A stretch of DNA of 64,000 nt, from NCBI RefSeq assembly GCF_029603165.1, contig NZ_JAQSVC010000002.1, positions 806,001 through 870,000 of the forward strand, read 5' to 3'. This DNA is from Galbibacter pacificus. Lineage in GTDB: Bacteria > Bacteroidota > Bacteroidia > Flavobacteriales > Flavobacteriaceae. The notes under the pieces were generated by a model. The model worked only from the letters and a program-made list of their open reading frames with translations. It was not told the origin of the DNA and did not search any database. The position numbers and the translations under genes are program-made. Below are positions 1 to 64,000 of this stretch, piece by piece; position 1 is the first letter of the stretch; each line of letters starts with the position of its first letter.

Positions 1-503
1 CCTAAAGCAGCTCCGGTTTCTACAACCTTGGCCAATTGTGTGTTTTGCATAATTAAAGAATCTGCAAACATGGACTGCTCTTGTAAAGCAACTTTCGTGC
101 TGTCTCTTTGCATGGCCAACATGGTATTTGACGTTCTAAGCGAATCGTTTTGGGCAAGCAAATATTCGCGTTCTTTGGTAAGTTGCTGTACCTGCCTTCT
201 ATAACGGGAAAGCGAGCTTATATCGGCTTTCATTTGTTTTACAGAGTCTATATAGGTAGCAATTTTATTACGTGCTTCTACCAATTCGGCATTTGCCGAT
301 TCACTTTCTGAAATAGCCCTGTCGTAATCCGACTTTAAGTTATTAAGGTCATCTATCACGAGGTTTTTCTCTTTATTAAGCTTCTGTGTTGTTTCTTTCT
401 TATTGTTATACAGGCTAACTGTATAAATAAGGGTACCGATTAAAGCGGCAGCTAGCAAACCTGCTATAACTTTTAAACCATTATTGTTCTTTGTTTCTGT
501 CAT
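1..503 (-). CDS. Coiled-coil membrane protein, C-terminus beyond window
   Basis: This is the first part of a leftward gene that runs off the left edge, beginning with ATG at 503-501. The visible 167 or so residues start with a short charged N-terminus, then one hydrophobic segment (about residues 10-30, containing VIAGLLAAALIGTLIYTV) that would anchor the protein in the inner membrane. The rest is charged and rich in Glu, Lys, Gln and Leu, with the heptad pattern of a long coiled coil. No enzymatic motif is visible. Proteins of this build are common and uncharacterised in flavobacteria. I assign no function. It is divergent from the formimidoylglutamase gene with 131 bases between the two starts. 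Confidence 0.75.
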   Translation of the reverse strand, partial: MTETKNNNGLKVIAGLLAAALIGTLIYTVSLYNNKKETTQKLNKEKNLVIDDLNNLKSDYDRAISESESANAELVEARNKIATYIDSVKQMKADISSLSRYRRQVQQLTKEREYLLAQNDSLRTSNTMLAMQRDSTKVALQEQSMFADSLIMQNTQLAKVVETGAAL

Positions 504-634
504 AAGTTTGTTTTTTTTAAAATTTGGTTCAGCAATTTAATCAATCTTTTTTAAATTGCTTTACGAATATATATACGCATAAAAAAAAGATTTAGATTAT
601 TTACATTCTTTTAATTGTACCTTAACATTATCTT

Positions 635-1651
635 ATGGCATCTAATTTGGTTGTATACGACCTAAAAAAAATAACTACTTTAATTGCTCCCAGAAAGGGA
701 GAGCAAAAGCTGGGGGAACACATTGAACTGCTTCATGTAAACGATACTTTGGAGACACAGCTTAGCAGTTCTGATGCTAAGTATGTATTACTGGGAATAC
801 CCGAAGATATTGGCGTTTCCGCAAATTTAGGCAAGACCGGTACCCGAAATGCATGGAATACTGCCCTGCCCTTTATTTTAAACATACAGCATAACAGCCA
901 CACAAAAGGAAACAAAATACTTTTACTTGGACATCTTGATTTTTCTGGGGAACTTGAATATATAGATTCCTTGAGCGGTGAAGAAAAAATAGAAGAAGCC
1001 AGAAAGATTACCGAAAGCATAGACAAAGAGGTGGCCGACCTTATATATAAAATAACAGCCAGTGGCAAAAAGGCCATTGTTGTTGGCGGTGGCCATAATA
1101 ATGCCTACGGATTGCTAAAAGGCACCTCGCTCGCAACGGGAAGTGCAGTTAACTGCCTGAACGTAGATGCGCATACCGATTTTAGAAAACGGGAAGGAAG
1201 GCATAGCGGGAACGGGTTTTCGTATGCTTTCCACGAAGGTTTTTTAAACAATTACTATATTTTTGGAATACATGAAAATTATACATCAAAAAAAATATTC
1301 AAGGCCATTGAAAAGAAAAAAAAGATCAAGTACAGTACTTTTGAAGACCTTTTTATAAGAAGGGACAAAGGTTTTGATTTTGAACTCAATGAGGCCATAG
1401 ACTTTATAAAAACCGAAAAATACGGCCTGGAAATCGATATGGACTCTATCGAAGGGATGCCCAGCAGCGCCAGGACAAGTTCTGGTTTATCATTAAATAT
1501 GGTGCGGGAGATTGTTTTTAAAGGTAAAAAAAGTAAAAACAATGCCTACATACATATTTGTGAAGCGGCACCCAATACAAAAAACAATACCGAAATAACC
1601 CAAGTGGGCAAGGCCATTGCGTATTTGGTATCCGATTATATAAGAAAATAA
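635..1651 (+). CDS. Formimidoylglutamase / arginase-family ureohydrolase
   Basis: A 338-residue protein of the arginase/agmatinase/formiminoglutamase fold. The binuclear manganese ligands of the family are recognisable in order: His in VVGGGHNNAYG, Asp-His-Asp in NVDAHTDFR, and Asp-Asp in LEIDMDSIEG. Family knowledge says these enzymes hydrolyse guanidino or formimino groups. The flavobacterial form of this length is usually called formimidoylglutamase, the last step of histidine breakdown to glutamate and formamide. No other hut gene is present, so the substrate is inferred and arginase or agmatinase activity is not excluded. The stop codon abuts the start of the next gene, indicating co-transcription with the acetyltransferase. 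Confidence 0.82.
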   Translation: MASNLVVYDLKKITTLIAPRKGEQKLGEHIELLHVNDTLETQLSSSDAKYVLLGIPEDIGVSANLGKTGTRNAWNTALPFILNIQHNSHTKGNKILLLGHLDFSGELEYIDSLSGEEKIEEARKITESIDKEVADLIYKITASGKKAIVVGGGHNNAYGLLKGTSLATGSAVNCLNVDAHTDFRKREGRHSGNGFSYAFHEGFLNNYYIFGIHENYTSKKIFKAIEKKKKIKYSTFEDLFIRRDKGFDFELNEAIDFIKTEKYGLEIDMDSIEGMPSSARTSSGLSLNMVREIVFKGKKSKNNAYIHICEAAPNTKNNTEITQVGKAIAYLVSDYIRK

Positions 1652-2143
1652 ATGAACGTTGAAATAATTCCCTTCCGGCAGGAATATGCTATTGATTTTA
1701 AAAACCTGAACATAGAATGGCTTGAAAGGTTTTTTGTTGTAGAACCCCATGACCACGATGTACTGCTTCATTGCAAGGAAAACATTATAGACAAGGGCGG
1801 GGCCATATTTTTTGCGAGACTCAACAATGTCATTGTTGGCTGTTTTGCCCTTATGAAAATAGAAAGTGGGGTATTCGAGCTTACCAAAATGGCAGTTTCT
1901 CCCAACTACCGCGGCCATAAAATTGGTCAGAAATTATTACAGTTTTGCATAAGCCATGCAAAAGAACAAACGTTTAAAAAAGTTGTCCTGTACTCCAGCA
2001 CCAAACTGGAAAATGCCATTTATCTGTACCGAAAATATGGTTTTAAGGAAGTACCGTTGGAAAAAGACAATCCATACATGCGGGCCGATATTAAAATGGA
2101 ATTGGATGTTGCTTTGTACCCAACAAACCACCTCAATAGGTAA
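1652..2143 (+). CDS. GNAT family N-acetyltransferase
   Basis: A 163-residue single-domain acetyltransferase. The acetyl-CoA binding motif A is visible as MAVSPNYRGHKIGQKLL, followed by a C-terminal segment AIYLYRKYGFKEV that is typical of motif B of the GNAT fold. The acceptor substrate cannot be read from sequence. Its ATG follows directly on the TAA of the formimidoylglutamase gene, so the two are translationally coupled or at least one operon. It ends facing the leftward acetyltransferase gene with no spacer. Confidence 0.85.
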   Translation: MNVEIIPFRQEYAIDFKNLNIEWLERFFVVEPHDHDVLLHCKENIIDKGGAIFFARLNNVIVGCFALMKIESGVFELTKMAVSPNYRGHKIGQKLLQFCISHAKEQTFKKVVLYSSTKLENAIYLYRKYGFKEVPLEKDNPYMRADIKMELDVALYPTNHLNR

Positions 2144-2593
2144 TTACAACGCTTTTTCAAAACATACGCTCATAGCTACACCTTGATATTGCCCATAATT
2201 AGGGATTGGTAAATATCCGTTTTTTCTATATATATGTATGGCCCCGGCATTATCCTTGTCGGTTTCCAAAACACACTTTGAAAACCCCAATTCCACAGCC
2301 CATTTTTCCAGTTCGTTAAGTACTGACAGTGCAATTCCCTTACCCCTGTATTCGGCACGGGTATACATCCTCTTTACTTCCATAACTTCAGGATTATACT
2401 GCTTTATGGCCCCGCAGCCAACGGCCATCTTGCCATTATACGCCAATACAACATGTTTTATGGCGTCAAGGGTATTAAACTGACCATAAAACTCCTGATT
2501 TTCACCATTCTTTTTGGCCAAATGTTTATCTAATTTCCCAACCAAGGAAATAAAGTCCTTATCGGTAGACGTTGTCCTTCGGTAAACGAGCAT
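2144..2593 (-). CDS. GNAT family N-acetyltransferase
   Basis: A leftward acetyltransferase of 149 residues. The motif MYTRAEYRGKGIALSVLNEL is the acetyl-CoA pyrophosphate loop, and AGAIHIYRKNGYLPIPNYG is the following helix and strand. The frame is open further upstream to 2653, but that would overlap the ytxJ-like gene by 59 bases. The ATG at 2593 begins one base after that gene's TAG stop and gives the usual GNAT N-terminus, so I chose it. The order therefore is ytxJ then this gene, as one transcript. The substrate is unknown. It is only distantly similar to the GNAT gene that converges on it. Confidence 0.82.
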   Translation of the reverse strand: MLVYRRTTSTDKDFISLVGKLDKHLAKKNGENQEFYGQFNTLDAIKHVVLAYNGKMAVGCGAIKQYNPEVMEVKRMYTRAEYRGKGIALSVLNELEKWAVELGFSKCVLETDKDNAGAIHIYRKNGYLPIPNYGQYQGVAMSVCFEKAL

Positions 2594-2594
2594 G

Positions 2595-2981
2595 CTATAC
2601 AAATTTTGCAATTTCTCTGGCGTCAATCTGTCCATGGGATTCATTATGGACAACCTTTCCGCCTTTTATAAGCAATAATTGCGGACTTTCGTGAACGATG
2701 TCGAATTTTTCGGCCACCGCAATTGATATGTCCCGATACGCTAAAATATCCAAAAAATACAACTTTGCCGAGGCTTCCGGAATATCGTAAGAAGCTTCAA
2801 AATTGTTCAATGCAAACCTGCTAATGCCACAACGGGTACTATGCTTGAATATAACCGCGCAGACAGATCGGGATTCTTCTATAATTTCATCAAGCTGTTC
2901 CATGGAATTTAAAGGATTCCATACAAGGCTTTTTTTATTGTTTTCTTCGGAGCTTCCAAAGATAGATTTAAAAAAATTCAT
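2595..2981 (-). CDS. ytxJ: YtxJ-type bacillithiol-system redox protein (monothiol)
   Basis: A 128-residue thioredoxin-fold protein. The pattern KHSTRCGIS near residue 48 gives a single redox cysteine where thioredoxins have CxxC, and the segment ESPQLLLIKGGKVV carries the expected hydrophobic strand before the thioredoxin cis-proline position. This matches the YtxJ family, which is linked by phylogenetic distribution to bacillithiol and is thought to act as a bacilliredoxin that removes bacillithiol from protein cysteines. That role is family knowledge, not shown here. No bacillithiol synthesis genes are in the window. It precedes the acetyltransferase gene and is divergent from clpB, sharing the region that carries the doubled palindrome. 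Confidence 0.72.
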   Translation of the reverse strand: MNFFKSIFGSSEENNKKSLVWNPLNSMEQLDEIIEESRSVCAVIFKHSTRCGISRFALNNFEASYDIPEASAKLYFLDILAYRDISIAVAEKFDIVHESPQLLLIKGGKVVHNESHGQIDAREIAKFV

Positions 2982-3018
2982 AACTTTAAAGTATCTATTT
3001 TCCTACTACATTATTCAT

Positions 3019-3067
3019 AAAAATGTCAAAATGACGTTTATTTTTCTTAGAAAAATGTCAAAATGAC
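3019..3067. promoter_or_regulatory. Doubled palindromic operator upstream of clpB
   Basis: A 17-base sequence, aaaaatgtcaaaatgac, occurs twice, at 3019-3035 and 3051-3067. The second copy contains a perfect inverted repeat TGTCA-AAA-TGACA. The first copy has one change in the right arm (TGACG). The copies are 32 bases apart, about three turns of the helix, which suits two dimers bound on one face. The pair lies 65 to 113 bases before the clpB start and inside the 150-base divergent region shared with ytxJ. It does not look like the CIRCE element bound by HrcA. Its role as a stress operator is inferred from position. Confidence 0.6.
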
Positions 3068-3131
3068 AGTTATTGAAATCGGAACGCAAATTGCTAAAAC
3101 AAAGAAAAGTAATTAACATACAAAAATACAT

Positions 3132-5738
3132 ATGAACTTAAATAATTTTACAATAAAATCTCAAGAAGCCATTCAACAGGCCCAGCAAATTGCGCAGGGT
3201 TATGGGCATCAACAAATAGAGAACGAGCATATTTTTAAAGCCTTGTTTGATGTTGACGAGAACGTGCTTCCCTTCATCTTAAAAAAACTAAACGTAAATG
3301 TACCCTTGCTCAAGCAGGTTTTAGACAGTACCTTAAATAGTTTTTCCAAGGTAGAAGGCGGAGAACTTATGCTGTCCCGTGATGCAGGGGCAACATTGAA
3401 CGAAGCAAGTATCATTGCAAAGAAAATGAACGACGAGTTTGTTTCGGTTGAGCATTTGTTATTGGCCATTTTCAAATCCAAAAGCAAGATTGCCCAAATT
3501 TTAAAAGACCAAGGCATTACCGAAAAAGGATTAAAAGCGGCCATTGAAGAACTCCGTAAGGGAGACCGTGTAACTTCTGCAAGCGCAGAAGACACATACA
3601 ATTCTTTAAACAAATACGCCAAAAACCTTAACCAGTTGGCCAACGACGGCAAACTGGACCCCGTTATTGGCCGCGATGAAGAAATACGCCGTGTATTGCA
3701 AATACTTTCCAGAAGGACCAAAAACAACCCCATGCTCGTTGGCGAGCCAGGCGTTGGTAAAACTGCTATTGCCGAAGGTCTGGCACATAGGATCATACAA
3801 GGCGATGTGCCTGAAAATTTAAAGGACAAACAGATTTTCTCTTTGGATATGGGCGCGCTTATTGCCGGCGCAAAATACAAGGGTGAGTTTGAAGAGCGTC
3901 TAAAAGCCGTAATAAAAGAAGTCACTTCTTCAGACGGGGATATCGTACTCTTTATTGATGAAATCCATACGCTTGTGGGCGCCGGGGGCGGCCAAGGAGC
4001 CATGGATGCCGCCAATATTTTAAAACCGGCACTGGCACGTGGGGAATTGCGTGCCATTGGAGCAACCACCTTGGACGAATACCAAAAATATTTTGAAAAA
4101 GACAAAGCCCTGGAACGGAGGTTCCAGAAAGTAGTGGTAAACGAACCAGATACCGAAAGTGCGATTTCTATTTTAAGGGGGATTAAAGAAAAATACGAAA
4201 CCCACCACAAAGTCCGCATTAAAGACGAGGCCATTATTGCCGCCGTAGAACTGTCGCAACGGTATATCACAAACAGGTTTTTGCCCGATAAGGCCATCGA
4301 CTTAATGGATGAAGCAGCTTCCAAACTACGAATGGAAATCAATTCTAAACCAGAAGAACTGGATGTACTTGATAGAAAAATCATGCAACTTGAAATTGAA
4401 ATCGAAGCCATAAAAAGGGAAAACGACGAAACAAAACTGAAATCCCTTAATGCCGATTTGGCCAACCTTAAGGAAGACAGGAACGAAACCTTTGCCAAAT
4501 GGAAAAGCGAAAAAGACATTGTAGACGATATACAGACTACAAAAGAGAATATTGAAAACTTTAAGATTGAAGCCGAACGCGCCGAGCGTGACGGAGATTA
4601 TGGTAAAGTAGCCGAAATACGCTACGGAAAGATAAAAGAAGCCCAAGAAAAACTGGAAACGCTCCAGAAACAGCTTCAAGAAGAACAGTCTCACGGCAGC
4701 AGTTTAATAAAGGAAGAAGTTACCAACGACGACATTGCCGAAGTGGTTGCCAAGTGGACGGGCATACCCGTAACCAAAATGCTGCAAAGCGAACGCGATA
4801 AACTTTTAAAACTAGAAGATGAGCTCCACAAAAGAGTTGTTGGCCAGGAAGAAGCCATACAATCGGTTTCTGATGCCATTAGAAGAAGTCGTGCCGGGCT
4901 TCAGGACGCAAACAGGCCCATTGGCTCCTTCCTTTTTCTAGGGACCACGGGTGTTGGTAAAACCGAGTTGGCCAAAGCGTTGGCAGAATATCTTTTTGAC
5001 GATGAAAGTGCCATGACACGTATCGATATGAGCGAGTACCAAGAACGGCATTCGGTAAGCAGGTTGGTGGGCGCACCTCCGGGATATGTAGGTTACGACG
5101 AAGGCGGCCAACTTACTGAAGCGGTACGCCGCAGACCATACTCGGTAGTTTTGCTCGACGAAATTGAAAAAGCGCACCCAGATACTTTTAATATTCTTTT
5201 ACAGGTTTTAGATGAAGGAAGGTTGACCGATAACAAAGGTAGGCTGGCCGATTTTAAAAACACCATTATTATCATGACCAGCAATATTGGTAGCCATATC
5301 ATCCAGGAAAAGTTTGAAGCCACCAAAGATATTGAAAGCGCAACCGAAGCCGCTAAAGTTGAAGTGCTCGGGCTATTAAAACAAAGCGTGCGCCCGGAAT
5401 TCATCAACCGGATTGACGATATTGTAATGTTTACACCGTTAACACAGGCAAACATCAAGGATATTGTACGCCTTCAGCTTAAAGGCATTACCAAAATGGT
5501 CGCCAAGCAAAACATTACCCTGGACGCAACCGAAGAAGCAATTATGCATCTTTCTAAAATAGGGTACGATCCACAATATGGAGCCAGGCCCGTAAAAAGG
5601 GTTATACAGAAGGAAGTGCTAAACAACTTATCCAAAGAAATCCTTAGCGGAAAAGTAAATGCAGACAGCATTATATTACTGGATGAATTTGATGGGGAAC
5701 TGGTTTTTAGGAACCAAACAGATTTAATAGAAAATTAA
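3132..5738 (+). CDS. clpB: ATP-dependent disaggregase ClpB
   Basis: An 868-residue Hsp100 chaperone of normal ClpB length. It has the repeated N domain (about 1-145), a first AAA+ module with Walker A GEPGVGKT at 204-211 and Walker B FIDE near 274, and a middle coiled-coil domain (about 400-530) rich in Glu and Lys, which separates ClpB from ClpA and ClpX. The second AAA+ module has GTTGVGKT at about 604-611 and LLDEIEKAHPD near 675. Working with DnaK, ClpB pulls polypeptides out of heat-induced aggregates in the cytosol. It is monocistronic here, with a doubled palindrome upstream and a strong terminator about 160 bases downstream. Confidence 0.97.
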   Translation: MNLNNFTIKSQEAIQQAQQIAQGYGHQQIENEHIFKALFDVDENVLPFILKKLNVNVPLLKQVLDSTLNSFSKVEGGELMLSRDAGATLNEASIIAKKMNDEFVSVEHLLLAIFKSKSKIAQILKDQGITEKGLKAAIEELRKGDRVTSASAEDTYNSLNKYAKNLNQLANDGKLDPVIGRDEEIRRVLQILSRRTKNNPMLVGEPGVGKTAIAEGLAHRIIQGDVPENLKDKQIFSLDMGALIAGAKYKGEFEERLKAVIKEVTSSDGDIVLFIDEIHTLVGAGGGQGAMDAANILKPALARGELRAIGATTLDEYQKYFEKDKALERRFQKVVVNEPDTESAISILRGIKEKYETHHKVRIKDEAIIAAVELSQRYITNRFLPDKAIDLMDEAASKLRMEINSKPEELDVLDRKIMQLEIEIEAIKRENDETKLKSLNADLANLKEDRNETFAKWKSEKDIVDDIQTTKENIENFKIEAERAERDGDYGKVAEIRYGKIKEAQEKLETLQKQLQEEQSHGSSLIKEEVTNDDIAEVVAKWTGIPVTKMLQSERDKLLKLEDELHKRVVGQEEAIQSVSDAIRRSRAGLQDANRPIGSFLFLGTTGVGKTELAKALAEYLFDDESAMTRIDMSEYQERHSVSRLVGAPPGYVGYDEGGQLTEAVRRRPYSVVLLDEIEKAHPDTFNILLQVLDEGRLTDNKGRLADFKNTIIIMTSNIGSHIIQEKFEATKDIESATEAAKVEVLGLLKQSVRPEFINRIDDIVMFTPLTQANIKDIVRLQLKGITKMVAKQNITLDATEEAIMHLSKIGYDPQYGARPVKRVIQKEVLNNLSKEILSGKVNADSIILLDEFDGELVFRNQTDLIEN

Positions 5739-5895
5739 CACTTGTAACGTGTAAGAATATATAACATTAAGCGACTGAACAGGTGAATGTTATGTAGAAT
5801 AATAAGCACTTTGGTTAGTGAGTAATAATATTTAAGATTAAAGTTAGGTAGTTCGTTTAGAATTATTTAGTTTTAAGTTGGTTGGTTAGTTAAGG

Positions 5896-5930
5896 CACCC
5901 GTGATTTTCATCACGGGTGTTTTATTATAT
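5896..5930 (+). terminator. Rho-independent terminator after clpB
   Basis: A 10-bp perfect stem CACCCGTGAT / ATCACGGGTG (5896-5905 and 5910-5919) with a four-base loop is followed by TTTTATTATAT. It lies about 160 bases past the clpB stop. The stretch 5739-5895 holds no gene; it has a smaller hairpin (ATAACATT 5761-5768 with AATGTTAT 5786-5793) and could be a long 3' untranslated region or a small RNA. Confidence 0.85.
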
Positions 5931-5995
5931 AATGTTACAAAACAGATAAATAAAGCGTGCCATCGTAAAAAACATACCTTTCAGTATTATTTTAT

Positions 5996-6003
5996 TATAT
6001 TTG
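5996..6003 (+). promoter_or_regulatory. Putative -7 element of the TetR gene
   Basis: TATATTTG matches the Bacteroidota -7 consensus TAnnTTTG exactly and ends 21 bases before the chosen ATG at 6025. No clear -33 TTG is at the right distance. The element overlaps the TTG that would otherwise be read as an upstream start, which argues for the ATG. Confidence 0.4.
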
Positions 6004-6024
6004 ATTATAATTCCCATAAAAGCA

Positions 6025-6618
6025 ATGACAACCAAAGCAGAAAAAACTACCCAATTTATAATTAAAACCGTTGCCCCCATTTTCAATAAAAAAGGCTATA
6101 CCGCTACCAGTTTGAGCGACATTACAAAAGCCACCGGACTTACCAAAGGGGCCATTTATGGAAATTTCGACAATAAGGAAACGCTTTCATTACATGCATT
6201 TGATTACAATGTAACAATGATACTTTCCCGTATAGAGCAATACATGGAAAAAGGAAATACCCCACTTGAAAGGTTGATGTATTTTGTAAGGTTTTATAAA
6301 AATTATTACGACTTTACCAGCAATTTTGGCGGGTGCCCCATAATTAATACCGCAGTAGATGCCAAAAACATGCACCCGGAATTATTGGAAAAAGTTCAGG
6401 ACGCCATTAATAAAATCGAGGGTTATATAGCTTCTGAAATCGAAAAGGGAAAAATTATCGGTGAAATACGCAAGACCATCCCCGGGGATGTTTACGGAAA
6501 ACGCTTTTTTAGTTTGATACAGGGCGCCATATTCATGAGCCAGACCACGAACGACAAATCTTACACCACCGATTGTTTAAACGTAATTATAGACACCATT
6601 AACCAACGGTTTAAGTAG
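6025..6618 (+). CDS. TetR/AcrR family transcriptional regulator
   Basis: A 197-residue regulator. The N-terminal helix-turn-helix is clear: FNKKGYTATSLSDITKATG then LTKGAIYGNFDNKETLSLHA, the standard TetR recognition-helix pattern ending in Y-x-x-F-x-x-K-E. The C-terminal half is the ligand-binding and dimer domain, with FGGCPIINTAVDA resembling the AcrR-like group that responds to small hydrophobic compounds. The reading frame is open back to a TTG at 6001, but that codon sits in a promoter-like TATATTTG, so I start at the ATG at 6025. The convergent MFS gene lies 56 bases downstream of its stop. Target and ligand are unknown. Confidence 0.85.
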   Translation: MTTKAEKTTQFIIKTVAPIFNKKGYTATSLSDITKATGLTKGAIYGNFDNKETLSLHAFDYNVTMILSRIEQYMEKGNTPLERLMYFVRFYKNYYDFTSNFGGCPIINTAVDAKNMHPELLEKVQDAINKIEGYIASEIEKGKIIGEIRKTIPGDVYGKRFFSLIQGAIFMSQTTNDKSYTTDCLNVIIDTINQRFK

Positions 6619-6674
6619 TTTATGGGAGGCTAAAATAAATGTTAGCTTCTTCATTTACCTTAATTATTATACAT

Positions 6675-7976
6675 TTAATCCAATTTTTTCTTAGGTACCC
6701 GAAATAATAACACGATTCCTAATAAAAAGAAAATAAACAGGAACAAAATAGAATTACGCATACTTCCGGTAATTTGATCTATTGTCCCATAAATCAACAT
6801 ACCAATTACAATTCCTATTTTTTCGGTAACATCAAAAAAGCTAAAATATGATGTTGTATCTTTTGTTTCGGGCAAAAACTTAGAGTATGTAGAACGCGCC
6901 AATGCTTGAATACCACCCATTACCAAGCCCACAATTGCAGCTGCTATATAAAATTCCATGGGTGTTTCCATAAAATAGGCATAAAAACATAAGCCCATCC
7001 AAATAACATTTACAAATATTAAGGTTTGAATATTACCAAATCTTGCAGATGCCCTTGAAGTTAAAAACGCCCCCAAAATAGCTATAATCTGTATGATTAA
7101 AATACTTCCTATTAAACCCATTGTTTTAGCTTCACTACTTCCCCATTCAATTTCCTCTTCACCAAAATAAACTGCTACCAACATAATGGTCTGAACAGCC
7201 ATACTAAATACAAAAAATGCATACAAATATCGCTTAAGCCTTATATCTTGCTTAAGGGCTTTCCATACCTTTTGTAATTCCTTTATTCCGTTAAAAATTA
7301 CTTTTTTAGTGACTTTGTTTTGTGAAGAAACTCCTTTTGGCAACCAATAAAATGTATATTGACTAAATAATATCCACCACAGGCCTACAGTTATAAACGA
7401 GTAACGCATCATCTGTATTTTAGCGGCCCCATCTTCGGGAATCATTACCATTACCAGATTTATGATAAGTAAAATAACACTTCCAAAATATCCTAATGAA
7501 AATCCTTTGGCGCTAATTTTATCTTGTTGTTCCGGGTAAGCAATATCGGGTAAATAAGAATTATAGAACACCAAACTGCCCCAGTAACCTATTAGGCCCA
7601 TAAAGTAAAATAATATGCTAAGATATATATGTTCTAAGCTAAACCAATACAAACCTATACACCCTATCCCTCCGATATAACAAAAAAACTTTAAAAAACC
7701 TTTTTTATTGCCTGCAAAATCTGCAATTCCAGACAAGATGGGCGATGTAAAAGAGACTACCAAAAAAGTAAAAGCCGTTACAAATGTTATTAAAGCCGTA
7801 CTTTTAAAGTCCATTCCGAAAGCCTGTACCTTCTTTATTTCTGAAACAAATAACGCAGAGTAAAATATTGGAAAAATTGAAGAAGCAATAGTTAATGTGT
7901 ATACCGAGTTGGCCCAATCGTAAAAAGCCCATGCATTTAATAATTTTTTGCTTCCTTTTTGTAGTTGTATTGCCAT
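6675..7976 (-). CDS. UMF1-family MFS transporter (Atg22-like)
   Basis: A 433-residue integral membrane protein with about 12 hydrophobic segments spread over its length. The N-terminal signature LLNAWAFYDWANSVYTLTI and the segments that follow are those of the UMF1 (unknown major facilitator 1) group related to yeast vacuolar Atg22, which exports amino acids. The bacterial substrate is not established. It lies downstream of the M48 protease gene but is separated from it by a terminator at 7991-8020, so it probably has its own promoter in the 85-base gap. It converges with the TetR regulator; adjacency alone does not show that TetR controls it. Confidence 0.82.
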   Translation of the reverse strand: MAIQLQKGSKKLLNAWAFYDWANSVYTLTIASSIFPIFYSALFVSEIKKVQAFGMDFKSTALITFVTAFTFLVVSFTSPILSGIADFAGNKKGFLKFFCYIGGIGCIGLYWFSLEHIYLSILFYFMGLIGYWGSLVFYNSYLPDIAYPEQQDKISAKGFSLGYFGSVILLIINLVMVMIPEDGAAKIQMMRYSFITVGLWWILFSQYTFYWLPKGVSSQNKVTKKVIFNGIKELQKVWKALKQDIRLKRYLYAFFVFSMAVQTIMLVAVYFGEEEIEWGSSEAKTMGLIGSILIIQIIAILGAFLTSRASARFGNIQTLIFVNVIWMGLCFYAYFMETPMEFYIAAAIVGLVMGGIQALARSTYSKFLPETKDTTSYFSFFDVTEKIGIVIGMLIYGTIDQITGSMRNSILFLFIFFLLGIVLLFRVPKKKLD

Positions 7977-7990
7977 ATTTTAAAAATTAA

Positions 7991-8020
7991 AAAGCAAGAC
8001 ATGTTTGTATGTCTTGCTTT
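7991..8020 (-). terminator. Terminator after the M48 protease gene
   Basis: The 12-bp arms AAAGCAAGACAT (7991-8002) and ATGTCTTGCTTT (8009-8020) with a six-base loop form a strong hairpin 42 bases past the protease stop. On the minus strand the run after the stem is T-rich. It separates the protease unit from the MFS gene. Confidence 0.75.
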
Positions 8021-8061
8021 CAAATATACTTAAATATAAAATTTCCAAGGTTAAAAAAACA

Positions 8062-8880
8062 TTATTCAAAAGAGGTAACGCCAAATTTAGCGGCTTCCTG
8101 CTTGGCCGCAGGCACCAGTTGCTTTAAATTTTGAATCCTTGTTTCGTTAGATGGGTGGGTGCTCATTATTTCCGGTGGCGCCTCTCCTCCCATTTGACTC
8201 ATACGTTGCCACAATTTTACGGCCTCCTCTGGATTGTACCCGGCAATGGCCATTAAGCGCAATCCAATAGCATCGGCTTCAGATTCATGGCTTCTGCTAA
8301 AAGGGAGCATTACCCCTACTTGAGAGCCAATGCCATATGCTTGGTTAAAAAGTTCTATGGTCTGTGCACTGCTGCCGCTCATTCCCAGGGCCAAATTTCC
8401 GGCCAAAGCACCATATTGTTGCAATGTTGCGGCGCTCATACGTTGTGCCCCGTGGTTTGCCAAGGCGTGCGCTACCTCGTGCCCCATTACCACTGCTATT
8501 CCAGTATCGGTTTTGGTAATTGGCAAGATACCCGTATAAAACACTATTTTGCCACCCGGCATGCACCATGCGTTTACGGCTTCATCTTGTACCAAGTTAT
8601 ACTCCCAACGGTAATCTTTTAAATATCCTTCGTAACCATTGGCATTGAACCAACGCTCAGCAGCCTTGGCTATTCGCTGCCCCACGCGTTTTATAGATTC
8701 GGCATCGGCCGTGCCCGTAATTACTTTGTGTTCTTTTAAAAACTGATCGTATTCTGCAAATGCTGTTGGAAAAATTTGATCGTTCGACTGGAAGTTCAGT
8801 GTACTTTTACCCGTAAAAGGGTTTGTTGAACAAGAAACTACCAAAACGGCAAATATTAATCCGGAAATAAATTTTCTCAT
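8062..8880 (-). CDS. M48-family zinc metalloprotease, lipoprotein
   Basis: A 272-residue periplasmic metallopeptidase. The start is a lipoprotein signal peptide, MRKFISGLIFAVLVVSCSTN, with the lipobox cysteine at about residue 17. The zinc site is the HExxH motif in VVMGHEVAHALANHG, and the third ligand is the Glu in SRSHESEADAIGLRLM. This arrangement is that of the LoiP/BepA/HtpX-like single-domain M48 peptidases, which in Proteobacteria look after outer-membrane protein quality. A similar envelope role is inferred here. It follows the alpha-glucosidase gene by 62 bases on the same strand, so it may be read from the glucan operon, and it ends at a terminator. Confidence 0.88.
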   Translation of the reverse strand: MRKFISGLIFAVLVVSCSTNPFTGKSTLNFQSNDQIFPTAFAEYDQFLKEHKVITGTADAESIKRVGQRIAKAAERWFNANGYEGYLKDYRWEYNLVQDEAVNAWCMPGGKIVFYTGILPITKTDTGIAVVMGHEVAHALANHGAQRMSAATLQQYGALAGNLALGMSGSSAQTIELFNQAYGIGSQVGVMLPFSRSHESEADAIGLRLMAIAGYNPEEAVKLWQRMSQMGGEAPPEIMSTHPSNETRIQNLKQLVPAAKQEAAKFGVTSFE

Positions 8881-8942
8881 CTCTTATATTAATTTGTTGC
8901 TTTATGCAAAGTTATACCTACAACACTAAATTAAGCAAAATA

Positions 8943-11342
8943 TTATAATCCTTTAATATGAAGTTCTGTGAAATCTTTTTTTATTGTCATGTTTGTATCG
9001 CCATTGAGGATGATGTCTTGTAACGGAATTTCGACGTTGTCTACCTGAACCGATTTTACTTTGAAAGGCAATCCTATTAAATTGATTTTAAATACCTCAT
9101 ACGGGGTTTCGTATTTCCCTTCCTTAAACTGTTGAATGATGAGCTCTTTTTCTTTTCCGGTCAGTTTAAACATCCGTAAGCTATATCTTCCTTTTTTATA
9201 GTCGAAACCATCGCCGGTATCTTCAAAAACCTGCGATTCTTCTTTTCCCAACTTATAATATATGTCCAATGTAAGCTTGTCTATTTCTTTTTCGCCCACA
9301 TATTGCTGTACTGGATATTTCGGGATAATGGCGCCTTCTTTTATGAAAATCGGGATTTTATCAATATCTGCTTCCACCCAACATTCTTTTCCTCCTTTGG
9401 TGATTTCCCCGCCCCAGAAATTATACCAGTTTCCTTGCGGAAGGTACATCCGCCTTCCTTTGGAATTGGGCTCCAAAATAGGACAAACCAGTATTTGGTT
9501 CCCGAATATAAACTCGTCATTCCTGTAATGGGTATGTGTATCTTCTTGATCGTAATATACCAGAGATTTCAACATGGGGATCCCGTATTCTGTATATTCG
9601 TAGAACATGGTATATAAATACGGAAGCAGCTGATATCTTAACTCAATAAATTTCCGGGTAATGTTTGTTACTTCTTCATCAAACGACCAAGGTTCCTGGC
9701 TTCCATGATCTCCGCTGGAATGGACCCTACAAAACGGATGGAATACTCCTAGTTGAATCCACCGGGCAAAAAGCTCTCCCGATGGTTGCTCTGCAAAACC
9801 CCCGATATCGGTACCGGTAAAAGACATCCCGCTCATGCACATTCTCTGTACCTGCACGTTGGCAATCCATAAATGCTCCCAAGTGGCCACATTGTCGCCG
9901 GTCCATGACGAGGTAAACCGCTGTGTTCCCGAATAAGCCGACCTTGTTATTACAAAAGGACGTTTGGGGAACGTAAACTTTTTAACGCCCTCATGTGTAG
10001 CCCTTGCCATTTGCATTCCGTAAATATTATGTGCCTTCCTATGGCTGCAATGGTGCCCGTCGTAATTATGGCGCACATCGTCCGGAAATGTTTTTCCGGG
10101 CACTTCCATCACGGCAGGTTCGTTCATGTCGTTCCAAACACCTTTTATTCCTATGTCTGCAATCAATTCTTTATAAAGTCCTGCCCACCATTCCCTTACT
10201 TTCGGATTTGTAAAATCGGGGAAATTACATTCCCCCGGCCATACTTTACCTTTCATATAAGGTCCATCGGCCCTTTTACAGAAATAATCGTTTTCAACAG
10301 CTTCGTTGTATACCCAGTAATTTTTATCAATTTTAATCCCGGGGTCGATAATCGCCACTGTTTTAAAACCGTCTTCGGCAAGTTCGCTTACCATACGCTT
10401 GGGATCCGGGAAATATTCTTTGTTCCATGTAAAACACCTAAAGCCTTCCATATAATCGATATCCAAATAAATAGCATCGCAGGGTATTTTTAAGTCCCTG
10501 AATTTATTGGCAATTTCTTTTACTTTGCTTTCGGGGTAATAACTCCATTTGCATTGGTGAAACCCGAGTACCCATAAAGGCGGCAATTCTGGTTTCCCTG
10601 TTAGGTCGGTATAGCCCCCAACCACTTCGGGCATGGTAGGCCCGTAAATAAAGTAATAGTTCATCTCTCCCCCGTCGGCCCAAAAACTTGTAATGTTGCG
10701 CCGTTCATGACAGAAATCGAAATGTGTTTTAAAAGTATTGTCGAAAAAAATTCCGTAGCCAATGCTATGGTGCATCCCAATATAAAAAGGGACCGCCTTG
10801 TATAACGGATTATGGTCTTTACCAAACGCATATTGGTCGGTTGCCCAATTGTGCACTCTTTTTCCGCGTAGGTTTAATTGAGAGGGCTTATCGCCCATTC
10901 CGTAAAAACTTTCGGATTCCTGAGAGAACTTACTCATTTTCACTATGTTTCCCCCAAATTCGTAACTTTCTTCCCAATGAAAGCCCAGTTCGTCTTCATT
11001 TAAAATATTGCCTTCAAAGTCTAATATTGCCAACCGAAGGTCTTTTTTAGATACCTTGACTTCCAGTTTTGAGGTTTTCATGGCAAAATGGTCGTCGTTT
11101 TCCTTAATTTCCAAATGGTTGTATCCATACGTAGCATCTTCTGAAATTGCATAGGAAAAATCGGGCTCAAAATCCTGTTCCACCGCGTAGCGGAAACGCA
11201 AAACGCTGTCCCTTAAAAATGAAATTTGCAATGCTACATTATTCCGGGTATAAAACGTTATTTTATCGACTTCTTTTTTATGGTCTATAATTTGGGCAGG
11301 AAATAGGTTCCCTTTATACTCAAGTTCAGTATTGGTAATCAT
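8943..11342 (-). CDS. GH31 alpha-glucosidase
   Basis: A 799-residue glycoside hydrolase of family 31. The segment GVWNDMNEPAVME near residues 401-413 holds the catalytic nucleophile Asp (about 404) in the diagnostic WxDMNE context. HPFCRVHSSGDHGSQEPW and FTGTDIGGFAEQP are further GH31 active-site loops, and WVLGFHQCKWSYYPE with IPCDAIYLDIDYMEGF are family blocks. No signal peptide is present, so it is cytoplasmic. It probably removes terminal alpha-glucose from maltodextrins or glycogen. It is the last gene of the GlgE-Mak-GlgB run (62 bases after glgB), which suggests it turns over the glucan or supplies or removes maltose. Exact linkage specificity cannot be read. Confidence 0.92.
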   Translation of the reverse strand: MITNTELEYKGNLFPAQIIDHKKEVDKITFYTRNNVALQISFLRDSVLRFRYAVEQDFEPDFSYAISEDATYGYNHLEIKENDDHFAMKTSKLEVKVSKKDLRLAILDFEGNILNEDELGFHWEESYEFGGNIVKMSKFSQESESFYGMGDKPSQLNLRGKRVHNWATDQYAFGKDHNPLYKAVPFYIGMHHSIGYGIFFDNTFKTHFDFCHERRNITSFWADGGEMNYYFIYGPTMPEVVGGYTDLTGKPELPPLWVLGFHQCKWSYYPESKVKEIANKFRDLKIPCDAIYLDIDYMEGFRCFTWNKEYFPDPKRMVSELAEDGFKTVAIIDPGIKIDKNYWVYNEAVENDYFCKRADGPYMKGKVWPGECNFPDFTNPKVREWWAGLYKELIADIGIKGVWNDMNEPAVMEVPGKTFPDDVRHNYDGHHCSHRKAHNIYGMQMARATHEGVKKFTFPKRPFVITRSAYSGTQRFTSSWTGDNVATWEHLWIANVQVQRMCMSGMSFTGTDIGGFAEQPSGELFARWIQLGVFHPFCRVHSSGDHGSQEPWSFDEEVTNITRKFIELRYQLLPYLYTMFYEYTEYGIPMLKSLVYYDQEDTHTHYRNDEFIFGNQILVCPILEPNSKGRRMYLPQGNWYNFWGGEITKGGKECWVEADIDKIPIFIKEGAIIPKYPVQQYVGEKEIDKLTLDIYYKLGKEESQVFEDTGDGFDYKKGRYSLRMFKLTGKEKELIIQQFKEGKYETPYEVFKINLIGLPFKVKSVQVDNVEIPLQDIILNGDTNMTIKKDFTELHIKGL

Positions 11343-11404
11343 AATAATTTCTTTTTCAATAGTTTACAAAGAAACTAATTTGTGTTCAATAAATAAATCG
11401 ATGT

Positions 11405-13315
11405 TTATAAAATGTTGAAAACGGTTACAGCTAATGGCGGTAGAATGATAGCTGCCGAAAACTCCCTTCCGTTGTATGGAACTGCTTCAATTTTAACTTC
11501 TTTAGCGTTGCTCACGCGACTTCCGTGGTATTTTTTAAAATCGCTATTGAAAATCTGCTTTAGTTTTCCATTCCTTGGAACTCCAATGCGATAGTTTTCC
11601 CGTACAACTGGCGTAAAGTTACAAACAATTATTAAATCATTTTCAGCATCATGCCCTTTTCTTATATATGAAAGTACAGAATTATCAGAATCTCCATAAT
11701 TTATCCATTGAAAACCTTCGGCACTAAATTGTTTTTCATGCAGGGCCGGTTGTTTTTTGTACAATTTGTTTAAATCTGCCACTAGGTTTTGTACGCCTTT
11801 ATGTCCATCGTATTGCAATAAGTGCCAATCGAGGCTGTTTTGGAAGTTCCACTCAGAAGATTGTCCAAACTCCCCTCCCATAAACAATAAATTGGCCCCG
11901 GGGTGTGTAAACATGTAACCATAAAGTAATCGGAGGTTGGCAAAACGCTGCCATTCGTCTCCCTGCATACGTCCATAGAGAGATTGTTTTCCGTGTACCA
12001 CCTCATCATGGCTTAAGGGCAGCATGAAATTTTCGGTAAATGCGTAGGTCATACTAAACGTAATGTCGTTTTGGTGGTAACGTCTATGCACCGACTCCTT
12101 TTTAAAATATTCTAGGGTATCGTGCATCCAGCCCATCATCCACTTCATTCCAAAGCCAAGACCGCCCAGATAAACCGGTTTAGAAACCATTGGGTAAGAA
12201 GTGGATTCTTCAGCTATTGTTTGTATACCTTCAAAATTACCATAAACGGCTTCGTTCATTTCCTTTAAAAAAGAAATAGCTTCCAGATTTTCCCTTCCGC
12301 CGTATATATTAGGTTCCCATTCGCCGTCTTTTCTAGAGTAATCAAGGTAAAGCATCGAGGCCACGGCATCGACCCGCAGTCCGTCTATATGATATTTATC
12401 CAGCCAAAAAATGGCATTGCTGATTAAAAAAGAGCGTACCTCGTTCCTTCCATAGTTAAAAATAAGGCTTTTCCAATCGGGGTGATACCCACGCCTCTTG
12501 TCGGGATGTTCATAAAGATGTGACCCGTCAAAAAAACCCAACCCATGCGCGTCATCGGGAAAATGCGATGGAACCCAATCCAAAATAACACCAATACCTT
12601 CCTGATGAAGCCTTTCTATTAAGAGCATTAAGTCTTCGGGTTTACCAAATCGTGAAGTTGGCGCAAAATACCCGGTTAGCTGGTACCCCCATGAAGGATC
12701 GTATGGATATTCCATGATTGGCATGAACTCTACATGTGTAAAGTGCATTTCTTTTAGGTAATTTACCAGTTCATTGGCCAGTTCCACATAATTAAGGGCG
12801 CGCCCGGATTCTTCTATTTTTCTTCGCCATGATCCCAAATGGACTTCGTATACCGAAAATGGTTTGTCGAGCGCATTTGTATCTTTTCTAGCGGCCATCC
12901 ATTTATTGTCTTTCCAATCATGCTTAGCTTCCCAAACAATAGAGGCCGTTTGTGGTGGCTGCTCGCAAAAAAACGCAAAGGGATCGGCTTTCTCTGTTTT
13001 AATATCCTGATTGTGCGAATGTATCTTGTATTTATATTTGGTACCTTGCTCTATGCCCGGTATAAAACCTTCCCAAATACCAGATTCGTCCCATCTTACC
13101 TGTAGCGGGTGGTCGCCTTCCAACCAATAGTTAAAATCGCCTATCACAGAAACCGATTTTGCCGTTGGCGCCCAAACGGCAAAATAACAGCCTTTTACAC
13201 CATCCTTCTCCAAAAGGTGCGCACCCAGTTTTTCATAAAGCCTGTAATGCTTCCCTGCTTTAAAAAGGTCAATATCGAAATCTGTAAATAAACTATGTGA
13301 AATAACGTTGTTCAT
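11405..13315 (-). CDS. glgB: 1,4-alpha-glucan branching enzyme GlgB
   Basis: A 636-residue GH13 branching enzyme. An N-terminal CBM48-like domain (YFAVWAPTAKSVSVIGDFN) precedes the catalytic barrel. The three catalytic acids are visible: nucleophile Asp about 316 in DGLRVDAVASMLYLDYSR, acid/base Glu about 369 in TIAEESTSYP, and Asp about 436 in LSHDEVVHGK. It moves alpha-1,4 segments to make alpha-1,6 branches. In the GlgE pathway it branches the linear chains made from maltose-1-phosphate. At this length it lacks the extra N-terminal domain of the longer GlgB forms. It lies 70 bases after the maltokinase gene on the same strand. Confidence 0.96.
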   Translation of the reverse strand: MNNVISHSLFTDFDIDLFKAGKHYRLYEKLGAHLLEKDGVKGCYFAVWAPTAKSVSVIGDFNYWLEGDHPLQVRWDESGIWEGFIPGIEQGTKYKYKIHSHNQDIKTEKADPFAFFCEQPPQTASIVWEAKHDWKDNKWMAARKDTNALDKPFSVYEVHLGSWRRKIEESGRALNYVELANELVNYLKEMHFTHVEFMPIMEYPYDPSWGYQLTGYFAPTSRFGKPEDLMLLIERLHQEGIGVILDWVPSHFPDDAHGLGFFDGSHLYEHPDKRRGYHPDWKSLIFNYGRNEVRSFLISNAIFWLDKYHIDGLRVDAVASMLYLDYSRKDGEWEPNIYGGRENLEAISFLKEMNEAVYGNFEGIQTIAEESTSYPMVSKPVYLGGLGFGMKWMMGWMHDTLEYFKKESVHRRYHQNDITFSMTYAFTENFMLPLSHDEVVHGKQSLYGRMQGDEWQRFANLRLLYGYMFTHPGANLLFMGGEFGQSSEWNFQNSLDWHLLQYDGHKGVQNLVADLNKLYKKQPALHEKQFSAEGFQWINYGDSDNSVLSYIRKGHDAENDLIIVCNFTPVVRENYRIGVPRNGKLKQIFNSDFKKYHGSRVSNAKEVKIEAVPYNGREFSAAIILPPLAVTVFNIL

Positions 13316-13385
13316 GTGCGTTGTTGGTTAATTTATTTATTATTTGGAAAACCAATATTCATTTCTTCATAGGCACAGCACGGCA

Positions 13386-15020
13386 TTATTCATCTTCTTT
13401 TAACAAGCTCATAATTCCGCCCAACGGGATTACCGCCCACCTTGGCCTAGAGTTCATTTCGTAACCAAGTTCGTATACCGCTTTTTCCAGCATGCAATAC
13501 CTCAACAAATAAACACGTTCCTGTACATACCCAATATTAAGGTTATTTTCTTGAATAAGACTTACGTATGTTTCCAAAAATACGCCAATAAAATAACGAT
13601 ACAGTAATTCCCCGGCATGAAAAAGGTCTTCTTGCGGATATGGGTATTTGTTGCCATTGTTAAAAATCGTGGCATATATTGCATAATGAAACGACCTGAA
13701 CATTCCGCCTACATCCTTGAGCGGGGGTTGTTTTACCTTTCTGTCGCGAATGGTGCTTTCGGGCTCTCCTTCAAAATCGATTAAATAAAAATCGTCGTCT
13801 TTAACCAAAACCTGCCCCAAATGATAATCTCCGTGTACGCGTATGCGCTCTCCCTTCAATTTTGTCCAGTCGAACGAGACAAATTGCTTTCTTATTTCAT
13901 TTTTGCGCTCCAAAAATTCGTTTGCCAGCTCTAAAGCCAATCCTTCCAGTTTATGCAGATTGTTCTCTACACTGTTAATCCTGTTTTGAAATTGGTACAA
14001 CAGCCTGTTTTTAAGCCAAACCGTATAGTCGTCGTTAAAATGTGTTGGGGTAAAGGCGGTATCTTCAAATTCCGACCCAAGTGCAATGTGCATTTCTGCG
14101 GTTCGTTGTGCCAATTTTTGGAGCTTTAAAAAAATATTAAGCCCTGCCCAATCTATAATTTCCGGTGGAACATCGCGAATTTTTAAGCGTTCGAACAATT
14201 TTACCTTCGGAAGCTGATATACGTTTATACTTTTGTATTCAAGGTTACTGTATATTTTATGAAGCTCGTCCAGCATAAATTTCCATGCATCGCCCTGATT
14301 GGGCAACATTTCCTGCATAAGCGCAATGGTCACGTTTGTATTGCTTGCATCCATAATGCTTAAGCTTCCGCTATAGGTAGGAACATTTTTAAATGCTTTT
14401 TTTTCCGACAGAAAACGGCTCATTTCGTAATCGGGGTTCTTGCTTGCATAAATCCTCCTAAAGAACTTAATTATATATTTTTCGTTGATAATAATGGAAG
14501 TATTGCTCTGTTCCAGCCCCATTGGCCGGGAGGACACATATTCCCGATCGGTTAAAAATTCGCTTTTATGGTATCGTACACGTGTGGTATCGTTAGGAAC
14601 TGAATTCAATATTCTTTGAAACACCAATTTATTGAACGATTCCAAGTTTACCGCATCAATAATATTGCCTTCAGTGCCATTTAATGTAATTGGCAGGATA
14701 GCGCCCATTTGGGCAAACCGCTCATCGGTTACAAATGCAATGGGCAAAAAATAGTGCTGGTAAAATGCCTCTTTAAAATTCACGTCCAACAAAAGTCCGT
14801 AATACACCTCTCCATCCTGCTGGATTTTAAAATATTCCTGTAGTTCTATATACTTTAACTTGCTCGATTTGCCGCCGTACCAACGCTGATTAACAATATA
14901 TTTTTCCAGCACATCTGATAAGAATATTTTTAAAAACGGTTCGTTTTCCATTAATTCCTCCCATACCACATCAAATTGATACGGTGGCTGTAAAATTGGA
15001 GTCTCTTTTTTCTTTGCCAT
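13386..15020 (-). CDS. mak: Maltokinase (Mak/Pep2-like)
   Basis: A 544-residue kinase of the aminoglycoside-phosphotransferase fold. The N-terminal cap motif NQRWYGGKSSKL is typical of maltokinases. The catalytic loop HGDYHLGQVL (about 395-404) and the metal-binding LIDFEGEP (about 409-416) complete the active site. It would phosphorylate maltose to maltose-1-phosphate, the GlgE donor. Many bacteria have this domain fused to trehalose synthase TreS; here it stands alone and no treS is in the window. GlgE precedes it with only 7 bases between, which strongly supports the assignment. Confidence 0.88.
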   Translation of the reverse strand: MAKKKETPILQPPYQFDVVWEELMENEPFLKIFLSDVLEKYIVNQRWYGGKSSKLKYIELQEYFKIQQDGEVYYGLLLDVNFKEAFYQHYFLPIAFVTDERFAQMGAILPITLNGTEGNIIDAVNLESFNKLVFQRILNSVPNDTTRVRYHKSEFLTDREYVSSRPMGLEQSNTSIIINEKYIIKFFRRIYASKNPDYEMSRFLSEKKAFKNVPTYSGSLSIMDASNTNVTIALMQEMLPNQGDAWKFMLDELHKIYSNLEYKSINVYQLPKVKLFERLKIRDVPPEIIDWAGLNIFLKLQKLAQRTAEMHIALGSEFEDTAFTPTHFNDDYTVWLKNRLLYQFQNRINSVENNLHKLEGLALELANEFLERKNEIRKQFVSFDWTKLKGERIRVHGDYHLGQVLVKDDDFYLIDFEGEPESTIRDRKVKQPPLKDVGGMFRSFHYAIYATIFNNGNKYPYPQEDLFHAGELLYRYFIGVFLETYVSLIQENNLNIGYVQERVYLLRYCMLEKAVYELGYEMNSRPRWAVIPLGGIMSLLKEDE

Positions 15021-15027
15021 AACATAT

Positions 15028-17034
15028 TTATTTATGAATTTTAAACAAATGAAAAGGCAAAGCAGGATGTAGCTCTATATAATTCCATTCTTTATCCCAG
15101 ATATAACTGCTTCCGGTAATAAGGTCTTCCATTCTAAGTTGATGTCCTTCCTGTACGCCAAGTTGATGCAGGGGCATCTTTACCCAACCTTGTTTCATTT
15201 GGTTTGCATCCATGTTAACGACCATAAATGTTTCGTTACTTTTTTGGTCGTCGTATTTATAATACGCCATGAGCATATCATTATCGGTATCGCAAAAATC
15301 AATATTGTTGGTCTGTTGCAAAGAAGTATTTTGCTTTCTAATCTGGTTTATCTTGGCTATAATACGGGTAAGCTTGTTTTCCAGGTTCCAGTCCCAATTT
15401 TGTATCTGGTATTTTTCAGAGCTATTGTATTCTTCCTTTCCCGGAACGGCATCGCAAACCATTTGCTCAAAAACAGGTCCGTATATGCCCGTGTTCGAGC
15501 TTAATGTAGCCGCCAAAAAGTATTTTTGCAAATACATGGCCTCATTGGCAGTTTGCAGTGCATATGGGTTAATATCCGGCGTATTGGGCCAAAAGTTAGG
15601 TCTGTAATATTCTTTTTGCTCTGTTTTGGTAAGTTCGTTTACATAGCTTGTTAATTCTTCTTTTGTATTCCGCCAGGTAAAATAAGTATAGGATTGCGAA
15701 AAGCCCTGTTTCCCCAACTCCTGCATTACTTTTGGCTTGGTAAATGCTTCGGCCAGAAACAATACTTCCGGATGTTTTTTCTTTACTTCGGCTATCAACC
15801 AGCCCCAAAAATTAAACGGCTTTGTATGCGGGTTATCTACCCTAAAAATTCCAATTTCACACTCCTCCACCCAATACAGTGCAATGCTCAATAATTCTTC
15901 CCAAAGATTTTTCCAATCGTCTGTTTCAAAATAAATAGGCAATATGTCCTGATATTTTTTCGGTGGATTTTCGGCATATTGAACCGTGCCGTCCGGCCGC
16001 CATTTAAACCACTTTGGGTGTTCTTTTACATAAGGATGGTCGGGAGCGCATTGCAGGGCAAAATCCATGGCAATTTCAATTTTGAAGTCCTTTGCCTTTT
16101 TCACCAGTTGCTTAAAATCATCCAGATTGCCCAAATCGGGATGAATGGCCTTATGACCACCGTGTTTTGAGCCTATGCCCCATGGAGAACCAACATCGTT
16201 TTTTTGGGCATTGGTGGCATTGTTTTTTCCTTTTCGGTTGATTTCCCCAATAGGATGCACTGGTGGAAAATAGAGCACGTCAAAGCCCATTTCTGCAACC
16301 TTGGGCAATAACCGTTCGCAATCCTTAAAAGTTCCGTGTTTATTTTTTTCTTCTGAAGTTGATCTTGGAAAAAATTCGTACCACGTTGAAAAACGGGCCT
16401 TTAAGCGTTCAACATTAACCCCAAATGAAGCCGAGCTGGTAATGGTAGTCTTCACGGGATAATCAAGCAACAACCCGTGAAATTTTTCTGAACTTACTTC
16501 TGTTATTGCCTGTTGGTATTTTGAGCTGTCTCCAAAAACGGCAATACAGTTGTCAATATAAACATGCTCCTTTTTGGGCGACAATTTTTTTATGGCAACC
16601 AAATATTCTGCTCCTTCCAACAGTTCGGATTGTACCTGTTGACCGTCGCTTATTTTTAAAACAATTCCGTGATGCCAGTTTAATGCATGATCTACCCAAC
16701 CTTCTACAACATAGGCATACAAACCCTCCTTTTCAACTATAAAATTGGCCTTCCATGCATCGTTTACGGTAGGGGCCATACGTATTTCCCGCCATTTTTT
16801 ATCTTTTTGGACCTTGTATTTTACAGAAGCCGATACAATATCATGCCCGTCAGAAAAAATATCGGCAGTTACCGTGACCTTTTCACCTGGCACCCTTTTT
16901 ATATAAAACGCACCTTTATTAACTTGCGGTTGTACATTTTCAACAATTACACGTTCTTTATTTTGCATATAAACATGGAAGGTTAGTATATTATCTCTAT
17001 TTTTGAGCTTTCTATAGTTTACAGAAAGAGCCAT
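15028..17034 (-). CDS. glgE: Maltose-1-phosphate maltosyltransferase GlgE
   Basis: A 668-residue GH13 subfamily 3 enzyme, the usual length. An N-terminal beta domain (first 190 residues) and the helical segment GLLLDYPVKTTITSSASFGV precede the barrel. The nucleophile Asp about 400 in GIFRVDNPHTKPFNFWGW and the acid/base Glu about 428 in LFLAEAFTKPKVM match the Asp394/Glu423 pair known in Streptomyces GlgE. The block FPPVHPIGEINRKGKNN is also characteristic. It adds maltose units from maltose-1-phosphate to growing alpha-1,4-glucans in the cytosol. It is the first gene of the leftward operon, with its promoter in the 105-base gap shared with the divergent hydrolase gene. Confidence 0.95.
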   Translation of the reverse strand: MALSVNYRKLKNRDNILTFHVYMQNKERVIVENVQPQVNKGAFYIKRVPGEKVTVTADIFSDGHDIVSASVKYKVQKDKKWREIRMAPTVNDAWKANFIVEKEGLYAYVVEGWVDHALNWHHGIVLKISDGQQVQSELLEGAEYLVAIKKLSPKKEHVYIDNCIAVFGDSSKYQQAITEVSSEKFHGLLLDYPVKTTITSSASFGVNVERLKARFSTWYEFFPRSTSEEKNKHGTFKDCERLLPKVAEMGFDVLYFPPVHPIGEINRKGKNNATNAQKNDVGSPWGIGSKHGGHKAIHPDLGNLDDFKQLVKKAKDFKIEIAMDFALQCAPDHPYVKEHPKWFKWRPDGTVQYAENPPKKYQDILPIYFETDDWKNLWEELLSIALYWVEECEIGIFRVDNPHTKPFNFWGWLIAEVKKKHPEVLFLAEAFTKPKVMQELGKQGFSQSYTYFTWRNTKEELTSYVNELTKTEQKEYYRPNFWPNTPDINPYALQTANEAMYLQKYFLAATLSSNTGIYGPVFEQMVCDAVPGKEEYNSSEKYQIQNWDWNLENKLTRIIAKINQIRKQNTSLQQTNNIDFCDTDNDMLMAYYKYDDQKSNETFMVVNMDANQMKQGWVKMPLHQLGVQEGHQLRMEDLITGSSYIWDKEWNYIELHPALPFHLFKIHK

Positions 17035-17139
17035 TGTATTTTTTAAAATGACCGATTTTCAAATAAATACACGTGCTCGTATTAAATGTATAAAAAAAGT
17101 ATTAAAATTTTACGCATTTCATAATCAAATTCATACTAA

Positions 17140-18009
17140 ATGGCATTAAAAGAGAAAGAAAACTATCAACAAAGCGTAAAAATCCCCAAACCAATTACCT
17201 ATTCTGCCAAAGCCTTACAGGCCATTTCAACAAAGCTTGCCAGTAAATTTGTAAAAAAACTATTTGCAACCCCCATAAAACACCCCATTCCAAAAAGAGA
17301 GCTTTCCATGGATGCTGCCGCGCTAAAAGAAAAAATGTATGTGCCGTCAATAAAAAAGGAAATTGTAGTTTATAGCTATGGAGAAAATACAAAAAAGGTT
17401 CTTTTGGTGCATGGTTGGAGCGGTCGTGGCACCCAATTGGCAAAAATAGCCGATGCGCTGTTGTGTGAAGGTTTTTGTACCGTTAGTTTCGATGCCCCGT
17501 CGCATGGGCGATCGCCGGGAAAAACGTCCAATATGCTGGAATTTATTGATGCCGTAATAGAAATTAACAAACATTATGGCCCTTTTGAAACGGCCATTGG
17601 TCATTCCCTCGGGAGCATGGCCCTGCTAAATGCCGTAAAAAAAGGACTCCCCTTAAAAAATATGGTCTTGATCGGGAGCGGCGATTTAATAAACGATATT
17701 ATTTACGATTTTACCCGCAAGCTCGGGCTCAAGGATAAGGTAGGCAAAACACTTAAGCAGGAATTTGACAAGCTTGCCAAGGAAGACGTAAATAATTTTT
17801 CGGCCAGCATTGCAGCAAAAGACGTAGCAATTCCTGTATTATTGTTTCATGATGAAGATGACCCCGACTCTCCGATAGCCTCGTCCAAAAACATACATAA
17901 AAACCTAAAAAACTCCCAGCTTATTGTTACCAAAGGTCTGGGGCACCGAAAAATACTAGGAAACGACCAAGTAATTAATAAACTTGTTGAGTTTATTAAG
18001 AAAGATTGA
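17140..18009 (+). CDS. Alpha/beta hydrolase
   Basis: A 289-residue alpha/beta-hydrolase fold protein. The oxyanion region is VLLVHGWSGRGTQ, the nucleophile elbow is GHSLGSMAL (catalytic Ser), the acid is probably in LLFHDEDDPDSP, and the His in TKGLGHRKIL completes the triad. The N-terminal 80 residues are basic and lack a clear signal peptide, so it is likely cytoplasmic. The substrate is not evident; esterase or acyl hydrolase activity is plausible. It is divergent from glgE across 105 bases but nothing ties it to glucan metabolism. Confidence 0.83.
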   Translation: MALKEKENYQQSVKIPKPITYSAKALQAISTKLASKFVKKLFATPIKHPIPKRELSMDAAALKEKMYVPSIKKEIVVYSYGENTKKVLLVHGWSGRGTQLAKIADALLCEGFCTVSFDAPSHGRSPGKTSNMLEFIDAVIEINKHYGPFETAIGHSLGSMALLNAVKKGLPLKNMVLIGSGDLINDIIYDFTRKLGLKDKVGKTLKQEFDKLAKEDVNNFSASIAAKDVAIPVLLFHDEDDPDSPIASSKNIHKNLKNSQLIVTKGLGHRKILGNDQVINKLVEFIKKD

Positions 18010-18126
18010 TAGAAAAGTTTTAATTTTATTTTCTCAAATCTCCTGACCAGAAATGAAAAAGATTTATTCAAACTTGGCATGGCATTTGTTAAAAACATAG
18101 ATATAAACTCAAAAAACAAAAAGATT

Positions 18127-18630
18127 ATGAAAAAAATATTCACATTATTATTTGTATCAGTATTTGCATTTACAGCCTGTGAAGGGCCAGAAGGACCGGA
18201 AGGTCCTCCGGGGGAGGATGGTGTTAATATAGTTGGAGAAACTTTTGAATATAGCAATATAAATTTTTCGTCTCAAAATGATTATACTTTTTCTGATTCA
18301 TATGACCCTCCCCTAGTGGAAGGAGATGTTATGCTTGTATACCGTCTCGAAGGAATTGAAAATGGATTAAAAATATGGGAACCCTTACCTACTGTATTTT
18401 TTAATTCAGATACAGGTGATGACTTAAGACACCGATTTAACTTTACTAATGTCGATGTAGAAATCATTATAGAAAGTTCAAATTTTTCTGCTTTTGGGCC
18501 TGATTTATTGAGCAATCAAAGTTTTAGAGTTGTTATAGTCCCTTCTGATTTAATTAATTCGGTTGACACATCTAACATAGATGCAGTAATGAAAGCCGCA
18601 AATATTAAATCGGTTCAAAAACTGAACTAA
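18127..18630 (+). CDS. Small lipoprotein with collagen-like Gly-x-x tract
   Basis: A 167-residue protein starting at the ATG at 18127. The frame is open to 18079, but the internal ATG gives a clean lipoprotein signal, MKKIFTLLFVSVFAFTACEG, with the lipobox Cys about residue 18. Directly after the cysteine come four G-x-x triplets with Pro and Glu (CEGPEGPEGPPGEDG), a short collagen-like linker. The remaining 130 residues look like a compact beta-rich domain and have no motif I recognise. This build is repeatedly seen as uncharacterised lipoproteins in Bacteroidota. Its own terminator at 18651-18681 shows it is a separate unit. Function unknown. Confidence 0.75.
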   Translation: MKKIFTLLFVSVFAFTACEGPEGPEGPPGEDGVNIVGETFEYSNINFSSQNDYTFSDSYDPPLVEGDVMLVYRLEGIENGLKIWEPLPTVFFNSDTGDDLRHRFNFTNVDVEIIIESSNFSAFGPDLLSNQSFRVVIVPSDLINSVDTSNIDAVMKAANIKSVQKLN

Positions 18631-18650
18631 AATTATATTTAATACCTCAA

Positions 18651-18684
18651 AAAAGTCCGAAGCAAAAAACTTCGGACTTTTTTA
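18651..18684 (+). terminator. Terminator after the collagen-like lipoprotein gene
   Basis: A 12-bp perfect stem AAAAGTCCGAAG / CTTCGGACTTTT (18651-18662 and 18670-18681) with a 7-base loop, running into further T residues, 20 bases after the stop. Confidence 0.9.
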
Positions 18685-18751
18685 TGCCCTAAAAATGCAA
18701 GGAACATAAAACGGTACCGACAAAATTTTCGTAAATAGTTAAAAAAGAAAG

Positions 18752-19240
18752 ATGAAACATTTTATGCTATCGCTTGTATGTATGGCGCTGTTTAGTTGCA
18801 ATACCAAGGCACAAAACAAAAAAGAAACAACTTCGCAAGAAACTCAATTCCCCATTACCAAAACCGATGCCGAATGGAAGGCTCAACTTACTCCAGATGA
18901 ATATGCCGTGCTTCGCCATGAAGCCACCGAGCGGCCTTTCTCAAGCGATTTGCTGGAAAACAAACAAAAAGGCACCTATGTTTGCGCTGCTTGCGGTAAT
19001 CCGCTGTTTAGAAGTGAATACAAATTTAACTCGGGGACTGGCTGGCCAAGTTTCGACCGTGCCATTGAAGGGAACGTTGCTTATGGGGTGGACAATAAAA
19101 TCGGGGTTCCAAGAGACGAGGAACATTGCGCGCGCTGTGGCGGTCATTTAGGACACGTTTTCGACGATGGACCAAGTAATACCACCGGAAAAAGGCATTG
19201 CATAAATGGCGTGGCACTAAATTTTGTTCCCGATAAGTAA
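18752..19240 (+). CDS. msrB: Peptide-methionine (R)-S-oxide reductase MsrB, exported
   Basis: A 162-residue MsrB. The first 20 residues, MKHFMLSLVCMALFSCNTKA, are a lipoprotein-type signal, so the enzyme works in the periplasm. The zinc-binding pairs are YVCAACGNPLF and EHCARCGGHLGHVF, and the catalytic cysteine is in GKRHCINGVALNF. It reduces methionine-R-sulfoxide in oxidised envelope proteins using an external reductant. The domain covers nearly the whole mature protein and no MsrA domain is fused. It is followed directly by the first block of composite repeat DNA. Confidence 0.95.
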   Translation: MKHFMLSLVCMALFSCNTKAQNKKETTSQETQFPITKTDAEWKAQLTPDEYAVLRHEATERPFSSDLLENKQKGTYVCAACGNPLFRSEYKFNSGTGWPSFDRAIEGNVAYGVDNKIGVPRDEEHCARCGGHLGHVFDDGPSNTTGKRHCINGVALNFVPDK

Positions 19241-19613
19241 GGGGTTTCTAGTTCAAAGTTTAGAGTTAAGGGTTGAGAGTTTAGAGGTTGTTACGCTGTT
19301 ATGTTGTTAAGAGTTGAGAGTCCAGAGTTGAGAGGTTCAGGTTTCAAATATCGGGAGCCAACAATTAACCATTAACAAATAACTAATCCCTTTTCCCCTA
19401 TCACTAATCACTATTATTCAAGTTTTTTTCGTTGTTATGATGTTACGATGCTATGTTGTTAAGGGTTGAGAGTCCAGAGTTCAGAGTTTCAGGTTTTAGG
19501 TTCAAGGTTCAAGGTTGTTACGCTGTTATGTAACTATGATGTTATGTTGTTCAGATTTCAAAGGTTCAAAGTTGCAAAGGTTATCTAACAACTATCAACG
19601 AGCAAAGATCCAG
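19241..19613 (+). repeat. Composite intergenic repeat, copy 1
   Basis: There is no gene in these 373 bases. The DNA is built from short motifs repeated with a 7-8 base period in a fixed order: (a) GTTACGCTGTTATGTTGTT-like, (b) GAGAGTCCAGAGTTGAGAGG-like, (c) GGTTTCAAATATCG, (d) CAATTAACCATTAAC, (e) TTTTCCCCTATCACTAATCAC, and then a and b again. A 37-base end (19583-19619) also occurs at 50531-50567 with about 33 identities, and it runs over the stop codon of the next leftward gene. The same modules recur at 21.2, 31.8, 48.7 and 50.4 kb. Confidence 0.8.
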
Positions 19614-21131
19614 TTACTTTGAGTCGCTTTCCATGCTTTTAAATTGTTTTATGGCATCGTTGGGGGCTATAATGTTGTATCCTTCCCAAAAACTCGGGTC
19701 GTAATTTGGCAAATACGTTGGAATTATATCTGGTTTGGGCTCAAAATCATCAAAAGTGGCCTGTTGAAGGTCGTCTGTTTCAAAAACCACTAATTCCCTT
19801 TTAACAGTATTTGTTAGTGTAAAGTCTAAATGTGTACTCACTTCGTTTTGTTTCCTCCTTCCTTTTACATGTTTGTTCTTTTCAATGATTTTTATAGGCC
19901 TGTCAAAGCCAATTTTATGCGCTTCGGTTTCTTCCTGATATTTTAAACTGTATTTATCGCGGTTATTTTTAGCATATAAAAAAGTGCCCTTTTGTTGGTA
20001 ATGCATGTACGAAACCCCAAAAAGGTTAAACTTTTTCAATGGTTTTACATTTTCATAGTCAATACGTATCACCGCAAAATCATCGGCGTTTACATATAGC
20101 ATCCCTTTATAATCGGCTCCTCCACGGGGCTCAAAGCTAAGTTTGTACACCAGGTCGTCGTTAAGGTAAGTAAGGGCTTTTAGTTCAAAATTATATTTTC
20201 TTGATTTATGAATTACATTAAAATCGGTGTCTTCATATATAAAATTATCTTTCAAAAAGCCCGAAATGCTCCCCGTCCGGTATTTTAAAAAGTTTTCTTT
20301 CTTTTCTTTTTCCTTCTTCCGTTGTGCTTCCACCAAGGTATCGGCATCATCTTCAAAAAAAGAAGAATCTATTTCGGTCTTGCCACCTATTATCCCCGAT
20401 TTTATTTTAAAGTAAGAGTCGCGCTTTACGTGTTTCCGCATAATCCCCTGTAATTTTTCTTCAACGGCATCAAAAGTCAGTTCATTATCTTTATCATACA
20501 GTTCGCAAGCCTTTATAATATCCAGTTTTACCTGTTGTTCCTCTGCTTTCATTTTTCCATAAAGGTTTCCTAAAATTTCCACATGGTAGGCAAAATCATT
20601 GGGATAATTATTGGTGAGGCTATCAACAAAGGCCTGATTGATTTCCGGAATGCTGCTTTCCTTTATTTTTACGTTTTTTTCAATAATATGGTTATAGTCC
20701 GATGCACGATAAAATACCTTTTGCTCCACATAATCGGTATCGTAATTTTTTTCAAGGCTGTCCTCTACCCTTTCCATAATCTCATCGACCGATAATTCCC
20801 TGTTCAGCAAAACAATTTCATCAAGTTCAATGTCTTCATTGTTTAAATAAATAACGGGGTTTTTTACCTGTGTTGCCGCAATGCGTCTCTCTTGATACCC
20901 TAAACAGCTTATAAACAGCGAATCTTTTTCTGTTGCGGGCTGGTCCATGTTTAAAATAAACATTCCGTCTTCGGCACTTACAACCCCAATTTTATCATTT
21001 AGTGTAATGGTTGCGAACGGAACGGGTTTTTGAGTGGCTGAATCGATAATTTTTGCTGAAATGGACTGCTGAGAAAAGCCTTTAAAGCCAAGGAAAGCAC
21101 TTATAACGAAAAAGTAGTAATGGTATTTCAT
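19614..21131 (-). CDS. Exported protein with carboxypeptidase-regulatory-like N-terminal domain
   Basis: A 505-residue protein starting at the ATG at 21131 (a TTG two codons earlier is less likely). A signal peptide ends at GFSQQ. Residues about 22-105 form a carboxypeptidase-D regulatory-like (CarbopepD_reg_2) domain, ISAKIIDSATQKPVPFATITL, the same plug that precedes many TonB receptors. Here it is followed by about 400 residues of mixed acidic and basic sequence without a visible beta-barrel end. The C-terminus is predicted soluble. Such proteins are common in flavobacteria and unassigned; a surface or periplasmic role is inferred. Its stop codon lies inside the end of the composite repeat. 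Confidence 0.72.
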   Translation of the reverse strand: MKYHYYFFVISAFLGFKGFSQQSISAKIIDSATQKPVPFATITLNDKIGVVSAEDGMFILNMDQPATEKDSLFISCLGYQERRIAATQVKNPVIYLNNEDIELDEIVLLNRELSVDEIMERVEDSLEKNYDTDYVEQKVFYRASDYNHIIEKNVKIKESSIPEINQAFVDSLTNNYPNDFAYHVEILGNLYGKMKAEEQQVKLDIIKACELYDKDNELTFDAVEEKLQGIMRKHVKRDSYFKIKSGIIGGKTEIDSSFFEDDADTLVEAQRKKEKEKKENFLKYRTGSISGFLKDNFIYEDTDFNVIHKSRKYNFELKALTYLNDDLVYKLSFEPRGGADYKGMLYVNADDFAVIRIDYENVKPLKKFNLFGVSYMHYQQKGTFLYAKNNRDKYSLKYQEETEAHKIGFDRPIKIIEKNKHVKGRRKQNEVSTHLDFTLTNTVKRELVVFETDDLQQATFDDFEPKPDIIPTYLPNYDPSFWEGYNIIAPNDAIKQFKSMESDSK

Positions 21132-21239
21132 GTACAATATTTTTGATGAAAATAGTTGAAGTATGTAGAATAACGAAACTAATTAAGCTTTTATTAAACA
21201 ACATTAGCAATTATTTAACAGGAAGCTGGGGTTAGGTTT

Positions 21240-21570
21240 TTTGTTGTTGAGGGTTCAGAGGTGCAGGGGTTTCTGGTTTCAGGTTTTAGGTTTTAGGTTT
21301 CAGGTTTCAAATATTCCTAACATACAACAATTAACCATTAACTATTTCCCTAACCCCTTTTCCCTTTTCCCTTATCACTATTCAAGGTTGTTACGTTGTT
21401 ATGTTGTTATTGCAGAGGTTCAAAGGTGCAAAGGTGCAAAGGTTCAAAGTTGCAGAGTTTCAGGTTTCAGATTTCAAATATCGCCAAGAAAGTGTTCAAT
21501 TAACTAATCCCTAATCACTTTTCACTTTCCCCTAATAACAATTAACCATTAACTATTAACTACTCCTAAA
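21240..21570 (+). repeat. Composite intergenic repeat, copy 2
   Basis: Within the 557-base gap between two divergent genes, positions 21240-21570 carry the repeat modules in the same order and strand as copy 1. It includes seven near-perfect 8-base units around 21417-21472 (GGTTCAAA, GGTGCAAA, GGTGCAAA, GGTTCAAA and variants) and two CAATTAACCATTAACTA blocks. The flanks 21132-21239 and 21571-21688 are unique and must hold the two promoters; I see no convincing consensus match there. Confidence 0.8.
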
Positions 21571-21688
21571 TAATCAGAAGCATTAAACAGACAATGACTA
21601 CGCCAAATCTTCAAAAAAATTTACCCTTTAGAAACTTATTGCTTAACTTCGTATCCGCAAAAATTAAGATCATTAAAAAATCTACAAT

Positions 21689-23080
21689 ATGAGTAAATAC
21701 GACGTAATCGTTCTTGGAAGTGGCCCCGGCGGATATGTTACAGCCATTCGCGCTTCGCAGCTTGGTTTTAAAACGGCTGTAGTTGAAAAAGAAAACCTCG
21801 GCGGGGTATGTTTAAACTGGGGGTGTATCCCAACCAAAGCCCTGTTAAAATCGGCTCAGGTTTTTGAATATTTAAAACATGCCGGCGATTACGGTATCAA
21901 GGTGAAAGATGCAGACAAAGATTTTGAAGCCGTGGTAAAACGTAGCCGTGGCGTAGCCGATGGAATGAGCAAAGGCGTACAGTTTTTAATGAAAAAAAAC
22001 AAAATTGACGTCCTTGAAGGTTATGGAAAACTAAAGCCCGGTAAAAAAATAGACGTAAAGGATAAAGACGGAAAAACCACCGAATACAGTGCCGACCATA
22101 TTATTATAGCAACAGGAGCGCGTTCACGCGAATTGCCAAGTTTGCCACAGGATGGCAAAAAAGTAATTGGCTATCGCGAAGCCATGTCGCTCAAGGAACA
22201 ACCTAAAAAGATGATTGTTGTTGGAAGTGGCGCCATTGGTATTGAATTTGCCTATTTCTACAATTCCATGGGAACCGAAGTTACCGTGGTAGAATTCCTA
22301 CCGAACATTGTTCCCGTTGAAGACGAAGATGTATCCAAGCAATTGGAGCGCAGCTTTAAAAAGGCCGGGGTAAAAATTATGACCTCTGCCGAAGTGACCA
22401 AGGTAGATACTTCTGGAAAAGGTGTTAAAGCAACCATAAAGACCAAAAAAGGAGAAGAAGTTCTAGAGGCCGATATTGTACTTTCGGCAGTTGGCATTAA
22501 AACAAACATTGAAAATATTGGACTGGAAGATGTTGGCATTGCAACCGACCGTGACAAAATATTGGTAAACGATTATTACCAAACCAATATCCCGGGCTAT
22601 TACGCCATTGGAGACGTTACGCCGGGACAGGCATTGGCACATGTTGCTTCTGCCGAAGGCATCCTTTGTGTTGAAAAAATTGCCGGTATGCACGTGGAAG
22701 CATTAGACTATGGGAACATCCCCGGATGTACATATTGTATGCCCGAAGTTGCTTCTGTTGGACTAACCGAAAAACAGGCCAAAGAAAAAGGATACGATAT
22801 AAAAATTGGTAAATTTCCCTTTTCAGCAAGTGGAAAGGCCAAGGCCAGTGGAAATGCCGATGGCTTTGTAAAAGTTATTTTTGATGCCAAATACGGCGAA
22901 TGGCTTGGCTGCCATATGATTGGTGCCGGAGTTACCGACATGATAGCCGAAGCCGTTGTAGCCAGAAAACTGGAAACTACCGGACATGAAGTATTAAAGG
23001 CCGTGCACCCGCACCCAACCATGAGCGAAGCTGTAATGGAGGCCGTTGCCGATGCTTATGATGAAGTAATTCATCTATAA
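21689..23080 (+). CDS. lpdA: Dihydrolipoyl dehydrogenase
   Basis: A 463-residue flavoprotein disulfide reductase of standard length. The FAD site is VIVLGSGPGGYVTAIRAS, the redox disulfide is Cys41-Cys46 in GGVCLNWGCIPTKALL, the NAD site is MIVVGSGAIGIEFAYFY, and the C-terminal catalytic His-Glu pair is in HPHPTMSEAVMEA. This is the E3 component that reoxidises lipoamide in pyruvate and 2-oxoglutarate dehydrogenases and the glycine cleavage system. It is a single-gene unit with a strong terminator, away from E1/E2 genes, as is usual when one E3 serves several complexes. Confidence 0.96.
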   Translation: MSKYDVIVLGSGPGGYVTAIRASQLGFKTAVVEKENLGGVCLNWGCIPTKALLKSAQVFEYLKHAGDYGIKVKDADKDFEAVVKRSRGVADGMSKGVQFLMKKNKIDVLEGYGKLKPGKKIDVKDKDGKTTEYSADHIIIATGARSRELPSLPQDGKKVIGYREAMSLKEQPKKMIVVGSGAIGIEFAYFYNSMGTEVTVVEFLPNIVPVEDEDVSKQLERSFKKAGVKIMTSAEVTKVDTSGKGVKATIKTKKGEEVLEADIVLSAVGIKTNIENIGLEDVGIATDRDKILVNDYYQTNIPGYYAIGDVTPGQALAHVASAEGILCVEKIAGMHVEALDYGNIPGCTYCMPEVASVGLTEKQAKEKGYDIKIGKFPFSASGKAKASGNADGFVKVIFDAKYGEWLGCHMIGAGVTDMIAEAVVARKLETTGHEVLKAVHPHPTMSEAVMEAVADAYDEVIHL

Positions 23081-23101
23081 AAATAAACAACCCACTTCTT
23101 G

Positions 23102-23140
23102 AAAACTGCTTAAGACAAAATACCTTAAGCAGTTTTTTTT
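23102..23140 (+). terminator. Terminator after lpdA
   Basis: A 13-bp stem AAAACTGCTTAAG / CTTAAGCAGTTTT (23102-23114 and 23124-23136) with a 9-base loop and a run of eight T residues, 22 bases past the stop. Confidence 0.92.
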
Positions 23141-23326
23141 ATTTCTATAAACATCATTTACAGACCTAATAAAAACAAGTATTTTCATATATAAATGTTA
23201 AATTTATTTTCTAAACCTTTGAAATATAAAATCATACATTTTAATTAAAATTAAATAGTATAAAAACTTTCTATTTATAAATATTTTCTACATATGTTTG
23301 CACCGTATTTATAAATTTTAAGAATC

Positions 23327-23958
23327 ATGAAAAAACTTTTTTTACTTGCTGTGCTTTGCTTAGGTACAGCAATTACTATGAATGCTCAAGAATTTTATTT
23401 TGGTCTTAAGGGAGGGACAAGCTTGTCTACCATTTCTGGTGAGAATAAGCTTATGTCGAACAACTACCGAACCGGACTTTATGGAGGAGTGTTTGCAGAA
23501 GTTGTAATGTCTGAAAAAATTTCTATACAACCGGAAGTCCTCTATTCAATGTTGGGCAGTCATGAAACATATAAGCAATTTTTAGCAAATGGTGTTCTTT
23601 CTAATGAAATAACCATCAAATTAAGGTACATTGATGTTCCCGTAATGGTAAAGTACCGTGTTTACAAAGGCCTAAGCGTTCAAGCAGGGCCACAGGTTAG
23701 CTTTTTGCTGGATTCCCAAGGAGAATACGAAACCGGGTTTGCAGGGCTGGCAACGGGCACAAGCCGCACAAACCTAAACGAATACTTTACTGACGCTGTT
23801 TTGGTGTAAACTTTGGACTAGGATATGAGTTTGACAGTGGATTATTTGTAGACGGAAGATATAGCTTGGGTGTTTCTAACATTGCCCAAAAAGAAAGTGA
23901 AACAGGAGAGCTTAACAATCATTTCTTCGAGTTTGGGGTTGGGTATAAATTCCTATAA
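23327..23958 (+). pseudogene. PorT-like outer-membrane beta-barrel gene, frameshifted
   Basis: The gene encodes an OMP_b-brl_2 type protein: signal peptide MKKLFLLAVLCLGTAITMNA, then FGLKGGTSLSTISG and repeated amphipathic strands. The frame stops at 23807-23809 after TNLNEYFTDAVLV. In the -1 frame the sequence continues as GVNFGLGYEFDSGLF, then VDGRYSLGVSNIA, and ends normally with FFEFGVGYKFL at 23958. The paralogue at 25451-26065 has LNFGLGYQFENGLF at the same place, so both parts belong together. Loss of one T in the T-run near 23799-23803 explains the break. It may be a real inactivation, a phase-variable tract or a sequencing error. Confidence 0.82.
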
Positions 23959-24036
23959 AATACCCCTGACTTAAAATCAACCTTCCCGAAAAGGAGTTTG
24001 GTTACTTATTTTTTTACTATTTTCGTTTAAATTGCA

Positions 24037-24068
24037 TAAGTCCCTAAAACCAAATTTTTAGGGGCTTA
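24037..24068. terminator. Bidirectional terminator between barrel gene and Dph6-like gene
   Basis: The 13-base arms TAAGTCCCTAAAA (24037-24049) and TTTTAGGGGCTTA (24056-24068) pair with one mismatch and a six-base loop, followed by TTTTTTA. The last three bases are the complement of the leftward gene's TAA, so the hairpin begins at that gene's stop codon. Confidence 0.8.
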
Positions 24069-24788
24069 TTTTTTATAAAGATCGCAATACCAAAAAGCCG
24101 TATCCCAATTTACAGCATCCTTAAAGCACTCATCTTTATTGCCGTTTATCTTAAACTCCTTTAATACCTTCTCTCCTTTTTCAAAATCTACGGGCTGCTT
24201 AAAAATGGGGCCGTCAAAAACAAGAGTGTGGAACTCGCCGTTTTCCCCACACGGATCAACATTTTCTGGTAAATCTTTTAAAAAATCTTCATCTATAATT
24301 CTTCCAACAAAAGACTTATTGAGCAATTTGGCATTTACACTTACGGTAATTGCTTTAAAACCATGTGCTATAAATTGGTTTATCAGTTTTTTGGTATCCT
24401 GTTTCCACAACGGAAACTCGGCGTCAATTCCAACTTCTTTTAATTTCGTTTCCCTAAACGCTTTAAGGTCTTCCAGAAAAATATCGCCAAATACGGTATG
24501 TGTATATCCTTGGGCCTTTATACTTTTCATAAAATCTTTCATTATGGCATTGTAACCTTCCATGGAAACCTCTCCGGGCAATTCAATTGTTTGTAGTGGC
24601 AACCCTATTTGTTTGGCCTGCTCTACCAAGAGCTCATTCCTTAAACCATGCATGGACACACGGTTTAGCTCAGTATTGACCGTTGTAACAAGGGCATCTA
24701 TTGAAAAACGGGGATCGCTGTTCATTTTATAAAGCGCCAAGGCACTATCTTTCCCGGTGCTCCAATTAAAATAGGTTTTATGTGCCAT
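24066..24788 (-). CDS. Dph6-related ATP pyrophosphatase (diphthine-ammonia ligase family)
   Basis: A 240-residue adenine-nucleotide alpha-hydrolase. The PP-loop FNWSTGKDSALALYKM at the N-terminus binds ATP, and the C-terminal ENVDPCGENGEFHTLVFDGP is the signature block of the diphthine-ammonia ligase family (archaeal and eukaryotic Dph6). Bacteria do not make diphthamide on their elongation factor, so the bacterial reaction is unknown; it is likely an adenylation and amidation of some carboxyl group. Single gene, followed at its stop by a terminator. It is 62 bases downstream of aroQ on the same strand. Confidence 0.85.
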   Translation of the reverse strand: MAHKTYFNWSTGKDSALALYKMNSDPRFSIDALVTTVNTELNRVSMHGLRNELLVEQAKQIGLPLQTIELPGEVSMEGYNAIMKDFMKSIKAQGYTHTVFGDIFLEDLKAFRETKLKEVGIDAEFPLWKQDTKKLINQFIAHGFKAITVSVNAKLLNKSFVGRIIDEDFLKDLPENVDPCGENGEFHTLVFDGPIFKQPVDFEKGEKVLKEFKINGNKDECFKDAVNWDTAFWYCDLYKK

Positions 24789-24850
24789 TATTTGGTATTG
24801 TATCTTTTGGAGTTTAATTGGGAATTTATTTCCCGGATTTCTTTAATCGA

Positions 24851-25270
24851 TTATTTATTTAAAAAACTTTGAATGGCCAATTCGTAACTCTGCATCCCGA
24901 AACCTAAAACTACCCCCTTTGCATTTGGGGAAATATACGATTGATGCCTAAAAGACTCCCGCCCAAAAGTATTGGAAATATGGACTTCTATCACAGGTGT
25001 CGCAATTCCCTTTATGGCATCGCCAATAGCTACCGAAGTATGGGTATAGGCTCCGGCATTAAGTATAATGCCATCATAATCAAACCCGACTTCATGTAAT
25101 TTATTAATGATTTCGCCTTCTACGTTCGACTGGTAATAATCCAACTCCAACGAATTATACTTTGTTTGAAGCTTCTTGTAAAAATCTTCAAAAGTATCGG
25201 AACCATAAATTTCGGGTTCGCGTTTTCCCAAAAGGTTGAGATTGGGGCCGTTTATGATGATCAATTTCAT
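24851..25270 (-). CDS. aroQ: Type II 3-dehydroquinate dehydratase
   Basis: A 139-residue type II dehydroquinase starting at the ATG at 25270 (the frame is open 13 codons further, but the conserved N-terminus MKLIIINGPNLNLLGKREPEIYG begins here). The catalytic Tyr is in EPEIYGSDTFEDFY, and the substrate-binding blocks NAGAYTHTSVAIGDAI, EVHISNTFGRESFRHQSY and GVVLGFGMQSYELAI are intact. It dehydrates 3-dehydroquinate in the shikimate pathway. No other aro gene is near. In related genomes aroQ is often next to xerD; here two barrel genes lie between. Confidence 0.95.
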   Translation of the reverse strand: MKLIIINGPNLNLLGKREPEIYGSDTFEDFYKKLQTKYNSLELDYYQSNVEGEIINKLHEVGFDYDGIILNAGAYTHTSVAIGDAIKGIATPVIEVHISNTFGRESFRHQSYISPNAKGVVLGFGMQSYELAIQSFLNK

Positions 25271-25399
25271 GTATGTTTTTTTACTTCCTTTAATCTTCAA
25301 ATGAAACATTCATGTTTTACAACGTTAATGTTGAACTGAAAATATGCATGGATATTTCTTTGAATTGCTTAGTTTTTAGTAAAAGTAAAAAATTAAACA

Positions 25400-25426
25400 T
25401 AAAAAAACGGAAGCAATTGCTTCCGT
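25400..25426 (-). terminator. Terminator after the barrel gene at 25451-26065
   Basis: The perfect palindrome ACGGAAGCAATTGCTTCCGT (25407-25426) is followed on the minus strand by a T7 run. It lies 24 bases past the stop of the leftward barrel gene. Confidence 0.85.
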
Positions 25427-25450
25427 TCCTATGAATTTGTGGTTTGGCTT

Positions 25451-26065
25451 CTATAAAAAGAAATACCCAACAGCAAATTGAAAAACACCGTTTTTCACAT
25501 CGCCATCTTCGTAATCTGCTATATTCGAAAGCCCTAAATTATACCTTCCATCTATAAACAAACCGTTTTCAAATTGATAGCCAAGTCCGAAGTTTAAACC
25601 AAAATCAATTGATTTAAAATTATCTTTAATGTCCTCTTCCGCAGAGAAATCTCCAACTTCAGCCTTTGATTTAGCCGATACCAAAAAACCAATTTGCGGG
25701 CCCGCTTGTATGCTAAAACCTGGAGCAACATAATATTTTGCCATTAATGGAAGATTTATATAGTCTAACTTAGCTGTTAAATCAATATTCCCCGAAAGAG
25801 ATTCGTCATAATCTGAAGCATCTTCTTCTCCTTTTGCTCCTTGTGCAGAATATAATAATTCTGGTTGGAAAGAGAATTTTTCAGAAATAGGGAATTCGGC
25901 CACTGCTCCTAAGTTAAAAGAGGTTCTTGAATCTAATTCTTCTAGGTCGTCACCTTGTAAACTGGCAATGTTTAACCCTACTTTTGCTCCAATTTTAAAT
26001 TCTTGTGCGGTTGTAGTAAACGCAAATGCTGTAATAGCAATAAGTACTAGTAAAGTTTTTTTCAT
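25451..26065 (-). CDS. PorT-like outer-membrane beta-barrel protein
   Basis: A 204-residue protein with signal peptide MKKTLLVLIAITAFAFTTTA and then alternating amphipathic strands: FKIGAKVGLNIASLQG, FSFQPELLYSAQGAKG, LDYINLPLMAKYYVAPG, FSIQAGPQIGFLVSAKS. It ends in FQFAVGYFFL, the terminal aromatic strand needed for BAM-mediated insertion. This is the OMP_b-brl_2 (PorT-like) family, very common in Bacteroidota and mostly of unknown function. It is a clear paralogue of the frameshifted gene at 23327-23958. Own terminator at 25400-25426; own promoter in the 118-base gap after the neighbouring barrel gene's start region. Confidence 0.85.
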   Translation of the reverse strand: MKKTLLVLIAITAFAFTTTAQEFKIGAKVGLNIASLQGDDLEELDSRTSFNLGAVAEFPISEKFSFQPELLYSAQGAKGEEDASDYDESLSGNIDLTAKLDYINLPLMAKYYVAPGFSIQAGPQIGFLVSAKSKAEVGDFSAEEDIKDNFKSIDFGLNFGLGYQFENGLFIDGRYNLGLSNIADYEDGDVKNGVFQFAVGYFFL

Positions 26066-26141
26066 TTTAAATTTGATTTTTAATGATTTAAAGTGCTAAT
26101 ATATATTTTTTATTCTATAAGTGAAATTTTTTTCGCACAAA

Positions 26142-26163
26142 AAAAGAGGCAAAAGCCTCTTTT
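26142..26163. terminator. Terminator between the two barrel genes
   Basis: A 9-bp stem AAAAGAGGC / GCCTCTTTT (26142-26150 and 26155-26163) with a four-base loop and flanking A and T runs on both sides, so it can work in both directions. It lies 20 bases past the stop of the leftward gene at 26184-26708. Confidence 0.85.
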
Positions 26164-26183
26164 AAATTGTAATGTTTTGATTC

Positions 26184-26708
26184 TTAAAAGAATAAAGAAA
26201 ATCCTACATTTAGTGATAATCCACTTGCTCCGTCAGCATCATCGTTAATATCTATATCGTAACGGATACCAGGCTCCAATGCAATATTATTGGCCACAAA
26301 CCAAGCGTATCCACCTTGTAGGCCTAAAAATAGCGGACTGTAATCATCTCCAGTGCTTCCGTTAAAGTCAATCTGTACCGGGAACTGAGAAACTACATAA
26401 TATTTGGCGCCAACCTTATAGGAAAAATTCCCGTCAGAATTATCGCTGTCGCCATAGCCCAACCCGGCTTTAAGTGCAAGGTCGTCCATAATAAAATAAC
26501 CGCCTTCAAAACCTATGTTCCATGCAGTATAATCGTCTGAAGTATTTAAACTAAAACTTGTGTTGGCGGCATGTGCCCTCCCAAAATTGGTATTGGCCTC
26601 TACCAACCAACTTCCTTCAGACAAGGCACTGTTGGATGTACTACTTTGAGCATTAGCTGTTAAGAATGCTCCCACTACAAAAGTTGCTGTTAATAACGCT
26701 TTTTTCAT
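26184..26708 (-). CDS. Outer-membrane beta-barrel protein
   Basis: A 174-residue secreted barrel protein. Signal peptide MKKALLTATFVVGAFLTANA is followed by strands such as WNIGFEGGYFIMDDLALKAG, GLGYGDSDNSDGNFSYKVG, PLFLGLQGGYAWFVANNIAL, and the terminal LSLNVGFSLFF with the C-terminal Phe. It resembles small OmpA-like eight-stranded barrels without a peptidoglycan domain. It differs in sequence from the PorT-like neighbour and is not a recent copy. Transcribed from the consensus promoter at 26734-26764 and ended at 26142-26163. Function unknown. Confidence 0.8.
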   Translation of the reverse strand: MKKALLTATFVVGAFLTANAQSSTSNSALSEGSWLVEANTNFGRAHAANTSFSLNTSDDYTAWNIGFEGGYFIMDDLALKAGLGYGDSDNSDGNFSYKVGAKYYVVSQFPVQIDFNGSTGDDYSPLFLGLQGGYAWFVANNIALEPGIRYDIDINDDADGASGLSLNVGFSLFF

Positions 26709-26733
26709 GTTTATAATTTTTGGTTTATTAGAT

Positions 26734-26764
26734 CAAAACTAAAGACATTCGCTACAATTTCCAA
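26734..26764 (-). promoter_or_regulatory. Bacteroidota-type promoter of the barrel gene
   Basis: On the minus strand TTG (26764-26762) and TAGTTTTG (26741-26734) are 20 bases apart, matching TTG-N19-21-TAnnTTTG. The -7 element is 26 bases before the ATG at 26708. Confidence 0.6.
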
Positions 26765-26831
26765 TGATATTTGTCATTTTATAACTTTAAAATTATCTCC
26801 ATTTACTAAATTATATTAGTAGTTTTAAGGC

Positions 26832-27734
26832 ATGAAATGGATGGATGCCATAACCGATTATGAAAGCTATTTAAAGATAGAACGTGGCCTGTCTTTAAAT
26901 TCCATCGAGAATTATTGCCTGGACATTCAAAAATTGTTGAAGTACTTGGAAGTGCATCAAATAACCGACTCGCCCCTTCAAATTTCAGCTGAAACGTTGC
27001 AAGGCTTTATTTACGAAACCGCAAAAAATATCAGTCCGCGGTCGCAAGCAAGGTTAATTTCCGGTTTAAAGAGCTTTTTTAATTATTTAATTTTTGAAGA
27101 TTACAGGGCCGATAATCCGCTCGAACTCATCGAATCTCCTAAAATTGGCAGGAAACTTCCCGATACGCTTTCAGAAACAGAAATAGACCAAATTATAAAA
27201 ACAATAGACCTTAGCACGCCCGAAGGAGAACGAAACCGGACCATGCTGGAAACCCTGTACAGTTGTGGGCTTCGGGTTTCGGAGTTGGTTAACCTAAAAA
27301 TTTCCGATTTGTTTTTTGAGGAAGGTTTTATAAAAGTAAGCGGAAAAGGAGACAAACAACGCTTTGTGCCCATTGCGGCAAATACCATAAAATACATAAC
27401 CATTTATGTAAAAGAAATACGCCCCCTTATTCCTGTTCAAAAAGGGTTTGAAGATTTTGTTTTTTTAAACCGAAGGGGAAAGGGCCTAACACGGGCCATG
27501 GTTTTTACCGTAATAAAAAGAACAACCGAAAAATCGGGCATCAAGAAAAATATAAGTCCGCATACGTTTAGGCATTCTTTTGCAACCCACTTGTTACAAA
27601 ACGGGGCGGATTTAAGGGCTATCCAGCAAATGCTGGGCCACGAAAGCATAACCACCACCGAGGTCTACATGCATCTAAACCGGAAAGACCTAGCCAAAGT
27701 AATTGATCAGCACCATCCGAGAAAGGATTTTTAA
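26832..27734 (+). CDS. xerD: Site-specific tyrosine recombinase XerD
   Basis: A 300-residue tyrosine recombinase of normal length. The N-terminal SAM-like core-binding domain (about 1-85) begins YLKIERGLSLNSIENYCLDI. The catalytic residues are in order: Arg about 147 in SCGLRVSELV, His-x-x-Arg about 244-247 in SPHTFRHSFATHLL, His about 270 in MLGHESITTT, and Tyr about 279 in EVYMHLNRKDL. With XerC it resolves chromosome dimers at dif. The high match to the housekeeping pattern and the lack of phage genes argue against an integrase. It is divergent from the barrel genes and has 172 bases before the next gene. Confidence 0.92.
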   Translation: MKWMDAITDYESYLKIERGLSLNSIENYCLDIQKLLKYLEVHQITDSPLQISAETLQGFIYETAKNISPRSQARLISGLKSFFNYLIFEDYRADNPLELIESPKIGRKLPDTLSETEIDQIIKTIDLSTPEGERNRTMLETLYSCGLRVSELVNLKISDLFFEEGFIKVSGKGDKQRFVPIAANTIKYITIYVKEIRPLIPVQKGFEDFVFLNRRGKGLTRAMVFTVIKRTTEKSGIKKNISPHTFRHSFATHLLQNGADLRAIQQMLGHESITTTEVYMHLNRKDLAKVIDQHHPRKDF

Positions 27735-27906
27735 CTTTTCCTTATCTACTTTTTTGCGATTTTATATTGAACTTTACTTGATAATCGAGCATTTGGTTGC
27801 TCTTGGTTTTACCTCGGAGTCAAAATATTTTTCCAGATAAATGTTTGGTGAGCTTGTCCCCGAGGGAGTTTATTTTTATTACCGAATTAAATAAAATTGC
27901 ACTTAT

Positions 27907-28854
27907 ATGAAATTCTATACATTAAAGAACGAACAAAAACTTCCAGCAATTGGGCTGGGGACATGGAAATCGGCTCCGGGTGAAGTTGGAAAGGCAGTAA
28001 TAGAAGCATTGAAAGCCGGGTATAGGCATATAGACTGTGCGGCAACATATGGAAATGAAGCCGAAGTTGGTGAAGCCCTAAAAACTGCTTTTGCACAGGG
28101 AATTGTAGAAAGACAGGATATTTGGGTAACATCCAAACTATGGAACAACGCACATGAAAGCGACAAAGTAATTCCCGCGCTGGAAAAAACGCTAACCGAT
28201 TTACAGTTGAATTATTTGGACCTCTATCTTATCCATTGGCCGGTTGCCTTTAAAGCCGATGTAAATTTTGCTACCAAAGCCAATGAATTTTTAACCCCCG
28301 ATGAAGCCCCCATTATAGATACATGGAAAAAAATGGAAGAAGCTTATGAGGGCGGATTGGCAAAAAGCATAGGAGTATCCAACTTTAGCATTCAAAAATT
28401 AAAGGACCTCATGGTAGATGCCACCCATCAACCCGAAGTAAACCAAGTGGAACTGCACCCATTATTGCAACAAAACGAACTTTTGGAGTTTTGCAATAAC
28501 AATTCCATCATTATTACCGGATATTCTCCTTTAGGTTCGGGAGACCGCGCCACAAGCATGAAAAAAGATAACGAGCCTAGTTTGCTTAACAACAAGATCA
28601 TTAAAGAAATAGCCAACGACCATAACTGCACTTCGGCACAGGTATTAATTGCATGGCATTTAAGCAGGGGTACCGCCGTAATACCAAAATCTACCAATCC
28701 GCAGCGGATAAAACAGAATTACGAAAGCTATGAAATAGAACTTACCGATAGCGATCTGGAAAAAATTGCTGCCATGGACAAAAATTACCGATATGTAGAC
28801 GGTACTTTTTTTGAAGTAGCCGGAGGCCCCTATAAAAATATTTACGATGAATAG
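27907..28854 (+). CDS. Aldo/keto reductase
   Basis: A 315-residue NADPH-dependent aldo/keto reductase. The catalytic tetrad is recognisable: Asp and Tyr in YRHIDCAATYGNEAEVGEAL, Lys in WVTSKLWNNAH, and His in LYLIHWPVAF. The C-terminal cofactor motif AVIPKSTNPQRIKQN fits the family. It is closest in pattern to the AKR1-4-like soluble reductases that reduce aldoses and other aldehydes; the substrate is not determined. Single gene with a palindromic terminator that overlaps the end of the convergent ndh gene. Confidence 0.92.
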   Translation: MKFYTLKNEQKLPAIGLGTWKSAPGEVGKAVIEALKAGYRHIDCAATYGNEAEVGEALKTAFAQGIVERQDIWVTSKLWNNAHESDKVIPALEKTLTDLQLNYLDLYLIHWPVAFKADVNFATKANEFLTPDEAPIIDTWKKMEEAYEGGLAKSIGVSNFSIQKLKDLMVDATHQPEVNQVELHPLLQQNELLEFCNNNSIIITGYSPLGSGDRATSMKKDNEPSLLNNKIIKEIANDHNCTSAQVLIAWHLSRGTAVIPKSTNPQRIKQNYESYEIELTDSDLEKIAAMDKNYRYVDGTFFEVAGGPYKNIYDE

Positions 28855-28885
28855 CCACAACTAAAAAAATACGACCATAAAAAAC

Positions 28886-28909
28886 AAAAAAAGGCCTAGG
28901 CCTTTTTTT
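28886..28909. terminator. Bidirectional terminator overlapping the ndh stop codon
   Basis: A near-symmetrical palindrome of seven A, GGCCTAGGCC and seven T residues. The TAG at its centre, read on the minus strand (28898-28896), is the stop codon of the leftward ndh gene, so the last codons and stop form the hairpin. It also serves the rightward aldo/keto reductase gene. Confidence 0.8.
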
Positions 28910-30209
28910 GTTTCATGGTATTTACCTTCATTTTTGGTTTTTTATAAGGGCGGATAATTAAACGGGCTTCGCGGTCAAAACGTACATAATTATAGACCCA
29001 ATTAATAAATACCACCGCCCTGTTCCTAAATCCAATTAAAAAGAACAGGTGCACAAACATCCAAACAAACCAGGCAAAAAAGCCCTGAAATTTATATCGG
29101 GGCAAGTCTACAACGGCCTTGTTCCTGCCTATTGTTGCCATGGTTCCTTTATCATGGTATGCAAAAGGCTTCATGGAACCTTTTTTTTCGATTAACCGCA
29201 ACAAGTTATCTCCCAAATGAGCGCCTTGTTGAAGTGCAACCTGTGCTACCATTAAATGGCCGTTTGGCATATCTGGCGTAACCATGCAGGCCACGTCGCC
29301 AATAGCAAAAATATCATTAAAACCCGTTACTTGGTTGTATTGATTTACTTTTACACGGTTGCCGGGCACCAAAAGTTCCTTGGCATCCAGTCCATGCACG
29401 GTCTCTCCATGAACCCCTGCCGCCCAAATTAAAGTAGCGGTCCTAAAAGTAAGGTCGGTTGTCGTGGTAACCATATCGCCATCGTACCCAATTACCCTGG
29501 TATTTTTCCATACGTTTACACCCAATTCCTCCAAAAAATCTTCCGCCTTTATAGATGCTTTATCGCTCATCCCCTTAAGAATGGTATCGCCAGATTGTAC
29601 AATGTTAATCTGTGCCCTGCGCGTATCTAGGTCGGGGTAATCTTTTGGCAAAATCCCTTTTTTTATTTCGGCCAGTGCACCTGCCAATTCTACCCCCGTT
29701 GGCCCGGCACCAACAATTACAAAGTTCATTAGGGCATCTTGTTCGTCTAAGCTATCGGTGAGCAATGCTTCTTCAAAATTTTCTAAAATCAAACTCCTTA
29801 AGTTGAGCGCTTCCGGTACGGTTTTCATGATCATGCTATTGGCTTCAATTTCCTTGTTTCCAAAAAAATTGGTACGAGAGCCCGTTGCTAGTACCAAATA
29901 ATCGTATTTTAATTCACCTATATCCGTATTTACCTTTTTCTTGGCAGTGTCTATGGCTTCAACCAGCGCCAATCGGAAATAAAAATTGGGGTATTTAGAC
30001 AATATCTTTCTTATGGGGTAAGCAATAGAATCGGGTTCCAGACCGCCGGTGGATACTTGGTACAATAAAGGCTGAAAAGTATGGTAATTATGCTTGTCCA
30101 GCAATACAACCTGCATTTCCTGCTTGGCCAATTTCTTTGCCAAGGCAATGCCTCCAAAACCTCCTCCTATAATTACAACTCTGGGGTAACTTGTTTGTGG
30201 TATATTCAT
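28896..30209 (-). CDS. ndh: Type II NADH dehydrogenase (NDH-2)
   Basis: A 437-residue flavoprotein. It has an FAD Rossmann motif, PRVVIIGGGFGGIALAKKLA, near the N-terminus, a second dinucleotide motif FVIVGAGPTGVELAGALAE (about residues 170-188), and DIFAIGDVACM as the second FAD contact. The C-terminal part includes a hydrophobic, aromatic-rich stretch (FFAWFVWMFVHLFFLIGFRN), the monotopic membrane anchor of NDH-2. It passes electrons from NADH to menaquinone without pumping ions. Single gene; its stop codon lies within a palindromic terminator. Confidence 0.92.
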   Translation of the reverse strand: MNIPQTSYPRVVIIGGGFGGIALAKKLAKQEMQVVLLDKHNYHTFQPLLYQVSTGGLEPDSIAYPIRKILSKYPNFYFRLALVEAIDTAKKKVNTDIGELKYDYLVLATGSRTNFFGNKEIEANSMIMKTVPEALNLRSLILENFEEALLTDSLDEQDALMNFVIVGAGPTGVELAGALAEIKKGILPKDYPDLDTRRAQINIVQSGDTILKGMSDKASIKAEDFLEELGVNVWKNTRVIGYDGDMVTTTTDLTFRTATLIWAAGVHGETVHGLDAKELLVPGNRVKVNQYNQVTGFNDIFAIGDVACMVTPDMPNGHLMVAQVALQQGAHLGDNLLRLIEKKGSMKPFAYHDKGTMATIGRNKAVVDLPRYKFQGFFAWFVWMFVHLFFLIGFRNRAVVFINWVYNYVRFDREARLIIRPYKKPKMKVNTMKQKKA

Positions 30210-30339
30210 ATATACTGTTTATTACTCAAAAATAAAGTTAATAAGTGAGAATACTTCATATCTCCTTATTTTTATGATAATCAAACAGATATTAACTAAA
30301 TTTTATAAGTAGTAATTAAGCAAGCCGAATAGAACTATT

Positions 30340-30921
30340 TCATGTCTGTTCTTTTTTAATCCATTTAGGCACGATTACGGGTTGGTAGTTTTTCATTTTA
30401 GTCAGTAATCCATCTATTGTTTCGTCTATAAGAAGAAGATCGTAGTTTTCCTGTTTTAAAAAGCCTTTGGCAACCATTCCGTTAAACAAAGCTATCATAT
30501 CGTTGTAAAACCCGTTAATGTTTAAAATACCAATGGGCTTTTGGTGCAGGCCCAGCTGCCCCCAGGTAACAATCTCAAAAAGTTCTTCCATAGTGCCAAA
30601 ACCGCCCGGCAGCGCTATTACTGCATCCGAAAGCTCGCTCATAAGCAATTTGCGCTCGTGCATGTTTTGTGTAGTGCGGATTTCGCTTATTCCGGTGTGC
30701 ACAATTTCCCTGGTTTTTAAAAATTCGGGAATAACACCAATTACTTTTCCATTGTTCTCCAGGGCCCCTTGGGCTACTTTTCCCATAAGGCCAAGTTTGC
30801 TACCGCCGTACACGGTTACAAGTTTATTTTTAGCCAATGTGCTTCCAAGTTCTTTGGCCATTTCTCCGTATATGGCATCGTTTCCTTCACTGCTTCCGCA
30901 AAATATTACTACACTTTTCAT
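30340..30921 (-). CDS. LOG-family protein (TIGR00730 Rossmann fold)
   Basis: A 193-residue protein with the N-terminal VVIFCGSSEGNDAIYGEMA, the nucleotide loop VYGGSKLGLMGKVAQ and the diagnostic PGGFGTMEELFEIVTWGQLG. This is the LONELY GUY family, which cleaves nucleoside monophosphates to base and ribose-5-phosphate; plant and some bacterial members release cytokinins. In most bacteria the role is probably nucleotide salvage or housekeeping. It follows prmC with 12 bases between, so the two form one transcript. Confidence 0.9.
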   Translation of the reverse strand: MKSVVIFCGSSEGNDAIYGEMAKELGSTLAKNKLVTVYGGSKLGLMGKVAQGALENNGKVIGVIPEFLKTREIVHTGISEIRTTQNMHERKLLMSELSDAVIALPGGFGTMEELFEIVTWGQLGLHQKPIGILNINGFYNDMIALFNGMVAKGFLKQENYDLLLIDETIDGLLTKMKNYQPVIVPKWIKKEQT

Positions 30922-30933
30922 TATTGTTATTAT

Positions 30934-31815
30934 TTATTTTACAGCTTTTAGCATCCTATCGTTACCAAAAAGATCTTTTCTAAGTTCAACTTCATGAAAG
31001 CTGTTCATTTTTATAAGCTGTACCATTTCCGTCCCTAAATACTGGTTAATTTCAAAGTACAATTTCCCACCTTTTTTTAAGTTTTGTGTAGCCAATTGTG
31101 TTATTTTTTTATAAAATATAAGTGGGTTTTCGTTGTCTACAAACAAGGCCGATTCCGGTTCGTGCCTTAAAACATTGTTCTTTATTTCTTTTTTTTCAAG
31201 GAGACGGACATATGGTGGGTTGGAGACAATAACATCAAACTTAATTTCCTCTTTAAACAACTCCGAGAGGCTTTCTGTATGCAATATGTCTTTTTCCCTG
31301 AACTTAATTTCCACCTCATTGTTTAAAGCATTTTTTTGGGCGGTTTTAATAGCTTCCCCCGAAATATCTACCGAAAATACTTTAGCCTTCGGAAGGTGTT
31401 TTGCCAAAGTTATGGGGATGCAGCCCGAACCAGTACCAATATCAAGTATATGCCTGCTTTTTTCTTTTGATGTTTCTTTAATGATCCAATCGACCAATTC
31501 TTCGGTTTCGGGCCTTGGGATTAAAGTATGTTTATTTACTTCGAACTCCAATCCGTAGAAATAGGCTTTCCCTAAAATATATTGTATGGGCTTTTCTTCC
31601 TTTAGCTCTTTTAAGGCCAATAAAAATTGATTTTTCACTCTACCTTCCAAATAATCATCACTGTTTTGAGTAATTTGATATGGCTTATATCCCAAAAACG
31701 ATTCGCACAACCAATTAAAAAAGGTTTGGATCTCTTCTACCGGATAGATTTCCTTCAGCTCATTTTTAAACTGCTCTTTTATAGCTTTTAACTGTATATT
31801 TTTGGTTTCTTGCAT
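30934..31815 (-). CDS. prmC: Release-factor glutamine methyltransferase PrmC
   Basis: A 293-residue N5-glutamine methyltransferase. An N-terminal helical substrate domain (about 1-95) precedes the SAM-binding motif HILDIGTGSGCIPITLA and the catalytic VIVSNPPYVRL, in which NPPY contacts the glutamine. It methylates the GGQ glutamine of release factors RF1 and RF2, speeding termination. IPRPETEELVDW between the domains is also conserved. First gene of the prmC-LOG unit; the region before its start is composite repeat DNA, so its promoter lies close to or within the repeat end. Confidence 0.94.
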   Translation of the reverse strand: MQETKNIQLKAIKEQFKNELKEIYPVEEIQTFFNWLCESFLGYKPYQITQNSDDYLEGRVKNQFLLALKELKEEKPIQYILGKAYFYGLEFEVNKHTLIPRPETEELVDWIIKETSKEKSRHILDIGTGSGCIPITLAKHLPKAKVFSVDISGEAIKTAQKNALNNEVEIKFREKDILHTESLSELFKEEIKFDVIVSNPPYVRLLEKKEIKNNVLRHEPESALFVDNENPLIFYKKITQLATQNLKKGGKLYFEINQYLGTEMVQLIKMNSFHEVELRKDLFGNDRMLKAVK

Positions 31816-31823
31816 TTTTCCTC

Positions 31824-32185
31824 GTTTCAGGTTTTTTTCGTTGTTACGCTGTTATGATGCTATGTTGTTGGTTGTTGAGGGTTGAGAGGCCAGAGTTCAG
31901 AGTTTCAACAATTAACAGTTAACCATTAACAAATAACTTTTTCCTTATCACTTTTCCCTTATCACTATTATTCAGGCTTTTTTCCTTGTTACGATGTTAT
32001 GTTGCTATGTTGTTGAGGGTTGAGAAATGCAAAGGTGCAAAGTTTCAGGTTTCAGGTTTCAAATATCGCTAACATAAAACATTTAACCATTAACAATTAA
32101 CTACCCCCCTAATCACTTTTCACTCTTCACTTTTCCCATATAACAAATAACGGTTAACTCTTAACCCTACACTATAAACTTCAAA
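31824..32185 (+). repeat. Composite intergenic repeat, copy 3
   Basis: The 389-base gap between prmC and the acetyltransferase is almost wholly repeat. Two full rounds of the module order a-b-(c)-d-e are present: GTTACGCTGTTATGATGC, GAGAGGCCAGAGTTCAGAG, TTAACCATTAACAAATAAC, CCTTATCACTTTTCCC, and then again from 32000 with GTTACGATGTTATGTTGC, TGCAAAGGTGCAAAG, GGTTTCAAATATCG and ACATTTAACCATTAACA. Same orientation as the other copies. No gene or RNA seen. Confidence 0.8.
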
Positions 32186-32204
32186 TAACAATCAATAATT
32201 CGTG

Positions 32205-32681
32205 CTACAAATCTTTCAGCATCCAAACCGGACATGAATAATGACCTGTATTTCCCATAGGTGCATCGATATAATAAAACCCGGCTTTTTTATATAATTT
32301 TTGTGCATCTGTCATATACGGCATCGTTTCGATATAGCATTTTGAAAAACCAAATTCACGGGCGGCACTTAAGCACGTTTCCATCATTTTCATCCCGTAC
32401 CCTTTCCCCCTTACGGTGCTTAAAAAATACATTTTCTGCAATTCGCAAACGGTTACCCCCTCGTTGGGCAAATGTGCTATCCCGGCCCCACCAACAATTT
32501 CGTTTTGATCCTCGATTACAAAATAAACAGCCCTCTCTTTGTTGTATGTGGCAAATAGATCGTCCAGGGCCTTATCTTCATATGCGGTACCAACTTTAGG
32601 CGCTCCCATTTCTACAATAACTTCCCTTACTATTGCAGCCATGCGTAAATTATCGGTTGGTTGAATTTTTCTTATGTTCAT
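32205..32681 (-). CDS. GNAT family N-acetyltransferase
   Basis: A 158-residue acetyltransferase. QKMYFLSTVRGKGYGMKMME is the acetyl-CoA loop with R-G-K-G-Y-G, preceded by the strand NEIVGGAGIAHLPN and followed by YIETMPYMTDAQKLYKKAGF. The C-terminus GHYSCPVWMLKDL resembles the group that acts on small amines or amino acids, but I cannot name the acceptor. The start ATG is at 32681. It stands alone, between composite repeat copy 3 downstream and the MITE-like element upstream, so its promoter must lie within the 21 bases before the element or inside the element. Confidence 0.85.
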   Translation of the reverse strand: MNIRKIQPTDNLRMAAIVREVIVEMGAPKVGTAYEDKALDDLFATYNKERAVYFVIEDQNEIVGGAGIAHLPNEGVTVCELQKMYFLSTVRGKGYGMKMMETCLSAAREFGFSKCYIETMPYMTDAQKLYKKAGFYYIDAPMGNTGHYSCPVWMLKDL

Positions 32682-32702
32682 AAGATTTTTACAATGATTT
32701 AA

Positions 32703-32897
32703 TAACCTGAGTTCGGTTATTCTGACTTTGTCAAAACGCTTTTAGATAGTGAGATGCAAGGCTTAATTTTTTTAATAAAGCATCTGCTTCCTAACGTTAG
32801 TTTTTCATGAGATAGCGAGCTATCCCTTAGAAAACCTGCCTTGTAACCAAATACTTTTATTAATTTTGACTTTGTAATAATAATCGAACTCAGGTTA
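32703..32897. mobile_element. MITE-like element with inverted ends
   Basis: A 195-base non-coding element. The left end AACCTGAGTTCGGTTATT (32704-32721) and the right end, read on the minus strand, AACCTGAGTTCGATTATT (32896-32879), match at 17 of 18 positions, and a weaker match continues to about 33 bases. TTAA or TAA-like bases flank both ends, which could be a target duplication. It encodes nothing. The first 76 bases recur at 54179-54253. It sits immediately before the ribD promoter. Confidence 0.65.
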
Positions 32898-32901
32898 ATA
32901 G

Positions 32902-32909
32902 TATTTTTG
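32902..32909 (+). promoter_or_regulatory. Putative -7 element of ribD
   Basis: TATTTTTG matches TAnnTTTG and ends 17 bases before the ribD ATG. It starts five bases after the right end of the MITE-like element, so any -33 element would have to lie inside that element. Confidence 0.4.
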
Positions 32910-32926
32910 CTTCTATAAATATCGGG

Positions 32927-33973
32927 ATGAAGATACATGAATTCTACATAAAAAGAGCCATTCAACTGGCCAAAAATGGACTTGGAAACACGTATCCAAA
33001 TCCTATTGTTGGCTGTGTTATCGTTGCTGACGATAGAATTATAGGTGAAGGTTTTACCAGCCCAGCGGGGCAAAATCATGCCGAGGTAAATGCCGTGCAA
33101 TCGGTTAAGGACCAAACGCTATTAAAAAAAGCCACCTTGTATGTTACTTTAGAGCCGTGCTCTCACTACGGAAAAACGCCTCCTTGTGCCGATTTAATTA
33201 TAAAGCACAGAATTCCAAATGTTGTTATAGGTACTTTGGACACCCATGAAAAAGTATGCGGGCGGGGCGTAAAAAAATTAATGGAAGCCGGTTGCAAAGT
33301 AACCGTTGGCGTTTTGGAAGAAGCCTGCAAGGAGGTCAATCGGCGTTTTTTTACCTTTCAGGAACAAAAACGGCCGTATGTTATTTTAAAATGGGCACAA
33401 AGCGAAAATGGATATGTGAGTCCGCTTCAAGATACACAAAACAGGGCTCCCATATGGATTACCAATGAAATTTCCCGGCAGCTTGTGCATAAATGGAGAA
33501 CAGAAGAAAACGCTATTTTAGTGGGCACGAACACTATTTTAAAAGACAATCCAAGATTAAATTCTAGGGACTGGAAAGGGAATTCGCCCATTAGAATTGT
33601 AATTGATAGGAGTTTGAAAATCCCGAAAGCTTCTTTTGTTTTAGATGAAAGCATTCCGACGATTTGCATTACCGACAAAAAAAACAAAAAAAAGCCACAA
33701 GGCAACTTACTTTTTGAAGCTATTGATTTTAACCTCCCCATTGCAGGACAAATAGCCGGAATATTGTACAACAACAACCTGCAAAGCGTTATTGTTGAAG
33801 GCGGAAGCAAAACCCTACAAACTTTTATAGATGAAGGTATTTGGGACGAAGCAAGGGTTTTTGAAGGAAAAACAATAATTGAAGAAGGCACGAAAGCTCC
33901 TTTACTGAACAAATACAATACTGTGGAAAAGCATCAGTTTATGGAAGATGTTTTAAAAATTTATCAGAAATGA
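32927..33973 (+). CDS. ribD: Bifunctional riboflavin deaminase/reductase RibD
   Basis: A 348-residue two-domain enzyme. The N-terminal deaminase (about 1-145) has the zinc site HAEVNAV (His about 51, Glu about 53) and PCSHYGKTPPCADLI (two Cys about 77 and 86). The reductase domain starts at RPYVILKWAQSENGY and includes ILVGTNTILKDNPRLNSRDW and VIVEGGSKTLQTFID. It carries out the second and third steps of riboflavin synthesis: deamination of the pyrimidine, then side-chain reduction with NADPH. No other rib gene is near. The stop TGA overlaps the ATG of the HAD gene (ATGA), so both are one operon. Confidence 0.95.
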   Translation: MKIHEFYIKRAIQLAKNGLGNTYPNPIVGCVIVADDRIIGEGFTSPAGQNHAEVNAVQSVKDQTLLKKATLYVTLEPCSHYGKTPPCADLIIKHRIPNVVIGTLDTHEKVCGRGVKKLMEAGCKVTVGVLEEACKEVNRRFFTFQEQKRPYVILKWAQSENGYVSPLQDTQNRAPIWITNEISRQLVHKWRTEENAILVGTNTILKDNPRLNSRDWKGNSPIRIVIDRSLKIPKASFVLDESIPTICITDKKNKKKPQGNLLFEAIDFNLPIAGQIAGILYNNNLQSVIVEGGSKTLQTFIDEGIWDEARVFEGKTIIEEGTKAPLLNKYNTVEKHQFMEDVLKIYQK

Positions 33974-34587
33974 TCAAGAATATAATATTCGACTTTGGAG
34001 ATATCTTTATCGATTTGGAGAAAGCGACTTCCTTGAACTTAATTCTTGAAAAATATCCTGATTTTAAACTTTCCAAAGAAATCATTCAACTAAATAATCA
34101 ATACGAAATGGGGCTTTTATCTACAGATGCGTTTATAGCAGCCTACCAAAAATTTCTTCCGAAGGAAAACAAAACGGGATTAAAAAATATATGGAATTCC
34201 ATAATCCTACATATCCCGGAACATAGAATGGAGTTTATCGAGACCTTGGCCAACGAGAACAAATTTCGCCTGTTCCTGCTTAGCAACACCAATGACCTGC
34301 ACATAGAACAAGTAATAAAAAATATAACCCCTGCCAATTACGAGCGCTTAAAAAACTGTTTTGAAAAATTTTATTTATCGCACGAAATAAACTTAAGGAA
34401 ACCAAATAAAGATATCTTTGAATTTGTTTTAGAGCAAAACAAATTAATTGCCCAAGAAACCCTTTTTATAGACGATACCGCAGAAAATATAGAAACTGCC
34501 AAAAAAATTGGGCTGCATACATGGCACTTAATTCCAGGGAAAGAAGATATTGCATCCTTATTTAAAAAAGACTTCCCTTTTTCTTAA
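33970..34587 (+). CDS. HAD-family hydrolase
   Basis: A 205-residue haloacid-dehalogenase superfamily phosphatase. Motif I is NIIFDFGDIFIDLEK with Asp as nucleophile, motif II is FLLSNTNDLH, motif III Lys is in INLRKPNKDIFEF, and motif IV is FIDDTAENIETAKKIG. The helical cap between motifs I and II marks it as subclass I. It resembles YihX-type sugar-phosphate phosphatases. A riboflavin-pathway phosphatase is missing in many bacteria and HAD enzymes fill that place, so overlap with ribD is suggestive but not proof. Confidence 0.88.
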   Translation: MIKNIIFDFGDIFIDLEKATSLNLILEKYPDFKLSKEIIQLNNQYEMGLLSTDAFIAAYQKFLPKENKTGLKNIWNSIILHIPEHRMEFIETLANENKFRLFLLSNTNDLHIEQVIKNITPANYERLKNCFEKFYLSHEINLRKPNKDIFEFVLEQNKLIAQETLFIDDTAENIETAKKIGLHTWHLIPGKEDIASLFKKDFPFS

Positions 34588-34660
34588 AAATAGTGTTGGT
34601 AACTTACCTTGGCAATTATTAACAATTACTAAGTTTGTAAAAACAAAAAGGAGCATTATT

Positions 34661-35269
34661 TTGAAAGATACTTATAAAACTATTGCCAAAAAAGCGCCCG
34701 AAGTTTTGTTCAAGGACAAGGGAAGCAAATTTTTTGGTTATGCTTTTCCTGTTTCTACCGAAGACGATATAAAATTATACCTGGAAGAAATTAAAACAAG
34801 CCACAACAGTGCCCGCCATCATTGCTATGCATGGCAACTTGGTACCGGTGACGGGCAAGTACAATACCGTGCCAACGACGATGGAGAACCGTCCAACACA
34901 GCTGGAATGCCAATTTATGGGCAAATACAATCGTTTAACGTTACCAATGTCCTTATTGTTGTGGTACGCTATTTTGGCGGAGTGAAACTAGGTGTTGGCG
35001 GACTTATAAACGCATATAAAACAACCGCCCAAATGTGTTTGGAAGCATCTTCTATTATAGAAAAAACGATTGATAACCGGTATTTAATAGCATTTCAATA
35101 TAAAGACATGAATAATGTTATGAGGGTCATAAAGGAAAAAAACTTACAAATAGAAAGTCAAAAAATGGATTTATCATGCAAAATAACCGTTAGCATTAGA
35201 AAAAGTGAAGCCAAGCAAGCAATAAAGGCATTCGAGTCTTTTTATGAAGTAAATATAACAGAAGTATAA
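34661..35269 (+). CDS. yigZ: YigZ/IMPACT family protein
   Basis: A 202-residue protein. The frame is open back to 34550 inside the HAD gene, but the family N-terminus (KDTYKTIAKKAPEVLFKDKG) begins at the TTG at 34661, which has AAGGAG 8 bases upstream. The UPF0029 N-terminal domain includes ARHHCYAWQLGTG, DDGEPSNTAGMPIYGQI and VVVRYFGGVKLGVGGLINAY, followed by a smaller C-terminal ferredoxin-like domain. IMPACT relatives bind translation factors in eukaryotes; the bacterial role is not known. It is third in the ribD-HAD-yigZ run, 73 bases after the HAD stop. Confidence 0.88.
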   Translation: MKDTYKTIAKKAPEVLFKDKGSKFFGYAFPVSTEDDIKLYLEEIKTSHNSARHHCYAWQLGTGDGQVQYRANDDGEPSNTAGMPIYGQIQSFNVTNVLIVVVRYFGGVKLGVGGLINAYKTTAQMCLEASSIIEKTIDNRYLIAFQYKDMNNVMRVIKEKNLQIESQKMDLSCKITVSIRKSEAKQAIKAFESFYEVNITEV

Positions 35270-35275
35270 AATTTT

Positions 35276-35671
35276 TCACAATTTGTTAAGAATATAATCA
35301 GGACATCTCATTGGTCGAAAGGTTTTAGCATTTATGAATGCCAAAACGGTATTCCCTTCGGCTATTATTTTGTTACTTTCATCGAAAATTGTATAGTCAA
35401 ATTCAATCTTAACAGAAGGTGTGTTTTTAAGCCTTGCCTCCACCGTTAAAACATCGTCGTACCGTGCAGATTTCCTATAATTAAGCTGCAAGGAAACAAC
35501 CGGAAGCATAACCCCATTTTCTTCCATCCACCTGTACGAAACGCCCAGTTCCCTTAACCACTCTACACGTGCCATTTCCAGATATTGCGCGTAATTCCCG
35601 TGATAGACCACCCCCATCTTGTCAGTCTCACTATATCTAACTCTTATGTTAATTTTATTTGTTTTTTCCAT
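35276..35671 (-). CDS. YbgC/FadM-type acyl-CoA thioesterase
   Basis: A 131-residue hot-dog fold thioesterase. The active-site block RVRYSETDKMGVVYHGNYAQYLEMARVEWLR is typical of the 4-hydroxybenzoyl-CoA thioesterase class, with Asp and Tyr near the catalytic position. I start at the ATG at 35671 rather than the open frame at 35722, because the conserved strand begins a few residues after it. It hydrolyses acyl-CoAs in the cytosol; the acyl group is not determined. It ends 6 bases from the convergent yigZ stop and is divergent from dnaA. Confidence 0.88.
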   Translation of the reverse strand: MEKTNKINIRVRYSETDKMGVVYHGNYAQYLEMARVEWLRELGVSYRWMEENGVMLPVVSLQLNYRKSARYDDVLTVEARLKNTPSVKIEFDYTIFDESNKIIAEGNTVLAFINAKTFRPMRCPDYILNKL

Positions 35672-35872
35672 ATAAAAATGTATTTTACGTATGTTAAGAA
35701 AGTATGAACAGAAAGTTAACAAGCATGCGAAAAAAAAAGCATAAATTCAACCCCCTTTCATTTTTTTTTTCAGTTTTTTGTTCACATATTTGTTAAACCT
35801 TTTACGATAGTTGATTTCTAAAATTCTATTCGCTATCAAACCTGACTAACTATTAAAAAATAATATCAAAGA

Positions 35873-37300
35873 ATGAACGTAACTGCGGAATCCGTATGGG
35901 AAAATTGTCTACATTTTATAAAAGACAACATACAACCCCAAGCATATAAAACTTGGTTTGAACCCATAAAGTCTGTAAAGTTAACCGATAATGCTTTGAG
36001 TATCCAGGTTCCCAGTAAATTTTTTTATGAATGGTTGGAAGAACACTACGTTAAGCTTTTAAAAGTTGCCTTAACGAGGGAGTTGGGCGAAAACGCCAAA
36101 TTGGTATATGTAATAAGAATGGAGAATACGTATGGCAACAAACAGCCATTTACAGAAAGTATTCCCAGTTCCAACCGGGCAAATATGCAGCCACAGGAAC
36201 TCGATGTTCCCGTAAAGCACAAAAACCCCGAATTAAAAAACCCGTTTGTAATTCCGGGAATACGGAACATTAAAATAGAATCTCAACTCAATCCTAATTA
36301 TAGTTTTGATAATTTCCTGGAAGGCGATTCCAACAGGTTGGCGCGTTCGGCAGGACTGGCCGTTGCCAATAAACCCGGCGGCACCTCTTTTAACCCATTG
36401 TTGGTATTTGGTGGTGTTGGTTTGGGGAAAACGCACCTTGCACATGCCATCGGGGTTGAAATAAAAGATAAATACCCAGAAAAGACCGTGCTTTATATAT
36501 CTGCCGAAAAATTTACACAGCAATATATAGAATCCGTAAAAAAGAATACCCGAAACGATTTTATACATTTCTATCAATTAATAGATGTGCTTATTATAGA
36601 TGATGTCCAGTTTTTTTCGGGAAAATCCGGGACCCAAGATGTGTTTTTCCACATCTTTAATCACTTGCACCAAAATGGAAAACAGGTTATCTTAACTTCG
36701 GATAAAGCTCCGGTAGATATGCAGGACATTGAACAGCGTTTGCTCTCCCGTTTTAAATGGGGGCTCTCGGCCGAATTGCAAAGTCCGGATTTTGAAACAC
36801 GCATTTCCATCTTAAAAAACCGATTATACCGTGATGGCGTTGAGATGCCGGAAGAAATTATAGAGTGCGTTGCCAGAAACATAAAATCAAACGTTAGGGA
36901 ACTGGAAGGCGCTATTATTTCTTTAATTGCTCAGTCTTCTTTCAACAAAAAAGAGGTAACCATAGAACTGGCAAACCAAATTGTTGAAAAATTTGTCAAG
37001 AATACAAAACGGGAAGTTTCCATTGATTACATCCAAAAGGTAATTTCTGATTATTTTCAAATGGATGTGGAAACACTTCAGTCAAAAACAAGAAAACGCC
37101 ATATTGTTCAAGCCAGGCAATTGGCCATGTTTTTTGCTAAAAAATACACCAAGGCATCCTTGGCCAGTATCGGTTCGCAAATAGGGAAAAGAGACCATGC
37201 CACCGTGCTGCATGCATGTAAAACTGTTGATAACTTGGCAGAAACCGATAAACAATTCAGGAAATATATTGAAGACCTCAGTAAAAAATTTGCCCAGTAA
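35873..37300 (+). CDS. dnaA: Chromosomal replication initiator DnaA
   Basis: A 475-residue initiator. Domain I is the N-terminal VWENCLHFIKDNIQPQAYKTWF. A variable linker (about 95-140) leads to the AAA+ domain III with Walker A GGVGLGKTHLAHAIG (about 180-187), Walker B LIIDDVQFFSG (about 239) and the sensor ILTSDKAPVDM. The C-terminal helix-turn-helix that reads DnaA boxes is in LASIGSQIGKRDHATVLHAC. It melts oriC with ATP. I find no cluster of DnaA boxes in the 201-base upstream region, so the origin is probably elsewhere. The stop overlaps the phosphatase ATG by one base (TAATG). Confidence 0.97.
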   Translation: MNVTAESVWENCLHFIKDNIQPQAYKTWFEPIKSVKLTDNALSIQVPSKFFYEWLEEHYVKLLKVALTRELGENAKLVYVIRMENTYGNKQPFTESIPSSNRANMQPQELDVPVKHKNPELKNPFVIPGIRNIKIESQLNPNYSFDNFLEGDSNRLARSAGLAVANKPGGTSFNPLLVFGGVGLGKTHLAHAIGVEIKDKYPEKTVLYISAEKFTQQYIESVKKNTRNDFIHFYQLIDVLIIDDVQFFSGKSGTQDVFFHIFNHLHQNGKQVILTSDKAPVDMQDIEQRLLSRFKWGLSAELQSPDFETRISILKNRLYRDGVEMPEEIIECVARNIKSNVRELEGAIISLIAQSSFNKKEVTIELANQIVEKFVKNTKREVSIDYIQKVISDYFQMDVETLQSKTRKRHIVQARQLAMFFAKKYTKASLASIGSQIGKRDHATVLHACKTVDNLAETDKQFRKYIEDLSKKFAQ

Positions 37301-37761
37301 TGCAGGTTAGAGTTCTTATGGTATGTTTGGGAAATATTTGTAGGTCGCCACTTGCGGAAGGCATTTTAAAATCTAAAATAAATACCGAAAAAGTTTTTGT
37401 TGATTCTGCCGGAACGTCCAATTACCATCTTGGCGCTAGTCCAGATCCTAGGTCAATACAAACCGCTGCCAAATATGGAATTGATATTACAAAGCAAAAG
37501 GGAAGGCAGTTTAGCAGTAAAGATTTTGACGATTTTGACCTGATTTTTGCAATGGACAAGAACAACTACAAAAACATTCTACAACAAGCTAGGAACGAAG
37601 CCGATAAAAATAAGGTGCGCCTTATTTTAAACAAACTCACTCCCGGTGAAAACATGGACGTCCCCGACCCATATTACGGTGGGGTTTCGGGTTTTGATAA
37701 TGTTTACAAAATGCTCGACGAAGCCACGGATATTATTGTAAAAGAGATTTCAGTTTTATAG
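37300..37761 (+). CDS. Low-molecular-weight protein-tyrosine-phosphatase
   Basis: A 153-residue phosphatase of standard length. The P-loop is VCLGNICRSPLAEG (C-x5-R-S) near the N-terminus, and the general acid Asp is in MDVPDPYYGGVSGFD. It removes phosphate from tyrosine in proteins through a cysteinyl intermediate. In Bacteria it often pairs with exopolysaccharide tyrosine kinases, but none is near; here it is coupled to dnaA, a common order in flavobacteria whose meaning is not known. Confidence 0.93.
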   Translation: MQVRVLMVCLGNICRSPLAEGILKSKINTEKVFVDSAGTSNYHLGASPDPRSIQTAAKYGIDITKQKGRQFSSKDFDDFDLIFAMDKNNYKNILQQARNEADKNKVRLILNKLTPGENMDVPDPYYGGVSGFDNVYKMLDEATDIIVKEISVL

Positions 37762-37800
37762 TTTCTTTGTATCTTCGGTTGTTATAAATCATTTTCCCAA

Positions 37801-38526
37801 ATGAACACAACAAACAGCAACAAAGGTAAACTCTATTTAATCCCAACCACTTTGGGCGATGTAGAACCGTTGGAAGTATTACCACTTTCCATAAAACGGG
37901 TTATCGAAAACGTCGATTTTTATATTGTTGAAAACGAAAAGACCGCTAGAAGATTTATAAAAAGGATTAGCCCTAAAAAATCTCAACCCTCCCTCAAAAT
38001 TCAAGTCCTAAACAAATATACCAAACCAGAGGAAATCCCTACTTTTATAACGCCATGCCTTAATGGTTACGATGTGGGAATTATCTCTGAGGCAGGATGC
38101 CCCGGCGTTGCCGATCCCGGTGCCGATGTTGCCGCCATAGCCCATAAAAAAAATATTCAGGTGGTTCCCTTGGTTGGCCCCTCCTCTATCCTTTTGGCCT
38201 TAATGGCCAGTGGCATGAACGGGCAAAGTTTTGCCTTTACTGGATACCTTCCCATTGACAAGTCTGAAAAGAAAAGGACCATCAAAAAACTAGAAAAAAC
38301 TTCCAAAGACTTCAACCAGTCACAAATTTTCATGGAAACTCCTTATCGAAACGATAAACTTTTGGCAGATTTAATAACAACATTATCTCCAAATACCTTG
38401 TTGTGTGTTGCCAGCGATATTACCTTGGGTACCGAGTATATTAAAACCCAATCTGTAGCACAATGGAAAGGATCCTCGGTGGAACTTCATAAAAAACCCA
38501 CCATTTTTATAATCCATGCAAAGTAA
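37801..38526 (+). CDS. RsmI-like SAM-dependent methyltransferase
   Basis: A 241-residue tetrapyrrole-methylase-fold protein. GKLYLIPTTLGDVEPLEVLP replaces the usual RsmI N-terminus, while ISEAGCPGVADPGADVAAIAH and VVPLVGPSSILLALMASG are clear RsmI-family blocks. RsmI methylates the 2'-hydroxyl of C1402 in 16S rRNA. This shorter Bacteroidota form is a sister group and may have a different rRNA or small-molecule target; a full RsmI could exist elsewhere. Third gene of the dnaA run, 39 bases after the phosphatase. Confidence 0.82.
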   Translation: MNTTNSNKGKLYLIPTTLGDVEPLEVLPLSIKRVIENVDFYIVENEKTARRFIKRISPKKSQPSLKIQVLNKYTKPEEIPTFITPCLNGYDVGIISEAGCPGVADPGADVAAIAHKKNIQVVPLVGPSSILLALMASGMNGQSFAFTGYLPIDKSEKKRTIKKLEKTSKDFNQSQIFMETPYRNDKLLADLITTLSPNTLLCVASDITLGTEYIKTQSVAQWKGSSVELHKKPTIFIIHAK

Positions 38527-38656
38527 GTAAAATACATAAAAGAATCGTTGCCATAAACCAAAAATGAAAGCATAAATCCCGCCCAAAAGCGGGGTTCGTT
38601 CGACTCACGAATTGCAATGCGCCTTCGGCTTTTGAAATTCGGGTCTCACGAAAAAA

Positions 38657-38687
38657 AAAGGCCTCAAAACATTGTTTTGAGGCCTTT
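38657..38687. terminator. Bidirectional terminator between convergent genes
   Basis: A 15-bp stem AAAGGCCTCAAAACA / TGTTTTGAGGCCTTT (38657-38671 and 38673-38687) with a minimal loop, A-rich before and TATAAAG after. Both the methyltransferase and the leftward lysozyme-like gene would end here. Between 38527 and 38650 there is also a small CCCGC/GCGGG hairpin and a pair of similar CTCACGAA motifs, with no gene. Confidence 0.85.
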
Positions 38688-38707
38688 ATAAAGATCTTTT
38701 GTACCTA

Positions 38708-39358
38708 TTATATCTTAGCAGCTTTATTAGCTTCTACATGCGATACGTCGTACCCTGAGAATTTGCGCATATAATATCGTATAGATGCGCCGTTAGCGTC
38801 AGCAAATCCACTTGCTCCATGGGTTCGTAAATATCTTTTTACATTTCCAGGTCCAGCAAGGTGTGCTGCTGCCAAAATTCCCGATTCTGTAACTTTTACA
38901 CCGTTGAATGTTCTACCAACATACCACTCTATATCGCGTCTTAAAACCCATTTGTTTCTTTCAAGATTGGCTATAAATGCTCTTTCCTGCAATTCTGGAT
39001 CATTAAGAAAGTCTGATTTAGAATGAACGCCTATTGTTCTCAATGTAGAGGCACCAAATTGGTATTTTCCCATATACCCCAAAGAGTTTACCGTAAAGTA
39101 ATCTCCTCTGGACTCTTTAAAAGCCAATGCTTCTTTAAACCCGTTAAACGACTTCCCTAAAAATGGAGGCTGCATTGGGGTTTCTTCTACATCACTGCTT
39201 TCTAAAGATACCGTATACGCCAAAGGCTCAGTTACTCTATTAATGTTATGAACGTTTTTTTTGGCTTTTTTTAATGAAGAAAAACCTAAACTCCCTGCAA
39301 TTACTAAAATTAAAACAGCTACTAAAACATTAAATTTTAATATTTGTTTTTTTCTCAT
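38708..39358 (-). CDS. Membrane-anchored lysozyme/transglycosylase-like protein
   Basis: A 216-residue protein with an N-terminal hydrophobic segment (about residues 9-27, FNVLVAVLILVIAGSLGF) that is either a signal or an anchor. The domain at about 75-205 begins GFKEALAFKESRGDYFTVNSLGYMGKYQFGASTL, with a Glu in an F-K-E-S context and a YMGKYQFG strand as in soluble lytic transglycosylases and goose-type lysozymes; AAAHLAGPGNVKRYLRTHG is also typical (the AH-x-x-G block). It probably cleaves peptidoglycan glycan strands. It is separated from mltG by 135 bases with a promoter-like TATATTTG. Confidence 0.75.
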   Translation of the reverse strand: MRKKQILKFNVLVAVLILVIAGSLGFSSLKKAKKNVHNINRVTEPLAYTVSLESSDVEETPMQPPFLGKSFNGFKEALAFKESRGDYFTVNSLGYMGKYQFGASTLRTIGVHSKSDFLNDPELQERAFIANLERNKWVLRRDIEWYVGRTFNGVKVTESGILAAAHLAGPGNVKRYLRTHGASGFADANGASIRYYMRKFSGYDVSHVEANKAAKI

Positions 39359-39430
39359 GCTTTTTTATTTCTTTAAGCCTTACATTTTACATAATTTACT
39401 CTCATGTATAACCGCTTAAAATTGAGCATG

Positions 39431-39438
39431 CAAATATA
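39431..39438 (-). promoter_or_regulatory. Putative -7 element of the lysozyme-like gene
   Basis: On the minus strand TATATTTG (39438-39431) matches TAnnTTTG and lies 72 bases before the ATG. The nearest TTG is about 24 bases further up, slightly too far, so only the -7 half is convincing. Confidence 0.4.
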
Positions 39439-39493
39439 CATAAAAATTAATAATCAGAAAACCAATAAGTTAAAGTAATCTTAAAGTTAAATT

Positions 39494-40537
39494 TTACCGC
39501 TTTATAGCCTGAGAATTAAGCCATTTTACATACGCTTGTTTGTTTACATTATGCTGGGAAAGGGTTTTGGCAAATTTATGATACCCAAAATTATTGACAT
39601 CCGCCACAAAATACAGGTAGTCATTTTTTTCATAATTTAACACAGCATCAATTGCCGAAATATCCGGCATTGCTATCGGGCCTGGCGGCAATCCTGCATA
39701 TTTATAGGTATTGTAAGGAGAATCTAATTCCAGGTCTTTATACAATACTCTTTTTATCACTTTATCATAATCGTTGGCTTCTTTTCGCAAAGCGAAAATA
39801 ACGGTGGGGTCTGCCTGTAAAGGGATATTCCTGTTCAATCTGTTCATATAAACTCCCGCCACACGTGGGCGCTCGTCTACCATTGCCGTTTCTTTATGGA
39901 CTATGGAGGCAAGGGTTACTACTTCTATTGGTGATAAACCTATGGCTTTTGCCCTGTTCAGACGCGTTTGGTTCCAAAAACGGTTGTATTCTTTTAGCAT
40001 GCGGTCCCTAAAAGTTTCAGCAGAAGTGTTCCAGAAAAACTCATAACTGTTCGGTACGTACATGGCTATGGCAGTTTCGTTATTAAACGGACTGTGATCC
40101 ATAAAATTAACATCCGTAAAACTATTCAATAAAGAAATACTGTCGGCCTCAATTTGCAAAGCTATTCTTCCGGCAAGCTTTGCCAATGTTTCCTGATTGT
40201 TAAAAGAAAGTGTTACAGGTAAATTTTTACTGCGGAGGGAATTAATAATCTCGTTATTGTTCATCCCTTTTCTAATAGCATATTTCCCAGCTTTTATGTT
40301 GCTTACATAACCTTTGCGTTCGGCTACCTTACTAAAAGTCTCCATATTGTCGAGCAAAGGCGTAAGCTGATCTTTTACATTAACAAAGCTACCGTCTGAT
40401 TTTATATAAACAAAGGCTTCTTCATTTTGAAAAGCTGTATTTGGTGAAAAAACGGCATTGTACACATAATACACAAAAATAAAGCCCAGAATCCCCCCTA
40501 TTAGCGCTATGGCCACTAAAATTTTTCTTATATACAT
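39494..40537 (-). CDS. mltG: Endolytic transglycosylase MltG
   Basis: A 347-residue YceG-family protein. One N-terminal membrane helix (ILVAIALIGGILGFIFVYYVYNAVF, about 6-30) is followed by a LysM-like domain (about 40-100) and the catalytic domain. The catalytic Glu about 216 is in LASIVHKETAMVDERPRVAGVYMNRL, and DSPYNTYKYAGLPPGPIAMPDISAIDA is the other signature block. It cuts nascent peptidoglycan strands inside the chain and limits their length. Last gene of dapF-GNAT-mltG; its ATG overlaps the preceding TAA by one base. Confidence 0.95.
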   Translation of the reverse strand: MYIRKILVAIALIGGILGFIFVYYVYNAVFSPNTAFQNEEAFVYIKSDGSFVNVKDQLTPLLDNMETFSKVAERKGYVSNIKAGKYAIRKGMNNNEIINSLRSKNLPVTLSFNNQETLAKLAGRIALQIEADSISLLNSFTDVNFMDHSPFNNETAIAMYVPNSYEFFWNTSAETFRDRMLKEYNRFWNQTRLNRAKAIGLSPIEVVTLASIVHKETAMVDERPRVAGVYMNRLNRNIPLQADPTVIFALRKEANDYDKVIKRVLYKDLELDSPYNTYKYAGLPPGPIAMPDISAIDAVLNYEKNDYLYFVADVNNFGYHKFAKTLSQHNVNKQAYVKWLNSQAIKR

Positions 40538-41061
40538 TATTTATTGATCTTTTGATATAGAATTTCGTTTTGAAATTTTCCTGAAGTATAATTCCAGTCT
40601 TTTTTAATCCCGACCCTTTCAAATCCTAAATTTGAAAACAATTGAATGCTCGGTTTGTTTTGTTCGGATATATTTGCGAAAAGCTGATGCAAATCTAAAT
40701 GTTTAAAGGCATATGCTATTAATAATGAAAGGGCTTCCCTTCCAATCCCCTTGTTCCTGTTTCCTTCTTCTAAAATTATTATTCCCACTCCCGCCCTTTT
40801 GTTTTTCGGGTTAAAATCATACAGGTCGATAAAGCCCAAAAGTGTTTCGGCATAATTGGAAATAGCCAACCGTAACTGCTTCACCTCAAAAATATCCTTA
40901 TGGCTGTTGGCTAGGTATTCTTTTAATATGTATTTGGAATATGGTGCCAAGGTTTCACTAACCTCCCAAACCGTCTCGTCGTTTTCAAGCTTGTACAGAA
41001 AATCCAAATCCTCTGGTTCCAGAGCACGTAAATAAATGGTATTTCCAGACAGTGTTATCAT
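40537..41061 (-). CDS. RimJ/RimL-like GNAT acetyltransferase
   Basis: A 174-residue acetyltransferase. It begins with the RimJ-type YLRALEPEDLDFLYKLENDE, and the acetyl-CoA loop is IILEEGNRNKGIGREALSLL. The C-terminal FSNLGFERVGIKKDWNYTSGKF is also RimJ/RimL-like. Members modify protein N-termini, polyamines or small amines; the target is not known. It is translationally tied to both neighbours: ATG overlap with the dapF stop at 41061 and with mltG at 40537. Confidence 0.88.
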   Translation of the reverse strand: MITLSGNTIYLRALEPEDLDFLYKLENDETVWEVSETLAPYSKYILKEYLANSHKDIFEVKQLRLAISNYAETLLGFIDLYDFNPKNKRAGVGIIILEEGNRNKGIGREALSLLIAYAFKHLDLHQLFANISEQNKPSIQLFSNLGFERVGIKKDWNYTSGKFQNEILYQKINK

Positions 41062-41837
41062 TATATGGTGATTGTACCGGAGAATACTTGTGTAGCAGGC
41101 CCTACCAAATGTATGTTTTTATACCCGCTCCCATTCTCCTCAAATGAAACTTTTAATTCCCCTCCCGGGGTTTTTAAGGTTACGCTTGAACTTTCTGTTT
41201 TCTTTGTTTTGTGCATAGCAATTGCTACTGCCGTAACACCGGTCCCGCATGAAAGCGTTTCGTCTTCAACGCCACGTTCATAGGTGCGCACAGCAAAAAC
41301 ACTGGAATCTTTTTGCTCTACAAAATTAATATTGCTTCCGGTGCTCCCATATTTGCCGTAACGCAATTTTGCACCATCACTTTTTATGTCCATTTCGGTA
41401 AGGTTCCCCACCAATTGGACATGGTGCGGCGAGCCCGTATTTAAAAAAGTATAATTATCAAACAAATCAATGGTTTTTACATCTTGCATGGCTAGGCTAA
41501 CTATACCATTATTAATGGTTGCATGGTGCATGCCATCTACGGCCATGAAAGCACAACTCCCGTTTACGACTTCTAGAAAGTTGGCAAATGCCACCAAGCA
41601 CCTTCCCCCATTTCCGCACATGGAACTTTCGTTTCCATCGGCATTGTAATATACCATTTTAAAATCGGCTTCATTACAATTTTCCAAAAGTATAAGTCCG
41701 TCTGCACCGACACCAAATTTTCTGTCGCATAAAAAATTTATCAATTTGGTATCGTTTTTTGGAAACACTAGCTCACGGTTGTCAATCATAACAAAATCGT
41801 TTCCGGTGCCTTGGTATTTATAAAAGTCTAGTTTCAT
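41061..41837 (-). CDS. dapF: Diaminopimelate epimerase
   Basis: A 258-residue DapF. The N-terminus YQGTGNDFVMIDN is diagnostic, and the two catalytic cysteines are in ESSMCGNGGRCLVAF (about 73) and ETLSCGTGVTAVAIA (about 196), one in each half of the pseudo-symmetric fold. It converts LL- to meso-diaminopimelate for lysine and peptidoglycan. Its grouping with mltG makes a cell-wall operon. First gene of the leftward unit; the 279 bases to the divergent HtrA gene contain no obvious consensus promoter. Confidence 0.97.
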   Translation of the reverse strand: MKLDFYKYQGTGNDFVMIDNRELVFPKNDTKLINFLCDRKFGVGADGLILLENCNEADFKMVYYNADGNESSMCGNGGRCLVAFANFLEVVNGSCAFMAVDGMHHATINNGIVSLAMQDVKTIDLFDNYTFLNTGSPHHVQLVGNLTEMDIKSDGAKLRYGKYGSTGSNINFVEQKDSSVFAVRTYERGVEDETLSCGTGVTAVAIAMHKTKKTESSSVTLKTPGGELKVSFEENGSGYKNIHLVGPATQVFSGTITI

Positions 41838-42116
41838 TTTTTAATTGTTATGGATAATGATTTTAAAGGTTTTGTTAAAAACGCCGCCATGGATTTTTTT
41901 TATAAACAATTGCAATTCAACTAAAAAAATTCCCGCAATAATTCATCAATCCCTTAAATAGGATAGAAATAGCGTATTTTACCTCTTTTCATCAATTTAC
42001 AAATATACAATATTGCATATGGATATTTCATTGTTAAAGTGCGTTAAAGTTGAAAAAAACACTGAATTATAAAGTAATTTTATGTGTTAATTAAAATAAA
42101 TATAGTAGATAAAGCC

Positions 42117-43520
42117 ATGAAAAAATTTTTGAGTCTATTACTAGTATCCATGCTGGGTGGCGCTCTTACATTAGGTATATACAAATTAGCTTTTGAAAAA
42201 GAGATTCCCCTTTTGGAAAATCAACCAGCCCAATCAAAATTCGTTACCGCAAGTTATAATCCAGCCTCCACGGCTGCCGATGATGTAGATTTTACAACCG
42301 CTGCCGATAAAACCGTGCATGCAGTGGTTCACGTAAAAAACATGACCATCAGCAGGGGGCCATCGAGCATTATGGACTACTTTTATGGTTCGGGAGGGCA
42401 ACCAAGGGCACAGATCGGTACAGGATCGGGGGTAATTATATCCCCCGATGGATATATTGTTACCAATAACCATGTTATTGCCAATGCTACCGAATTGCAG
42501 GTTACCCTTAATAACAACAGGACGTACCGTGCCGAACTGGTTGGTACCGACCCCGAAACCGACATTGCGCTAATTAAAATTGATGCAGACGAAGACCTTC
42601 CTTATCTTGCCTTTGGAGATTCCGACAATTCTAAAATTGGAGAATGGGTATTGGCCGTGGGAAATCCATTTAACCTTACCTCTACCGTAACCGCAGGTAT
42701 TATTAGTGCCAAAGCAAGGGATTTGAACGAAATGGACGGCAAGTTCCAGTCTTTTATTCAAACCGATGCCGCCGTAAATCCCGGGAACAGTGGTGGTGCC
42801 TTAGTAAATACCAACGGCGACCTTATTGGCATTAATACAGCCATAACCTCACAAACGGGATCTTATATAGGCTATTCTTTTGCTGTTCCCAGCAATATTG
42901 CAAAAAAAGTGGTCGATGATATCATGGAGTTTGGAAACGTACAAATGGGCACCCTTGGCATTAAAGGACAGGATTTAGGAGTTTTAAGTAACAGTGAAGA
43001 AGATTACAATGAATCGCAGGGGATTTTAATTGCCGAAGTATTTAAAAAATCCGGTGCGGACAAAGCTGGGCTAAAACCGGGCGATATTATTAAAAAAGTA
43101 GACCACATTCAAATAAACAAATTCTCCGACCTTACCGGATATTTAAGAAGCAAACGCCCCAACGATAACGTACAATTAACCATTTTACGAGACAACAATA
43201 CCATGGAGCTGCCCGTTACCTTGCTAGATAATAGCTCTTATGTGTACACCATTGATGAAATTGGGATTTCGGTACAGGAACAGACAAAAACCGACAAAGA
43301 TCGTTTTGATGGACAAAATGGCGTTGTTATATACGGTTCGAATGAATACAATAGAAGGTTGGGATTGGACGGAAAACTCTTGATTGGTATTAACGACGAT
43401 AAAATTAAAAATGTAGACGATGTAAAAAAAGCTGTTGCCAAAGCAAAATCATACGGAATGATGAGCATTGTATACATTAACGAATATGGGGAACGCGAAC
43501 GTTTGGTTTTTCGTGAGTAA
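42117..43520 (+). CDS. degQ: HtrA/DegQ-family periplasmic serine protease
   Basis: A 467-residue protease starting at the ATG at 42117 (a GTG frame opening 11 codons earlier is not credible). An N-terminal signal or anchor, MKKFLSLLLVSMLGGALTLG, is followed by the trypsin-like domain with His about 119 in TNNHVIANA, Asp about 149 in PETDIALIKID and Ser about 225 in NPGNSGGALVN. Two PDZ domains follow (about 290-365 and 385-467). It degrades or holds misfolded envelope proteins. No heat-shock-like palindrome as at clpB is seen upstream. Its terminator is at 43561. Confidence 0.94.
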   Translation: MKKFLSLLLVSMLGGALTLGIYKLAFEKEIPLLENQPAQSKFVTASYNPASTAADDVDFTTAADKTVHAVVHVKNMTISRGPSSIMDYFYGSGGQPRAQIGTGSGVIISPDGYIVTNNHVIANATELQVTLNNNRTYRAELVGTDPETDIALIKIDADEDLPYLAFGDSDNSKIGEWVLAVGNPFNLTSTVTAGIISAKARDLNEMDGKFQSFIQTDAAVNPGNSGGALVNTNGDLIGINTAITSQTGSYIGYSFAVPSNIAKKVVDDIMEFGNVQMGTLGIKGQDLGVLSNSEEDYNESQGILIAEVFKKSGADKAGLKPGDIIKKVDHIQINKFSDLTGYLRSKRPNDNVQLTILRDNNTMELPVTLLDNSSYVYTIDEIGISVQEQTKTDKDRFDGQNGVVIYGSNEYNRRLGLDGKLLIGINDDKIKNVDDVKKAVAKAKSYGMMSIVYINEYGERERLVFRE

Positions 43521-43560
43521 ATTAAAATTACAACAACATTTAATTTTTTAAAAATTTATG

Positions 43561-43594
43561 AAAAAAGAGCTTCTTGTACAGGGCTCTTTTTTTT
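43561..43594 (+). terminator. Terminator after the HtrA gene
   Basis: AAAAAAGAGC (43561-43570) pairs with GCTCTTTTTTTT (43583-43594) around a 12-base loop, 40 bases past the stop. It lies inside the long reading frame that extends upstream of the GAPDH start, which helps place that start further down. Confidence 0.82.
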
Positions 43595-43628
43595 ATGAAA
43601 TTTCCTTTACGAAAACGTTTGAAATATA

Positions 43629-43636
43629 TACTTTTG
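43629..43636 (+). promoter_or_regulatory. Putative -7 element of the GAPDH gene
   Basis: TACTTTTG matches TAnnTTTG and lies 36 bases before the ATG at 43672, between the HtrA terminator and the gene. No strong -33 TTG is found at 19-21 bases. Confidence 0.45.
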
Positions 43637-43671
43637 CAAAAAAATTAAAACACTACAAACTAAAATACCAT

Positions 43672-45123
43672 ATGGCAATTAAAAATGACACCTACGAAAA
43701 AGAACTGGCTTTTCAAGCAGACCGTAGACGGGCAACTATTGAATTTATAAAAATTGTAAGCGACCTTTGGTACGACAATGCCATTGAGCTCGTTCTTTTT
43801 AGAAATCAGTTGATTGATAAAAGCGTGAGCGAGATTATGAACCTGCATAAGTATGCCGGGGAATTTGTTCAAAAACCCATTTCCATCTTCGATTCGGTAG
43901 ATATTGCCCAAGCAATAAAAAACATGAACCTTCCTTCTTCCAAAATAGACATCGGGAAGCTCACCTATGAATACCATTTGGAAGACACCAATCACTCTGA
44001 TGCGGTTTCTTTTGTGATTAATAAGTTAAAAGATGCCCACAAAACCAAGGAGATAGAACCAAAAGATGTAATTCTGTATGGTTTTGGAAGAATTGGTAGG
44101 CTCTTGGCCAGAGAACTTATGGCAAAAACGGGCATAGGCTCCCAACTACGGTTAAGGGCAATTGTTACCCGTGGCGAAATTACCGAAGAAATATTACAAA
44201 AAAGAGCTTCGCTACTCGAAAATGACTCCATTCACGGCTTCTTCCCGGGAACCGTAACCATAGATATTGCCAAAAAAGCACTTGTAATCAACGGTACTAC
44301 GGTATACTTAATAAACGCTTCAGCCCCTGAAAAAATAGATTATACCGTTTATGGAATAAAAAAGGCATTGGTTATAGACAATACGGGTGCCTACAGAGAT
44401 GATAAATCCCTGGCCAAGCATTTAAAATCCAAAGGTGTAGAAAAGGTCCTGCTTACCGCCCCCGGTAAAAACGTGCCCAATATTGTTTACGGCGTCAACC
44501 ATGCCGAATACAGCCCTAATAAATACGATATTTTTTCGGCCGCTTCATGTACAACCAATGCCATTACGCCCATTTTAAAAGTTGTTGAAGATGCACTAGG
44601 GATTGTAAAAGGACATTTAGAAACCATACATGCCTATACCAACGACCAAAATTTGGTAGACAATATGCACAGTAAATACAGAAGAGGCCGGGCAGCCGCA
44701 CTTAATATGGTAATAACTGAAACAGGTGCCGGTAAAGCCGTTGCAAAAGCGCTGCCCAGTTTGGATGGTAAATTAACATCAAATGCAATTAGGGTACCGG
44801 TTCCAAATGGCTCTTTGGTGGTTTTAAACCTGGAAGTGGAAAAGCCTACTTCAAAAAATGCCATCAACTCAACCTTAAAAAAATATGCCCTGGAAGGAGA
44901 TCTGGTGGAACAGATTAAATATTCTCTTAACAATGAGTTGGTTTCTTCGGATATCATTGGAACTTCCGCTCCAGCGATATACGACAGCAATGCCACCATT
45001 GTATCTTCCGACGGAAAAAATATTGTACTTTACATTTGGTACGATAATGAATATGGGTATAGCCACCAAGTAATCAGGTTGGCAAAATATATAGCCAAAG
45101 TAAGAAGGTTTACATACTATTAA
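43672..45123 (+). CDS. gap: Long-form glyceraldehyde-3-phosphate dehydrogenase
   Basis: A 483-residue GAPDH, about 150 longer than the classic enzyme. The NAD domain starts at about residue 136 (LYGFGRIGRLLARELM), the catalytic Cys about 293 is in SAASCTTNAITPIL, and the C-terminal WYDNEYGYSHQVIRLAKYIA is standard. The extra 130 N-terminal residues are helical and charged with no known domain that I recognise. The frame is open to 43558, but that part contains the HtrA terminator and a promoter motif, so I start at the ATG at 43672. Long forms of this type are known in Bacteroidota beside a normal-length GAPDH; the direction of flux is not known. Confidence 0.88.
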   Translation: MAIKNDTYEKELAFQADRRRATIEFIKIVSDLWYDNAIELVLFRNQLIDKSVSEIMNLHKYAGEFVQKPISIFDSVDIAQAIKNMNLPSSKIDIGKLTYEYHLEDTNHSDAVSFVINKLKDAHKTKEIEPKDVILYGFGRIGRLLARELMAKTGIGSQLRLRAIVTRGEITEEILQKRASLLENDSIHGFFPGTVTIDIAKKALVINGTTVYLINASAPEKIDYTVYGIKKALVIDNTGAYRDDKSLAKHLKSKGVEKVLLTAPGKNVPNIVYGVNHAEYSPNKYDIFSAASCTTNAITPILKVVEDALGIVKGHLETIHAYTNDQNLVDNMHSKYRRGRAAALNMVITETGAGKAVAKALPSLDGKLTSNAIRVPVPNGSLVVLNLEVEKPTSKNAINSTLKKYALEGDLVEQIKYSLNNELVSSDIIGTSAPAIYDSNATIVSSDGKNIVLYIWYDNEYGYSHQVIRLAKYIAKVRRFTYY

Positions 45124-45168
45124 ACCCGACCCGAGTTTGATTGTTCCATTCATTGATAAATAAAAAGA

Positions 45169-45210
45169 GAGCCTTACATTTTTAACATAGAATAAAAACA
45201 AGGCTCCTTT
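45169..45210 (+). terminator. Probable terminator after gap
   Basis: GAGCCTT (45169-45175) and AAGGCTC (45200-45206) form a 7-bp stem with a long 24-base AT-rich loop, followed by CTTTTATATT. Weaker than the others, about 45 bases past the stop. Confidence 0.5.
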
Positions 45211-45264
45211 TATATTACGTATTTATTAGCTAATTTTAGTATCTTATTACTATACGTATTAAGT

Positions 45265-46062
45265 ATGAAGCTAATAATACCAACCTTTGTTTCGAAAACC
45301 TTTATATCTGTTGGCTTTATATTCTTAATGGGCAATTTTTTATGTGCCCAGGAAAACGACAGTATTTACGATCACGATATAACCAAGCAGGCATGGTTTA
45401 CCTTCCAGCCGGGATGGCAAATTAGTGAACGGGTTAAATTAAATACCGAAATAGGCTACCGTACCGTAAGCCCAAAAAGCTGGAACCGTTTTAATACCAA
45501 AGCCGAACTAAGTTATGCCCTGGACGAGTTTAATTTGAGAAAGTTTATTTTCGACCAGCGTTTGGTTAGCGGGGTTGGCTATTATTACATTCATAATTTT
45601 AATGATATCGACGCTTTCGAGCTACGTATTTACCAAGGCTATAAAATTGGGTTTAACCTAACCAACAGAATAGATTTTTTACATTATTTTAGGCTGGAAG
45701 AACGTTTTACCAACCCTTTTAGGGATGATGGCTCGTCTTTTGGTTTAAGGTTGCGCTATAAAATTACGGGGAACATTAACCTTGAAGGGCTTTTCGTTTC
45801 TAAAGGGCGTGGTTTTTATATCCCGATAGATGTTGAATTTTTCTTTAATATAAAAAGCTCCAAACAAATTAACGACATTATACGCTTGTCCCCGGGAGTT
45901 GGATATGTTGTGGACCCTACCTTTAAAATCCAGTTCAATATATCGTACCATTATACCAAACAGGAATTTGAAGAACTCGTAAGGACAAACGATATCATTT
46001 TTAGGTTAAGGGTATACAAAACCTTTAAATTGAAAAAAGACAAAAAACCCGGAACTTTATAA
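45265..46062 (+). CDS. DUF2490 outer-membrane protein
   Basis: A 265-residue exported protein. The signal peptide ends near FLCAQEND. After it the pattern WFTFQPGWQISERVKLNTEIGYR, FIFDQRLVSGVGYYYIHN, FLHYFRLEERFTNPF and NIDLE-like strands alternates polar and hydrophobic residues as in a beta-barrel, matching the DUF2490 family of Bacteroidota. The family has no assigned function. The C-terminus (FRLRVYKTFKLKKDKKPGTL) extends past the last strand. Single gene. Confidence 0.78.
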   Translation: MKLIIPTFVSKTFISVGFIFLMGNFLCAQENDSIYDHDITKQAWFTFQPGWQISERVKLNTEIGYRTVSPKSWNRFNTKAELSYALDEFNLRKFIFDQRLVSGVGYYYIHNFNDIDAFELRIYQGYKIGFNLTNRIDFLHYFRLEERFTNPFRDDGSSFGLRLRYKITGNINLEGLFVSKGRGFYIPIDVEFFFNIKSSKQINDIIRLSPGVGYVVDPTFKIQFNISYHYTKQEFEELVRTNDIIFRLRVYKTFKLKKDKKPGTL

Positions 46063-46105
46063 AATCCTTGAAGATTTTTTTATTATTAAAAACAATATCT
46101 TAATA

Positions 46106-46137
46106 TTGTGCTCGTTAGCAGTAAAAACGTAACTTTG
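46106..46137 (+). promoter_or_regulatory. Bacteroidota-type promoter
   Basis: TTG (46106-46108) and TAACTTTG (46130-46137) are 21 bases apart. The -7 element lies 26 bases before the start of the coiled-coil gene at 46163. Confidence 0.6.
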
Positions 46138-46162
46138 CAACCCCAAATTAACATTTTAACGA

Positions 46163-46786
46163 ATGAAGATGACGAGAAAGACACTTTTAACAGCAATCAC
46201 ATTATTTCTATTTTCAATCTTTTCGGTTAACGCGCAGCAACAATCAGAAGAGGAAGAACTGTCTTTAACAAAGGGAAGTATCAACAACCAGTTTGAATAC
46301 ATTTTCCAAAAGGCCAACAATTATCAAGACTATAAGGTAGTCAAGAAAAATTGGCTTTATCTGTTGAAGAAAAACACCCTCGACTCTGTTGCAAGGCTCG
46401 AAAAAGAGTTGGCTGCCTCCAAGCAGTTAACAGGCACCCAGGAAGGCAAAATTGGAAGCCTAAACAAAGAACTGGCATCTACAAACCAACAATTAACCAC
46501 GGTAACCGAAGAAAAAGATAGCATTTCTTTTTTCGGTGCTTTAATAAACAAGCCTGCGTACAAAGGCATTATGTGGGGAATTGTAGCAATTTTAGCGCTC
46601 ATTCTCGGGTTGTTTATTTACAAGTTTAAGAATGCCAATGTGGTTACCCAACAGGCAAGAAAAGCACTGGCCGAACTCGAAGACGAGTACGAAGAGCACC
46701 GACGAAAAGCCCTTGAAAGGGAACAAAAAGCAAGAAGGCAGCTTCAGGACGAAATTAACAAACAAAAATTGGCAAAATCTAAATAA
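46163..46786 (+). CDS. Exported coiled-coil membrane protein upstream of DUF748 and trmD
   Basis: A 207-residue protein: signal peptide (LLTAITLFLFSIFSVNAQ), a periplasmic part with a coiled coil (LDSVARLEKELAASKQLTG onward, about 73-118), one membrane helix (GIMWGIVAILALILGLFIYKF, about 133-153) and a second, cytoplasmic coiled coil ending in a basic tail. It has no methyltransferase motif, although related proteins sometimes carry that name in databases because trmD is nearby. It may span the membrane as a small scaffold; the function is unknown. It has its own promoter and terminator. Confidence 0.8.
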   Translation: MKMTRKTLLTAITLFLFSIFSVNAQQQSEEEELSLTKGSINNQFEYIFQKANNYQDYKVVKKNWLYLLKKNTLDSVARLEKELAASKQLTGTQEGKIGSLNKELASTNQQLTTVTEEKDSISFFGALINKPAYKGIMWGIVAILALILGLFIYKFKNANVVTQQARKALAELEDEYEEHRRKALEREQKARRQLQDEINKQKLAKSK

Positions 46787-46812
46787 GGTTTTGGATTTTA
46801 AGATTTTATTAG

Positions 46813-46837
46813 ACTCCCCTTTCGGGGAGTTTTTTTA
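46813..46837 (+). terminator. Terminator after the coiled-coil gene
   Basis: A 7-bp stem ACTCCCC / GGGGAGT (46813-46819 and 46824-46830) with a TTTC loop and a T7 run, about 27 bases after the stop. Confidence 0.9.
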
Positions 46838-46864
46838 TCTTAATACTTTCTCAAATAAAAATAC

Positions 46865-47944
46865 ATGTCCAAAAGAAAAAAGTTATCTTATATAGTCTTA
46901 ACCGTTGTAATAATATTGATAATCTTTAGGCTATTGCTGCCCGGCATAGTTAAACGCTATGTAAACAATACACTTCAGGATATTCCGGGGTATTGGGGGC
47001 ATGTGGAAGACATCGATATTAATTTATACCGCGGCGCCTATGTAATCCACCAGTTAAAACTGGATAAAATAGACGGCGAAAGCAATATTCCTTTTCTGGA
47101 TTTTGAAAAATCGGATATTTCCATTCAATGGAAATCTTTATTCAATGGAAAAATAGTAAGCAAAATTAATTTATATAGGCCCAAGGTAACCTATATTTTC
47201 GAGGAGCAGGTCAAAGACTCGGTAGAGCCTACCAATGAAGATTGGAGCGAAGCTTTAACCGATCTGGTCCCGATAGACATTAACAAACTCACCATTGAAC
47301 AAGGAAAAGTGGGCTTCCTTCAGTTTAACAAAAGTCCGGACGTAGACCTTTACATCGACCAAATATCCCTTACAGCCACAAACTTGCGGAATGTGGTAGA
47401 CAAAGAGCAAGAACTTCCATCTTCTGTAAAGGCAACGGCGATAAGCATTGGGCAAGGTAAAATTAATTTGGATGGCAAAATGGACCTCGTCCAGCAAATT
47501 CCCGATATAGACTTTGATTTTTCGCTTGAAAAAGCCAATGTTACGGCATTGAATTCCTTTACACTGGCCTATGCCGGGTTCGACTTTGAAAAAGGGAATT
47601 TCGACCTTTTTAGTGAAGTTGTAATTAACGACGGATATTTAAAAGGCTATTTTAAACCCATCTTAACCGACACAAAAATCGTAGATGCCTTTGGCAAAGA
47701 AGGCAGCAACATTTTCAAAAAGGCATGGGAAGGCTTTGTCGGTTTCTTTAAATTCATCTTTAAAAACCAAAAACAGGACACTCTGGCAACGAAAATACCA
47801 GTTGAGGGCGACCTAAACGATGTAGGTTCAAACATTTTTACTACTATTGTAGGCATTTTTAAAAATGCTTTTATCAAAGCCTATAAAGGCGAAGTAGACG
47901 AATCTATAGAATTTAATGATTTAGAAAAAGAAAAAGAAAAATAG
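46865..47944 (+). CDS. DUF748 (AsmA-like) membrane-anchored protein
   Basis: A 359-residue protein with one N-terminal membrane helix ([20 protein letters not shown]) and a long periplasmic part. The segment [25 protein letters not shown] followed by [23 protein letters not shown] is the beta-groove repeat of DUF748, part of the AsmA/TamB superfamily that is thought to carry lipids between membranes. The C-terminus is amphipathic and acidic. A role in envelope lipid homeostasis is inferred. It ends 22 bases before trmD, so the two are probably co-transcribed. Confidence 0.85.
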
Positions 47945-47966
47945 CACTTTCACTCAACACATAACC

Positions 47967-48644
47967 ATGAGAATAGATATTATTACCGTACTCCCCGAAT
48001 TGCTTAAAAGTCCGTTTGAAGCCTCAATTTTAAAAAGGGCCATAGAAAAAGGGCATGTAGAAATCCATTTTCATAATTTAAGAAACTATGCTACCAATAA
48101 TTACAAGACAATAGACGATTACCAATTTGGCGGTGGTGCGGGAATGGTCATGATGATAGAGCCGATAGACAAGTGCATTTCAGAACTTAAGGCAGAGAGA
48201 ACATATGATGATATTATATATATGACTCCCGATGGACAAACACTTAACCAAAAAATAGCCAATGAACTTTCCCTTAAAGGAAATTTAATTGTATTGTGCG
48301 GGCATTACAAAGGGGTCGACCAACGCGTTAGGGACTTATTTGTAACCAAGGAGATTTCTATTGGGGATTATGTGCTTTCTGGTGGAGAACTTGGTGCTGC
48401 CGTGTTGTGCGATGCAATTATTAGGCTACTTCCCGGTGTTTTAAACGATGAAACCTCGGCGCTGACCGATTCCTTTCAGGATAATTTACTGGCGCCCCCG
48501 GTTTATACAAGGCCAGCCGATTACAAAGGGCATACCGTTCCGGAGATTTTATTAAGCGGAAATTTCCCTAAAATAGAACAATGGCGGGAAGAAGAAGCCT
48601 ACAAACGTACCAAAGAAAGAAGACCGGACCTTTTGGATGAATAA
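47967..48644 (+). CDS. trmD: tRNA (guanine37-N1)-methyltransferase TrmD
   Basis: A 225-residue SPOUT methyltransferase of standard length. The start [13 protein letters not shown], the block [24 protein letters not shown] and the trefoil-knot SAM site [28 protein letters not shown] are unmistakable. It methylates N1 of G37 in tRNAs reading CNN, UGG-type codons and keeps the reading frame. In most bacteria and in related flavobacteria trmD is followed directly by rplS. Here 2.3 kb of two genes and two composite repeats intervene. Confidence 0.96.
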
Positions 48645-48675
48645 AAATAAAAGTGCTTTTGTATGGTTATTGGGT

Positions 48676-48871
48676 ATTACGCTGTTATGATGCTATGTTG
48701 TTGAGAGTTGATAGATTCTAGGTTCTAGTCACTTCGACGCTAGGAGAAGTCGCATACTATTTATAAGTTAATGAGGAAAAGGGTTTTCTAGTTGATTGTT
48801 GAGAGTTGATAGTCTAGAGGTGCAAAGCTCTACAATTAACCATTTACAATTTCCCTAGCCCCTGTTTCCTA
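48676..48871 (+). repeat. Composite intergenic repeat, copy 4
   Basis: Within the 284-base gap after trmD the modules ATTACGCTGTTATGATGC, TTGAGAGTTGATAG, TCTAGAGGTGCAAAG and CAATTAACCATTTAC occur in the usual order and strand. A second component, GTCACTTCGACGCTAGGAG with AAGTCGCATA (48728-48756), also occurs in copy 5 at 50561-50588. The gap holds no gene. Confidence 0.75.
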
Positions 48872-48928
48872 TTGAGGTTTATACTCATATTTTATTCCTA
48901 TTTTTAGGTATTCATAAAAATCAACCTC

Positions 48929-49870
48929 ATGAAACTAAAGTTCACCTTCTTTTTATTTTTGATTATCGTGCCTATGCTGCATGCACAAGTTAAAATTCCT
49001 GCTTATTATCAGCAAGAAAAAAGCTTTACGGACGCCCTTGAAAAAATTATAACAAATGCCGGACTGGACGGCAGTTATGATGCTGGCGAGGATGGAATGG
49101 AGAAAATATCATTTGCCGTAATAGACCTTAACGGGAAACAACCTGTAATTGGCGGTGTTAATATGGACAATTTTATTTATCCGGCATCTGTTTACAAAAT
49201 GTATGTTGCCATGGAAATCCTGAAACAAGTAAGCAATAAAGATTATTCGCTGTACGGAACCTATGTAATAAAGTCACCAAACGACGTAGACACAGCAAAA
49301 GAAATATTCAACGACCCCCGCCCTTTGCTCAAAAATGGAGATACCGTTACCGTTAAATACCTGTTGGACTTAATGATTACCCGAAGCGATAATTCGGCTG
49401 CCAATTGTTTAATCGACCTTGCCAACCGAAAACACATAAACAAAACCATGCATGCCTACAATTGGCACGGGAGCGAGGTTACCCGTAAATTTTTAGGCAG
49501 GCAATTTGAAGACCCCGGGTACGATACCATTAGGGGAACAGAAACCTCTGCCCTGCATGCAGCAGACTTTATGTACAAAATAAACACCGACCAACTTGTT
49601 AACCCATGGGTTAGCATGCAATTAAAAGTACTACTCGGCGGGCAATTGGATAAAAGTAAACTTGCCGCGGGATTGCCGGACAATGCCATGTATTACCACA
49701 AAACGGGCTGGTGGAGCATTTATACAAACGATGTTGGCATTGTAGACGATGGGAAAATTAAATATATCATTGCACTTTTTACACCGATACAAGAAGAAGA
49801 AGTGGCCTTGAAAATGAAAAAAGTTTCTGACGAAGTTTATAAGTTAATCAGCAAAAGAGCAGCTAATTAA
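48929..49870 (+). CDS. Class A beta-lactamase-related serine hydrolase, exported
   Basis: A 313-residue serine hydrolase with signal peptide KLKFTFFLFLIIVPMLHAQ. The three active-site boxes are Ser87-x-x-Lys in YPASVYKMYVAME, Ser153-Asp-Asn in ITRSDNSAANCLI and Lys258-Thr-Gly in MYYHKTGWWSIYTND. This is the class A beta-lactamase/PBP fold. The omega-loop Glu of true beta-lactamases is not evident at the expected place, so it may be a peptidoglycan or other hydrolase rather than a resistance enzyme. With the DUF1801 gene it lies between trmD and rplS, flanked by repeats. Confidence 0.85.
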   Translation: MKLKFTFFLFLIIVPMLHAQVKIPAYYQQEKSFTDALEKIITNAGLDGSYDAGEDGMEKISFAVIDLNGKQPVIGGVNMDNFIYPASVYKMYVAMEILKQVSNKDYSLYGTYVIKSPNDVDTAKEIFNDPRPLLKNGDTVTVKYLLDLMITRSDNSAANCLIDLANRKHINKTMHAYNWHGSEVTRKFLGRQFEDPGYDTIRGTETSALHAADFMYKINTDQLVNPWVSMQLKVLLGGQLDKSKLAAGLPDNAMYYHKTGWWSIYTNDVGIVDDGKIKYIIALFTPIQEEEVALKMKKVSDEVYKLISKRAAN

Positions 49871-49942
49871 TGAAGCTTTCTAGATTAGCTCGATTTTTAG
49901 ATAATCGAGTTAAACTTTGAACATTATGCAAAAACAAATGAT

Positions 49943-50371
49943 ATGCCCAAGTTGAAATTAAAAACAGATCCAAAAGTAGAAAAGGTTTTTGCCCATTATC
50001 CCGACTTTGTTAGATCTAAAATGCAGTATTTAAGAGAATTGATAATAGAAACGGCAGAAGAAATGGATGACGTAATCGTTTTGGAAGAAACCTTGAAATG
50101 GGAAGAGCCAAGTTTTGTTACCAAAGACGATAGTACATTACGAATAGATTGGAAAAATAAAACACCCGACCAGTATGCTATGTATTTTCAATGCACGAGT
50201 AGATTAGTAGATACGTTCAGGTTTGTTTTTGACAAAAAATTCCAATTTGAAGGGAAGCGGGCAATAGTTTTTCAACTAAATCAGAAAATCCCTAGAATGG
50301 AATTAAAGGAATGTATAAAAGCTTCTTTAAGGTATCATAAAGTGAAAAAACAAATAACATTGGGAATATAA
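49943..50371 (+). CDS. DUF1801 domain protein
   Basis: A 142-residue cytoplasmic protein. The pattern FVRSKMQYLRELIIETAEEMDD then LEETLKWEEPSFVTKD and TPDQYAMYFQCTSRLVDTFR fits DUF1801 (YdhG/YdeI-like fold, the same fold as frataxin). Its function is unknown. It follows the serine hydrolase gene by 72 bases, in which a small hairpin CTCGATT / AATCGAG lies, and precedes repeat copy 5. Confidence 0.82.
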   Translation: MPKLKLKTDPKVEKVFAHYPDFVRSKMQYLRELIIETAEEMDDVIVLEETLKWEEPSFVTKDDSTLRIDWKNKTPDQYAMYFQCTSRLVDTFRFVFDKKFQFEGKRAIVFQLNQKIPRMELKECIKASLRYHKVKKQITLGI

Positions 50372-50394
50372 AAAGCTTATTGCAAGCATTGTTT

Positions 50395-50745
50395 TACCTA
50401 TTAAATAGTTTGTTAGGTTTTAGGTTCATTGTTATGCTATAGTACTACGTTGTTATGTTGTTACGTAGCTATGTCATTATTCGCATTAATTGAACTGTTA
50501 AGAGTCTAGAGTTTCAAAGGTTCAAAGTTCATCTAACAACAATCAACGAGCAAAGTTCCGGTCACTTCGACGAAGGAGAAGTCGCATAAAGTAATGAGAA
50601 AAGGAAGTTTTCAAGTTCAGAGTTTAAGGTTATTATACTGTTACGATGCTATGTTGTTGAGAATCCAGAGGTGCAAAGTTGCAAAGGTTCATAAGTTCAA
50701 CAATTAACCATTAACAAATAACTAATTCCCTTTTTCTTTTCACCA
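50395..50745 (+). repeat. Composite intergenic repeat, copy 5
   Basis: Most of the 574-base gap before rplS. Modules: GTTATGTTGTTACGTAGC, GAGTCTAGAGTTTCAAAGG, the 37-base piece ATCTAACAACAATCAACGAG onward (50531-50567, shared with copy 1), the GTCACTTCGACGAAGGAG piece (50561-50588, shared with copy 4), then TTATACTGTTACGATGC, GAGGTGCAAAGTTGC and CAATTAACCATTAAC. Same orientation as the rest. The unique part 50746-50945 carries the rplS promoter. Confidence 0.8.
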
Positions 50746-50842
50746 ACAATTACAACCGCCCAATTAACACTTATAATATGCTCAGTATCCGGCTGCATAA
50801 ACCATTTATAGAGAATAGCTATAAAAAATTAATCATAAAAGA

Positions 50843-50872
50843 TTGTTTTTTAAGGAATAATAATTAATTTTG
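50843..50872 (+). promoter_or_regulatory. Bacteroidota-type promoter of rplS
   Basis: TTG (50843-50845) and TAATTTTG (50865-50872) are 19 bases apart, an exact match to the consensus spacing. It shows that rplS has its own promoter in this genome, separate from trmD. Confidence 0.7.
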
Positions 50873-50945
50873 CATCCAATTTCAGATTAACCTCTGACGA
50901 TAATCGTGAACGTTAGTTTGAATCAACTTTTATAAACATAGCACG

Positions 50946-51296
50946 ATGGAAGCTTTAGTAAAATTTGTACAAGACGAATTTATAGAAAAAAAGGATTTTC
51001 CTCAATTTTCAGCAGGGGATACCATTACGGTTTACTACGAAATTAAAGAAGGCGAAAAAACACGTACACAGTTCTTTAGGGGCGTAGTTATACAAAGAAG
51101 GGGCGCTGGCGCTTCAGAAACCTTTACCATTAGAAAAATGTCTGGTACCGTAGGCGTAGAAAGAATTTTCCCTGTCAACATGCCGGCACTTCAAAAAATA
51201 GAGATCAATAAAAGAGGTAAAGTACGTAGAGCACGTATCTTCTACTTTAGAGGTCTTACCGGTAAAAAAGCTAGAATTAAAGAGGTTAGATCATAA
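50946..51296 (+). CDS. rplS: 50S ribosomal protein L19
   Basis: A 116-residue L19 of normal length. GDTITVYYEIKEGEKTRTQFFRGVVIQRRGAGASETFTIRK is the core SH3-like barrel and GVERIFPVNMPALQKIEINKRGKVRRARIFYFRGLTGKKARIKE the conserved C-terminus. L19 sits at the 30S-50S interface near the bridge to helix 14. It is transcribed from 50843-50872 and ended at 51318-51348. It is normally in an operon with trmD. Confidence 0.97.
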   Translation: MEALVKFVQDEFIEKKDFPQFSAGDTITVYYEIKEGEKTRTQFFRGVVIQRRGAGASETFTIRKMSGTVGVERIFPVNMPALQKIEINKRGKVRRARIFYFRGLTGKKARIKEVRS

Positions 51297-51317
51297 CCCT
51301 ATTCAAAATAGAATTTC

Positions 51318-51348
51318 AAAGTCACGCCAAAAGCGTGACTTTTTTTAT
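51318..51348 (+). terminator. Terminator after rplS
   Basis: A 10-bp stem AAAGTCACGC / GCGTGACTTT (51318-51327 and 51333-51342) with a five-base loop and a T run, about 20 bases past the stop. It isolates rplS from the RNA unit that follows. Confidence 0.92.
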
Positions 51349-51404
51349 TAACAATTGTTAATAACCCCTGTTTGTATCTTGTTGATTAATAAAAAGTTAA
51401 AAAA

Positions 51405-51436
51405 TTGCAACCTATTCGCTTTTTGTGCTATATTTA
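51405..51436 (+). promoter_or_regulatory. Promoter of the intergenic RNA unit
   Basis: TTG (51405-51407) and TATATTTA (51429-51436) are 21 bases apart, one base off TAnnTTTG. Transcription would start near 51443. Confidence 0.5.
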
Positions 51437-51442
51437 CAATAA

Positions 51443-51790
51443 TGTTTTAAGGAATATTATATGTTCTTAAAAATAGTTGTTTTTAAAGTGTCTCAAGGAT
51501 AAAGGTCTTACGACCTCACTACCGACAGAAAGTTTGAATTTAGCACGTAAAAATGCTAAATCAGTGCCGAAAAAGTTGAAACAAAGGTTTTAAGCTTAAG
51601 TAGGATGAGAAAACAACAATGAAGCATCTGGGTTAGGTCTTGATTACATTGTTGAGAAAACTTGAAGATGTTTCAATAGAAATAGGAATATTATAAATTA
51701 TGGAAAATTCAAAATGAATCTACATAATCACATAAGAAACTATTTCTAAGAAAGCCATGTCAAAACATACATTGTATTGACATGGCTTTT
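51443..51790 (+). ncRNA. Structured non-coding RNA candidate between rplS and icd
   Basis: About 348 bases with a promoter before, a strong terminator at the end and no plausible reading frame (the longest ATG frame I see has 13 codons). Five helices are readable: a closing stem from 51466-51482 (CTTAAAAATAGTTGTTT) with 51734-51750 (AAGAAACTATTTCTAAG), 14 or 15 of 17 pairs; AGGTC/GACCT at 51503-51516; ATTTAGCA/TGCTAAAT, eight perfect pairs, at 51538-51561; CAACAATG/CATTGTTG, eight perfect pairs, at 51614-51654; and TTGAA/TTCAA at 51662-51676. It lacks the RNase P core (GAGGAAAGTCCGG-like) and the tRNA-like end of tmRNA. A flavobacterial 6S RNA or an unnamed family are the alternatives. Confidence 0.6.
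51751..51790 (+). terminator. Terminator of the intergenic RNA unit
   Basis: A 13-bp perfect stem AAAGCCATGTCAA / TTGACATGGCTTT (51751-51763 and 51777-51789) followed by TGTTTTAT. It is the strongest hairpin in the window and has no coding gene before it, since rplS already ended at 51348. Confidence 0.9.
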
Positions 51791-51828
51791 GTTTTATCAC
51801 TAATTTTATCTAATTGGTTAGCTTTCTA

Positions 51829-51860
51829 TTGCATAAAAAATGTTTTAAATTGTATATTTG
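51829..51860 (+). promoter_or_regulatory. Bacteroidota-type promoter of icd
   Basis: TTG (51829-51831) and TATATTTG (51853-51860) are 21 bases apart, 34 bases before the ATG at 51894. Confidence 0.6.
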
Positions 51861-51893
51861 CCAAGTTTAATTTAAAATTAGTTCTTCAAATAA

Positions 51894-54119
<2,226 letters not shown>

Positions 54120-54147
54120 TAACATAGCATCTTAATATTGTACATAT

Positions 54148-54178
54148 AAGGCCTTCTTTTTGAGGGCCTTTTCTTTTT
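54148..54178 (+). terminator. Terminator after icd
   Basis: AAGGCC (54148-54153) and GGCCTT (54165-54170) with an 11-base loop and TTCTTTTTAA after it, about 30 bases past the stop. The MITE-like partial copy begins directly after. Confidence 0.75.
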
Positions 54179-54253
54179 AACCTGAACTCGATTATTCTAA
54201 CTTTTTCAAAATGCTTTTGGATAGTGAGATGTAAAGCTTGTTTTTTTAATAAA
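54179..54253 (+). repeat. Partial copy of the MITE-like element
   Basis: These 75 bases match 32704-32779 at about 65 of 76 positions, starting with AACCTGAACTCGATTATT and ending with TTTTTTTAATAAA. The other inverted end is not present downstream, so this is a truncated or decayed copy. The remaining 138 bases to the receptor gene hold no gene and no clear promoter. Confidence 0.65.
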
Positions 54254-54391
54254 TCGTTATGAGATGTTTTCAATTTTATATGAATATAAATGCCTTTAAC
54301 TGAGAAAATATTATTGAGTTTTGTTATAATAGTGTGAAATTCTTATCGTTTCTTCTTTATTCGTCCTATTTTTAATACCAAAAGAAAAAGA

Positions 54392-56764
54392 ATGACCAAC
54401 CACATAAAAATTTGCCTTTTCTTTTTATTCGGAATTGCATCGGCATACGCCCAGGAAAAAGTAACGCTGAGCGGGACCATTGCCGAAGCATCCAGCAACG
54501 AAACCCTTCTTGGGGTAAATATCATTATCCCGGAACTAAACGTAGGAACATCTACAAACGCTTATGGTTTTTATTCTATAACCATTCCTCCCGGAACCTA
54601 CAAAGTGCAGGTAAGTTATTTAGGTTTCAAGAATATAGTGGAAACCATAGCCATTAATGATGATGTAAAAAAGGACTTTTACCTCATGAACGATGCCGAA
54701 GAACTTGATGAGGTTGTTATTGAAGAGGACATCGAAAAAATTAGCATTAAAGAACCGCAAATGAGCGTAAACACGCTTACAACGGCCACCATAAAAAAAA
54801 TCCCGGCCGTTCTTGGGGAAGCCGATGTTATAAAATCTATTTTATTGCTCCCCGGGGTCAGCAATGCCGGTGAAGCAGCTTCCGGGTTTAATGTGCGCGG
54901 TGGCGCCGCCGACCAAAATTTAATCCTCTTGGACGAGGCCATTATTTTTAATTCAGATCATTTATTTGGCTTTTTTTCCGTTTTTAACCCCGATGCCATA
55001 AAAAACATAAAGCTGTATAAAGGCGGAATCCCCTCAAGGTATGGCGGCAGGGTATCATCGGTACTGGATATTTATCAAAAGGACGGGAACAGTAAAGATT
55101 TTCATATGACGGGCGGTATCGGCGTGGTTGCCAGCCGTCTTTTGGCAGAAGGCCCCATAGTAAAAGACAAAGGCTCTTTTTTAATTGGTGGGAGAAGCTC
55201 GTATGCTCATCTTTTCCTAAAACTTACCAACAATGAAAATTCTGCTTATTTTTACGATCTCAATACCAAGCTTTCATACAAATTTAATGACAACAACAGT
55301 TTGTACCTCTCGGGTTATTTTGGTCGGGACGTTTTTAATATTAGCGACAGTTTTAACAACGTTTATGGAAACGCGGTGGCAAATGTAAGGTGGAACCATT
55401 TATTTTCAGATAAGCTGTTTTCAAACCTATCTTTAATATATAGTGATTACTATTATGGGCTCAGTTTGGATTTTGTTGGCTTCAACTGGAATAGCGGCAT
55501 TAAAAACTTCAACTTTAAATACGATCTTAAACATTACTTATCCAATACCCTTAAATTGCATTACGGGGTTAATAATATCTATTACAAGTTCAATCCCGGG
55601 GAAATAGAACCGGAAGGAGAAAACTCTGGGGTCAACTATTTTAAATTGGTAGATAAATATGCCAATGAGGCTGCCGCTTACATAGATATTGAACAAAATA
55701 TTACGGAAAAACTTTCTGTTGAATACGGAATAAGGTTCAGCAGATTCGACAGGTTGGGGCAAAGCGAAATTAATGTATATGAAAACAACAATCCGGTAAC
55801 ATATAACCAAGACCTCGGGATATATGAAAAAGCAACGCCAATAGATACCATTAGCAAAAGTAAAAGTACATCCATTGCTGCATTTAACAACCTTGAACCC
55901 AGGCTTGCGGTATCTTATGCCATAGACGATTCGCAATCGGTTAAAGCAAGTTACAACCGGATGACACAATATCTACATCTCATTTCAAATACCAGCTCTC
56001 CTACCCCGCTGGATGTATGGGCACCCAGCGGTCCCTTTATCAAGCCTCAAATATTGGATCAGGTTGCTATTGGATATTTCAAGGATATCAACAACAATGC
56101 ATACTCTTTGGAAACCGAAGCGTTTTATAAAAAAATTAAAAATAGGATTGATTATATCGATGGGGCCGATCTTATTGCCAACAATGCCATTGAACAGGTT
56201 ATTTTAAACGGTGAAGCAAAAGCCTACGGAATAGAGGTCTTACTTAAAAAAAATCTTGGCAGGCTTCAAGGCTGGCTTGCCTATACACTATCTGAATCTA
56301 AACAGCGAACCCCCGGAAGAAACAGTACAGAACCCGGTATTAACAATGGCGATTGGTATTTTACTCCTTATGATAAAACCCACGACATATCGGTTACTGG
56401 ATCTTATATGCTTACCAATAAATGGAGTTTTGGAGCCAATTTTATTTTCCAGACCGGAAGACCCGCTACTTTTCCTTACGGACAGTATGAATACGAAGGG
56501 ATAAACATACCCAGTTACGGCCCAAGAAACAACAATAGGCTTCCCTTTTACAACCGCTTAGATCTATCGGCCACGTACATACCCAAGCCTAAAACAAATA
56601 AAAAATGGCAAGGCGAATGGGTTTTTAGCATCTATAATGTTTATAACAGAAAGAATGCCGCTTCTATTACCTTCAGGGAGAATATGGAAGAACAACGAAA
56701 TGAAGCTGTAAAACTTTCCATTTTTGGCATTGTCCCGTCAATTACTTATAATTTTAAATTTTAG
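54392..56764 (+). CDS. TonB-dependent outer-membrane receptor with regulatory-like N-domain
   Basis: A 790-residue receptor. Signal peptide (IKICLFFLFGIASAYAQ), then a carboxypeptidase-regulatory-like domain (about 20-105: SGTIAEASSNETLLGVNIII, GFYSITIPPGTYKVQVSYLGFK), a plug domain (ILLLPGVSNAGEAASGFNVRGGAADQNLILLDEA) and a 22-stranded barrel ending in GIVPSITYNFKF. TonB-driven uptake of a specific ligand is the family role. It pairs with the DUF4249 lipoprotein gene that begins four bases after its stop. Unlike SusC/SusD systems, there is no SusD, and the cargo is unknown. Confidence 0.92.
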   Translation: MTNHIKICLFFLFGIASAYAQEKVTLSGTIAEASSNETLLGVNIIIPELNVGTSTNAYGFYSITIPPGTYKVQVSYLGFKNIVETIAINDDVKKDFYLMNDAEELDEVVIEEDIEKISIKEPQMSVNTLTTATIKKIPAVLGEADVIKSILLLPGVSNAGEAASGFNVRGGAADQNLILLDEAIIFNSDHLFGFFSVFNPDAIKNIKLYKGGIPSRYGGRVSSVLDIYQKDGNSKDFHMTGGIGVVASRLLAEGPIVKDKGSFLIGGRSSYAHLFLKLTNNENSAYFYDLNTKLSYKFNDNNSLYLSGYFGRDVFNISDSFNNVYGNAVANVRWNHLFSDKLFSNLSLIYSDYYYGLSLDFVGFNWNSGIKNFNFKYDLKHYLSNTLKLHYGVNNIYYKFNPGEIEPEGENSGVNYFKLVDKYANEAAAYIDIEQNITEKLSVEYGIRFSRFDRLGQSEINVYENNNPVTYNQDLGIYEKATPIDTISKSKSTSIAAFNNLEPRLAVSYAIDDSQSVKASYNRMTQYLHLISNTSSPTPLDVWAPSGPFIKPQILDQVAIGYFKDINNNAYSLETEAFYKKIKNRIDYIDGADLIANNAIEQVILNGEAKAYGIEVLLKKNLGRLQGWLAYTLSESKQRTPGRNSTEPGINNGDWYFTPYDKTHDISVTGSYMLTNKWSFGANFIFQTGRPATFPYGQYEYEGINIPSYGPRNNNRLPFYNRLDLSATYIPKPKTNKKWQGEWVFSIYNVYNRKNAASITFRENMEEQRNEAVKLSIFGIVPSITYNFKF

Positions 56765-56768
56765 TGTC

Positions 56769-57650
56769 ATGAAATCTCCATCAATTATACATTCGCTAAA
56801 CAAAATAATAAACAAGGCTACATTTTCATCTCATATATCAAAAAAGATAAGCCCTTTGCTTATGCTCCTATTTTCCTTGTTTCTAATTTCTTGTGAAGAA
56901 GTTGTGGACGTAGATCTTGACACAGCACCACCAAGATTGGTAATAGAAGCATCCATTAAATGGGAAAAAAGCACTTCTGGTAATGTTCAACAAATACATT
57001 TAACCACTACCGCGCCTTATTATGCCGATGAAGTACCCCCGGTACATAACGCCACGGTATATATAACCGATGAAGAAGGGAACCAATTTGATTTTATCGA
57101 AGAAGACAATACCGGATTTTATACAACCGATAGTTTTATCCCTGTAATGAGCACTACATATAACCTTACCGTAGTGCATGACGGAGAAACCTATATGGCC
57201 AAAGAGACACTCTTGCCGGTTTCGGACCTTACGTATGTTACACAAAATAGCGGTGATGTTTTTTCAGAAGAATACATAGAGATAAAAGCATATTTTAACG
57301 ATCCCGCCGATGAAGAAAACTATTATATGTATACTTTTGATGCCGAAAAAGACAATACCATCGACGTAATAGAAGACCGTTTGGTTAATGGAAACGAGGT
57401 TTTTGCATTTTTTGTTAGTGAAGACATCCAGTCTGGCGAAGATGTGGACATTTCCCTTAGCGGAATATCCAAACAATATTACAATTATATGTATACATTG
57501 CTCGCCCAGGCAAATGAAGGCGGTGGCCCATTTGAAACCCAACCGGCTACCGTTAGGGGAAACATTATAAATACAACCAATCCCGATAATTTTGCGTTCG
57601 GCTACTTTAGATTGTCGGAAACCGATAAATATACCTATACTATTGAGTAA
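56769..57650 (+). CDS. DUF4249 outer-membrane lipoprotein
   Basis: A 293-residue lipoprotein starting at the ATG at 56769 (an earlier TTG-type frame overlaps the receptor). The first 35 residues are basic, then LLMLLFSLFLISCEE gives a lipobox with the anchoring Cys. The mature part has the DUF4249 pattern VDVDLDTAPPRLVIEASIKWE, then two beta-sandwich-like parts (NATVYITDEEGNQFDF, TYNLTVVHDGETYMAKETLLP). DUF4249 proteins nearly always follow TonB receptors of this type and probably work as their surface partner, as SusD does for SusC. The gene has a spacing of four bases from the receptor. Confidence 0.88.
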   Translation: MKSPSIIHSLNKIINKATFSSHISKKISPLLMLLFSLFLISCEEVVDVDLDTAPPRLVIEASIKWEKSTSGNVQQIHLTTTAPYYADEVPPVHNATVYITDEEGNQFDFIEEDNTGFYTTDSFIPVMSTTYNLTVVHDGETYMAKETLLPVSDLTYVTQNSGDVFSEEYIEIKAYFNDPADEENYYMYTFDAEKDNTIDVIEDRLVNGNEVFAFFVSEDIQSGEDVDISLSGISKQYYNYMYTLLAQANEGGGPFETQPATVRGNIINTTNPDNFAFGYFRLSETDKYTYTIE

Positions 57651-57669
57651 TTATTTTTACTTTTGAAGC

Positions 57670-58494
57670 ATGAATTTTACTAAAACCACAGAAGAACCGT
57701 CTAAATATAATCACCTTGAAAAAATGACGGTTAAAGAACTATTGACCAATATAAACCAAGAAGATAAAAGTGTACCTCAAGCAGTAGAAAAAGTAATTCC
57801 CGCCATTGAAACTTTGGTACAGGAAATTGTGCCAAAACTTAAAAATGGCGGACGCTTATTTTATATGGGAGCAGGCACCAGTGGACGCTTAGGTGTTGTA
57901 GATGCTTCTGAGTGCCCACCAACATTTGGCGTTCCTTACGACATGGTTATTGGCATTATTGCTGGTGGCGATATAGCCATAAGAAAAGCTGTAGAATTTG
58001 CCGAAGATTCTTTAACCCAAGGTTGGGAAGACCTCCAAGAATACAATATTTCCAAAAAAGATGTTGTAATTGGCATTGCCGCATCCGGTTCTACCCCTTA
58101 CGTAATCGGAGCCCTAAAAAAATGCAATAAAAACGGCATCGTTACCGGATGCATTACCTGCAACCTACATAGTCCAATGGCCCGGGAAGCGCAGTTTCCT
58201 ATAGAAGTAATTGTAGGTCCGGAATTTGTTACGGGAAGCTCCCGCATGAAAGCTGGAACAGCCCAAAAACTGGTATTGAACATGATTTCCACCTCTGTAA
58301 TGATACAATTGGGCCGCGTGGTCGGCAACAAAATGGTAGATATGCAATTAAGCAATCATAAATTGGTAAACAGGGGAATTAAAATGATTATGGACGAAAT
58401 AAATGTAGACAAAACCACAGCTGCAAATTTACTTGAAAAATACGGAAGTGTTAGAAATGCCATAAATGCCTATAAAGATGAAAAGAACCAATAG
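57670..58494 (+). CDS. murQ: N-acetylmuramic acid 6-phosphate etherase
   Basis: A 274-residue etherase with the SIS fold. GRLFYMGAGTSGRLGVVDASECPPTFGVP contains the phosphosugar loop and catalytic Glu, and VIGIAASGSTPYVIGALKKC, GSSRMKAGTAQKLVLNMIST complete the signature. It splits D-lactate from MurNAc-6-phosphate, recycling cell-wall sugar to GlcNAc-6-phosphate. It begins 19 bases after the DUF4249 stop, so it may be read from the receptor operon, although it belongs by function with the following DUF6095 gene. Confidence 0.95.
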   Translation: MNFTKTTEEPSKYNHLEKMTVKELLTNINQEDKSVPQAVEKVIPAIETLVQEIVPKLKNGGRLFYMGAGTSGRLGVVDASECPPTFGVPYDMVIGIIAGGDIAIRKAVEFAEDSLTQGWEDLQEYNISKKDVVIGIAASGSTPYVIGALKKCNKNGIVTGCITCNLHSPMAREAQFPIEVIVGPEFVTGSSRMKAGTAQKLVLNMISTSVMIQLGRVVGNKMVDMQLSNHKLVNRGIKMIMDEINVDKTTAANLLEKYGSVRNAINAYKDEKNQ

Positions 58495-58705
58495 AGAACT
58501 TTTCTTTAAAAGCCTTAAATATTTTGCCTATACAGTACTTTTAATGTTTATGGCGCCCACCGTTATATATCAAGCATTTAAAAATCAAACGCACCCATGG
58601 TACTGGCCCGTTTTAATTTTGGGGCTGTTATTGGCCATTGCAGCTATTATCATGGGATTTTACAGTTTAAAAATTATTATGAAATCTTTTTTTGGGGATG
58701 AATAA
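58478..58705 (+). CDS. DUF6095 small membrane protein
   Basis: A 75-residue protein starting with ATG at 58478 and overlapping murQ by 17 bases. It has two membrane helices (YFAYTVLLMFMAPTVIYQAF and YWPVLILGLLLAIAAIIMGF) joined by a short NQTHPW loop. This two-helix build is the DUF6095 family, found after murQ in many flavobacteria. The function is unknown; overlap suggests that it is made together with MurQ and may help handle muropeptides or MurNAc. A hairpin follows at 58730-58768. Confidence 0.8.
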   Translation: MKRTNRELFFKSLKYFAYTVLLMFMAPTVIYQAFKNQTHPWYWPVLILGLLLAIAAIIMGFYSLKIIMKSFFGDE

Positions 58706-58729
58706 ATAAAGGCAATCATAAAAAGCTCA

Positions 58730-58768
58730 AGGGCCGGACATACAAGTTTTCACTTCTATGCCGGCCCT
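58730..58768. terminator. Hairpin between convergent murQ/DUF6095 and DUF1080 genes
   Basis: AGGGCCGG-A-CATA (58730-58742) and TATG-CCGGCCCT (58757-58768) form a 12-bp stem with one bulged A and a 14-base loop. It has no T run on either side, so it may be a factor-independent terminator of weak type or a processing hairpin for both convergent transcripts. Confidence 0.55.
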
Positions 58769-58802
58769 ATCGCATTAATTAACAAATTGCTTCTTTAAGC
58801 CT

Positions 58803-59399
58803 TTAAAGCTCTTTTATTTTTATATCCTTCCAATATACTTTTATACCGCCCCCATCGTGTATCTGCAATGCAATTTTTCCATTGGCCTGTCCAATTTTAT
58901 CATCGGTAAAGCTAATCATCTCATGCCCGTTCAACCAAGTGGTAACATGATTGCCTTCTACTCGGATTTTCATTTTGTTCCAATCTCCATACGCTAAATA
59001 TTTATCTTTTTCCTTTTCGGGCTTAATAAGCCAACCACGCCCATAAGATTCGTAAATCCCGCCTGTGTCATGGTCTGGCGGGGCTACTTCGGCCTGCCAT
59101 CCGCTTATTTTTGTTCCTTCAATACTCGACCTGAAAAATATTCCGCTATTTCCATCGGCTTCTTGCTTAAATTCAGCGGTCAATTCAAAATCGCGATAGG
59201 TTTTATCAGTAGCTAAATACCCATATTGCTTATCGGGTCCACTTTCTGAAACCAACAAGCCATCATTGTCTACATACCATTTTTCTGTTCCGTATATTTC
59301 CCAACCATCAAGATTCTTGCCGTTAAATAAAGAAGTTGAAGAGCCACAAGCCATGGTGAGAAACAAAACGGTCAATGCCGCTATATGCCTTAATTTCAT
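58803..59399 (-). CDS. DUF1080 lipoprotein (3-keto-disaccharide hydrolase family)
   Basis: A 198-residue lipoprotein. Signal RHIAALTVLFLTMACGSS has the lipobox Cys, and the rest is one DUF1080 jelly-roll domain: FNGKNLDGWEIYGTEKWYVDND, FELTAEFKQEADGNSGIFFRSS, HVTTWLNGHEMISFTDDKIGQANGKIALQIHDGGGIKVYWKDIKIKEL. This domain is now known in Bacteroidota to cleave 3-keto-glycosides made by Gfo/Idh-type oxidases; earlier it was linked only to LamG-like folds. The ATG overlaps the stop of the next DUF1080 gene (ATGA), and the Gfo/Idh gene is just upstream, which supports a 3-keto-glycoside pathway. Confidence 0.85.
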   Translation of the reverse strand: MKLRHIAALTVLFLTMACGSSTSLFNGKNLDGWEIYGTEKWYVDNDGLLVSESGPDKQYGYLATDKTYRDFELTAEFKQEADGNSGIFFRSSIEGTKISGWQAEVAPPDHDTGGIYESYGRGWLIKPEKEKDKYLAYGDWNKMKIRVEGNHVTTWLNGHEMISFTDDKIGQANGKIALQIHDGGGIKVYWKDIKIKEL

Positions 59400-60145
59400 A
59401 ATTTTCTAATTTTTATATTCTTAAACCATATAAAACTTCCGTGATCCTGCAAACCGATATAGCCGGTTTTGGCCTTTCCATAATCTGGATAATCTTTCCA
59501 TTTACCGCTTTCCTTTCTTTTTTGCCAATCGTCGGACCAAGGAACAAAAGATACCGTTTGCTTACCGTTTAACCAATATTCAACTTTTTCATTTGTAAAA
59601 ACAATCCTTGTGGTATTCCATTCGCCAGCCTTTTTTACCGCTCCTTCATAATCGGGGTTATACATACCGTAATCGGCACCGAGCGACTGCCATGACTCTA
59701 ATTTCTCAGGAAACCCTATTTGGTCTATCATTTGGTATTCCGGTGCATTAAAATAAGGGGCTTTATACTGCTCTCCTTCCAGAACATGATAAAAAAGTCC
59801 GCTATTGCCGCCTTCAGATATTTTCCATTCAACAGAAAGTTCAAATTCACCATATTTTTCTTTTCCATAAATAATGTCACCGCCTATATCGCCTCCTTTT
59901 CCCAACGATTTTAGCATATCTCCTTCCAGCACCCATCCTTCGGGCAAGGTTTCGGCATTATAACCTCTCCAACCATCTGTGCTAGTCCCATCAAAAATAT
60001 ATTGCCAATCTCCTTCTTTCCTTTCGTGAATGGCTACTTCCTTGACTTCTTCTACAGTGGAAGAATCTGTATTTTCTTTTTCTTTGCTCTTACAAGAAAT
60101 ACTTGCATAAGCCATTATAAGTGCTATATATATAATTCTTTTCAT
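59396..60145 (-). CDS. DUF1080 protein (3-keto-disaccharide hydrolase family), exported
   Basis: A 249-residue second DUF1080 protein, with signal IIYIALIMAYASISCKSKE (lipobox Cys about 18). The domain begins at WQYIFDGTSTDGWRGYNAETLPEGW, includes FELSVEWKISEGGNSGLFYHV and ends with GYIGLQDHGSFIWFKNIKIRKL. It is larger than its neighbour by an extra loop region (QMIDQIGFPEKLESWQSLGADYGMYNPD) and only modestly similar, so the two are old paralogues that may act on different 3-keto-sugars. It overlaps the previous gene by four bases and follows the Gfo/Idh gene by 39. Confidence 0.85.
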   Translation of the reverse strand: MKRIIYIALIMAYASISCKSKEKENTDSSTVEEVKEVAIHERKEGDWQYIFDGTSTDGWRGYNAETLPEGWVLEGDMLKSLGKGGDIGGDIIYGKEKYGEFELSVEWKISEGGNSGLFYHVLEGEQYKAPYFNAPEYQMIDQIGFPEKLESWQSLGADYGMYNPDYEGAVKKAGEWNTTRIVFTNEKVEYWLNGKQTVSFVPWSDDWQKRKESGKWKDYPDYGKAKTGYIGLQDHGSFIWFKNIKIRKL

Positions 60146-60184
60146 TATAAATTAATTAGGTTTATTATATTTTTCGGGTCGTAA

Positions 60185-61537
60185 TTACGATTTTAGCTTC
60201 ATGTTTACCGGATCCCATTCCATAAATTTATTTTGCCTATAGCTATCGTTGCACAATAATGCAGGAGCTGCGGCCCTAAAAGCAAACACAGGATCTTCTA
60301 CAACGCTTCCACTGTTGCGTATGGCATTAAAGAAGTTGGAAAAGTGATCGTAATGAGCGCCCTTATATCCATTTTCGGCTTTGTAAACAAGTTCCAATGG
60401 CGGCACCATATGTTTTCTATCGGATAGTTGAGTTTTGCCTTTCATCTTTTCTTTGGTAAATGGGTCGTCATCGTCAAAAGAATTGGCATTTCTTTTTAAA
60501 ACAACTTCTTCCCATTTCACATCCATAGAACCTTTGCTTCCTACAATTTTTAAATACGTACTCCCGCTGGTCCCATCAACAAAATTACACCGCAAAGAAA
60601 GGTCAAAACCGGGATGTTGCTCCGTATCTGGGTAATCAAACATCCCCAACAACACATCTGGCACCTCACGTCCATCTTTCCAATACCTTAGGCCTCCAGT
60701 AGCCGATATTTTTGTTGGCCCGTAAGAATTTGTAATGAAATGCAAACTTGAAAAAAGGTGTACAAACAGGTCGCCAGACATTCCGGTTCCGTAGTCTATA
60801 TAATTACGCCACCTAAAAAAACGGTTTGCTTCATATGGGCGTTTATTGGTATTTGCAATATAGGTATCCCAATCTACTGTTTCAGGAGAAGCATCGTCTG
60901 GAATTGGGTACTGCCATGCCCCAATAGGCGAGTTTCGTGCCCAAAACCCTTCAGCATAATTAATATCGCCAATTGCTCCATTTGCCAAAAGTTCCTTCGC
61001 TTTTTCATTTCCCAAGGAAGATAACCCTTGGCTTCCTACCATGAATATTTTCTCGGACTTTTTCCATGCGTTGATAAGTTCCATGCCTTCGCCTACAGAA
61101 TGTACCATGGGCTTTTCGCAATAAACATGTTTTCTTGATTTCAAGGCATCGATCCCAATTTGTTTGTGCCAATGGTCTGGAGTACCAATTATAACGGCAT
61201 CAATATCGTCTCTTTTTAATATTTCCTTATAGTTTTTGGTTGTAAAAAGATGGCTTCCCCAATTTGCTTTGGCCGCATCGAGCCTTGCCGTATATAAATC
61301 GCATACAGCCTTCAATTCAATATTGGGGTGCTCTAAAGCGGTTAGCGTATCGGCTGTTCCCATGCCTCCGGCACCTATTAAAGCTATCCGTAGTGTACTT
61401 AAATCATTATTTCCATTGGTTCTTTTTAGAAACTCAAAAGGCTTGGTTTCTTTTGCAAAAGCCATTGGCGAAATTGTTGCAGCTGCCCCAGCAACACCAA
61501 GTTTTTTTATAAAACTCCGTCTATTTTTTTTATCCAT
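60185..61537 (-). CDS. Tat-exported Gfo/Idh/MocA-family oxidoreductase
   Basis: A 450-residue dehydrogenase. The N-terminus NRRSFIKKLGVAGAAATISPMAFA is a twin-arginine signal, so the folded enzyme with its nicotinamide cofactor is exported. The Rossmann motif is LRIALIGAGGMGTADTLTAL, the conserved Lys is in VYCEKPMVHSVGEGMEL, and the C-terminal domain is GFDLSLRCNFVDGTSGSTY. Such exported Gfo/Idh enzymes oxidise C3 of glycosides in Bacteroidota. With the two DUF1080 hydrolases downstream on the same strand it makes a likely three-gene unit that oxidises and then cleaves disaccharides or plant glycosides. The substrate is not known. Confidence 0.88.
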   Translation of the reverse strand: MDKKNRRSFIKKLGVAGAAATISPMAFAKETKPFEFLKRTNGNNDLSTLRIALIGAGGMGTADTLTALEHPNIELKAVCDLYTARLDAAKANWGSHLFTTKNYKEILKRDDIDAVIIGTPDHWHKQIGIDALKSRKHVYCEKPMVHSVGEGMELINAWKKSEKIFMVGSQGLSSLGNEKAKELLANGAIGDINYAEGFWARNSPIGAWQYPIPDDASPETVDWDTYIANTNKRPYEANRFFRWRNYIDYGTGMSGDLFVHLFSSLHFITNSYGPTKISATGGLRYWKDGREVPDVLLGMFDYPDTEQHPGFDLSLRCNFVDGTSGSTYLKIVGSKGSMDVKWEEVVLKRNANSFDDDDPFTKEKMKGKTQLSDRKHMVPPLELVYKAENGYKGAHYDHFSNFFNAIRNSGSVVEDPVFAFRAAAPALLCNDSYRQNKFMEWDPVNMKLKS

Positions 61538-61657
61538 AAAAGTGTATTAGTTGAATTAATAACCCTAATCTACTGATATAGGATGTACTAAAAGGGGTAA
61601 TAAACGGGGTAATGTATAAAAATAGAAGGATTTAAGTCTAAAATAACCGATGTGTTA

Positions 61658-63403
61658 TTAGTTTGAAAGCAGGCTTACATCGTATGGTTCCTTATAAAAG
61701 GATTCATAAAGTTTTTTATAGCTATCCATCACTTTTTTTGCCGACATGTGTTTCCCCTCGTTAACATAAAGTTGAATTTTTTTCTTAACAGCAGTTTCAT
61801 ACAATGGGTCAATAACCAAAATGGCGTCTATAATATTGAACAAGGCCTGATGCTCAATTTCTAGTTCTTCTTCAATATACGGGGTTAATATATCAAGAAT
61901 GGTATTTCCGTAATCGGCCTTAAAACTATCTAGCCATTCCAAATCCAATTGGGGTAAAAAGGGGCCTTTATTGACCAAATGGGAAATGCTCATTACTTTT
62001 AACTGTTTGGTGCTGTGTTTTATATTATTGAATAATTCTGGGATAAAGTGCTTTAATTCTAAAAGATCAATTCTAATGTCATTGGGGATTATCAAGCTCC
62101 ATTTTTTATCAGAAAAAACAATATCGACGGGCAATTTACCCTCCAATATTTTTCTTAATTCCTTTATTTGTGTACTTCTGTTATTTTTTATACTTGCAGG
62201 AGTAAAATTGGGCCATAAGATTTCTCCCATTTTTTTCGAACTTATCCCTCCACTTTTAAGGGTAAATAGCAATAACAACAAAAATAGCTCTTTCCTTTTG
62301 GGCGATAGCAGGTGCGTTATATCTTCCATACCATTGTCACTTTTTAAAACCAGACCTCCCAATAACTCAATATGGTAATCTCCCAAAACTATTGTCTCCT
62401 CGTTTTCAATCTTTACAATCTTTCTTGAAAATTTCTTTCTTCTTAATATCCAAACTATTATAAATACAATTAAACATATTCCCGCAAAATAAGCCCAAAC
62501 TGGTGATTTTGCATTATTGCTCTTAACAGGAATGCCTTTTTGATATATGCTGTATATTTCATCATCGCTCAAGGCTCGGTTCCACATAGCAAAATCGCTC
62601 ATTAAACCATTATAATATTGCCCCCATAAATTACTGCCTATTAAAACGGAATGGTCTGTATTGGCAATTGTTGATGCCTCTTTCTGGTCTATTAACCGAC
62701 CATTGAGATAGAAAAAAACTTTGTCATTTGGCATATAAACATACGCAACATGAATCCATTCACCCGGTTTTATGTTTACTGCATAACTTGTATGGTCCTT
62801 AATTCCCGGGGTGGTAAACTGTAAGTTTCCATTGAATATCTTGGCAGAAAAAACTTCTCCCTTCCCAATAATACTATTGCTACCGGAAACTTTTTCGGGT
62901 TTGAGCCATACTGAAATTGTCAATTCCTGAAAATTTGCATCATCTGAACCATAATCAATATAACTGGAAACCCCATTAAAATAAGCAACCTTACCCTTAT
63001 TGCTCTTTTTGTATTCAATATCAATTGGTGTTGCTCCATTCTCCAGCAAAATATTTTCAAGAAGGTTTTCCTGAAACGGAAGGTGAAATTTAAGCTTATC
63101 GGTTAAATGATATTTATAGGCCCTAAAAATTTTGGCGCTGTTTGTGTTATAATCATCAAAATTAAATATGTCGGGGGAAAAACGATACCCTCTTTTTTGC
63201 GGCGACAATTTTGCTTCAGAAGTAGTAAATACCCCTGTCGTAATTAATCCCGGCACCTCTTTCCAACCTACACCCTTTAATGGCTCTCCGTTAATCTCTA
63301 CATTGACCGAATGTTCTTGCTCCAATATATCATAACCCTGCGGAAAAACATTAATGCTCCACAAAAAAGCAAACACCGCAATAATATTAAAGTTAGTTTT
63401 CAT
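61658..63403 (-). CDS. LamG-domain transmembrane regulator with winged-helix/BTAD-like output
   Basis: A 581-residue protein. Signal peptide (FNIIAVFAFLWSINVFPQ); a periplasmic LamG/concanavalin-like domain (about 125-280: AYFNGVSSYIDYGSDDANFQELTISVW, GNLQFTTPGIKDHTSYAVNIKPGEWIHVAYVY, NGRLIDQKEASTIANTDHSVLIGSN); one membrane helix (about 302-320, VWAYFAGICLIVFIIVWIL) followed by RRKK; then a cytoplasmic winged-helix-like part (about 359-421, LLSPKRKELFLLLLLFT, KKMGEILWPNF, NNRSTQIKELRKILEG) and a helical C-terminus that looks like the bacterial transcriptional activator domain (BTAD) of SARP regulators. It is next to the Gfo/Idh cluster and probably senses a carbohydrate. Confidence 0.72.
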   Translation of the reverse strand: MKTNFNIIAVFAFLWSINVFPQGYDILEQEHSVNVEINGEPLKGVGWKEVPGLITTGVFTTSEAKLSPQKRGYRFSPDIFNFDDYNTNSAKIFRAYKYHLTDKLKFHLPFQENLLENILLENGATPIDIEYKKSNKGKVAYFNGVSSYIDYGSDDANFQELTISVWLKPEKVSGSNSIIGKGEVFSAKIFNGNLQFTTPGIKDHTSYAVNIKPGEWIHVAYVYMPNDKVFFYLNGRLIDQKEASTIANTDHSVLIGSNLWGQYYNGLMSDFAMWNRALSDDEIYSIYQKGIPVKSNNAKSPVWAYFAGICLIVFIIVWILRRKKFSRKIVKIENEETIVLGDYHIELLGGLVLKSDNGMEDITHLLSPKRKELFLLLLLFTLKSGGISSKKMGEILWPNFTPASIKNNRSTQIKELRKILEGKLPVDIVFSDKKWSLIIPNDIRIDLLELKHFIPELFNNIKHSTKQLKVMSISHLVNKGPFLPQLDLEWLDSFKADYGNTILDILTPYIEEELEIEHQALFNIIDAILVIDPLYETAVKKKIQLYVNEGKHMSAKKVMDSYKKLYESFYKEPYDVSLLSN

Positions 63404-63496
63404 TAATTGGTTTAGATGATTACAACTAAAATATAAAAAACTATTGAAGCTATGGCTATTTAATGAATAATCATGGTAACACCCTTCATTTACAAC

Positions 63497-64000
63497 CTAT
63501 AAAGAAGCCTTATAAAAAACTTGTTGCAAAGAAGGTCTAACATTTAAGTTATATAGGTTTCTGTGAGTTCGTGTTGGGTAAACACGGTTGGACAAGAAAA
63601 TAAACAAAAGCTTATTTACCGGATCTGCCCATACGTATGTTCCGGTAAACCCACCATGCCCAAAACTTTCCGGACTTACTTCTGGTGCTGGGGATGCATG
63701 GGCGATATCCAATTCCGAATTATTAAGTAATGGCTTATCAAAACCCAATCCACGTTTATTTCCGTTTTCGGGGTATTGTACTTTTGTAAATTCCTTCAGT
63801 GTTTTTTCAGAAATATAACGTTTGCCCCCATAAGCTCCCATAGACTGGTACATGTATATTAATTTAGCCAAATCGTTGGCGGTTGCAAACAAACCAGCAT
63901 TTCCCGAAACACCACCCAATAAACTGGCATTTTCATCATGAACCCAACCTTTTACATATGCCTTTCTGTATATGGTATCCAGTTCTGTTGGAACAATAAG
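63497..64000 (-). CDS. Serine hydrolase (beta-lactamase family), N-terminus beyond window
   Basis: The last 167 residues of a leftward gene that runs off the right edge; the frame stays open to base 64000. The visible part, WVHDENASLLGGVSGNAGLFATANDLAKLIYMY, GGKRYISEKTLKEFTKVQYPENGNKRGLGFDKP and SFGHGGFTGTYVWADPVNKLLFIFLSN, is the C-terminal half of a class C-type serine hydrolase, including the H-G-G-F-T-G box. In flavobacteria this sequence type is often the C-terminal domain of a beta-N-acetylglucosaminidase (GH3) fused to a beta-lactamase domain, so a cell-wall role is possible. The catalytic S-x-x-K lies outside the window. Confidence 0.85.
   Translation of the reverse strand, partial: LIVPTELDTIYRKAYVKGWVHDENASLLGGVSGNAGLFATANDLAKLIYMYQSMGAYGGKRYISEKTLKEFTKVQYPENGNKRGLGFDKPLLNNSELDIAHASPAPEVSPESFGHGGFTGTYVWADPVNKLLFIFLSNRVYPTRTHRNLYNLNVRPSLQQVFYKASL

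Follow-up and report, generated by a model that had tools for sequence, protein, structure and literature searches.

A probable structured noncoding RNA encoded at the rplS-icd locus of Galbibacter pacificus and other flavobacteria

What is encoded between the ribosomal protein gene rplS and the isocitrate dehydrogenase gene icd of Galbibacter pacificus? We analysed a window of 64,000 nucleotides (contig NZ_JAQSVC010000002.1, positions 806,001 to 870,000 of the forward strand), in which a first-pass annotation had proposed, at this place, a separate and large structured RNA of no known family. This core proposal is upheld: the Rfam searches are negative, the locus is conserved in relatives and the covariation is strong. 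Our favoured reading, of moderate confidence, is that the locus encodes a structured noncoding RNA which is old in the family and acts in trans.

The locus and the known RNA families

The locus reads, from 5' to 3', as the rplS terminator, a 43-bp array of four boxes, a promoter-like site, the RNA stretch (approximately 51443-51796) and icd (Table 1). The rplS, monomer_idh and DnaA genes of the window all score above the NCBIfam cut-offs. The rplS terminator and the promoter-like sequence that the annotation had placed upstream of the RNA were both located, the latter with its TTG at 51405 and TATATTT at 51429-51435, an arrangement that we take to be of the Bacteroidota promoter type. Several internal hairpins were likewise found, with a strong terminator at 51750-51790 ahead of the icd start at 51894. 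From its own promoter-like and terminator sequences, the RNA is predicted to be transcribed separately. Elsewhere in the window, a minus-strand sugar cluster (8943-17034) exhibits a glycogen branching enzyme above cut-off, and a putative maltokinase and a GH31-type alpha-glucosidase both under cut-off. The segment 15028-17034 of this cluster has weak family matches only and presumably encodes a GlgE-like protein.

Table 1. Coordinates of the features at the rplS-icd locus (position 1 is the first letter of the window)
Feature	Position	Strand	Basis
L19-Flavobacteria leader of rplS	50888-50915	+	Rfam RF03130, 41 bits
rplS (ribosomal protein L19), upstream neighbour	50946-51296	+	TIGR01024 above cut-off; synteny in relatives
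rplS intrinsic terminator, hairpin and T-run	51319-51346	+	sequence
Four-box DNA array, TTATNAACA-NNN-GTTNATAA-N5-GTTYRTA-N4-GTTGATW	51345-51387	+	one copy in genome; about 55-98 bases before predicted start
Promoter-like TTG-N21-TATATTT	51405-51435	+	TTG 60 bases after array start
RNA gene, predicted transcript about 350 nt, 29% G+C	51443-51796	+	fold z -6.66; homologues
5' hairpin, GUUCUU on 3' arm	51443-51475	+	fold; AACGUUCUUUA hairpin is the counterpart in relatives; genus alignment weak, 29/66 cells
P1, 5' strand (GUUGUUUUU)	51476-51484	+	44/54 cells paired, six congeners
Hairpin within P1, conserved borders GAAAGUUUGAA...UCAGUGCC	51534-51564	+	63/66 cells
Second hairpin within P1, then conserved UAGGA	51573-51597	+	48/57 cells
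P1, 3' strand (GAAAACAAC)	51609-51617	+	genus alignment
P2 hairpin	51620-51675	+	73/82 cells, six congeners
P2 apical stem with hexaloop UACAUU (51645-51650)	51638-51644/51651-51657	+	stem 42/42 cells
P3 (51677-51685 with 51740-51748), encloses variable region	51677-51748	+	52/53 cells; other clade: compensatory change
P4 terminator hairpin (GAAAGCCAUGUCA...UGACAUGGCUUUU) and U-run	51750-51796	+	100/102 cells; model R1 69.5 bits
icd, monomeric NADP-dependent isocitrate dehydrogenase, downstream neighbour	51894-54119	+	TIGR00178 above cut-off; synteny

Against Rfam 15, the L19 leader is the only match of the window to reach gathering score, and nothing reaches it over the RNA stretch. A search of 17 relatives with 4227 families gave only rRNAs and L19 leaders at gathering score. 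Permissive scans yielded sub-threshold matches or none, the best being to DapZ (28.3 of 56 bits, locus L060). The annotation had further held that the RNA is not an RNase P RNA, a tmRNA or a plain 6S RNA, and genes for all three indeed lie elsewhere in the genome. The 6S-Flavo model (RF01685) has no match at the rplS-icd locus, and the genome's 6S-Flavo is found on another contig (G000:C17, 91.8 bits). The sole genome match of RNase P RNA (RF00010, 198 bits) is at G000:C17:288012-288335 and not at the rplS-icd locus. No tmRNA (RF00023 or ARAGORN) is present in the window; the genome's tmRNA is at G000:C18 (139.3 bits), and six weaker matches under the cut-off are all away from the rplS-icd locus.

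OLE, GOLLD and ROOL are large orphan bacterial RNAs of several hundred nucleotides with many helices, and with an unknown or ribonucleoprotein function. The rplS-icd RNA resembles them in size and in its number of helices, but it has no gathering-score match in the 4227 Rfam families, and its hosts and genomic context are different. It shares with 6S-Flavo RNA the character of an independent noncoding RNA of flavobacteria, whereas its build is multi-branched. The L17DE motif, which PMC7247131 places downstream of L17 genes, is likewise a conserved RNA 3' of a ribosomal protein gene; here, however, a terminator, the array and the promoter-like site stand between rplS and the RNA. Among the titles, abstracts and passages searched, those of PMC9723704, PMC2864571, PMC7247131 and PMC5069720 included, there is no earlier report of the rplS-icd RNA.

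Fold and covariation of the RNA

The RNA stretch folds with -93.5 kcal/mol, and none of 100 dinucleotide shuffles folds equally well. Covariation was examined in an alignment of 37 sequences and 528 columns, made of the longer RNAs that we call the other clade. RNAalifold finds 107 pairs in this alignment, 61 of them with compensatory change, and 95.6% of 3934 cells are paired. Double-change cells number 406 versus 127 (sd 14) in shuffled alignments, with none of 500 shuffles as high and at most 84 such cells in slid controls. The covariation score is 0.382 versus 0.213 in shuffles, and partners slid by 1-3 columns are paired in 38-44% of the cells. The locus exhibits two features of a structured noncoding RNA, namely compensatory changes in excess of controls and no conserved reading frame. 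Most gap runs have a length that is not divisible by three (199/1264 and 7/59 are), and in the three forward frames the mean number of stops per sequence is 9 to 13. These gap lengths and stop counts speak against a coding role, in agreement with the annotation, which had seen no coding frame.

Within the genus, the helices P1 to P4 and the two hairpins inside P1 (Table 1) are retained. The 5' hairpin aligns poorly there, and six small helices of the minimum-energy fold are not retained in the six congeners (for comparison, slid controls in the other-clade alignment have 38-44% of cells paired): 51489-51492/51524-51527 (11/24 cells), 51497-51498/51522-51523 (5/12), 51503-51507/51512-51516 (11/28), 51691-51694/51732-51735 (8/21), 51697-51702/51723-51728 (11/25) and 51707-51711/51715-51719 (15/30). 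Two structural details of the annotation are not supported. A stem joining the two ends of the RNA (51466-51482 with 51734-51750) forms 15 of 17 pairs in the window, yet it is paired in only 52/92 cells in the six congeners. Its arm CUAUUUCUA pairs in the congeners with the UAGAAAUAG side of P3, and the helix 51677-51685/51740-51748 competes with the proposed stem. P1 is a different long-range stem. The similarity of two internal segments (51517-51536 and 51562-51581), which had suggested an old duplication or a repeated protein-binding site, does not exceed chance: when 2000 random pairs of 20-mers were drawn without overlap from the RNA, 199 aligned as well (153 of up to 2000 draws in a first run, where overlapping draws were skipped). 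Judged by eye alone, a pairing of the 5' UUCUUU with AAAGAA ahead of the terminator exhibited no apparent covariation, and it was dropped.

In the other clade, counted outside the genus of the window, three hairpins are capped by GNRA tetraloops in 36/37, 33/37 and 32/37 sequences. A covariance model of P2 built from the other clade only (R2) finds the window at 51604-51688 with an E-value of 0.15, as its second best place. Among 63 loci outside its alignment, R2 exhibits 17 matches at E≤1, nine of them good and eight marginal, and nothing at this threshold in the remaining 46. The marginal ones include six of the seven loci of the genus, where each match lies upstream of the terminator. We read the order of P1, P2 with its UACAUU loop, P3 and terminator as common to the two clades, other clades having diverged further. 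Alignment A4 omits three loci outside the genus that aligned badly in A3, and A2 omits by choice five loci that had passed the length filter (L100, L102, L119, L129 and L136).

Some of these conserved elements would also suit a trans-acting regulator working by base pairing, with the UACAUU hexaloop and an AACGUU loop pairing with target mRNAs. The hexaloop is kept in 31/37 sequences of the other clade and in 5/7 of the genus despite differing stems, and each column of AACGUUCUUUA is at least 92% conserved across the other clade. However, several of the longest conserved runs are in helices (the 5' hairpin and the terminator) and not in free stretches. Typical antisense sRNAs are smaller and have fewer covarying helices, and both the size of this RNA and its number of such helices go beyond them. 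We consider base pairing of this kind possible but doubtful. A protein-binding multi-domain RNA is more likely than a simple antisense RNA, in view of the GNRA loops and the size.

Homologues and the upstream array

Many flavobacteria have the RNA gene, at a size of 350 to 600 letters. BLAST searches of 99 genomes, the window's own included, gave matches in 24. Among the 27 places listed, 22 are at rplS and/or icd (one being the window itself, so that 21 relatives exhibit this synteny), and the five others are short matches elsewhere. A pattern for the terminator hairpin matched at least 118 stretches of named genomes, in hosts such as Maribacter, Zobellia, Winogradskyella, Algibacter, Aquimarina, Polaribacter, Tenacibaculum, Kordia and Cellulophaga. 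Among the matches listed, 104 adjoin rplS and/or icd and 14 do not, the latter comprising, by title, ten from other phyla, three from other Bacteroidota (L058, L072, L146) and a Flavobacteriaceae contig end (L052). Since the hairpin was sought on the strand of rplS or icd in this scoring, its assignment to the same strand rests on the observed U-run. Three records titled Chlorobiota, Cytophagaceae and Cytophaga sp. (L047, L117, L120) exhibit the RNA terminator beside a flavobacterial rplS and/or icd, and are probably mislabelled. In L008 and L011 an extra gene apparently lies between the RNA and icd, pentapeptide-repeat-like by eye in L011.

A covariance model of the 3' module of the RNA (R1, 94 sequences) was run on 299 genomes of f1, the family to which the window belongs and which, from its named relatives, we take to be Flavobacteriaceae. 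It matched 237 genomes at E≤10-3, and 185 at E<10-7 by hand count; 62 genomes had no match and 52 only weak ones. Outside the family, none of the 286 genomes of a class sample fell under 10-7 (best 2.2 × 10-7), and one of 246 genomes of an order sample did (G858, 7.2 × 10-9). G858, of family f5, has eight R1 matches. The best is an ordinary terminator (AAGCCGTATCA...TGATACGGCTTTTT) that follows a small lipoprotein-like gene, and rplS, icd and the array are all missing there. R1 alone is not fully specific, and its weaker matches, which are common outside the family, mean nothing.

The array provides an RNA-independent route to the gene. Its palindromic first part was found at 101 of the 108 loci with rplS in hand among the matches listed, and is missing in L045, L061, L065, L077, L093, L113 and L132. 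A promoter-like match follows 80 of 110 arrays and, although a span of 45-130 bases was searched, 71 of these 80 start 59-62 bases past the array start. Searched as a whole, the array occurs exactly once in each of eight genomes (up to three mismatches) and once in each of 159 of the 299 family genomes (up to two mismatches), where the reversed control pattern has no match. In the order sample it was found in 12 of 296 genomes, all 12 in the family and none among the 246 outside, and in the class sample in 2 of 295, both in the family. By hand count, an R1 match under 10-7 is present in 145 of the 159 array genomes versus 40 of the 140 without array.

Fourteen array genomes have only weak R1 matches, and ten of these were examined. 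All ten have an R1 match or the 5' motif AACGTTCTTTA behind the array. The R1 match lies behind the array and on its strand in nine of them (E-values from 4 × 10-9 to 1.4 × 10-4 in 20 kb), and the 5' motif is present within two mismatches in six. Two of the ten (L296, L299) also have a strong R2 match there. In L297, which R1 does not match, the 5' motif is exact and the terminator differs, whereas L300 and L301 are identified by the R1 match alone. The terminator stem varies on both sides in several of these genomes (GCCAUACCA with UGGUAUGGC, GCCACAUCA with UGAUGUGGC). Given this variability in the ten, the near-invariance of the stem in alignment A1 is partly a product of the search pattern.

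We also read 29 rplS loci, picked mostly for their weak or absent matches, and 26 of them by eye have no RNA behind rplS. L216 has the RNA (R1 48 bits) and L215 probably does (R1 25 bits). Its presence in L214 is unsure: there, an RNA-like region has an unrelated terminator stem, with a second box-like stretch after it, and R2 matches only at E = 0.79. Genus g151, possibly Flavobacterium, lacks the RNA behind rplS in all five loci read, and none of its 25 genomes in the order sample has the array or an R1 match under 10-7; the gene thus appears dispensable in some lineages. On an rplS tree (a short protein with many open forks), the presence of the RNA needs 11 changes versus 24 in shuffles (105 with, 26 without). 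This clustering is in keeping with vertical inheritance and losses.

The distribution bears on whether the RNA is already known from another flavobacterium. PMC9723704 describes Rfp18 of Flavobacterium psychrophilum as a structured sRNA whose conservation extends over the genus Flavobacterium. It is the nearest published candidate, and it and the other independent transcripts described there resemble the rplS-icd RNA as structured and conserved flavobacterial sRNAs. An identity with Rfp18, compared here by its description only, or with another of those transcripts is nevertheless very unlikely. The RNA seems absent from g151, and no title of the genus Flavobacterium appears among the at least 118 pattern matches listed.

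What the RNA and its array may do

The constant neighbourhood raises the possibility of a cis element, whether a leader or attenuator for icd or an L19-binding element 3' of rplS. The RNA indeed sits downstream of rplS and upstream of icd wherever both are in hand. However, it has its own promoter-like and terminator sequences, and rplS already has an L19 leader. In ten of the 26 loci without the RNA, rplS is followed by the same monomeric icd after a gap of 178-303 bases. The spacing between the terminator and icd differs among loci, from about 90 to 950 bases. This speaks against a leader of icd, and a regulation of icd in cis is judged unlikely for this reason. We give a cis element of either sort a very low probability. 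As a separate observation, a homodimeric-looking icd (by eye) replaces the monomeric one after the RNA in L300, and stands downstream of rplS in L222, L224, L226, L228 and L231; we take these to be the homodimeric type, an isozyme replacement at the same locus.

The array could suggest a DNA element, such as a replication origin or a DnaA-titration site, with the RNA being incidental. Its boxes resemble DnaA boxes, dnaA (35873-37300) is about 14 kb to the left of the RNA gene, and several one-contig genomes have the RNA close to base 1. The compensatory changes, however, act on RNA pairing. In G004, the sign of the third-position GC skew switches somewhere from 1.1 to 1.6 Mb with the RNA at 0.32 Mb, and in G020 the cumulative skew minimum is at about 0.89 Mb with the RNA at 0.01 Mb. 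On the third-codon GC skew of these two one-contig genomes, an origin of replication at the RNA was rejected as unlikely, and we regard the DNA element as a whole as extremely improbable. The skew origin being about 0.8-1.3 Mb from the RNA in the two relatives, dnaA would not be at the origin there either, if it is near the RNA in them too. With up to one mismatch, TTATCCACA occurs ten times in the window and never in the array, the nearest to it at 52496. Over the 220 kb that surround the G020 skew minimum, no three TTATNCACA boxes fall within 300 bp, and TTATNAACA-type boxes form only two overlapping groups of three (about 911.5-911.9 kb). On the basis of these box scans, we do not assign the protein of the array.

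We therefore return to the RNA acting in trans. As judged from sequence, its most likely function is that of a trans-acting regulatory or ribonucleoprotein RNA. The RNA would fold into a compact multi-domain body, aided by the GNRA tetraloops, and would be the core of a ribonucleoprotein regulating other genes or a protein. We infer the role of the array from its position alone: a DNA-binding protein, bound cooperatively on the four boxes, would switch the transcription of the RNA, so that the promoter, which is unusually conserved, would be switch-like. A wider proposal is put forward tentatively. The RNA may represent a new class of large, ribonucleoprotein-forming RNAs of one flavobacterial family, stabilized by GNRA tertiary contacts and with its expression set by an array of one site per genome; the array protein and the RNA would then form a circuit not known elsewhere.

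Flavobacteria play a major part in degrading algal polysaccharides in the sea, and to our knowledge little is known of their RNA regulation. What is new here is the four-box array, which precedes the promoter by a constant distance and occurs in one copy per positive genome. With the R1 and R2 models and the array pattern, the gene can be annotated in many genomes. A structured RNA that is present family-wide, behind a strictly conserved promoter array, offers experiments a tractable target.
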